DNA from: Caldifarciminota bacterium
Lineage (GTDB): Bacteria > Hydrothermota > Tepidihabitantia > SM23-42 > JAOAFX01
Reading direction: 5' to 3'
Length of the DNA stretch: 38,360 nt
NCBI GenBank assembly: GCA_026416055.1
Contig: JAOAFX010000010.1
Coordinates: forward strand, 1-38,360
Below, piece by piece: positions 1 through 38,360 of this stretch; the stretch's first letter is position 1; every line of letters begins with the position of its first letter. Below the pieces are notes generated by a model, which worked only from the letters and a program-made list of their open reading frames with translations, made no database searches and was not told the DNA's origin. Made by a program: the position numbers and the translations under genes.

Positions 1-2
1 CT

Positions 3-275
3 GTAAATGATATGTCAGACATTGCAGAGTTTGCTCTTTCCCACCATGAGAGATGGGATGGAAAGGGTTATCCAAGGGGAATCGCTGGTGAACGAATTCC
101 GTTACAGGCAAGGATGATAGCAATTGCAGATGCCTATGATGCGATGACCACTGATCGACCCTACCGAAGGGCGTTGAGTAAAAAAGAGGCAATCCGTCGT
201 TTAAAAGAATGCAGTGGTACACAATTTGACCCAAAAGTAGTAAGGGCATTTTTAAAAGTCCTGGGCGCAAAATAA
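3..275 (+). CDS. HD-GYP domain protein, C-terminal fragment (5' end outside window)
   Basis: Frame is open from the window edge; VNDMSDIAEFALSHHERWDGKGYPRGIAGERIPLQARMIAIADAYDAMTTDRPYR matches the HHERWDGKGYP / ADxYDAMTxxRPYR motifs of HD-GYP domains. Confidence 0.9.
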   Translation, partial: VNDMSDIAEFALSHHERWDGKGYPRGIAGERIPLQARMIAIADAYDAMTTDRPYRRALSKKEAIRRLKECSGTQFDPKVVRAFLKVLGAK

Positions 276-276
276 A

Positions 277-1605
277 TTATTTTACCCAGTCAAGACCTTC
301 AATACTTATTGATGATTCATCAATGTTTCCCACTATCACAAGGCAGAAATTATCTAACTTCATATATTTTTCCGCAGCGGCTTTTATATCTTCAATTTTT
401 ACTTTGTTTATTAATCTCTCATACCTCTCAGCATAATCGAGTCCAAGACCTTCAATCTCAACTCGGGTGACGAAGTTTGCCATCTCACGGTAAGTATCAA
501 AATTCAGGGGAAAATTTCCGGTGTAAAACCTTTTTGCTCGATTCAATTCTTCCTCTGTGATATCCTTCCTGATCCGGGAAATTTCTTTTATAATCAACTC
601 AACTGCTTCATTCGCTGATTCATTCTTGGTTTGCACACCAGCAATGAAGTAGCCACCATGGCAGAATCTATTGAAGTAAGAAAATACACTGTATGCGAGC
701 CCCCGTTTTTCACGAATCTCGGTTGCCAGTCTTGATGTCAAACCCGAGCCACCGAGGACATAATTCATCATCCTTGCTGGTATCCAGTCCACTGCCCTGT
801 TATCAGGACCATAAAAACCGAAAAATATATAGGACTGGGAAATATCCCTTTTTATCAATTTACCCTTTTTCCCATTTAATTCAGGGATCCTTAAGGAAAC
901 TTCCGGCACTTCCCTTTTCACCCAGGGGCTAAAATATTTTTCTACCATCATCTTCATTGAATCAGAATTAAAATCACCAACAATCACGATAAACGCATTA
1001 TTGGGTGCGTAGTAGGAAGTAAAAAAATTTTTCACATCGGTTATATCTATTTGGTTGACAGTGCTGTCAAAACCGGAGGGCTCATGGTTCAATGGATAAT
1101 CACTGAACAGCAATTTTCTGAAAGCAACCTCACCTGCATAAAAGGGGTCATCGAGCTGGCTCACTATTTGAGAATGCACCTGTCTCTGAAGTCGACTGAA
1201 TTCCTCAACCTTGAAGGAAGGTTTCTGGACACATTCTGCAAGCAATCCCAGTATCGTCTCTAAATCCTTACTCAACGACCGGGCCGCAATTTCCGCATAG
1301 TCTTCATAAACATTTGCGTTGATATTCGCACCTCGATATTCAATCTCTTCTAAAAATTCATCACCACTACGGGTTTCGGTTCCCCGCAGAAGCATTCGAA
1401 CAGTTAAATTTGCAAGACCTTCTTTTCCAGATGGGTCATAAAAACTGCCTGCCTTTACAATGAGTCTGACTTCCACCATCGGTATTTTATGTGCTTCACT
1501 GCTCAAAATTATCAGACCATTATCAAGCGAATCCCTATAAATAGTGAAGCCATTAAGTGTGCTGAGTAGAATCAAAAAATTGAATATTAAACCGATTTTT
1601 TTCAT
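277..1605 (-). CDS. M16 family peptidase-like protein (probably the non-catalytic partner), with N-terminal signal peptide
   Basis: 442 aa; LDNGL, YYAPNNAFIVIVGDF and GGSGLTSRLATEIREKRGLAYSV are M16 signatures; no HxxEH motif seen, unlike the adjacent gene. Confidence 0.88.
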   Translation of the reverse strand: MKKIGLIFNFLILLSTLNGFTIYRDSLDNGLIILSSEAHKIPMVEVRLIVKAGSFYDPSGKEGLANLTVRMLLRGTETRSGDEFLEEIEYRGANINANVYEDYAEIAARSLSKDLETILGLLAECVQKPSFKVEEFSRLQRQVHSQIVSQLDDPFYAGEVAFRKLLFSDYPLNHEPSGFDSTVNQIDITDVKNFFTSYYAPNNAFIVIVGDFNSDSMKMMVEKYFSPWVKREVPEVSLRIPELNGKKGKLIKRDISQSYIFFGFYGPDNRAVDWIPARMMNYVLGGSGLTSRLATEIREKRGLAYSVFSYFNRFCHGGYFIAGVQTKNESANEAVELIIKEISRIRKDITEEELNRAKRFYTGNFPLNFDTYREMANFVTRVEIEGLGLDYAERYERLINKVKIEDIKAAAEKYMKLDNFCLVIVGNIDESSISIEGLDWVK

Positions 1606-1606
1606 A

Positions 1607-2884
1607 TCACCTCCCGGGTAAAAGATACCCTACAGTCCTGTTTTCTTCTTTAAAATACTTGTTTGCAACCCTTTCGATATCTTCTTTCGTAACACGGAGA
1701 ATTCCTTCTGGATAAAGATTTATATTCCTCCATGAGCCAGTCAGAATCTCCCAATAACCAATTGCAAACCCCATTCCTGAAGGTGAATCCTGGCGAAATG
1801 TAAAATTGGTCAGGGTCTGATTCTTTGCCTTCTGTAGTTCTTCATCTGTTAAATCGCCTTTTTTCAGTCTCTCAATCTCTCCATAAATCTCTTTCTCAAG
1901 ACTTTCAATCGCAATACCAATCTGGGGAATAGCAAATATTGAAAATGTGCCGTCATATTTCAAAAGTGAAACATACGCATCAATATCCGCAGCCAGCCCT
2001 CTTTCGCGGATGAGTACTTTTTCAAACCGGGATGTCTTGCCTGAAGAAAGAATCATCCTGATGACCTCAAATACATATGCATCAGGGTGGTTTATATCCA
2101 CTGCCCGATAAGTAATAACCAGCGCAGGTTGACTCACATCCCTGATTAATTTGAAACGCCTCTCACCATTCTGGGGAGGTTCTGAATACACATTCTCCTT
2201 AACCAAAACCGATTTTATCCTTCCGAAATGCTTCTTCACAAGCCGGAGTGCCTCCTCTTTTTTCACATCACCACTGATAATTATCACTGCATTCGCAGGA
2301 TTATAGTAGTGCCGATACCAGTTATAGACATCTTCCCGTTTCATATTTTGTAAATCTGCCATATAACCAATCACGGGCTGACGATAAGGATGCTGGAGAT
2401 ATGTAATGTGGTCAGTTATTTCAAAAAATGTGCCATAAGGGTCATTTTCACCGAGACGACGTTCTTCCATCACAACCTGCTTTTCGGGAATGAATTCCTT
2501 TTCGGCAAGAACTAAATTCTGCATCCTGTCCGCTTCCAGCATCAATGCAAGTTCATAACGATCTTTGTAAAGATTTGCCCAGTAAACAGTCTGGTGGGTA
2601 GATGTGAAAGCATTCTCTTCACCACCGGCTTCGTCAATCATACGGTCATACTCCTTGGGTCCGAATTTTTTCGTTCCCCTGAACATCATGTGTTCTAAAA
2701 GATGAGAAATACCGGTGAGTCCTGAAGGTTCATTATAAGAACCCACCCGATAGCAGACCTGAACAGAAACGACCGGTGCAAAATGGTCTTCATATATTAA
2801 AACCTTGAGTCCATTATCAAGCTGGTACTCATAGACCTGAATTGGCTGGAAAGAAAAAGCAAGAAAAATAAAATTAATCATCAT
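1607..2884 (-). CDS. M16 family zinc peptidase (processing-peptidase-like)
   Basis: 425 aa; HLLEHMMFRGT (HxxEH) zinc motif, YDRMIDEAGGEENAFTSTHQTVYW, YYNPANAVIIISGDV; N-terminal hydrophobic signal. Confidence 0.93.
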   Translation of the reverse strand: MMINFIFLAFSFQPIQVYEYQLDNGLKVLIYEDHFAPVVSVQVCYRVGSYNEPSGLTGISHLLEHMMFRGTKKFGPKEYDRMIDEAGGEENAFTSTHQTVYWANLYKDRYELALMLEADRMQNLVLAEKEFIPEKQVVMEERRLGENDPYGTFFEITDHITYLQHPYRQPVIGYMADLQNMKREDVYNWYRHYYNPANAVIIISGDVKKEEALRLVKKHFGRIKSVLVKENVYSEPPQNGERRFKLIRDVSQPALVITYRAVDINHPDAYVFEVIRMILSSGKTSRFEKVLIRERGLAADIDAYVSLLKYDGTFSIFAIPQIGIAIESLEKEIYGEIERLKKGDLTDEELQKAKNQTLTNFTFRQDSPSGMGFAIGYWEILTGSWRNINLYPEGILRVTKEDIERVANKYFKEENRTVGYLLPGR

Positions 2885-2905
2885 TTTGCTCCTTTCATGA
2901 TATTG

Positions 2906-2933
2906 ATTATAGCAGAGAACTGAATGATGTCAA
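2906..2933 (-). promoter_or_regulatory. sigma70-like promoter of the M16 operon (TTGACA-N16-TATAAT)
   Basis: Complement strand: TTGACA at 2933..2928, 16 nt, TATAAT at 2911..2906. Confidence 0.75.
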
Positions 2934-2957
2934 TATTGTTCATTCGCAGTTTTTAAT

Positions 2958-3022
2958 GCGAACCTGAAGGTTTACCCTATATTTTTTATGATTTCTAATG
3001 TTGGACAAGGCTTTAGCCTTGC
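2958..3022. repeat. Dispersed two-hairpin intergenic repeat, copy A1
   Basis: gcgaacctgaaggtttaccctat...aatgttggacAAGGCTTTAGCCTTgc; same words as copies at 23121 and 34112. Confidence 0.7.
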
Positions 3023-3040
3023 AAGCGACGAGGCATCAAA

Positions 3041-3098
3041 TGTAGGGCAAGGCTTTAGCCTTGCGTATTTTTTTTGAAATCTTAAGGTTTGCCCTACA
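3041..3098. repeat. Dispersed two-hairpin intergenic repeat, copy A2
   Basis: TGTAGGGCA ... TGCCCTACA outer arms enclosing hairpin CAAGGCTTTAGCCTTG and a decayed second hairpin. Confidence 0.75.
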
Positions 3099-3192
3099 TT
3101 TTATGTCCGGCAGGAATATTCATAAAGCAAGATTGACCACTCCAATAACGGAATAAACTGTTGTGGCAGTCTACCATGCTGATTCTCTGCAC

Positions 3193-3220
3193 TTGACATT
3201 TTATTCTTTTTATTTAAAAT
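3193..3220 (+). promoter_or_regulatory. sigma70-like promoter (TTGACA-N16-TAAAAT) upstream of the polyprenyl synthetase gene
   Basis: TTGACA 3193-3198, 16 nt, TAAAAT 3215-3220. Confidence 0.65.
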
Positions 3221-3236
3221 TAGACATCTTGCAGTC

Positions 3237-4100
3237 ATGAATATTGAAGATTATCTTGCTGAAAAGAAAAAACTCGTCGATGAGGCATTGAGAAAATACT
3301 TTTCTGATAACAATCCATTCTTTGAAGTAATGTATTATTCCATTGACCGTGGCAAGAGGATAAGGCCAATCCTCGCAATAGCAAGTTATGAAGCAAATGG
3401 TGGCACAAAGCTGGACGAAATATTGTCCGTGGCCTGCGGTCTTGAACTGATTCATACCTATTCTTTAATCCATGACGATCTTCCAGCAATGGATAATGAT
3501 GACTACCGCCGCGGCAAAGAATCAGCCCACAAAAAATTTGGCGAAGCCCTTGCAGTCCTTTCTGGAGATGGGCTCTTTGCTTATGCATTTGAATTATTTA
3601 CTGAGTCAGAGACCAATCTCAAGCAGCGATTCCGCGTAATAAAAGAAGTTAGTGAGGCAGTAGGACCAAAAGGTGTTGTTTATGGTCAGGTTCTTGATAT
3701 CCAGAAACACGAAGAAGCCAACCCCAAAACTCTTCGCCAGATCCATCTGAACAAAACCGCCAAATTCATATCTTTATCGATAAAAGTCGGCGCAATCATG
3801 GCCAGTGCGCCCGATGAAATAATAAAAGTCCTCGAAAAAGGAGGTATATATCTGGGGATATTATTCCAGTACACTGATGACATACTCGATGTGACGGGTA
3901 AAAAAGAAAAACTGGGTAAGACACCCCGGAAAGATATATTCCAGGAAAAACTCACTGCACCGAGGGTATATGGTCTTTCCGGAGCAAAATTCAGAGCGCA
4001 GAGATATGCTGCACTGGCAAAAAATACATTCCACAGGCTTGGTCCTAACTTTGAATTATTCAATGAAATCACCGATTATGTTCTTAATCGCACATTCTGA
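3237..4100 (+). CDS. Polyprenyl (farnesyl/geranylgeranyl) diphosphate synthase
   Basis: 287 aa; GKRIRP, first Asp-rich motif LIHDDLPAMDND, second QYTDDILD, GDGLFAYAFEL. Confidence 0.95.
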   Translation: MNIEDYLAEKKKLVDEALRKYFSDNNPFFEVMYYSIDRGKRIRPILAIASYEANGGTKLDEILSVACGLELIHTYSLIHDDLPAMDNDDYRRGKESAHKKFGEALAVLSGDGLFAYAFELFTESETNLKQRFRVIKEVSEAVGPKGVVYGQVLDIQKHEEANPKTLRQIHLNKTAKFISLSIKVGAIMASAPDEIIKVLEKGGIYLGILFQYTDDILDVTGKKEKLGKTPRKDIFQEKLTAPRVYGLSGAKFRAQRYAALAKNTFHRLGPNFELFNEITDYVLNRTF

Positions 4101-4132
4101 AATGTCATCATAAATTCTCAAAGGAATTTATA

Positions 4133-5992
4133 ATGGCTTTACTTGAAAAAATTAATAAACCAGACGATTTGAAAAAATATTCAGTAGAACAACTTCAGGT
4201 CCTTGCCCGTGAGATAAGGGAAGAAATTTTAAAGACAGTTTCTCGTAATGGCGGTCATCTCGCACCATCGCTTGGTGTGGTTGAACTTACCCTTGCCCTT
4301 TACCGCGTATTTGATGCAGAAAAAGACAAGATAATATGGGATGTGGGGCATCAGACCTATGCCCAGAAACTGATAACCGGAAGAAGGGATAAATTTCCCA
4401 CTTTGAGAACTTATAAAGGTATCAGCGGTTTTCCCAAGCGAGAAGAATCGAGGTATGATAGTTTTAATACCGGGCATTCCTCAACTTCGTTATCTGCAGC
4501 AGCCGGTTTTGCAATAGCACGCGATTTCAGAGGAGAAAAATACCACATCATCAGTGTAATTGGTGATGGTTCACTCGGTGCCGGTATGGCATTTGAAGCC
4601 CTCAATTACATCGGCCAGTTGAAAAAAGATGTAATTGTTATCCTGAATGACAATGAGCGTTCAATTGGTGAAACTGTTGGAGCACTTTCACAATACTTGA
4701 ACAGGATTATTACGACAAGAACCTATAATAGATTCCGGGACGACCTCTGGGTTTTTCTCGGCAGATTCCCACCGTATATCCGGGACCGGGCGCGCAATCT
4801 CGCTAAAAGAATCCAGGAAGGATTGAAAGGTTTATACTCTCCTTCAGTAATATTTGAAGAACTCGGTTTCCGTTACATCGGTCCATTAAACGGGCACCGT
4901 TTAAATGAATTGATCGATACATTTTCCCGGGTAAAAGAAATGCATGGACCGAGGCTTGTTCATGTAGTAACTAAAAAGGGGAAAGGATATAAGATTGCCG
5001 AGGATTCGCCAGAAAAATTTCACGGTATTGGCCCATTCGATTTAGAGACCGGTGAAGAACTATATAAATACAATTCTTACACAAAGGTCTTTGGTGATGC
5101 GTTAGTAAAATTTGCAGAGAAAAATAAAAAAATTGTTGCCCTAACTGCTGGTATGTGCCTGGGTACTGGTTTAAAGGAATTCTCATTAAAATTTCCTGAG
5201 AGATTTTTCGATGTAGGCATTTGTGAACAGCATGCAGTAACGATGGCAGCAGCCCTTGCCCTGGAAGGTTATATTCCAGTCTGTGCGATATATTCCACTT
5301 TTCTCCAGCGTGCTTATGACCAGATTATACATGATGTCTGTCTTCAGAATGCTCCGGTCATATTTGCCATTGACCGTGCAGGTCTGGTTGGTGAAGACGG
5401 ACCCACGCATCACGGTCCTTTTGACCTTTCCTATCTTAATTGTATACCGAATATCATAATAAGCGCACCAAAGGATGGTGATGAATTGGTGTCTCTTTTA
5501 AAAACTGCCATAGAATATCGCAATGGTCCCTTTGCGATTCGTTACCCCCGTGGAATCTGCGACCCACCCCGTAGTTTTCACACTGATACACTCGAAATCG
5601 GCAAGTGGGAAATTCTCAATCACGGCAAAGATATAGCTGTTATCTCCTGTGGTTCAATGGTTAAGCCGAGCCTTGAAATTTTGTCTCTATTAAAAAAGGA
5701 AAATATCAATCCATATGTTATCAATGCCCGTTTTGTAAAGCCGATTGATTTTACCCTGCTTGATGCAATTGTTTCTGATTTAAAATCAATCTTTGTTATT
5801 GAAGAAAACACCTTTATCGGCGGCCTAGGTAGTACGCTCGCTACGTATCTCACCAGTAAGAATCATGCAATAAAAGTTAAAATAATTGCTCTTCCGGATC
5901 GTTTTATACCACATGGTCCAAGGGATACCATTCTGGGTGAAGTCGGGCTTGACACAAGGGGTATCGCTGATAAAATTATAGGTTCTTTATGA
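4133..5992 (+). CDS. dxs: 1-deoxy-D-xylulose-5-phosphate synthase
   Basis: 619 aa; DVGHQTYAQKLITGR, SSTSLSAAAGFA, VIGDGSLGAGMAFEALN, GICEQHAVTMAAALA, GLVGEDGPTHHGPFDLSYL. Confidence 0.98.
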   Translation: MALLEKINKPDDLKKYSVEQLQVLAREIREEILKTVSRNGGHLAPSLGVVELTLALYRVFDAEKDKIIWDVGHQTYAQKLITGRRDKFPTLRTYKGISGFPKREESRYDSFNTGHSSTSLSAAAGFAIARDFRGEKYHIISVIGDGSLGAGMAFEALNYIGQLKKDVIVILNDNERSIGETVGALSQYLNRIITTRTYNRFRDDLWVFLGRFPPYIRDRARNLAKRIQEGLKGLYSPSVIFEELGFRYIGPLNGHRLNELIDTFSRVKEMHGPRLVHVVTKKGKGYKIAEDSPEKFHGIGPFDLETGEELYKYNSYTKVFGDALVKFAEKNKKIVALTAGMCLGTGLKEFSLKFPERFFDVGICEQHAVTMAAALALEGYIPVCAIYSTFLQRAYDQIIHDVCLQNAPVIFAIDRAGLVGEDGPTHHGPFDLSYLNCIPNIIISAPKDGDELVSLLKTAIEYRNGPFAIRYPRGICDPPRSFHTDTLEIGKWEILNHGKDIAVISCGSMVKPSLEILSLLKKENINPYVINARFVKPIDFTLLDAIVSDLKSIFVIEENTFIGGLGSTLATYLTSKNHAIKVKIIALPDRFIPHGPRDTILGEVGLDTRGIADKIIGSL

Positions 5993-8900
5993 CCGCAATA
6001 ATACTCTTCCTTTTCAATCAATTCACAATGCCCTATGAAACAAAAATTTTTACCACTACTGATGGCAAATACATCATATATGCCCGATTTTATCAAGGTG
6101 AGTTCATATGTATTGACAGTGTCATCCACGTCGATAGATATTTAGCAATTGGTTTAAAAAAGAAAAATCAAAAATTATTGCTAAAAGAATTACAGAGCGA
6201 CTTGATAAAAACAGGTGGATACGCAAATAAAGGATTGTTTGGAACCCTTGAGATACCACTGCCCAAAGGTGGCTTCAGCGATTTCATGGGTGAAACTGGA
6301 AAACTCGATGTAGGTGGTTATATCAAAATCACCCTCGGAGGAACTGAAACCTTCTATTCAAATCTTCCTCAGGAACAGCAGAGGACCGCGCTCCTGCCGG
6401 AATTAAAAATGGAACAGGAAATGGCTGTAAATCTTGATGGTGAAGTAGGTGAACGTATGCATGTATTCATCGACCACAATTCCACGAGGGTGGATGAAAC
6501 CCAGAATAAAATTCGTGTAACATACAAAGGAAAGGAAGATGAAATACTCCAGGAACTTGAGGGTGGTGATACACAGTTATCTATTCCAGGAACAAGTTAT
6601 ACTGGTGATATTCCATCACATCAAGGGCTATTTGGATTGAAATCAACCGCCAAGCTGGGACCTGTGGATATTGTGGCGATTGCATCGAGAGAACAGACAC
6701 AGTTTACTGAGCAGGAGATAACCGGAGGTACTGAAAGCGTGCCGGATACGAACTGGTCAAAGGATTATGCCAAGCGCCAGTTCTTCTGGCTGGGAACGAA
6801 TGATTCAATTATTGAACTCCGTGTTTATATAGATGATGGCAATAATATGAACAATAATACTGGTATCACCCGTTATGCTTATGCCTATCTTGACCTTAAT
6901 GACGACAACATACCCGACGATACCACTGAAAAAGAAGAAGGATATTTTACATTGAAGTATGAAGGGACTGATAAGGACTATCAGTTTTTTGGAAGAAGGG
7001 TGAATATCATTGAGTTAAAAACTGGACTTTATCATACAGTCGAAGCGCTGGGAGTTTACTATCGTAAAATAGGTAGTGATGGTCAGGAAGACACAGTGGG
7101 TTTCGTTGGTTCAGATACCCTCCGGTTAAAACTCATATGCCCCAGAACCTTCAGGCAAACCTCACTCACCTGGCGTTATTATGAGTTGAAAAATTATTAT
7201 CAAATAACCTCACCCGGCGGACAGATAGATACATTGAAAATTTTCCATAATGTAGCAAACGGTATCGATGAAGAAACTTATCAGGGCAGGACTATATTAT
7301 CTATACTCGGACTTGATAATGACAATGATAATAAAGTAGATCCATACGGGGGTTATGGTGGCGGTGGGTTTGACTTTAATCGCGGTCTTTTGATCTTTCC
7401 TGACCCGATGCCCTTTGTGAATAATGAACTTCCTGAACCTGACTCAGAAATATACACAGATCCATTCTATTCAATAGCGAGGGGCAAATATTATATCTAC
7501 ACAAAGTCCGTTCAGGTTAAAAAAACTTTCAATCTGCCCTTTAACACAAAAAGGGTCAAGGTCTTTTTGAACGATGTACTTTTAGATTCAACCCAGTATA
7601 CTGTTGATTATGAAGCTGGAAAACTTGAATTCCTGAGACCAATTTCAGCCACCGACCGCATTCGTATTCAGGCTGAGTACTCCACCCTTTTTTCTGCTGC
7701 TCAGAAAAATCTTGTGGGTTTGCGGGCAAGCTCAAAAATTTTTGGCCAAGGCAATGTAGGTTCATCATTTTTTTATCGAACTGAATCTTACCAGGTTGCT
7801 CCATATGAACATATCCGCCTCAATGAGGAACCCCATAGCCGGTTGGTCTGGGAAGCAGACTTTTCCATCCCCGGTAAGATTCCATATTTAACTGAATTCA
7901 TCGACAACCTGCCACTCATACAAACCGAGGCAGAATCAAAATTCAACATAAATTTTGAAGGCGCCTATTCTTTTTCGAATCTGAATTCACGAGGTGAAGT
8001 ATATCTTGACGACTTTGAAGCTACAACAATCTCCCATTCAGCAGTATTAACAAAAAGTTACTGGCATCCCTGTTCCAGACCGTTAACAAAAGATATTCAG
8101 AATTTTGCCCGAAAAAGAATAATCTGGTATAACCCATCAGGCAACAATGTGTTCAGGATGGAAGATATTTATAATAATCCAACAGACCCAAAAGGGATTG
8201 CTGAAGTTTTACAGATCCAGTTTTTTCCCGAAAATGTCCAATCCTTTGCCGGATTAACCCAGTATCTCACGAGCAAGAACCTTGATGAATGTGAGAATAT
8301 TGAATTGATCGTCAAAGGTACCGGTGGAATGATTCATATCGATGTTGCCGAGGAAATCAGTGAGGACCAGTTACGCCGGAATAAAAGTGGAGAGATTGTT
8401 GGAGTTGGTACTTTTGAGGATGAAGATAATAACCCCAGAAATTTCTCATGGGATGCAATAAATGAAGATAGAGGCCTTGATAACGTAGCTGGAAGAGATG
8501 GCGAAAATATCCCTGGTGATGATGGGAATGATGATTATGTAGAAAACGATTATTCTGGCGGCGGTGTTAATGGAACCGAGCTAAATAGAATCTGGGATAC
8601 AGAAGACATAGACAGAAACGGCATATTCAATCTGAGCAACAATATTTATTATAGTTTTTCCATCCATCTCGATTCCACGAGGTTCCTTGTTGAAGGTGGG
8701 CTGAAAAACGACTGGAAAATGTTTCGCATACCCTTAAAAGACTCACTGGCACAGGATACTACATTTGGTGTTCCTAACTGGAAAAATATAAAGTTTGTTC
8801 GTATCTGGTTTGATAATTTCACAACGCCGCAGACGATTTATCTTCACAAACTCAATTTCGCGGGTAGTCGCTGGAAAAACAAGGGTATCATATCGGGTGA

Positions 8901-11427
8901 TTCACTCAATCCTGTTGATTCCACCGAAAAATTTGTGATTACCCCTGTGAATACCGAAACCCATACATATTATAAACCACCTTATCCCCTACCCATCGAC
9001 CCATTTACAGGGAAGACAATAAACGAAGGTGGAATAGAACTGGCATTGAATAACATAAAAGAAGGGCATACCTGTATTGCCTACCGCCAGATAGAAAATC
9101 CTGAAGATTACCGTGGATATGATACGCTTGTATTTTATTTCCGGACCATCCGCTCCAACCCCCGTATTGCCCTGCGCTTTGGTTCTGATTCCAATTACTA
9201 TGAGTACCAGACTGACTATGAAGAAGGAATCTTAGGATATAACAACTGGCGCAGATATCAAATCGTGATGGCCAATTTTCCTGAATTAAAGAAAAAGACC
9301 AAAGGTATAGGAAAGATTACTGAAGGAAATTATACAGTTTCGGGAAATCCTTCGCTCCAGAATAACAGGTTTTTTGAAATCAGAATTACCAATAAATTTA
9401 CAACACCACTCTCCGATACAATGTGGTTCAATGACATCAAATTATCATCACCTAAGAATGAAACCGGTAGAATAATGAGGTCGAGTGGCACGGTGAATAT
9501 TGCGGATCTCTCTAATATAACTTTCTCTTATTCAGAATCGAACGGCAAGTTCAAGAGACTATCTGAAGCCAAAGGCATTTCAGAATCAGGATCTGGAAAA
9601 AACTTTGGTGTCAATACCAGCCTGGCTCTGGACAAGATTTTGCCCAAGCACTGGAATTTCAGCATTCCCCTCGGTCTCAGCTATAACAAAAACATCCAGG
9701 AACCAAGATATTCTTCTTTCATCGCCAGAGATGTAGAACTTGACGATGTTAGCCGTCCACTTGAGATGTCAACGAGCACAACGAAAGGTTATAATATAAG
9801 TTTTTCCAAAACTGGCTCAAAAAACTGGTTAATAAAAAATACACTCGATAGATTGAGACTATCACACGACCGCGCGATTGCCACCTCATATACTGCACCA
9901 AAAGTTGATACAACTGATTTAAGAAATTATCGTGGTGAATACAGTATTAATCCATCACTATCAGTAAAGCTCTTGAAACAGACGTTGCACCTGATACCAC
10001 AGACATTATCCTTCACCACTTCCTATACCGACAATTTAGCGAAATCGTACGAAAGGGATAGTCTCGGCGAGCCTTATACAATAAGTCCAAATTATCCTCA
10101 ACATCGCAAAACGCTAACACCGAGTTTTTCGGCAAGTTATTCGCCACATCAAATCTTATCGACATCTTATTCTTTTGCCCAGACCAGGGATTCAGTGTCC
10201 GAAAAATGGCGTCTTGGAGAAGAGGTAAGCCGTAACCAGTCATTCAATAGCCGTGTATCGAAAGATTTGTTGATTATCAACCCATCTCTACAATTCAGCT
10301 CAAGTTATAATGAAGACCATCGGTTTGAATTGCGTCGTCCCTATGACAGAAGAGGGATCAACAATAGTTCCAATATCAGCATTTCCACGACCACCGATAT
10401 CAAAAAAATTGTCAGATTTTTTACCCGATTGCGCGATGAATCGAAGGATAGTCTACAGATTCCTGGCTCCCCATTGTGGGTTTTGAAACAGATTGAAACC
10501 TTCGTTAACTTAATCCAGAATCCGAGTATCAGTTTTTCCCGTACAAGGTCATCGGGTTATTTCACCCTCGTCCGTCCTGATTTGAAATATCAGTGGGGTT
10601 TCATTGATACAATTCCAACGGATGAACTGGATCCCGGTAGTTATGGCAGCCGTGGTCTTTCTGATAATTTCAATGTAAATTCCGGAATTAACTATGCAAT
10701 ACTAAACTTAACAGGAAGTTACACCCGACAGACGACCAGAAGCTTTGGCTACAGTGGAATCGAAAACAGAACAATAAGCAGATCTTATCCTAACGCGAGT
10801 TTAAGGATTTCAAGGGTTGAAAATCTACCCATTTTGAAAGATTATGCTTATACATCTTCGGTAAATATGAGTTTTAACCAGGACTTTCAGGAATTTTACC
10901 AGGTTCATCTCGATACCACACCCAGGTTGATTTCGGATAGCAAAACAATGTCATTCAATCCGCTCCTAGGCTGGCAGGTCAACTGGAAGCGGGGTATTAC
11001 TACAAATGCCAGTGTCAATTACCTGGAGACAAACGGCCATCAGTATTCTGACCTGTTTATCAATCCTTCAAAATCTACAAACTGGGGTGCTTCAATTTCT
11101 TTTGGCTACACATTCAGCGCGCCCAGGGGACTTGCAATTCCTCTACTCCAGGGGATAAAATTCTCATCTAATCTTACTACTAATTTAACATACAGTTATA
11201 ATCGCAACACAACTTATGCCGCATCTATAGAAAATCCAAATGAACTTGATACTGACAACCCAGTCGTTGACAACGAAAATAGTAACATAGATATCAGTCT
11301 GAGTTATAACTTCTCAACAAGCATAACCGGTGGTGCAACCCTTAACTACTCCCGTAATCAGGACCGTGTATTCAACAATAATTATCGTCGGGTCTCGTTA
11401 AACATATGGGCAAACATCAACTTCTGA
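5989..11427 (+). CDS. SprA/Sov-like giant outer-membrane beta-barrel protein (type IX secretion translocon family)
   Basis: 1812 aa; N-terminal GLFGTLEIPLPKGGFSDFMGETGKLDVGGYIKITLGG, HQGLFGLKSTAKLGPVDIVAIASREQTQ, NSRGEVYLDDFEAT, and a C-terminal half of alternating beta-strand repeats resemble SprA. Confidence 0.8.
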   Translation: MTAIILFLFNQFTMPYETKIFTTTDGKYIIYARFYQGEFICIDSVIHVDRYLAIGLKKKNQKLLLKELQSDLIKTGGYANKGLFGTLEIPLPKGGFSDFMGETGKLDVGGYIKITLGGTETFYSNLPQEQQRTALLPELKMEQEMAVNLDGEVGERMHVFIDHNSTRVDETQNKIRVTYKGKEDEILQELEGGDTQLSIPGTSYTGDIPSHQGLFGLKSTAKLGPVDIVAIASREQTQFTEQEITGGTESVPDTNWSKDYAKRQFFWLGTNDSIIELRVYIDDGNNMNNNTGITRYAYAYLDLNDDNIPDDTTEKEEGYFTLKYEGTDKDYQFFGRRVNIIELKTGLYHTVEALGVYYRKIGSDGQEDTVGFVGSDTLRLKLICPRTFRQTSLTWRYYELKNYYQITSPGGQIDTLKIFHNVANGIDEETYQGRTILSILGLDNDNDNKVDPYGGYGGGGFDFNRGLLIFPDPMPFVNNELPEPDSEIYTDPFYSIARGKYYIYTKSVQVKKTFNLPFNTKRVKVFLNDVLLDSTQYTVDYEAGKLEFLRPISATDRIRIQAEYSTLFSAAQKNLVGLRASSKIFGQGNVGSSFFYRTESYQVAPYEHIRLNEEPHSRLVWEADFSIPGKIPYLTEFIDNLPLIQTEAESKFNINFEGAYSFSNLNSRGEVYLDDFEATTISHSAVLTKSYWHPCSRPLTKDIQNFARKRIIWYNPSGNNVFRMEDIYNNPTDPKGIAEVLQIQFFPENVQSFAGLTQYLTSKNLDECENIELIVKGTGGMIHIDVAEEISEDQLRRNKSGEIVGVGTFEDEDNNPRNFSWDAINEDRGLDNVAGRDGENIPGDDGNDDYVENDYSGGGVNGTELNRIWDTEDIDRNGIFNLSNNIYYSFSIHLDSTRFLVEGGLKNDWKMFRIPLKDSLAQDTTFGVPNWKNIKFVRIWFDNFTTPQTIYLHKLNFAGSRWKNKGIISGDSLNPVDSTEKFVITPVNTETHTYYKPPYPLPIDPFTGKTINEGGIELALNNIKEGHTCIAYRQIENPEDYRGYDTLVFYFRTIRSNPRIALRFGSDSNYYEYQTDYEEGILGYNNWRRYQIVMANFPELKKKTKGIGKITEGNYTVSGNPSLQNNRFFEIRITNKFTTPLSDTMWFNDIKLSSPKNETGRIMRSSGTVNIADLSNITFSYSESNGKFKRLSEAKGISESGSGKNFGVNTSLALDKILPKHWNFSIPLGLSYNKNIQEPRYSSFIARDVELDDVSRPLEMSTSTTKGYNISFSKTGSKNWLIKNTLDRLRLSHDRAIATSYTAPKVDTTDLRNYRGEYSINPSLSVKLLKQTLHLIPQTLSFTTSYTDNLAKSYERDSLGEPYTISPNYPQHRKTLTPSFSASYSPHQILSTSYSFAQTRDSVSEKWRLGEEVSRNQSFNSRVSKDLLIINPSLQFSSSYNEDHRFELRRPYDRRGINNSSNISISTTTDIKKIVRFFTRLRDESKDSLQIPGSPLWVLKQIETFVNLIQNPSISFSRTRSSGYFTLVRPDLKYQWGFIDTIPTDELDPGSYGSRGLSDNFNVNSGINYAILNLTGSYTRQTTRSFGYSGIENRTISRSYPNASLRISRVENLPILKDYAYTSSVNMSFNQDFQEFYQVHLDTTPRLISDSKTMSFNPLLGWQVNWKRGITTNASVNYLETNGHQYSDLFINPSKSTNWGASISFGYTFSAPRGLAIPLLQGIKFSSNLTTNLTYSYNRNTTYAASIENPNELDTDNPVVDNENSNIDISLSYNFSTSITGGATLNYSRNQDRVFNNNYRRVSLNIWANINF

Positions 11428-12197
11428 AGTATTGTTTGATATTATCCTTCCTTTTCACCTGTCTGAATGCAAAAGAACCATATGATTATTTAGTGGAATT
11501 CAGTAAATTCGGCTGCCGGGCAATAGGGACTGACGGACACCGGAATGCATTAAAATACATCATTAAGAATTTAAAAAATCCCGAGATAGATTCCTTTACT
11601 GTTGATGGTATCTGGCTTTATAATATCTATCAGAAATTTCCCTCGGGCGAACCCCTTATTGGAATTGGTGCCCACTGGGATTCAGACCGTAACTGTCCGG
11701 GTGTAAATGATGGTGGTTCCGGTGTAGCATTGCTTTTGAAACTTGCTGATACCCTTACAAAAAATCCATCTGATGCGAGTATTCATCTTTTATTCTTTGA
11801 TGGCGAAGATGTTGAGCGAGCAGAACTTTATGGCTCTACCCATTTTGCCAGCAAATGCCTTGATCGGTATTCTTTTATTATAATCATTGACATGGTGGGC
11901 GATAAAAATCTGCAAATTTATAAAGAAGGCCATTCTACAAAATTTTTCCCTGCCCTTACGGATTCAATATGGCAGATTGGTATGGAGATTGCACCACATA
12001 TTTTCATTCCTGTTGTAAAATATTATATTATTGATGACCACATACCCCTGATTAAATACGGATTAAGGGCAATCAATATCATTGACTTTGATTACCAATA
12101 CTGGGACACTGTCTTTGATACACTCGATAAATGCAGTAAGGAAAGTCTCGATATTATGTATAAATTCCTTCTGAAAATAGTCTACCGGGAATATTGA
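11406..12197 (+). CDS. M28-family glutaminyl-peptide cyclotransferase (glutaminyl cyclase)-like protein, secreted
   Basis: 263 aa; signal peptide; GAHWDSDRNCPGVNDGGSGVALLLKLA, LLFFDGEDVERAELYGSTHFA, IIDDHIPLIKYGLRAINIID...YWDT resemble QC-type M28 proteins. Confidence 0.8.
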   Translation: MGKHQLLKYCLILSFLFTCLNAKEPYDYLVEFSKFGCRAIGTDGHRNALKYIIKNLKNPEIDSFTVDGIWLYNIYQKFPSGEPLIGIGAHWDSDRNCPGVNDGGSGVALLLKLADTLTKNPSDASIHLLFFDGEDVERAELYGSTHFASKCLDRYSFIIIIDMVGDKNLQIYKEGHSTKFFPALTDSIWQIGMEIAPHIFIPVVKYYIIDDHIPLIKYGLRAINIIDFDYQYWDTVFDTLDKCSKESLDIMYKFLLKIVYREY

Positions 12198-12208
12198 TAG
12201 AGGATTCT

Positions 12209-12526
12209 ATGAGTCGGAAAGAATCGATTATACTAATTTTTTTAATCTTAATCTTTTCACTGATTAACATCTCCAATTATCTTGAGTCCAGGTCTAACAG
12301 TCGCTATTATCAACTAATCATCAAAGAAGAGGCAAAACAAATCTCTATAAATAGTGCAAGCCTTGAGGAAATTGAACTACTTCCTGGCATAGGACCTGCT
12401 TTAGCCCGCCGCATAATTGAATATCGTGAGAGAAATGGAGGATTTAAAGAAATTTCAGAAATCAAAAAAGTTAAGGGTATCGGCGAAAAATTGTTTGAAA
12501 AAATCAGGCCCTATATAAAACTGTAG
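12209..12526 (+). CDS. ComEA-like membrane-anchored helix-hairpin-helix protein
   Basis: N-terminal TM segment then ISINSASLEEIELLPGIGPALARRIIEYRERNGGFKEISEIKKVKGIGEKLFEKIRPYI; ATG at 12209 preceded by AGAGGAT is preferred over the TTG at 12194. Confidence 0.9.
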   Translation: MSRKESIILIFLILIFSLINISNYLESRSNSRYYQLIIKEEAKQISINSASLEEIELLPGIGPALARRIIEYRERNGGFKEISEIKKVKGIGEKLFEKIRPYIKL

Positions 12527-12574
12527 GAAAGGTGTTGAATTATTGACAATTAAATTTATTTACTGATATCAAAA

Positions 12575-13507
12575 ATGAATAGAAGAATTGATAAAATTGC
12601 TTACCTTTTCCTCTTTCCAGCATTGATTGTAATTATAATCTTTAGATTCTATCCCATCGTACAGGCAATTGGAATGAGTCTCTATAACTGGTCAATAGCC
12701 GGACCTTTGAAATTTATTGGCTTTAAGAATTATTACCGGCTTTTTATCGACCCTAAATTTTACCAGTCACTTCTCAACACTTTCTGGTATCTTCTTGGTG
12801 TAGTTCCTGCAACAGTTGCCATTTCTATCTTTATTGCCTATCTTTTAAACCAGAAGATTAAGGGACAGGGTATATATCGGACAATCTATTTTTTACCTGT
12901 CGTCACCTCCATCGTTGCAATCAGTGTAGTATGGAAATGGATATTCAATCCGGACAGGGGGATACTAAACGCTGTGTTCCATCTTGCAGGATTAAAAGGA
13001 CTGAAATGGTTGAATGATTCAAGGGGAATTTTTGAGTTGTTATTCAATGCTGAACTGTCTGGATTCCTTGCCGGTCCTTCGATTGCACTTATAAGCTTGA
13101 TGATAATGACTATCTGGCACAATCTCGGTTACTGCATAGTGATCTGTCTTGCTGGACTTCAGAACATCCCTTCCCATTATTACGAGGCGGCAAGGATTGA
13201 TGGTGCCCAAAGATGGCAACTATTCTGGAAGATAACCATTCCACTTCTCTCACCGACTATATTCTACCTTCTGATAACCCAGTCCATAATTGCGTTTAAC
13301 ACCTTTACACCTGTATATGTCATGACCCAGCCTCCAGGCGGACCCCTTGGGACAACAAGCCTCGTTGTCTATTATCTGTATGAGCAGGCATTCCGGCTCT
13401 GGAATCTCGGCTATGCAAACGCCATTGCCTTTGTTGTGTTTATCATAATCTTCAGCCTGACAAAAATTCAGCAAAGATTTCTCGAGCAAAGGGTTCATTA
13501 TGAGTAG
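12575..13507 (+). CDS. ABC sugar transporter permease (MalF/UgpA type)
   Basis: 310 aa with multiple TM segments; EAARIDGAQRWQLFWKITIPLLSPTIFY matches the EAA loop. Confidence 0.93.
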   Translation: MNRRIDKIAYLFLFPALIVIIIFRFYPIVQAIGMSLYNWSIAGPLKFIGFKNYYRLFIDPKFYQSLLNTFWYLLGVVPATVAISIFIAYLLNQKIKGQGIYRTIYFLPVVTSIVAISVVWKWIFNPDRGILNAVFHLAGLKGLKWLNDSRGIFELLFNAELSGFLAGPSIALISLMIMTIWHNLGYCIVICLAGLQNIPSHYYEAARIDGAQRWQLFWKITIPLLSPTIFYLLITQSIIAFNTFTPVYVMTQPPGGPLGTTSLVVYYLYEQAFRLWNLGYANAIAFVVFIIIFSLTKIQQRFLEQRVHYE

Positions 13508-14309
13508 AAAGTTCATCCACATGATTTTACTTATGGGTGCTCTGATAATGGTTTTACCATTTTTCTGGATGGTTTCTACTTCATTAAAAACCCTTGATGA
13601 ATCACTCCAGTTTCCACCCACCCTCTTTCCCAAGAAGATAGTATTTAATAATTTTTTAGAGGCATTTAAAGAAGTCAACTTCACGCGCTATTTTATCAAT
13701 ACTTTAATCATGACCACAGGTTCGGTCTTGCTTGTCTACCTCACATCTGTCCTTTCTGCATATGCATTCGCAAGGTTAAGATTTCCAGGACGGGAACTAT
13801 TTTTCACATTATTCCTTGCCATGATGATGATACCGATGCCTGTCTATCTCGCTCCTTCCTATGTAATATTGAGTAAATTTAAATTCATAGATACCTACTG
13901 GGCACTGATAATCCCATGGGGCGTCAACATTTTCGCCATCTTCCTTTTAAGACAGCATTTTAAATCTTTACCGCAGGAACTCTTCGATGCTGCAAAAATA
14001 GATGGCTTGAATCATCTCCAGATTATAAGATATATCGTCCTGCCCCTTTCCCGGCCGGTGATTGTCACCATCGGCATATTTGAAATCATTACTAACTGGA
14101 ATTCATTCCTCTGGCCTCTGATCGTTACCCACTCCGATTCAATGCGAACAATTCAGACCGGGCTCGCCTATTTTGCACAGGCAGAAGCCACCAATTACCC
14201 ACTTTTGTGTGCGGCATCCACCTTCACAACCCTCCCTTTAATAATCCTTTACTTCTTCGTCCAGCGTGAAATCATGGAGTCATTTGCCCGCAGTGGGCTC
14301 AAGGAATGA
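13500..14309 (+). CDS. ABC sugar transporter permease (MalG/UgpE type)
   Basis: 269 aa; ELFDAAKIDGLNHLQIIRYIVLPLSRPVIVT EAA loop; overlaps the preceding permease gene. Confidence 0.93.
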   Translation: MSRKFIHMILLMGALIMVLPFFWMVSTSLKTLDESLQFPPTLFPKKIVFNNFLEAFKEVNFTRYFINTLIMTTGSVLLVYLTSVLSAYAFARLRFPGRELFFTLFLAMMMIPMPVYLAPSYVILSKFKFIDTYWALIIPWGVNIFAIFLLRQHFKSLPQELFDAAKIDGLNHLQIIRYIVLPLSRPVIVTIGIFEIITNWNSFLWPLIVTHSDSMRTIQTGLAYFAQAEATNYPLLCAASTFTTLPLIILYFFVQREIMESFARSGLKE

Positions 14310-14334
14310 TGGCCTTTTTTCAAAAGTGAAACCT

Positions 14335-14547
14335 ATGAAAGTTATAGAAGAAAAAGATGTGAAATGGCACTCAGGGAAAGATAATAAAACATATCCAAGG
14401 TGCGTAAAGGTGGATGGTGTCTGGCGTGAAGTATTCTCTTTTGAAAAAAAGATTTTTGAAGAATTTCCAACCCGGAAAAGATATATTATATTTCTGTGCC
14501 ATATCGGTGATAATGAAATTGTAAAAGTAAAATGTATTGAATATTGA
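14335..14547 (+). CDS. Small hypothetical protein
   Basis: MKVIEEKDVKWHSGKDNKTYPRCVKVDGVWREVFSFEKKIFEEFPTRKRYIIFLCHIGDNEIVKVKCIEY (70 aa); follows the ABC permeases on the same strand. Confidence 0.6.
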   Translation: MKVIEEKDVKWHSGKDNKTYPRCVKVDGVWREVFSFEKKIFEEFPTRKRYIIFLCHIGDNEIVKVKCIEY

Positions 14548-14571
14548 CTTATGGAAGATTTTAGTTATAAT
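14544..14571 (+). promoter_or_regulatory. sigma70-like promoter of tRNA-Val (TTGACT-N16-TATAAT)
   Basis: TTGACT 14544-14549, 16 nt, TATAAT 14566-14571, 19 nt before the tRNA. Confidence 0.8.
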
Positions 14572-14590
14572 AAAAACCGTTATGGAAAAT

Positions 14591-14666
14591 GGGCGGTTAG
14601 CTCAGTCCTGGTTAGAGCGTCTGCTTGACATGCAGGAGGTCACCCGTTCAAGTCGGGTACCGCCCA
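14591..14666 (+). tRNA. tRNA-Val (GAC)
   Basis: Acceptor GGGCGGT/ACCGCCC, anticodon arm TCTGC-TTGACAT-GCAGG, T-loop TTCAAGT, discriminator A; no encoded CCA. Confidence 0.96.
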
Positions 14667-14801
14667 TCCCTGGATTGAGTTCAAGAAGCCCGGTACCAGA
14701 ATTCCAGACAATTTCGACCCAGAAGTCTTCGAGTAAGTATTTGTCCAGAATAAAACCGAATGGGATTCTGGCACAGGCAAAGATAAGGAAGGGTTAGATC
14801 G

Positions 14802-15503
14802 ATGGAAGAGGTCCTGGAAAGGCTGGCAAGGATAAAGGACCTTTCAGAGGAAATAAAAAAGAATGAAGTTATTTTAAAAAACATCCCTGAAACAATAGAC
14901 AGGTTAAAAAAGGAAATAGATCAAAAAAACAGGCAAGTTAATCAGATGAAAAATAGACTCATAGAAATAAAAAAATTGTATAAACTGAAAGAGGGTGACA
15001 TCGCCGATAATGAAAACAAAATAAATAAGTTAAACCAGCAAATCCATGCAGTGAAGACGAACGAAGAATACCGGGCAATTTTGAAGGAAATTGAATTTCT
15101 AAAAAATGCCCGTACCGCGATAGAAGATGAGATGATCAGCCTCCTTGAAGAAGAAGAGACCCTTAAACAATCGTTAGGCAATCTTGAAAGAGAAATTAAA
15201 GAATTCGTTGAACAAAAAAACAAGGAAATCCAGGATCTTGAACGACAAAAAGAACAAATCGCTCAAACCCAAGAAAAAAATAAATTTATCTTCCAGGATG
15301 AAATAAAAAAATTGCCTGAGGAAGTGAGGAAAATATATGAAAGGATTATAGCCGCAAGAGAAAGGGCAATCTGTGTTGTATCTGACGATGGGATATGCAC
15401 TGGTTGTTTTACAAATGTCACACCCCAGACACTCAATGAATTAAGAAAAAAAGACAGACTGGTCCTCTGTGATTCCTGCGGCAGAATTTTAATTTATGGT
15501 TGA
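14802..15503 (+). CDS. Coiled-coil C4 zinc-ribbon protein (CT398-like family)
   Basis: 233 aa; long coiled coil then CTGCFTNVTPQTLNELRKKDRLVLCDSCGRILI. Confidence 0.9.
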   Translation: MEEVLERLARIKDLSEEIKKNEVILKNIPETIDRLKKEIDQKNRQVNQMKNRLIEIKKLYKLKEGDIADNENKINKLNQQIHAVKTNEEYRAILKEIEFLKNARTAIEDEMISLLEEEETLKQSLGNLEREIKEFVEQKNKEIQDLERQKEQIAQTQEKNKFIFQDEIKKLPEEVRKIYERIIAARERAICVVSDDGICTGCFTNVTPQTLNELRKKDRLVLCDSCGRILIYG

Positions 15504-15927
15504 TGAAAATGTCGTCGTCTATATTGATGGTGCGTCCTGTGGTAATCCCGGACCTGCAGCCGTCGGCTTTGTGGTATACACAAAAGATAATCTGAAAGAA
15601 CCACTTGTCCGCTTTTCCCGCTATATAGGGGTCACAACCAACAATGTTGCTGAATACGAAGCACTCATCTCAGCCTTGAAATGGCTTCTTAAAAATCAAA
15701 TCCTGAAAGCTGAAATATATACTGACTCTGAACTCATCTATAAACAATTATGCGGCATATACCATTTAAAAACCGAGCATATAAAACAACTTGCAGAGCG
15801 TGCGCGAAGACTCCTCAATAGATTCAAAGAGGCAGATTTAAAGGTCATCAGCCGTGAAAACAATCGGGAGGCAAATAAACTGGCACAGGAGATAGTCCGA
15901 AAATACAAAAAACTGAAGCATGTTTAA
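15496..15927 (+). CDS. RNase HI-like ribonuclease H
   Basis: 143 aa; VYIDGASCGNPGPAAVGFV, NNVAEYEALISAL, IYTDSELIYKQL, NREANKLA. Confidence 0.93.
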   Translation: MVDENVVVYIDGASCGNPGPAAVGFVVYTKDNLKEPLVRFSRYIGVTTNNVAEYEALISALKWLLKNQILKAEIYTDSELIYKQLCGIYHLKTEHIKQLAERARRLLNRFKEADLKVISRENNREANKLAQEIVRKYKKLKHV

Positions 15928-17269
15928 AAAGAAAGAAATAAATCCAGGAAGGCTGATTATACTGGGGTATGTCGCCATTGCCCTTGCTGGCACGATCCTG
16001 CTATCTTTGCCTTTTTCGACTACAAGTGGAATATCTATTATAGATGCCTTATTTACATCAACATCGGCGCTGTGTGTCACCGGCTTGACTGTAAAAAATA
16101 CCGCAACCGATTTTACATTCTGGGGAAAATTTATAATACTTTTGCTGATCCAGATTGGCGGTCTTGGTTACATGACACTCTCCACTGCCTTCTTTTTCTT
16201 TCTCGGTAAAAAAATTTCATTGCGTGACCGCATGTTATTCAAGGAATCAATAAATGTTTTAAGTTATGAAAACCTAATGCGTTTTGCCTGGAGAGTCTTA
16301 CGGATAACATTAATCGTAGAACTGATCGGAGCCCTGCTTTTTTATCTTTGTTTCATCCAGAGATTCAATCCAGTTATGGCGGCAGGCCATGCAATTTTCC
16401 ACTCAATATCGGCATTCTGCAATGCCGGTTTTTCTACTTTTTCAGAGAATCTATCGCTGTTTCACAACTCGTGGGTTGTTCCTCTGGCTGGAGCGCTGCT
16501 CATTATCACTGGTGGTATCGGATTCCTTGTGGTCTCGGATATATACTATGTAATAATCAAAAAAGAGAAAAAAGATTTTACCTTACACACCAAAATTGTT
16601 TTAAAAACAACACTGATTCTTTTAATTATCGGAACCGCATTTATATTTCTGTATGAAGGTAATAAAAGCCTTGTTCAATACCCACTACATTTAAAATTGA
16701 TCCACTCATTTTTTCATGCAGTAACACCAAGGACTGCTGGCTTCAATACCGTAAACATCGCCATGTTTTCACCTGTCACATTACTTTTAATACTCTTATT
16801 TATGTTCATCGGCGCCTCGCCCGGTGGCACAGGAGGTGGAGTGAAGACAACCACTTTTGCCCTCATTACAGTATGGGTTAAAGAATTATTATTGGGAAGG
16901 TATAAAAATGGTATCTCATTAATGAAAAAAAGAATTCCCGCAGAACAGGCAATGCGTTCATTCCTTCTCATATTCCTGTCCATATTTTTTATCCTGATCA
17001 CTATTTTCCTGATTCTCATGTTCAGTCCAGCCCATCCATTTAAATTAATTTTTGAAGTATTTTCAGCTTTCGGTACAGTGGGTCTCTCACTCGGCTCTGC
17101 TATGAACCCAAGCTGCAGTTATGCATGCGAACTTTCAACAGTGGGTAAACTCCTGATAATCATTTTGATGTTGGTGGGCAGGATAGGGACACTCACTATT
17201 GGTAGTGCTATAGTCCGACCACATGAAGTAGATTATTCATACCCTGAAGAACATATCGCGATAGGTTGA
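15920..17269 (+). CDS. TrkH/KtrB-type potassium uptake channel
   Basis: 449 aa; TSTSALCVTGLTV, FHSISAFCNAGFSTF, VTPRTAGFNTV, SAFGTVGLSLG selectivity-filter repeats. Confidence 0.96.
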   Translation: MFKKKEINPGRLIILGYVAIALAGTILLSLPFSTTSGISIIDALFTSTSALCVTGLTVKNTATDFTFWGKFIILLLIQIGGLGYMTLSTAFFFFLGKKISLRDRMLFKESINVLSYENLMRFAWRVLRITLIVELIGALLFYLCFIQRFNPVMAAGHAIFHSISAFCNAGFSTFSENLSLFHNSWVVPLAGALLIITGGIGFLVVSDIYYVIIKKEKKDFTLHTKIVLKTTLILLIIGTAFIFLYEGNKSLVQYPLHLKLIHSFFHAVTPRTAGFNTVNIAMFSPVTLLLILLFMFIGASPGGTGGGVKTTTFALITVWVKELLLGRYKNGISLMKKRIPAEQAMRSFLLIFLSIFFILITIFLILMFSPAHPFKLIFEVFSAFGTVGLSLGSAMNPSCSYACELSTVGKLLIIILMLVGRIGTLTIGSAIVRPHEVDYSYPEEHIAIG

Positions 17270-17293
17270 CATTTCCCTAAAAATGTATATAAT
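17266..17293 (+). promoter_or_regulatory. sigma70-like promoter (TTGACA-N16-TATAAT) between trkH and trkA
   Basis: TTGACA 17266-17271 overlaps the trkH stop codon; 16 nt; TATAAT 17288-17293. Confidence 0.78.
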
Positions 17294-17393
17294 TAAGGCA
17301 TGTTCTGGCAACCAGAAGATTCAAACGGGGTTTATTTTTTATTGAGTTCTGCCCCGACAAATTTACTGTTTACTCATCTTAAATGATAAATCT

Positions 17394-18080
17394 ATGAAAC
17401 AATTTGTCGTCATCGGTCTGGGAAGATTTGGCTCCAGTATTGCCCGTGCCCTCTCTGAGAAAAACTTTGAAGTCCTGGCGATAGACCGGAGTGAAGAAAG
17501 GATCAAGGAGATTGGAGGAACGGTTTCTCAGGCCGTGGTCGTGGATGCCACTGATGAAAAGGCACTGAAAGAATTAGGTATAAAAGAATTCGATACTGCA
17601 ATCGTGAGCATCGGTGAAAATATTGAAGATAGTATTATGGTGACTCTTTTATTAAAGGAACTGGGAGTAAGACAGGTAATCGTTAAAGCCCATAATGAAC
17701 TCCATGCCAAAATACTTAGCAAAGTAGGTGCAGACAAAATAATCTTTCCAGAAAAAGAAATGGCTGAAAAGCTGGCAGAAAGTCTGGCAAGTCCAAAGAT
17801 ATTTGACTATATCGAACTTTCCACCGAATATGGTATTCTGGAAATAGTTGCGCCCAAAAAGTTCTGTGATAAAACACTCGGTGAATTGAAATTGAGGGAA
17901 AAATATGGGATAAGTGTTATGGCAATAAAGAGAAAAATGCCTTACACCAGGCCTGATGGTTCGCCTGATTTCAAAGAAGAGATAATCATCGGCCCTGGTG
18001 GGGCTGATGAAATACTCCAGGGCGATATCCTGGTAATCCTGGGAAGATATAAAGACCTGAATCGTATCGAAAAATTATGA
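17394..18080 (+). CDS. TrkA/KtrA-type potassium transport regulatory subunit (RCK_N + RCK_C)
   Basis: 228 aa; FVVIGLGRFGSSIARALSEKNFEVLAIDRSEERI and a C-terminal TrkA-C domain. Confidence 0.95.
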   Translation: MKQFVVIGLGRFGSSIARALSEKNFEVLAIDRSEERIKEIGGTVSQAVVVDATDEKALKELGIKEFDTAIVSIGENIEDSIMVTLLLKELGVRQVIVKAHNELHAKILSKVGADKIIFPEKEMAEKLAESLASPKIFDYIELSTEYGILEIVAPKKFCDKTLGELKLREKYGISVMAIKRKMPYTRPDGSPDFKEEIIIGPGGADEILQGDILVILGRYKDLNRIEKL

Positions 18081-18334
18081 ATGATGATTTTCAGGACCTG
18101 CTTGAAATCTCAGAATTTTATATCCTTAGCCAGAAATATGAAGAGGCAATAAAGACCCTGAAAAAGGCCCAGAAAATCAATAATCGCGAACCAAAACTCT
18201 ATTATAATCTGGGCATTGCCTATGAAGCACTCAATGATCGTGATAAGGCGATAAATGCCTTCCGGCAAGCATTGTCTTTAGACCCTAATTTCCAATCAGC
18301 ACGTGAACATCTCGACCGTTTGATAAAAGGATGA
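18077..18334 (+). CDS. TPR repeat protein
   Basis: 85 aa with TPR motifs, e.g. PKLYYNLGIAYEALNDRDKAINAFRQALSLDPNFQSA. Confidence 0.88.
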   Translation: MNDDFQDLLEISEFYILSQKYEEAIKTLKKAQKINNREPKLYYNLGIAYEALNDRDKAINAFRQALSLDPNFQSAREHLDRLIKG

Positions 18335-19843
18335 ATGCAATTTGTCTTTCTTAAAAATTGCAATTTAGTCCAGTTCACAAATAATAGAATTCAGAAATGC
18401 GATATTCTTGTATGTAATGGTCTAATTGCCAGGATAATTTTTCACAAGTCCATTTCGAGACAGATTATAAATCATTTCACGCGCAACTTTATTCACTTTA
18501 AAGTTCATGAACTCAAAGGTTGTTATGTGATTCCTGGATTCACTGATTCACACACTCATCTTCTTTCACGAGGCATAGAATTGCAGCGGATAGATTTAAG
18601 TGACTGTCGTTCCCCTGATGAATGTCTTGAAAAACTGAGTGTTGAAAGAAAAGAAAATATAATCTTCGGTATAGGCTGGGATGAATCTCATTGGATCAAG
18701 GGCAAAAAAGAAGATTTGAACCGTAGAATTCTTGATAAAATCTCGAAGAGCAAGCCAGTGATAATGCGCCGCATCTGTGGGCATTTTGCAGTATGTAACA
18801 CCAAGGCATTAGATTTTATTCCCAAAAAGTGGAAAATAGTGGATAGGGAAAGAGGCTATCTTTATGAGGATGCAGCGTTGTACCTGAGTAAAATCTTTAA
18901 ACCCGATTTTGAGATGTATGAAAGAGGGCTTAGAATGGCAATGTCCGAAGCGCACTCTCTGGGAATCACATCTATCCATGAGATTACTGACTTCAATGGT
19001 TTTAAAATTTACCAGTCTTTGAAGGGGCAATTGAGATTGCGTGTTGCGCTTTACCTCACCGACGAACTTTCTGAAATAGTCAATTCCGGGCTTCAATCTA
19101 ATTTCGGTGATGAGTTTTTGAAATTTGCAGGGAAAAAAATATTTATGGATGGGTCCATCGGTGCTCAGACCGCAGCCCTCAGGATACCCTATCAGCATTC
19201 AAAAAATTTAGGCAAACTCTTGCTCACAGAGGAAGAATTATCAGAGCTTATAAAACTCGCTGAAAAAAATTCAGTCCAGTTAATGATCCATTCAATCGGC
19301 GACCGTTCCACAGAAACGATTTTAAATGCCTTTAAATCAGCCCGTGTTGACAGGAATCAGCTCCGGCACCGACTTGAACATCTCGAAATTCTTAATGACA
19401 AATTAATAGCAGAAATTGCCCGGCTTGACTTGATTGCTTCAATGCAACCAAATTTCTTACGCTGGCAATATCCCGGTGGTCTCTATGAGAGGCATCTTGG
19501 ACCCAGATACCGGGATATGAATTGTTTCAAGAGAATAAAGAAAGCGGGTATAAAATTAATTTTCGGGTCAGACTGCATGCCCCTTGGTCCGTTTTACGGA
19601 ATAAATCTTGCGGTCAATCATCCATTCATAAAAAACCGACTCACACCCGCTGAAGCACTCCAGATGTATATTCAAAAACCACCAATTGCAACGTTCGATG
19701 AAAATAAAAAGGGGACAATTGCTGAAGGAAAATTTGCTGATTTTCTCGTCCTTGATAAAAATCCGCTAATAAAAGAAAATCTCAATAGTATAAAAATATT
19801 GAAAACATTTGTTGGTGGTAGTCTCGTATATCATTACAGGTAA
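18335..19843 (+). CDS. Amidohydrolase, YtcJ-like
   Basis: 502 aa; IPGFTDSHTHL, GIGWDESHW, KIFMDGSIGAQTAAL, LMIHSIGDRSTETIL, FGSDCMPLGPF. Confidence 0.93.
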   Translation: MQFVFLKNCNLVQFTNNRIQKCDILVCNGLIARIIFHKSISRQIINHFTRNFIHFKVHELKGCYVIPGFTDSHTHLLSRGIELQRIDLSDCRSPDECLEKLSVERKENIIFGIGWDESHWIKGKKEDLNRRILDKISKSKPVIMRRICGHFAVCNTKALDFIPKKWKIVDRERGYLYEDAALYLSKIFKPDFEMYERGLRMAMSEAHSLGITSIHEITDFNGFKIYQSLKGQLRLRVALYLTDELSEIVNSGLQSNFGDEFLKFAGKKIFMDGSIGAQTAALRIPYQHSKNLGKLLLTEEELSELIKLAEKNSVQLMIHSIGDRSTETILNAFKSARVDRNQLRHRLEHLEILNDKLIAEIARLDLIASMQPNFLRWQYPGGLYERHLGPRYRDMNCFKRIKKAGIKLIFGSDCMPLGPFYGINLAVNHPFIKNRLTPAEALQMYIQKPPIATFDENKKGTIAEGKFADFLVLDKNPLIKENLNSIKILKTFVGGSLVYHYR

Positions 19844-19867
19844 AAATAAATTTTCAATATTAAAGAA

Positions 19868-20662
19868 ATGAAAAACTTTTTCTGGTTGCTAAAAAAGGCA
19901 TATAATAAATTCAATACAGACCGCTGTCCTTTGCTTGCTTCGGCACTGGTGAACGCAGCGATATTCAGCCTCTTCCCACTGATACTCGGACTCTTATCAT
20001 TCTCTTTTTTTATCCTCGGTTCATCCCAGGGCATTATTGAAAAGATACTACCGGTTTTAAAACAGGTAATCCCTATCGGTCTTGATGAAATTATAAAGAA
20101 TATCAGGGCAATCCGGCATACATCAATCATAATAGGATTCATTGGCATGCTCGGTTTTCTGTGGGGCTCTGCAAGTATTTTTGGTGCGATTGAATCAAGT
20201 CTGAATGTAATATGGAAGGCAAAAAGAGACCGGTCTTTTATTAAAAAAAGCCTTATTGGTATGGCATGGGCATTCGTAGTCTGGATTATTTTGATTGCGA
20301 GCGTAGGTATTACTTTCTGGGCAAGCGCAATCGGTTTGAGGGGAATTGTTAAGTTATTACCAATCCTGAACATAATCATAAATACTTCTGCTTTTTGCCT
20401 CATATACCGCTTTTTTCCAAATCGCAAGGTTAAATTTAAGGATGTATTCATCGGTGCAATTTTTACCGGCATATCCTGGGAATTGGCCAAATTTCTTTTT
20501 ACCTTCTATGTTACAAGGGTTGTTGATTATTCTAAAATATTCGGTTCACTCTCCGCATTCATTCTACTCTTACTATGGCTATACTATTCTGCATTCATAT
20601 TCCTTTATGGTGCAGAACTGGGTTACGTCTATTCACGCAGGAAATTTTTAAAAAAAGAATAA
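19868..20662 (+). CDS. YihY/BrkB family inner-membrane protein
   Basis: 264 aa; six hydrophobic segments, FLWGSASIFGAIESSLNVIW, LLLLWLYYSAFIFLYGAELGYVYSRR. Confidence 0.92.
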   Translation: MKNFFWLLKKAYNKFNTDRCPLLASALVNAAIFSLFPLILGLLSFSFFILGSSQGIIEKILPVLKQVIPIGLDEIIKNIRAIRHTSIIIGFIGMLGFLWGSASIFGAIESSLNVIWKAKRDRSFIKKSLIGMAWAFVVWIILIASVGITFWASAIGLRGIVKLLPILNIIINTSAFCLIYRFFPNRKVKFKDVFIGAIFTGISWELAKFLFTFYVTRVVDYSKIFGSLSAFILLLLWLYYSAFIFLYGAELGYVYSRRKFLKKE

Positions 20663-20670
20663 ACATGAAT

Positions 20671-20714
20671 AACATCAAACTCCAAAAAATTTGGAGTGAT
20701 ACTACCTTGATGTT
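20671..20714. terminator. Nested inverted repeat between convergent genes, putative bidirectional terminator
   Basis: Inner ACTCCAAA-AAA-TTTGGAGT (20679-20697), outer AACATCAA (20671-20678)/TTGATGTT (20707-20714). Confidence 0.6.
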
Positions 20715-20726
20715 GATCTGAACTGA

Positions 20727-22826
20727 TTATCTATCCTTTTTTCGCAGGGAATCAGAAATGCTTTTAAAAAATTCCGGGGGAACCTGCTGACCAAGGCTTT
20801 TGTATTTCATCAAATCTTTCAGTGCCTGTTCAAACTCTTTAATTAAAAAATAAGCAATTGCACGGTTATAGTACGTGTCGGTATAACTCGAATCAATACT
20901 CAGGGTCCTGGTGAAATCAGCAATTGCTTTGTCCAGCAATCCGATTGATGCATAAGCATTGCCACGATTATTATAAGCCTTAGCATCCCGGGGATTCAGT
21001 TCAATTGCCCGGTCAAAGTCAGCAATTGCCAGTTTATATTTGTTTTCGTAACAATAGAGGATGCCCCTGCTGTTATAAAGCTCTGCTAAATTTGGATTTA
21101 TTCTTATTGCTGTTGAGAGATCGGCAATTGCCAGCTGGTATTTCTTTAATTTGGTGTAAACTGTGGCGCGTAGATTGTATGCATCAATTAAAAAAGGATT
21201 GAGTTTAATTGCCCGGGATAAATCACTGAGTGCGTTGTCTAAACGATTTAAAGAAAGATAGCATCGGGCACGGTTAAGATAGGCATCTGCATAATCTCGA
21301 TTGAGCATGCATGCCTGTTCTAAGTCTTGAAGTGCCTTTTCAATATCACCGGTGAGAAAGAATGCATAGCCACGGTTGTTATAAAATTCCGGCTTATTTT
21401 TGTTTAGCTTTATTGCCTGGGTAAAATCAGCGATTGCCCTATCGTAATTCATAAGGGTGAGAAAAAGATACCCGCGGTTGTTATAGGTTTCAGCAAGATT
21501 GGGATTAAGGGAGATTGCTTTATTCAAATCATACAGGGCCTCCTCATATCTGCCATTCTGGGCATAAAGAATGCCGCGATTATTATACGGCTTTGCAAGT
21601 CCAGGATATTGTTTTATGACATCACTCCACAGAGTTATGCCATTTTGCCAGACCATGCACCTGTTTGCAGAAAGATATGAAAATATACCGATAACGAAAA
21701 TCAAACCCAATAGTAAAAAGATTTTCAGTATCTTCTGTACCCTTATAAACAACCCAAACCAGCCTTCGGCGAAAATATAGAATACACCGATCAGCGGGAC
21801 GTATGTATAGCGATCAGCGATTGACTGACCGATGGGAATGATTTGTAGCAACGGCAATATGGTAAATAAGAAAAACAGACTTCCAAAGATAATTTTGCGC
21901 GTGCTCTTACCTGATATTGCAACCAGAACGCCAGAAATAATAACTATCAGTGGAGCAAATAGGAAAACCGGGGATAACCACTGATGGATTGTTTCAGGAC
22001 CGGGATAGAGGCAGGAAAGATTGATGGGTAAAATTGTTTTGAATAAATAAAAAAGAAGTATACGCATGGCTATGACTATATTCTGTGGTAAGGTGGACAA
22101 AGAATTTGTCTGCACAGCACCGACTGAGCGCTGTCCAATAAATGCCAGTATTGTGAAAAGTAGAGTCAGAATAAAAAACGGTATCTTCATAATGAATTTA
22201 TTTTTATCCAGTTTTCCGTAATGAAAATAGTCAATCAACAGCAGTACAGCTGGCAGTGAAATTGCCGAAGGTTTAGAAAGAAGAGCCAGTAGAAAAATAA
22301 ATAAGCTTATGAAATAAAATTTCTTTTTTTCTTTCCTCAAATAAAAAATATAGACAATTAGTGAACTCAGAAAAAATAATGTATATAACACATCTTTTCT
22401 TTCAGTAATCCATGCTACTGATTCCACATGGAGAGGATGGATGCCAAATAAGAGGCTTGTTATTGCCGATACCGAACTTTTTTTTGTCAACAGAAAAATA
22501 AACCAGAAGACAAGTGTACAATTGATTAAATGAATGATAAGATTGGTAAGATGATAGGAGAAGGGATTACTCTGCGAAAAATAATAATTCAATGCAAAGG
22601 AGAGGATAGTAAGGGGAATATAGCCACCGTAGTAGTAAGAACTGAAGATAGTGAGTATACTATGGAGTGTTAACGAACGGATATGGATATTGTTAATCAC
22701 ATACACATCATCGTCCCAGTTGGTGAACCCGTTATTTATACATGGTAAAAGGGTAAAAAAAGTGATTATAATTACAACCGGAACGACAGAATATATTCTT
22801 ATTTTATTGAAGGATAATAACTTCAT
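20727..22826 (-). CDS. Polytopic membrane protein with C-terminal TPR array (TMTC-like O-mannosyltransferase architecture)
   Basis: 699 aa; INNGFTNWDDDVYVINN, LFGIHPLHVESVAWITERKDVLYTLFFLSSL, then about 8 TPRs (e.g. NPNLAETYNNRGYLFLTLMNYDRAIADFTQAIKLN). Confidence 0.88.
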   Translation of the reverse strand: MKLLSFNKIRIYSVVPVVIIITFFTLLPCINNGFTNWDDDVYVINNIHIRSLTLHSILTIFSSYYYGGYIPLTILSFALNYYFSQSNPFSYHLTNLIIHLINCTLVFWFIFLLTKKSSVSAITSLLFGIHPLHVESVAWITERKDVLYTLFFLSSLIVYIFYLRKEKKKFYFISLFIFLLALLSKPSAISLPAVLLLIDYFHYGKLDKNKFIMKIPFFILTLLFTILAFIGQRSVGAVQTNSLSTLPQNIVIAMRILLFYLFKTILPINLSCLYPGPETIHQWLSPVFLFAPLIVIISGVLVAISGKSTRKIIFGSLFFLFTILPLLQIIPIGQSIADRYTYVPLIGVFYIFAEGWFGLFIRVQKILKIFLLLGLIFVIGIFSYLSANRCMVWQNGITLWSDVIKQYPGLAKPYNNRGILYAQNGRYEEALYDLNKAISLNPNLAETYNNRGYLFLTLMNYDRAIADFTQAIKLNKNKPEFYNNRGYAFFLTGDIEKALQDLEQACMLNRDYADAYLNRARCYLSLNRLDNALSDLSRAIKLNPFLIDAYNLRATVYTKLKKYQLAIADLSTAIRINPNLAELYNSRGILYCYENKYKLAIADFDRAIELNPRDAKAYNNRGNAYASIGLLDKAIADFTRTLSIDSSYTDTYYNRAIAYFLIKEFEQALKDLMKYKSLGQQVPPEFFKSISDSLRKKDR

Positions 22827-22836
22827 CGTCTGAGAG

Positions 22837-22864
22837 ATTATATCTACAGGTGTTACTAAGTCAA
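22837..22864 (-). promoter_or_regulatory. sigma70-like promoter (TTGACT-N16-TATAAT) of the TPR membrane protein gene
   Basis: Complement: TTGACT 22864..22859, 16 nt, TATAAT 22842..22837, 10 nt before ATG. Confidence 0.75.
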
Positions 22865-23120
22865 GTTTTACTCACAGGCAAAAGCCCGTGAATACCTCAG
22901 CCACTTCTTCACACGGAAAGTTCTTCTCTCGAAGGAAGAGAAAGTTAAGATAATGCTGACCATTTGTCTGACTCCTCTCCACTTTCTATGAATTGTAAAA
23001 TCAAGAATATCATTATTACATACCTGCATCCCTGCCCGTAAACCAATTATCATTCTATTCCAGTGGTCAAGCCTGCTTAACAAATATTCCAACTGAATAA
23101 TACTACAAAAAAATAAAAAA

Positions 23121-23176
23121 CGTAGGGCAAACCTTCAGGTTTGCATTAAAACGCAGGGCTAAAGCCCTGCCCTACG
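23121..23176. repeat. Dispersed two-hairpin intergenic repeat, copy B1 (best-preserved)
   Basis: CGTAGGG[CAAACCTTCAGGTTTG]CATTAAAAC[GCAGGGCTAAAGCCCTGC]CCTACG: outer arms enclose two perfect hairpins. Confidence 0.85.
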
Positions 23177-23190
23177 AAAATATTAAAAAG

Positions 23191-23244
23191 GTAGCCGCAG
23201 GGTAAACCAGCAGGTATTCATTACCGAGTAAGCTCGGTCACTAC
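23191..23244. repeat. Diverged two-hairpin repeat, copy B2
   Basis: GTAGcc[GCAGGGTAAACCaGC]aggtattcatt[ACCGAGTAAGCTCGGT]caCTAC: same architecture, different hairpin words. Confidence 0.55.
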
Positions 23245-23523
23245 AATTGACAAATTTTGCCGATTGAACTCTTGAAGTTTGTTTGCGGGGTAAATCCTGC
23301 ACTACAACTAAAACGGGATTTGCTTAAAAATGAATCATCCGCTGGGTGATGACGGCCTGCGTGCTGGAAATCCATTTTGTCAATGGATGAAACGGGCGAT
23401 TATCGGTTTGGAAGTTGCTCTGATAAATTGGATGTGATATTATCGCGATTGGGAATTCGCTCCTTCAGGAAAACAAAAAACCATTAAACTAAAAAAGTGG
23501 AGAGGACTCAGACCATTTGAATC

Positions 23524-23551
23524 TTGACTTTTTTAAAAATTTGTGGATAAT
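23524..23551 (+). promoter_or_regulatory. sigma70-like promoter (TTGACT-N16-GATAAT) of the HD-domain gene
   Basis: TTGACT 23524-23529, 16 nt, GATAAT 23546-23551, 9 nt before ATG 23561. Confidence 0.6.
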
Positions 23552-23560
23552 ATTTTACTT

Positions 23561-24106
23561 ATGAACCGGAATGATGCACTCAACCTTGTCTCAGAAAAGT
23601 TGAAAAACAAAAATCTTTTCAAACATTGTCTCGCCACCGAAGCATGCCTGCGTGAACTTGCCCGACATTTTGGTGAGGATGAAGAAAAATGGGGTCTTGC
23701 TGGATTACTACATGACATTGACTACGAGGAAACCATCAATGACCCGTCACGCCATGGTATAATAGGTGGTGACATCCTCGAGAAAAAAGGATTGGCACCA
23801 GAGATTGTATATGCAGTCAAAGTTCATGCCGGGCACTTTGCTCCGCAATCGCGCCTTGACTGGGCACTTTTTGCCACCGACCCACTCACCGGTTTGATAG
23901 TTGCATCTGCACTCATGCATCCAGACAAGAAATTGAACTCTCTTGATAAGGATTTTGTCCTGAGAAGATTCAAAGAAAAAAGATTTGCTGCAGGTGCAAA
24001 TCGTGATCAGATTCTTACATGCAAAAATCTCGGTTTAGAACTTGAAGAATTCGTTGAAATATGTCTCAGAGGGATGAAATCCATAAGTGAAGAACTCGGG
24101 CTATGA
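23561..24106 (+). CDS. HD-domain (HDIG-type) phosphohydrolase
   Basis: [13 protein letters not shown]...[13 protein letters not shown]...HGIIGGDIL...VKVHAGH; GTG at 23543 lies inside the predicted -10 region, so ATG 23561 is preferred. Confidence 0.88.
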
Positions 24107-24978
24107 GCAAAAAAATATTCACCTTTGAAAACCTGATTTTAAAATTAAAAAACTACTGGCAAGAAAAAGGCTGTTTGATCTTTGAGCCTTATAATTCCGA
24201 AGTTGGTGCCGGGACATTCAATCCTGCAACATTTTTACGAATTCTGGGGAAAAAACCATGGAATGTTGCTTATGTTGAACCATGCAGGAGACCACGGGAT
24301 GGCAGATATGGTGAAAATCCCAATCGTGTCCAGCAGTACTATCAATTTCAGGTGATCATGAAACCAGCCCCTTCTGATATCCAGCAGATTTACCTTGAAT
24401 CCCTCGAATCGATAGGATTTAAACTCAGTGAACACGAAATCAGGTTTGTTGAAGATGACTGGGAAAGTCCTACACTCGGCGCCTGGGGTATAGGATGGGA
24501 AGTCTGGCTCGATGGTCTGGAAATAACCCAGTTCACATATTTCCAGCAAGCTGGGGGGATTGATTTAGATGTCATACCTGTTGAGATCACTTACGGTCTG
24601 GAAAGAATCTGTATGAATATCCAGGGAGTCTCATCAATATTTGAAATAAAATGGAATGAAGAGACTACCTGGGGGGATATTTATCTCCAGAATGAAAAAG
24701 AGTTTTCAAGATATAACTTTGAAGAGTCTGACCCGAAACGGCTCATACTTTTATTCAATGAATTTGAAAGTGAAGCAAAGAATCTTTTAAAAAAAGAACT
24801 CGTCTATCCTGCGTATGATTACACGATCAAATGCTCACATATCTTCAATCTCATTGAGGCAAGGGGTGCAATAAGTGTTTCTGAACGCGCAAAGATGATC
24901 GCCCGGGTTCGCTCACTCGCTTCTGAAGCAGCAAGGCTGTATCTTGAAAAGATCGATGGTGGAGAAAGAAATGGTTGA
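24103..24978 (+). CDS. glyQ: Glycyl-tRNA synthetase alpha subunit
   Basis: 291 aa; [78 protein letters not shown]. Confidence 0.98.
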
Positions 24979-27046
24979 TTTCCTTCTGGAGATTGGTTTT
25001 GAGGAATTTCCCACAGGTTATATTAATAAAGCAGCAAGTGAACTCCTAGAGAAGGTAGAAGACCTTTTCAAACGGGAGAGGATATTTTATAGAACGATGC
25101 GCAAGATTTATACCAGCCGGAGGATAGGTGTCCTGGTTCTTGGTGTAGCAAAAAAACAGAAACCCCAGCCGATAGTTATCCAGGGACCACCCAAAAAATT
25201 CGCTTATGACGAGAATGGTAAACCAACCCAAACACTGGAAGGATTTTTGAACGCCCATGGTTTAAAGTTGAGTGATATAAAAATTGTAAAGACCGAAAAA
25301 GGTGAATATGTCATTGCGACAAAAGAAATGCCTGCGAAAGATACCGAAGATATTCTTTATTATGAAATCCCCAAGATAATCGCAAGTCTGGAATTTCCCA
25401 AAACAATGGTCTGGAATGGCAACAAAGTCCGTTTTCCCAGACCGATAAGGTGGATTGTTGGCTTGCTCGATAGAAAACCACTCCGTTTTAAATATGCAGG
25501 TCTGGAAGCAGAAAGATACACAATGCCCAATTTTCATTTTTCCTTTAAACCGATTCGTATGGAGAAACCACGCGAATATATGAATTTTTTAAGGCATGGT
25601 GGCGTCATCGCTGATCCTAACGAAAGAAGGAAAATTATAAAGAATCGAATCCATGAAAAAGCAAGAATCTTAAAAGGTGAGCCAGTCTATGACGAAAATA
25701 TGATTGAAGAAATAAACTGCACTGTGGAATACCCTGATGTCACATATGGTGAATTTGACCAGGAATTCTTGAAGTTACCCGAAGAAATCCTGCAATCAAC
25801 GCTCAGGGCACTGGGTAATCTCATCTGGATAAAAGGAACGAATAATTTTATCTGTATCTTCAACGGCAGAAAAAAAGCTGCCCAAAATGTTGGGCTTGGT
25901 TATGCCCGGGTTTTAAAATCAAGGCTCCAAGATGCGCTTTTCTATTACCAGAATGATTTAAAGCAGGGAATTGAAAAAATGCTTGAAGGAACAAAAGAAA
26001 TGGTATGGCTGGAAGGACTGGGGACTGTCTATGATAAATCAATCCGTCTTGTAAAATCGATAGAATACTTTGAATCAATACCTGATCTCGATATAAAATC
26101 GTTAAAAAGGGCAGCCGAATTGTGCAAAGCCGATTTATGCTCAAGTATGGTGCGGGAAAAAGAATTCACTGCACTCCAGGGCGTCATGGGTTATTATTAT
26201 GCAAGGGCGAGCGGTGAAAAAGAAAAGGTTGCAATTATCATAAAAGAACACTATCTACCCGCCTTCAGTGGGGATAGAATTCCCATCACAAAAGAAGGTG
26301 CTGTTCTGGCACTCATTGACCGGGTCGATAATATCCTCGGTGCATTACTCTCCGGGCAGCGACCTTCTGGTTCTTATGACCCATTGGGTGTAAGAAGGAA
26401 TGCTTATGGTATTTTTAATATCGTTGACCAGCATAAACTCGATATTGAATTGCTACCCATCTTCTGGGAACATCTCAAATTATTTAAAAAAGATATCGAT
26501 AAAAAAATGGTCCAGGAATTTCTTATTGAAAGAGCAGAAAGGTATCTTGAAGAACTTGGCTATCGTTATGATGAAGTCGATGCAACAATCTACAATACAA
26601 ATTTAAATCTTTATGATACCCGTCTTCGCTGTGAAGCATTGAAGGACTTCCGTGATAAAGAGGATTTTACAAAACTCGTCATCGGTCAGAAAAGGGTCCG
26701 CAATATCCTGAAGAATATAAAAGAAATTGGTGAAGTAAATCCTGAATTATTTGAAAAATCCGAAGAGAAAAATCTTTATGAACGTGGGCAGGAAGTAGAA
26801 AAGAAGATGACTCCCCTTTTTGCTGAAAAGAAGTATACCGAGATTTTGATACTTCTGCTCGGACTCAGAAAAGATATTGACCGATTTTTCGATGAGGTGC
26901 TCGTAATGTGTGAAGATAAAAATCTACAAAAAAACCGGCTTGCCCTTGTCAATTATATAAATCAACTATTCCTGAAGTTTGCAGATTTATCAAAGATTGT
27001 AATTGAAGGCGAAAAAGGGAAAGAAGATTCAAAACCAAAAACTTAA
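24971..27046 (+). CDS. glyS: Glycyl-tRNA synthetase beta subunit
   Basis: [18 protein letters not shown] start; [56 protein letters not shown]. Confidence 0.97.
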
Positions 27047-27058
27047 TCAGGAGGAGAG

Positions 27059-28765
27059 ATTAAAGAACTTTTTAATTCCTCAGTAAATAAGTCGCTGGTA
27101 AATAAAGAGATTGAGATTGCAGGGTGGGTATTTAGAATCCGGAACCTCGGTGGTTTGATATTTATCGATTTAAAAGACCGCACCGGTATCCTTCAGCTGG
27201 TGATAGACCCCAAAAAAATTCCAGAAGCTGATGGATTGAATCTACAGGACTGCATATCTGTAAAGGGAATTGTTCAGGAAAGACCCCAAAATCAGAAAAA
27301 TCCCGACCTTCCTACCGGAGAAGTGGAATTGAATGTAACAAAGTTGACAATCCTTTCCCGCTCCAAGACTCCGCCTTTTGTTGTAGAAGAAGAGATCAAA
27401 GCGAGTGAAGAATTGCGTTTGAAATACAGATACCTTGACCTAAGGCGTCTTACCATGCAGAGAATTATAATCATGCGCCACCAGATTGTGAATGCAATAC
27501 GGGAATATTTGAACAGTAGAGATTTCATTGAAATTGAAACTCCGATACTCACCCGTAGCATGCCCGAGGGTGCAAGAGATTATCTCGTCCCATCGCGACT
27601 ATATCCTGGGAAATTTTATGCCCTTGCCCAGTCTCCCCAGATGTATAAACAACTTTTGATGGTAGCGGGATTTGAACGATATTATCAGATTGCCCGCTGT
27701 ATGCGCGATGAAGATCCCAGACATGACCGTCAGCCCGAATTTACACAGTTAGACCTTGAGATGTCCTTTGTAACCGAAGAAGATATATATACCGTGATAG
27801 AAGGTCTTTTCCAGTATATATTTAAAAAAGTGATAAACCAGGATTTAAAAATCCCGTTTCCAAGATTAACCTTTGAAGAGGCGATAACAAAATATGGCAC
27901 AGACAAACCGGATATAAGTTTCGGGATGGAGATATCAGACCTTACCCGGACATTAAAAAATATCAATTTTCCGCCATTCACCGGAAAAGAAAAGATATGT
28001 GGAATCATCGTTTCGGGTGCCAAATCTATTTCAAGAAAACATATAGACAATTTTAATGAAGAGGCAAAGAAAGAAGGTTTTGGTGGTATATACTGGTTAA
28101 GAAAAGAAGGCGGATTGAGTGGTTCATTATCTAAATACATCGATGAAGGGATAATCGATAAAATTGGTTTAAAAGAAGGCGAACTTTTGCTTGTCTGTGC
28201 TGGAGACCGTAAGATTTATTATTTCCTTGGTGAATTGAGGCTCAGTATCGGTGATTTATTGAATCTACGTGGAAAAGGTTACCATTTTTTATGGGTCTAT
28301 GATTTTCCGTTATTTGAAATTGATGAAAAGACCGGTAAGATTAACCCCTGCCACCATCCTTTTACCCAGCCCAAACCCGAAGATATTCACCTTTTGGATA
28401 CCGAGCCTTTAAAGGTAAGGGGTAGACAATACGATTTGGTTCTCAATGGCAATGAAATCGCCTCGGGAAGTATTAGAAACCACGACCGGAGTTTACAGGA
28501 AAGGATATTCGAAATCCTCGGTGTGGACAGGGAGACAGCAGCCAAAAAATTTGGATTATTGCTTGAAGCCCTTGATTATGGTGCGCCACCACATGGCGGA
28601 ATAGCACCGGGTATTGAGAGAATCGTCATGCTCCTTGCCGGAGTTAAATCAATAAGGGATGTCATTGCCTTTCCCAAAACCACCCAGGCACAGGGACTAC
28701 TCGAAAATATCCCTGATTTTGTTGAACCCGAGCAGTTAAAGGAACTCCATTTAAAGATTGAATAA
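27059..28765 (+). CDS. aspS: Aspartyl-tRNA synthetase, apparent AUU start
   Basis: Frame open from 27059 after AGGAGG (27049-27054): (M)KELFNSSVNKSLVNKEIEIAGWVFRIRNLGGLIFIDLKDRTG...; motif 2 CMRDEDPRHDRQPEFTQLDLE, motif 3 GIAPGIERIVMLLAG. The ORF-track start at 27155 truncates the OB fold. Confidence 0.93.
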   Translation: MKELFNSSVNKSLVNKEIEIAGWVFRIRNLGGLIFIDLKDRTGILQLVIDPKKIPEADGLNLQDCISVKGIVQERPQNQKNPDLPTGEVELNVTKLTILSRSKTPPFVVEEEIKASEELRLKYRYLDLRRLTMQRIIIMRHQIVNAIREYLNSRDFIEIETPILTRSMPEGARDYLVPSRLYPGKFYALAQSPQMYKQLLMVAGFERYYQIARCMRDEDPRHDRQPEFTQLDLEMSFVTEEDIYTVIEGLFQYIFKKVINQDLKIPFPRLTFEEAITKYGTDKPDISFGMEISDLTRTLKNINFPPFTGKEKICGIIVSGAKSISRKHIDNFNEEAKKEGFGGIYWLRKEGGLSGSLSKYIDEGIIDKIGLKEGELLLVCAGDRKIYYFLGELRLSIGDLLNLRGKGYHFLWVYDFPLFEIDEKTGKINPCHHPFTQPKPEDIHLLDTEPLKVRGRQYDLVLNGNEIASGSIRNHDRSLQERIFEILGVDRETAAKKFGLLLEALDYGAPPHGGIAPGIERIVMLLAGVKSIRDVIAFPKTTQAQGLLENIPDFVEPEQLKELHLKIE

Positions 28766-28768
28766 AAA

Positions 28769-29509
28769 ATGCCCAATATTCTCAAAACCCCGGGGATTGT
28801 ACTCCGAAATCGTCCTTTTAAAGAATCAAGCCTTTTCTGTTCAATCTTCACAGAGAAATTCGGCAAACTGAGGCTCGCAGCAAAGGGTGCGCGCAGACCC
28901 AGGAGTAAATTCTGTGGTTCACTCGAGCCCTTTACCCATGTTGAGGTCATATTTTATAAAAGAGAATCGAAAGAGGTGTATACCCTCTCTGATGCCGTTA
29001 TTATCAGTGATTTCTCTGGCCTCCGCAATTCCCAGAATAAGTTTATCGCAGGGCAAGTAATCTGCGAATTCATCGACCAATTTACGGTCAGGGAAGAGCC
29101 AAACAGAAATCTTTATGATGAATTACTCCTCTCTCTGGGAAAAATTGCTTCAGGAGACGATGATATTGCCTGTTTCTGGTCCCTGCTTATGCTCTTCAGA
29201 CTACTTAAATATGCAGGAATAGAACCAAATTTAACCGATTGCATCTGCTGCCATAAGCCTGTTGCTGATAATACCATCATCAACTTCAGTATTGGCAGGG
29301 GTGGTTTAGTCTGTGAAGAGGATTTTGATGAGTCGGTTTTTAAACTGGATAAAGCGGCGTTCAAATTACTTATTGATTCCAGAAAAGGCATTTTCCCAAA
29401 GTCCTGTAATTTCAAGGCTTTTTTGACCTTAAGGAATCTGTTCGAAGCCTATATCTTTTATCATCTAAACGGTCTCAGTCTCAATAGCCTCAAATTGTTA
29501 AAATATTAA
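28769..29509 (+). CDS. recO: DNA repair protein RecO
   Basis: 246 aa; TPGIVLRNRPFKESSLFCSIFTEKFGKLRLAAKGARRPRSKFCGSLEPFTHVEVIFYKR, and CICCHKP cysteines. Confidence 0.94.
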   Translation: MPNILKTPGIVLRNRPFKESSLFCSIFTEKFGKLRLAAKGARRPRSKFCGSLEPFTHVEVIFYKRESKEVYTLSDAVIISDFSGLRNSQNKFIAGQVICEFIDQFTVREEPNRNLYDELLLSLGKIASGDDDIACFWSLLMLFRLLKYAGIEPNLTDCICCHKPVADNTIINFSIGRGGLVCEEDFDESVFKLDKAAFKLLIDSRKGIFPKSCNFKAFLTLRNLFEAYIFYHLNGLSLNSLKLLKY

Positions 29510-29510
29510 A

Positions 29511-29549
29511 CCCCTCCGGCCGCAGCCCGAGGGCCACGACCGGGAGGGG
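29511..29549. other. GC-rich structured element (hairpin or multibranch) immediately after recO
   Basis: CCCCTCCGG ... CCGGGAGGGG (9 bp with one bulge) enclosing CCGCAGCCCGAGGGCCACGA, in AT-rich surroundings. Confidence 0.55.
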
Positions 29550-29754
29550 AAAGATGATCTATTTTATTTGACACCAAAAGTTAATCTATGGTTTATTATA
29601 TCCAGAATTTGAAAAATGTCAATACCTGAGATCAACCAGTGCTTAATAATATTAATCGATGTTAATTCAATGCGATTAGCTTATTTTGTTATCACTAACT
29701 AACAGGGATTAAATCTTTCTACAAAATTCGGTAAAAAAATCAACACTTATAATC

Positions 29755-30975
29755 TTACACCTCTATGACCAGTTCTCTGGGAAATTTTGTAAGATTGATA
29801 ATCTGTCCATTTTTATCAATATAAATCACATCTTCAAGCCTTATTCCATATCCTTTATCAGGATAATAAAGTCCAGGCTCAATTGTAAAGACCATTCCTT
29901 TTTCAAGTTTGTCGCGATTCGTTTTAAATAATCCAAAAGAAGGGCTTTCATGGACATTCAAACCAAGACCATGTCCCAGAGAATGGCAATATCCTATCTG
30001 GGTTTTTGGATTGGATAAAAATGTTGGATGGTTATGCTTCTCAAAATACTTGCAAACAGCAATCTCAACATCCCTTGTTCGTTTTCCAACTTCTAAATTT
30101 TCGAATGCAATATCCTGTGCCTGCCGGACGAGTTCATAATCCCTCTTGATATGATCTGGCGCATAACCAAAGCAGATTGTTCGGGTGAAGTCAAAATAAT
30201 AGCCACCTCCAATCTCCTGGGGAAAAATGTCAAAGACAATCGTTTTACCGAGTTTTACAGACTCATTGTTTTTTCCAGCATTATGGGGCACACCCGCATC
30301 CCTTGCCTGGGCAATAATCATCCCGCTTGAGCTGACCACCCCATCTTTAAATAGTTCGTATGAAATATTTTTCTTTAAATCCCCGATTGTCAGTTTTCGG
30401 TTCTTCTCTTTATATATCACACCATCTTTAATCTTCATTTTCCTTACCCATTCAGTCGTTCTGGTGAATGCCCTGACCACACTATTGCGAACCTTTTTGA
30501 TCCGCTCAATCTCAGTTTCGTCCTTGGTCATTCTCAATTCCATAATCAATGATTTTTCAGACTCATAGGCTATTTCCAGTGATTTATGGAATCTTCTCAA
30601 ATGCCTCAAAAAATTATAAGCATCGCCCATAGGCATATTGCCATAAAAAGCAATCCGACCTTTAATTTTTAAGTCCTTAAGAACTGTAGATAAAAATAAT
30701 GCATTTGCCTTTATCCGGTCGCGGTATTTATTGTATATCTCGTGAATGTTGTATTTGTTAAAACTCATTGTCTTCAAGCCGGTCTTCCGGGCTTCTTCTC
30801 GTTCTATCTCAGAATGTAAAACATATGCCGGACCATTATATTTCTTTATGTACCAGCCGTTGATGTTAACTCCATTTAAAAGATAGTACATCACTCCATC
30901 CCTACTCGGTGCTCCAATACCAACTATTGCACTTATACCTTTTTCTTTCATTAAATGGTCAAGGTCTTTTTTCAT
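29755..30975 (-). CDS. M24 family Xaa-Pro aminopeptidase-like peptidase
   Basis: 406 aa; VFDIFPQEIGGGYYFDFTRTICFG, GYCHSLGHGLGLNVHESPSFG, FTIEPGLYYPDKGYGIRLEDVIYI metal-ligand motifs. Confidence 0.94.
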   Translation of the reverse strand: MKKDLDHLMKEKGISAIVGIGAPSRDGVMYYLLNGVNINGWYIKKYNGPAYVLHSEIEREEARKTGLKTMSFNKYNIHEIYNKYRDRIKANALFLSTVLKDLKIKGRIAFYGNMPMGDAYNFLRHLRRFHKSLEIAYESEKSLIMELRMTKDETEIERIKKVRNSVVRAFTRTTEWVRKMKIKDGVIYKEKNRKLTIGDLKKNISYELFKDGVVSSSGMIIAQARDAGVPHNAGKNNESVKLGKTIVFDIFPQEIGGGYYFDFTRTICFGYAPDHIKRDYELVRQAQDIAFENLEVGKRTRDVEIAVCKYFEKHNHPTFLSNPKTQIGYCHSLGHGLGLNVHESPSFGLFKTNRDKLEKGMVFTIEPGLYYPDKGYGIRLEDVIYIDKNGQIINLTKFPRELVIEV

Positions 30976-30992
30976 TTAGACTCCTTTTTTAA

Positions 30993-31598
30993 TCATTTAA
31001 TATAAAAACTTGCGATTTTGAAAAAATTTTCAAGAATAATTTCACCTGCAGGATGTTTATCATCAAACCTTTCAGGATGAAACTGGACTCCATAAATGGG
31101 TAAGACCCTGTGCCTAATCGCTTCAATAGGACAGTTTGGTGATTCTGCAAGATGAATAAACTCATAAGGAAGATTCTTCACCATCTCTTCATGCCCTTCC
31201 ATAACCAGAAATTTCTCGGGCAAACCGTCAAAAAGTTCATCGTGATTGACCTTCTTCACCATATAATAACCTTCTATCTTTTGTCCCATAGGAACAATAT
31301 CTTCATAGTATGCCTTCGCTATCAATTGATGCCCAAAGCAAATACCGAGAATTGGTTTTTCGCATCTCTTTACTAATTCCGCAACATTCGCATATAGTTC
31401 AAACGTTCCTATCTCAGCAAGTTTTCGCTGGGAACCAGAGATTATTATTGCATTATATAATCTCACATCTTCCTCCACCCCGATGGATGAAGCATCTTTT
31501 ATCTCTACTACATCGGTTGTTATCTCACTTATCACTTTATAAAGATGCTCAATCTGGGGTGAATTGGGTAAATAACAGTCAATTATTAATGTTCTCAT
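30993..31598 (-). CDS. Class I glutamine amidotransferase
   Basis: 201 aa; ILGICFGHQLIA nucleophile elbow, GVQFHPE His/Glu. Confidence 0.92.
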   Translation of the reverse strand: MRTLIIDCYLPNSPQIEHLYKVISEITTDVVEIKDASSIGVEEDVRLYNAIIISGSQRKLAEIGTFELYANVAELVKRCEKPILGICFGHQLIAKAYYEDIVPMGQKIEGYYMVKKVNHDELFDGLPEKFLVMEGHEEMVKNLPYEFIHLAESPNCPIEAIRHRVLPIYGVQFHPERFDDKHPAGEIILENFFKIASFYIK

Positions 31599-32634
31599 AA
31601 ATCACCTCAAACAATGTATCAATAAGTCTATTTTCTTTTACCCTTTTTATCTCTCTACCTTTTGCAAATATTGTTCCAATTCCCTTTCCACATGCAATAC
31701 CGAAATCAGCCTCTTTGGCCTCACCAGGACCATTTACTACACAACCCATCACTGCAATCGTGAGCGGTATTTTTATCTTTGTTAATTTTTTTTCCACTTC
31801 CCGGGCAATCTTTAATAAATCAACCTCACACCTTCCACAGGTCGGACATACAATCAATTTAGGACCATATTCCCTGAGATTTAATGCCTTGAGGATTTCA
31901 TATCCAGCGATTACCTCTTTTTCAGGTTTATCCGCAAGAGAAACACGGATTGTATCACCGATTCCCTTATATAGAAGGATTCCAATCCCGATTGCACTGC
32001 GGATGCTGCCGGAAAATAAAAGTCCGGACTCAGTTATCCCCAGATGCAATGGAAAATCATAACGATTATGAATTGTCTCATAAATTTCGACTGTCTTTAA
32101 AACATCAGGACATTTTGCAGATATCACGATATCTAAAAAATTGTTCTTATAGAATATCTCCAGAATCTCGTCGAGGGTATCCATCATCGCTTCGGTAGTT
32201 GGGTGGCGATATTTCTGAAGGATTTTTGGAGGCAGAGAACCAGAATTTATCCCTATTCTGATCGGTATCCCTTTATCCTTTGCCTTTTTTATCACTTCTG
32301 TAACCTTCCATTCCTCACCAATATTTCCAGGATTGATACGAATTTTATTCACTCCAGAATCTATTGCCTGAAGAGCAAGACGATAATCAAAATGGATATC
32401 TGCCACAAGTGGTATCTGAACATTTTTCTTTATCTCCTTTAAGGCATCAGCGTCAGCACGATTTAGTACCGCAAGTCTTACGATTTCGCAACCAACATTC
32501 TGAAGTCTTTTTATCTGAGCCACTGTTTTCCTTATATCCGAAGTTCTGGTCTTTGTCATGGATTGAACAACAATCGGGTGAGTACCCCCGATGAAAACAT
32601 TACCGACTTTTACGACCCTTTTTTCTCTTTTCAT
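31579..32634 (-). CDS. ispG: 4-hydroxy-3-methylbut-2-enyl diphosphate synthase
   Basis: 351 aa; GGTHPIVVQSMTKTRTSDI, LVADIHFDYRLAL, KIRINPGNIG, CPTCGRCEVDL, VMGCVVNGPGEAKEADFGIACGKG. Confidence 0.98.
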   Translation of the reverse strand: MKREKRVVKVGNVFIGGTHPIVVQSMTKTRTSDIRKTVAQIKRLQNVGCEIVRLAVLNRADADALKEIKKNVQIPLVADIHFDYRLALQAIDSGVNKIRINPGNIGEEWKVTEVIKKAKDKGIPIRIGINSGSLPPKILQKYRHPTTEAMMDTLDEILEIFYKNNFLDIVISAKCPDVLKTVEIYETIHNRYDFPLHLGITESGLLFSGSIRSAIGIGILLYKGIGDTIRVSLADKPEKEVIAGYEILKALNLREYGPKLIVCPTCGRCEVDLLKIAREVEKKLTKIKIPLTIAVMGCVVNGPGEAKEADFGIACGKGIGTIFAKGREIKRVKENRLIDTLFEVIYENINN

Positions 32635-33899
32635 TCCTTTTCACGCCTTATGCGGGCACCAAGCTTTCTCAATTTTTTTTCAAATTTTTCATAACCACGG
32701 TCAAGATGGTATATCCGGCGGACATAGGTCTTCCCTTTTGCCGCAAGCCCGGCCAGAACAAGACAGGCCGATGCCCGCAGGTCTGAAGCCATCACATAAG
32801 TTCCGCTCAGGCTTTTTACTCCTTTTATCACTGCAGTATCGCCTTCCAGTGTTATATTGGCACCCATTCTGCTCAACTCAACTGCCTGCATAAATCTATT
32901 CTCAAATATCGTTTCTTTTATTGTGCTCGTTCCTGAAGCAAGAGAAAGCAATGCCATGAACTGCGCCTGCATATCTGTTGGAAAACCAGGATAAGGGGCA
33001 ACAAAAATATCGGTCGGATTTATTGGTCTATTGCCCCTCACAATAATTTCTTTATCTTTAACTTCAATAACAGCGCCGGTCTCCCGGAGTTTATCGATCA
33101 CTGCAGTAAGATGGTGGGGTTCACAATTCTTTATTTCAACATCACCCATGGTAATTGCAGAAGCCACAGCAAAAGTGCCGGTTTCAATCCGATCCGGAAT
33201 TATCCGATAGCGAACTTCTTCAGAACAAGAACAATTGCCACCAGTTATCTTTATCTGATTTGTACCGGCGCCCTCTATCTCTATACCGAGTTTCTTTAAA
33301 AAATTGGCAACATCAACGACCTCGGGCTCGCAGGCAGCAAAATTTATGGTCGTCACACCTTCGGCACCGGTTGCCGCGAGCATCACATTAATCGTGGCGC
33401 CAACCGATGTTCCTTTTGCTCCCTGGAGATTTATTTCTACCCCCTTTAATTTTTTGCTTTTGGCGACTATATACCCCTGTTCAATGTCAACATCACATCC
33501 CAGTGCCTTTATTCCTTTAATATGGAGGTCGACCGGTCTCGGTCCGATTGCACATCCTCCAGGCAAAGATACCTTTGCCTTTTTCTCCCGGGCAATAAGG
33601 GCGCCGAGTACATAGTAGGACGCCCTCATTTTTCTTACGATATTATAAGGTGCAATGATTCGCTTTATCTTGGGTGTGTAAATCTCAAGAATATTTCTTT
33701 TGAATTTAACTACAGAGCCAAGATATTCGACAAGTTGAATCATAGTATGGACATCCATCACATCCGGCACATTCTCAATAATAACTCTTTTATCGGTTAA
33801 AATTGATGCAGCTATGATTGGTAATGCTGAATTTTTCGCACCAGATATTTCTACAACTCCTGAAAGTCTTTTCCCACCTTCTATTACAAATCTATCCAT
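32631..33899 (-). CDS. murA: UDP-N-acetylglucosamine 1-carboxyvinyltransferase
   Basis: 422 aa; GGKRLSGVVEISGAKNSALPIIAASIL, MRASYYVLGALIAREKKAKVSLPGGCAIGPRPVDLH, PYPGFPTDMQAQFMAL. Confidence 0.98.
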   Translation of the reverse strand: MDRFVIEGGKRLSGVVEISGAKNSALPIIAASILTDKRVIIENVPDVMDVHTMIQLVEYLGSVVKFKRNILEIYTPKIKRIIAPYNIVRKMRASYYVLGALIAREKKAKVSLPGGCAIGPRPVDLHIKGIKALGCDVDIEQGYIVAKSKKLKGVEINLQGAKGTSVGATINVMLAATGAEGVTTINFAACEPEVVDVANFLKKLGIEIEGAGTNQIKITGGNCSCSEEVRYRIIPDRIETGTFAVASAITMGDVEIKNCEPHHLTAVIDKLRETGAVIEVKDKEIIVRGNRPINPTDIFVAPYPGFPTDMQAQFMALLSLASGTSTIKETIFENRFMQAVELSRMGANITLEGDTAVIKGVKSLSGTYVMASDLRASACLVLAGLAAKGKTYVRRIYHLDRGYEKFEKKLRKLGARIRREKE

Positions 33900-33906
33900 A
33901 AAAAAG

Positions 33907-33934
33907 ATTATAGTGATTTTTCTGAGAATGTCAA
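33907..33934 (-). promoter_or_regulatory. sigma70-like promoter (TTGACA-N16-TATAAT) of the murA-ispG operon
   Basis: Complement: TTGACA 33934..33929, 16 nt, TATAAT 33912..33907, then 7 nt to ATG. Confidence 0.8.
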
Positions 33935-33946
33935 TAATACCGGCGC

Positions 33947-33974
33947 TTGACTTTATCGAGTTTTTAAATATACT
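33947..33974 (+). promoter_or_regulatory. sigma70-like promoter of tRNA-Cys (TTGACT-N16-TATACT)
   Basis: TTGACT 33947-33952, 16 nt, TATACT 33969-33974, 11 nt before the tRNA. Confidence 0.75.
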
Positions 33975-33985
33975 TTCAATAACAG

Positions 33986-34057
33986 GGCGGCATAGCCAAG
34001 TAGCAAGGCGGCGGTCTGCAAAACCGCTATTCGCCGGTGCAAATCCGGCTGCCGCCT
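33986..34057 (+). tRNA. tRNA-Cys (GCA)
   Basis: Acceptor GGCGGCA/TGCCGCC, anticodon arm GCGGT-CTGCAAA-ACCGC, T-arm GCCGG-TGCAAAT-CCGGC, discriminator T; no encoded CCA. Confidence 0.96.
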
Positions 34058-34111
34058 CTATCTTTGATTAACCTGCAAAAACTATCAAAATGCACAATTT
34101 GATGCTGTATC

Positions 34112-34175
34112 GCAAACCTGAAGGGTTGCCCTGCATTTTTATTATTTCTGATGTAGGGCAGGGCTTTAGGCCCGC
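34112..34175. repeat. Dispersed two-hairpin intergenic repeat, copy C
   Basis: gcaaacctgaagggttgccctgcatttttattatttctgatgtagggcagggctttaggcccgc; near match to copy A1. Confidence 0.75.
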
Positions 34176-34257
34176 AAATCTAGGTCAAATACAGATTAGG
34201 GTCTCGTTTATCGTTTAAATTTAAAATTCAAAAGTTAAATGTGCTTTTAACTATTGA

Positions 34258-34974
34258 CTATTTTTTCTTACCACCGGTTATTCTTGCCAGTAGGATTCCC
34301 GTTTCAATTAATAGTATCAAAGGAATAGATATTAAAAGTAGCGTAAACATATCACCGGTCGGTGTGATTATTGCAGAAATGACCAGTACACCAACAATAA
34401 ATTCTGCTCGATGTCTGGTCAATGTTTTTGCGTCTACAATCCCCAATTTCACTAAAAAGAATACTATTAAAGGCAATTGAAAAAGAAAACCACTACCAAT
34501 TGCACACCAGAAGATAAATTCAAGAATTTTATTGATATTCATTATCGGTTTAATATTTTCGGTACCAAAAGAAAAGAAAAATTTCAAACCGAGGGGTATC
34601 AGGATAAAAAAAGCAAATGCAAGCCCAATTAAAAACAATATTATGCCAGAAATCAAGAAAGGTATTGAAACCTGTTGTTCTTTTCTGGTCAAACCCGGAC
34701 CGATGAATGCCCAGGTCTGATAGAGAATAATGGGAAAAGCAAGAAATACACCTGAAAATATTGCAACTTTTATATTTACCACAAATGCCTCAGTCGGCGA
34801 AAAGAAATAAGCGGTCTCGACATTTGTCCAGTCAATAATGAAACTTAAAATCTTGCGGGAAAAGAAAAAACTTATTATTGAAAAGATTAAAACAAAAAAA
34901 ATTGAAATCAAAATTCTTTTTCTTAGTTCTTCAAGATGTTCAATAAAGGGAGCCTGTTTTTCTTTCAGATACAC
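34258..34974 (-). CDS. tatC: Sec-independent (Tat) translocase TatC
   Basis: 238 aa; PFIEHLEELRKRILIS, YQTWAFIGPGLTRKEQ, six TM segments. Confidence 0.97.
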   Translation of the reverse strand: MYLKEKQAPFIEHLEELRKRILISIFFVLIFSIISFFFSRKILSFIIDWTNVETAYFFSPTEAFVVNIKVAIFSGVFLAFPIILYQTWAFIGPGLTRKEQQVSIPFLISGIILFLIGLAFAFFILIPLGLKFFFSFGTENIKPIMNINKILEFIFWCAIGSGFLFQLPLIVFFLVKLGIVDAKTLTRHRAEFIVGVLVISAIITPTGDMFTLLLISIPLILLIETGILLARITGGKKK

Positions 34975-34975
34975 C

Positions 34976-36460
34976 TCAGTCGCGATATTTTAGTGGAAGG
35001 CGATAAATTTTTTCATCTGAGATTGCGATAATATTCTCAGCCACGATCGCAACATAATCATATTTTATGCGTGGAAGATTATATACGGGATTATACGCCT
35101 GGGTCTCCGGATTGAAATAATTTATTCCTGAACCAGTTGCGCAGTATAAAACTTTACCATCAGAATCGATATCATAGATATTGAAGTAAGGCAAGGCGAT
35201 AGTCAGTGTATCATTCTCTTTACCGATTGAGTCATTAGGTATGGTGTATCTTATCAATTGATTTTCATGGGTGAGGAAATAAAAACTGGACTTCAGTGCA
35301 CATATATCTTTCGTGCCACAGGGCAATATTTGAAACCACCGGTCCAGTTTACGGTCAAATCTATATGTAGCAAACTCGCCGCCGACAAATATTTGTCCAT
35401 TTGAAGGATAAATAAAATATACTGGATAGCGGTCGGGTCCAAAAGGGAATGGCTCATCAGTTTCTTTAAGAATCTTATACATACCATTTTTTGTTCCCAC
35501 ATAAATGTACACTCCATCATGGTTAATCGTTATAATGTTATTTTTCAAATGCGTTATTGGTGTTGAAACTACACCACTCACCTTTGCGATTTGATTACCA
35601 AAAGAGATAAGAAACTCACCATCAAGAAACAGAAAATCCCCGGGTTTATTTAAAAGCCGGAAATAGCACCAATTTTTTCTGTCTCCAGTCGATAGAAAAG
35701 AGATGCCTGCCTCAGATATGAAATAGTAATCTGTTCCAATTTTTTTCAATCTTAAGTTACGGGTGGTGAGCGGACCGTAAATGATTCTTTCCTTTGTCAG
35801 GGATATTTTATTATATCTTAAAATTCCATACTGATCAGTGCCTACATATAGATACATTCCATCGTCATGCAGAGCGGTAATCTCATATTGGTGGAACGGA
35901 TTATTGGTTACCTTCAAATCGTCCTGATAAAAATAAGGGGTAAGAAATACATAGTTATTCAACTGTTTCTTATCAAAACACCTGTACCAGATGACATCTT
36001 CAGGGAAATTGGATACAACCTCTAAATTTCCACTGTTTCTTTCCAGCGCATATTTTTTCTGTGATGAAATGTACACACTCTCAGCAGTAAAACCAAGGCC
36101 ATTTATTATACTGTTAAACTTATATTCACGGACGCTACCAAGGCTAATATTATAACGAATGATTGTATTGACACTCGAAACCCAGAGTTCATCATAAAAT
36201 GGGTCATAGGCAACGAGTGAAATTTCCTGACTGAAATACGTAGTTCGTAACAAGTTAAAATTGTTTTTGTCAAATATCAAAAGATAGTTATCACTTATCG
36301 CGAAGATTTTATCTAAAGATGTGGCAATAGACTTAATCCGACCCAGAGGAGGGATTATTTCATAATGGTCTAAAAATATGTTCTTCGGATATATCTCAAG
36401 TGCCTGAAGATTGACTGTAATCAAAAATATAAAAGCCAAAGATATTTTCTTAACCATCAC
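34976..36460 (-). CDS. Secreted protein, predicted beta-propeller-like repeats, function unknown
   Basis: 494 aa; signal peptide; repeated blocks such as DHYEIIPPLGRIKSIATSLDKIFAISDNYLLIFDK, HDDGMYLYVGTDQYGILRYN, HDGVYIYVGTKNGMYKI. Confidence 0.7.
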   Translation of the reverse strand: MMVKKISLAFIFLITVNLQALEIYPKNIFLDHYEIIPPLGRIKSIATSLDKIFAISDNYLLIFDKNNFNLLRTTYFSQEISLVAYDPFYDELWVSSVNTIIRYNISLGSVREYKFNSIINGLGFTAESVYISSQKKYALERNSGNLEVVSNFPEDVIWYRCFDKKQLNNYVFLTPYFYQDDLKVTNNPFHQYEITALHDDGMYLYVGTDQYGILRYNKISLTKERIIYGPLTTRNLRLKKIGTDYYFISEAGISFLSTGDRKNWCYFRLLNKPGDFLFLDGEFLISFGNQIAKVSGVVSTPITHLKNNIITINHDGVYIYVGTKNGMYKILKETDEPFPFGPDRYPVYFIYPSNGQIFVGGEFATYRFDRKLDRWFQILPCGTKDICALKSSFYFLTHENQLIRYTIPNDSIGKENDTLTIALPYFNIYDIDSDGKVLYCATGSGINYFNPETQAYNPVYNLPRIKYDYVAIVAENIIAISDEKIYRLPLKYRD

Positions 36461-38019
36461 ATTTGTTCTTTTTCATATTCCCGATTTAAAATATAATTCA
36501 AACTCTTTGGAATATAATCAATCAAATCACCAGCAATTAGTGAATATTCATTGTATTCTTTAACAAAGAGGTCCGCAGAAAGACCATGAAGGAATACACC
36601 ACCGATTGCTGAAGAAATCGCTGTTAAACCCTGTGCAAGCAGACCACCGATCATCCCGACAAGGACATCGCCACTTCCTGCTGTCGCCAGACCCGAATTT
36701 CCTGTCGGGTTTACATAGACTTCTCCAAAAGGTGATGCAACGACTGTCGGTGCACCTTTCAAAATCAAAATTCCACCAAATTCTTTTGCATATCTCATTG
36801 CAATATCAATCCTTTCTTCGTTAATTTTCTGAATAGGTAGTCCGGTCAGTCTTGATAATTCGCCAGGATGCGGGGTCAGGATAAAATCAGTTTTGATTTT
36901 TTTAAATATTTTTGTATCCCGGCTGATGATATTGAGGGCATCGGCATCCACGATAATCGGAACCTTAATTTGCGGCAATAAATTCATCACAAACTGAGCA
37001 GTCTCATTATTTGTAGTCAACCCCGGACCGATTATCACCACATCAGTCTTGTCCATCAAAGAAAGGATTGTATCGATCGCTTCCACGCTTATGGTTTCTT
37101 CAGTGGTCTGCTTGAGTGGTACTTTTACAACTTCAAGAAGTTTTGCCTCAAGGCTGTCCATAATCCCTTCAGGTGCTGCAAGACGCACCAGACCCGCGCC
37201 GGTTCTTAAGCAGGATATTGAAGCCATTGCCGCCGCTCCAGAGAATCCCCGGGCACCAGCGATTATCAAAACCTGTCCAAAAGTACCTTTATTACCTGCG
37301 GGGTCACGGAAGGGCAAAAGACGATATACGTCATCAAAATCTACAATGCGTGGAAATCCTTTATCAATCAATTCATAGGGCACACCAATATCAATCAAAT
37401 AGATATCTCCACAAAATGCCCTGCCTGGATATAAATAATTCCCCCGTTTTGGTAGACACATTGTTGCCGTAGCATCAGCAATGACACAGGACTCTTCAAA
37501 CCTTCCTGTATCACCATTAATACCCGAAGGAATATCAACAGAAAAAACAAAGGCACCACTATTATTTATCAGCTTTATCGCTTCAAGAAAAATCCCTTCT
37601 GGCTTCCCTTTAAATCCTGTGCCAAAGATTGCGTCAACAACACAGTCATATCTGGCGTTTTGAAATATTTTTTTCAGTTTTGGGATAGAATTGACTTCAA
37701 TTATATCAAATTTTGCCTTTTTTATGATTTGATAATTCAAAAGTGCATCACCTTTAAGTTCATCTCCCCTGCCCAGCAATACTACTTTCACATTACTACC
37801 ATTATTTCTAAGATGCCTAGCAATAACAAACCCATCCCCACCATTATTTCCCTTTCCGCAAACAACCAGAACATTAAGTCCATTAAGGTCAAAGTATTCA
37901 CCCAGTACATCAACACTTCCCCTGCCTGCATTCTCCATTAATACCATCCCGGGAATTTTCAAAACTTCCTGCGCCCATTTATCTATCTTCTGCATTTCCT
38001 GATTATTTACCAGACGCAT
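36457..38019 (-). CDS. nnr: Bifunctional NAD(P)H-hydrate epimerase / ADP-dependent dehydratase
   Basis: 520 aa; MENAGRGSVDVL, VCGKGNNGGDGFVIARHL, FSVDIPSGINGDTG, ILTPHPGELSRL, GNSGLATAGSGDVLVGMIGGLLAQG. Confidence 0.97.
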   Translation of the reverse strand: MRLVNNQEMQKIDKWAQEVLKIPGMVLMENAGRGSVDVLGEYFDLNGLNVLVVCGKGNNGGDGFVIARHLRNNGSNVKVVLLGRGDELKGDALLNYQIIKKAKFDIIEVNSIPKLKKIFQNARYDCVVDAIFGTGFKGKPEGIFLEAIKLINNSGAFVFSVDIPSGINGDTGRFEESCVIADATATMCLPKRGNYLYPGRAFCGDIYLIDIGVPYELIDKGFPRIVDFDDVYRLLPFRDPAGNKGTFGQVLIIAGARGFSGAAAMASISCLRTGAGLVRLAAPEGIMDSLEAKLLEVVKVPLKQTTEETISVEAIDTILSLMDKTDVVIIGPGLTTNNETAQFVMNLLPQIKVPIIVDADALNIISRDTKIFKKIKTDFILTPHPGELSRLTGLPIQKINEERIDIAMRYAKEFGGILILKGAPTVVASPFGEVYVNPTGNSGLATAGSGDVLVGMIGGLLAQGLTAISSAIGGVFLHGLSADLFVKEYNEYSLIAGDLIDYIPKSLNYILNREYEKEQM

Positions 38020-38025
38020 AATTCA

Positions 38026-38053
38026 ATTTTATAAAAAAAAATAATAAAGTCAA
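38026..38053 (-). promoter_or_regulatory. sigma70-like promoter (TTGACT-N16-TAAAAT) of the nnr operon
   Basis: Complement: TTGACT 38053..38048, 16 nt, TAAAAT 38031..38026, then 6 nt to ATG. Confidence 0.7.
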
Positions 38054-38238
38054 TACGTGGATTAATAAAATACAGGAGGGGCGTCCAGTGCTGAGGGAAT
38101 GTAGTGGCAGCGTTTATGCAATAATTTTTTTGAGTAAACTCGACTATTTTAGCCGGAGCCATTATACCTTTTTGCTTTTAATAAGGAGACGGACGATGGA
38201 CTATAAGAATCACTTCACACACACATCAATTCTGACCC

Positions 38239-38266
38239 TTGACTTTTTATTACCAACGATTAAAAT
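38239..38266 (+). promoter_or_regulatory. sigma70-like promoter (TTGACT-N16-TAAAAT) upstream of the repeat-containing ORF
   Basis: TTGACT 38239-38244, 16 nt, TAAAAT 38261-38266. Confidence 0.6.
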
Positions 38267-38283
38267 ATTATACAGGAGCGAGT

Positions 38284-38360
38284 ATGTCTTATCTTATCTT
38301 ATCTTATCTTATCTTATCTTATTTATCACCACCCATAAATCCGAAAATAATCATCGGCAA
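38284..38360 (+). CDS. N-terminus of an ORF running off the window, with an SSR after the start codon
   Basis: AGGAG (38274-38278), 5 nt, ATG 38284; MSYLILSYLILSYLSPPINPKIIIG... open to the window end. Confidence 0.6.
   Translation, partial: MSYLILSYLILSYLSPPINPKIIIG
38287..38321 (+). repeat. Pentanucleotide simple sequence repeat (TCTTA)x7
   Basis: Seven perfect TCTTA units immediately after the ATG at 38284. Confidence 0.97.

Follow-up and report, generated by a model that had tools for sequence, protein, structure and literature searches.

Does the outer-membrane translocon of the type IX secretion system (T9SS) keep a glutaminyl cyclase (QC) as a partner outside the Bacteroidetes? The question is raised by a locus in the window (the whole 38,360-nucleotide stretch of DNA analysed here), in which a long sprA-like gene runs into a gene for a secreted protein of the M28 family. 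A sequence-only reading of this DNA had taken the overlap as a sign of a conserved functional pairing between secretion and the formation of N-terminal pyroglutamate. The source assembly is 85% complete and consists of 163 contigs; its SprA-bearing relatives carry the names candidate division WOR-3 or Stahlbacteria, and the NCBI phylum is Caldifarciminota.

Identity of the two overlapping genes

The two genes lie in a tight run on the same strand (Table 1) and overlap by 22 bp, as first noted. The dxs gene is found directly upstream of sprA across the window's order and at numerous further loci within the WOR-3 class. By its sequence, the 1812-residue product is SprA: it matches TIGR04189 with 332.5 bits (4.9e-99), exceeding the curated equivalog cut-off of 200, it contains the SprA_N domain (PF14349; 1.4e-21), and the structure of SprA from F. 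johnsoniae (6h3i) aligns with it in four collinear stretches (1.7e-31), which bears out the sequence-only reading. Pfam scans of most other ORFs in the window revealed no further T9SS gene, again in line with that reading. The dxs and sprA genes and the potassium-uptake genes trkA/trkH are close together in the window (4133-18080) and in a record of Parabacteroides distasonis (L240), and this proximity, shared with a Bacteroidota record, might go back to an ancient common gene order.

Table 1. Gene run around sprA and a further secreted protein in the window
Feature	Coordinates	Strand	Evidence and remarks
Polyprenyl (farnesyl) diphosphate synthase, opens the run	3237..4100	+	PF00348 (5.2e-55); NF045485 above its cut-off; upstream of dxs-sprA in relatives too
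dxs, 1-deoxy-D-xylulose-5-phosphate synthase	4133..5992	+	PF13292 (1e-116); 4-bp overlap with the start of sprA
sprA/sov-like T9SS outer-membrane translocon, 1812 aa	5989..11427	+	TIGR04189, PF14349, PDB 6h3i; homologues in 145/147 WOR-3 genomes
Type II (animal-type) glutaminyl cyclase-like secreted M28 protein, 263 aa	11406..12197	+	PF04389; profile; AlphaFold2 fold; residue table; third zinc ligand Asp234
ComEA-like helix-hairpin-helix protein	12194..12526	+	PF12836, TIGR00426; overlaps the QC stop
Predicted secreted protein adjoining tatC, 494 aa	34976..36460	-	no Pfam match

The ORF downstream of sprA matches PF04389 (M28 family). When an alignment profile of its product and relatives was compared with the PDB, bacterial QCs came out on top (6qro with 4.9e-75, 3gux, 3tc8 and 4fuu), human QC scored about 1e-24, and the best aminopeptidase 2.4e-20. 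An AlphaFold2 model of the protein (pLDDT 92.5) had bacterial QCs as all of its top 13 matches in a fold comparison, counting some structure entries that have been proposed for re-annotation as QCs (PMC7948796). The profile, the predicted fold and the residues of the active site all mark the protein as a type II (animal-type) QC, and the QC-like motifs singled out beforehand are indeed present in it. An identity as an M28 aminopeptidase was ruled out by the profile scores and the fold matches. The fold match was also strong to the QCs of Fimbriiglobus (7d1b) and Acidobacteriales (7d18), i.e., type II QCs occur outside the Bacteroidota; unlike in the window, no link to a secretion gene has been described for those two in the literature searched. 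A search for viral relatives of the QC found none. The signal of the protein is predicted to be of the signal-peptidase-I type in the window's order, and many QCs of other phyla are predicted lipoproteins.

Recurrence of the sprA-QC pair across phyla

A comparison of coordinates placed the QC gene directly 3' of sprA, on the same strand, in 22 of the 23 QC-bearing genomes of the window's order; in the remaining one (G072) the two genes lie on different contigs, split by contig ends. At least two further phyla show the same arrangement, so that it is not unique to one genome and the pairing outside the Bacteroidetes proposed from the sequence proved to be conserved. Among 20 genomes of the G148 phylum, whose records are labelled Eisenbacteria, 19 have sprA and 17 the QC, all 17 QC genes being located directly behind sprA. 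In the phylum of G147, with a QC in 52 of 59 genomes, 30 loci were inspected, and the 3' end of sprA lies immediately upstream of the QC gene, on the same strand, in 22 of the 27 that were testable (three were limited by contig ends, and five had enough upstream sequence without sprA), which is a lower bound, since unlinked cases partly reflect an upstream sequence of 1.5 kb. At two of these five exceptions (L299 and L300) the gene before the QC encodes a protein that ends in a sorting sequence like the type IX C-terminal domain (CTD). The QC gene also adjoins sprA in the TA06 record SM23_40 (L056) and in a genome of another WOR-3 family (G010). Chance adjacency was ruled out by the recurrence across phyla; the pairing is real and conserved among them. 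No mention of it was found in the Q-rule papers searched for it or in a wider literature search of limited extent.

Outside the window's order, most members of the class possess SprA but lack a QC; the enzyme is therefore not required for the SprA export route. Unlinked QC genes occur in the WOR-3 families f11, f20, f21, f28, f29 and others, and in G002 the QC gene and sprA are on the same contig, 334 kb apart. The gene run in WOR-3 can be written as ispA-dxs-sprA-(QC)-comEA. A comEA-like gene directly after sprA is a second conserved neighbour in QC-less WOR-3 genomes (L022, L025, L026, L030 and others).

This alternation of sprA-comEA and sprA-QC-comEA is expected if the QC gene was lost from an ancestral order, and the pair could then be a relic: two genes that were neighbours in a common ancestor and have stayed so through drift or a shared transcript, the pore and the cyclase having no functional tie. 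The unlinked QCs within WOR-3 would fit such a history, as would the frequency of Gln at position +1, which does not differ between linked-QC and QC-less genomes (see below). However, sprA and the QC gene remain paired at 17/17 and 22/27 loci of the two other phyla while their other neighbours are replaced, the genes 3' of the QC being rimP, nusA and infB in Eisenbacteria-like loci, prmA and ppx in L100 (G147 phylum), and including T2SS ATPases in the TA06 record. Because the neighbours change and sprA and QC stay together, a functional link is favoured over a frozen gene block. In a QC tree, built by a quick method and with long branches flagged, the window's order contributes a single clade of QCs, placed close to unlinked WOR-3 QCs; elsewhere in the tree, a second group holds the linked QCs of TA06, G010 and the G148 phylum. 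This topology fits re-linkage as well as descent of the pair. A relic of this kind appears unlikely, if worth keeping in view, and the conserved gene order suggests that sprA and the QC gene probably form a working link.

Metal site of the QC and glutamine at position +1

Active-site columns were read from an alignment of 89 QCs, both linked and unlinked. Glu134, Asp135, Asp162, Asp211 and Trp233 showed no substitution, a few rows being gapped there; E134, D162, D211 and W233 are the equivalents of the catalytic Glu201, Asp248, Asp305 and Trp329 and are invariant where aligned. Two of the zinc ligands, Asp159 and Glu202/Asp, correspond to D102 and D135, with a single substitution of Asp102 (Asn, in one unlinked WOR-3 QC). 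The protein thereby resembles the type II QCs of Bacteroidota (PgQC, TfQC), with which it shares the fold, the family, the active-site Glu, Asp, Asp and Trp, and an Asp in place of Glu202 of the human enzyme (PMC7948796). Unlike in PgQC and TfQC, the third zinc ligand, His330 in human QC and His299 in PgQC (PMC7948796), is replaced by Asp234. This Asp was found in every aligned member of the window's order except G067, which belongs to the same family as the window's genome and keeps the His; both other phyla have His wherever aligned, and one unlinked WOR-3 QC has Lys.

Because the third zinc-ligand His is Asp there, QC activity in the window's order, presumably with an altered metal site, must be regarded as uncertain. 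The protein might even have left QC chemistry and be kept beside SprA as a different, aminopeptidase-like metalloenzyme or as an inactive binding protein, a view that is consistent with the near-uniform Asp within the order, the His in both other phyla, and the lack of a Q-rule (Gln at +1 in most signal-peptidase-I substrates) in that order. However, no other catalytic or ligand position varies within the order, a sign that catalysis has been retained, the fold and the profile are QC-like, and the sister genome G067 has the His, and we consider so complete a change of function rather improbable.

Gln at +1 was counted in stretches of WOR-3 genomes, not in whole genomes, using a simple signal-peptide predictor that is blind to the +1 residue; filtered counts were used, as the unfiltered count was swamped by membrane proteins. 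With the predictor, 12 of 107 proteins (11.2%) had Gln at +1 in the linked-QC set and 12 of 99 (12.1%) in the QC-less set (p=1.0), both above a background of about 3%. A count that leaned less on the predictor gave 15/118 (12.7%) vs. 16/107 proteins (p=0.70), and in CTD-bearing cargo the values were 5/18 (about 28%) vs. 8/34 (p=0.75), i.e., there is a mild preference for Gln at +1 in CTD cargo. None of the three counts showed an association with the presence of a QC. The species of Bacteroidetes average 71% Gln at +1 (PMC5837995); our Prevotella control, in which 12 of 33 proteins (36%) had Gln after the site and another count yielded 20.5%, remained below the published value, the predictor being insensitive. 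At this sensitivity a genome-wide Q-rule was rejected for the linked-QC stretches, where 11.2% and 12.7% equal the values of QC-less relatives. That a full rule of the Bacteroidetes type operates and was simply missed is very improbable, since the predictor under-called Prevotella as well, but the linked-QC set is significantly below this very control (15/118 vs. 12/33, p=0.004) and no different from its QC-less relatives. An enrichment of Gln, as the sequence-only reading had anticipated, therefore exists relative to background (about 11% vs. 3%, and 28% in CTD cargo), but it is equal without a QC and far from the Q-rule; the proposed pairing of secretion with pyroglutamate formation is thus partly borne out: the conserved gene pair stands, and general N-terminal pyroglutamate formation by the enzyme is conjectural, given the equal counts and the zinc ligand changed in the window's order.

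A probable type IX-like export route and the proposed role of the linked QC

A survey of 147 WOR-3 genomes detected the T9SS sorting domain TIGR04183 over its cut-off in all of them (up to at least 36 scored per genome, the count for the window's own genome being a lower bound), and PorV-family proteins likewise in 147/147, with NF033709 above cut-off in 146, including the window's own genome, whose best PorV-family match reached 9.4e-56. The genome search suggested by the sequence-only reading was thus successful for PorV and type IX CTDs; GldM (TIGR03517) was found in none of the 147 genomes, nor in the control genomes (those of L100 and its phylum, and a Prevotella record). There was no GldM hit in the 59 members of the G147 phylum, though the G147 record is labelled Bacteroidota. 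The T9SS has been described as confined to the Bacteroidota or its close superphylum (PMC7906972, PMC12421860), and it goes unmentioned in the published account of a cultured WOR-3 strain; SprA, PorV-family proteins and T9SS sorting domains are near-universal in WOR-3, a phylum for which the literature searched holds no report of a T9SS. As in the T9SS of Bacteroidota, SprA scores over the curated cut-off, and PorV-family paralogues and Por_Secre_tail CTDs accompany it. The putative WOR-3 route differs in its phylum, in a SprA of about 1800 aa (2403 aa in F. johnsoniae), in an undetected GldM (for which the controls gave no hit either), and in the QC gene joined to sprA, which is lacking from the sprA locus of P. 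distasonis, the single one inspected in Bacteroidota. The gene of PgQC, in contrast to that of the window, is in an operon with PG_2158 and hemG (PMC10653852).

We think it reasonably probable that sprA followed by a type II QC gene is a conserved two-gene functional unit in at least three phyla outside the Bacteroidota, in which the QC caps the Gln of exported cargo. SprA would serve as the pore through which a type IX-like export route carries CTD cargo across the outer membrane. The QC would be exported to the periplasm and there cyclise N-terminal Gln on cargo or on outer-membrane proteins that expose Gln after signal cleavage, which might protect these proteins before or during their passage through SprA. 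The lack of a genome-wide Q-rule in the window's order makes it probable that the QC there acts on few substrates or that its metal site, with Asp for the third His, functions in altered form. We infer co-expression of the two genes as well as the catalysis and substrates of the QC, and, judging from sequence and gene order, the capping of exported proteins is the most likely function of the linked enzyme. A more elaborate picture is tentative: a type IX-like route, possibly without a GldLM motor, may extend across WOR-3 and related phyla, with sprA kept joined to a dedicated QC that modifies a subset of the cargo, and with a re-built metal site of three Asp in the WOR-3 order.

In this context, the His-to-Asp change can be used to probe how much alteration type II QCs accept at their metal site, and the WOR-3 relatives that have the same SprA but no QC form a natural control group. 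As for why T9SS cargo carries a pyroglutamate cap, arguments have been advanced for stability and against sorting (PMC10653852); the sprA-QC pair, recurring over several phyla, is an independent and testable hint at a tie between capping and export across the outer membrane.
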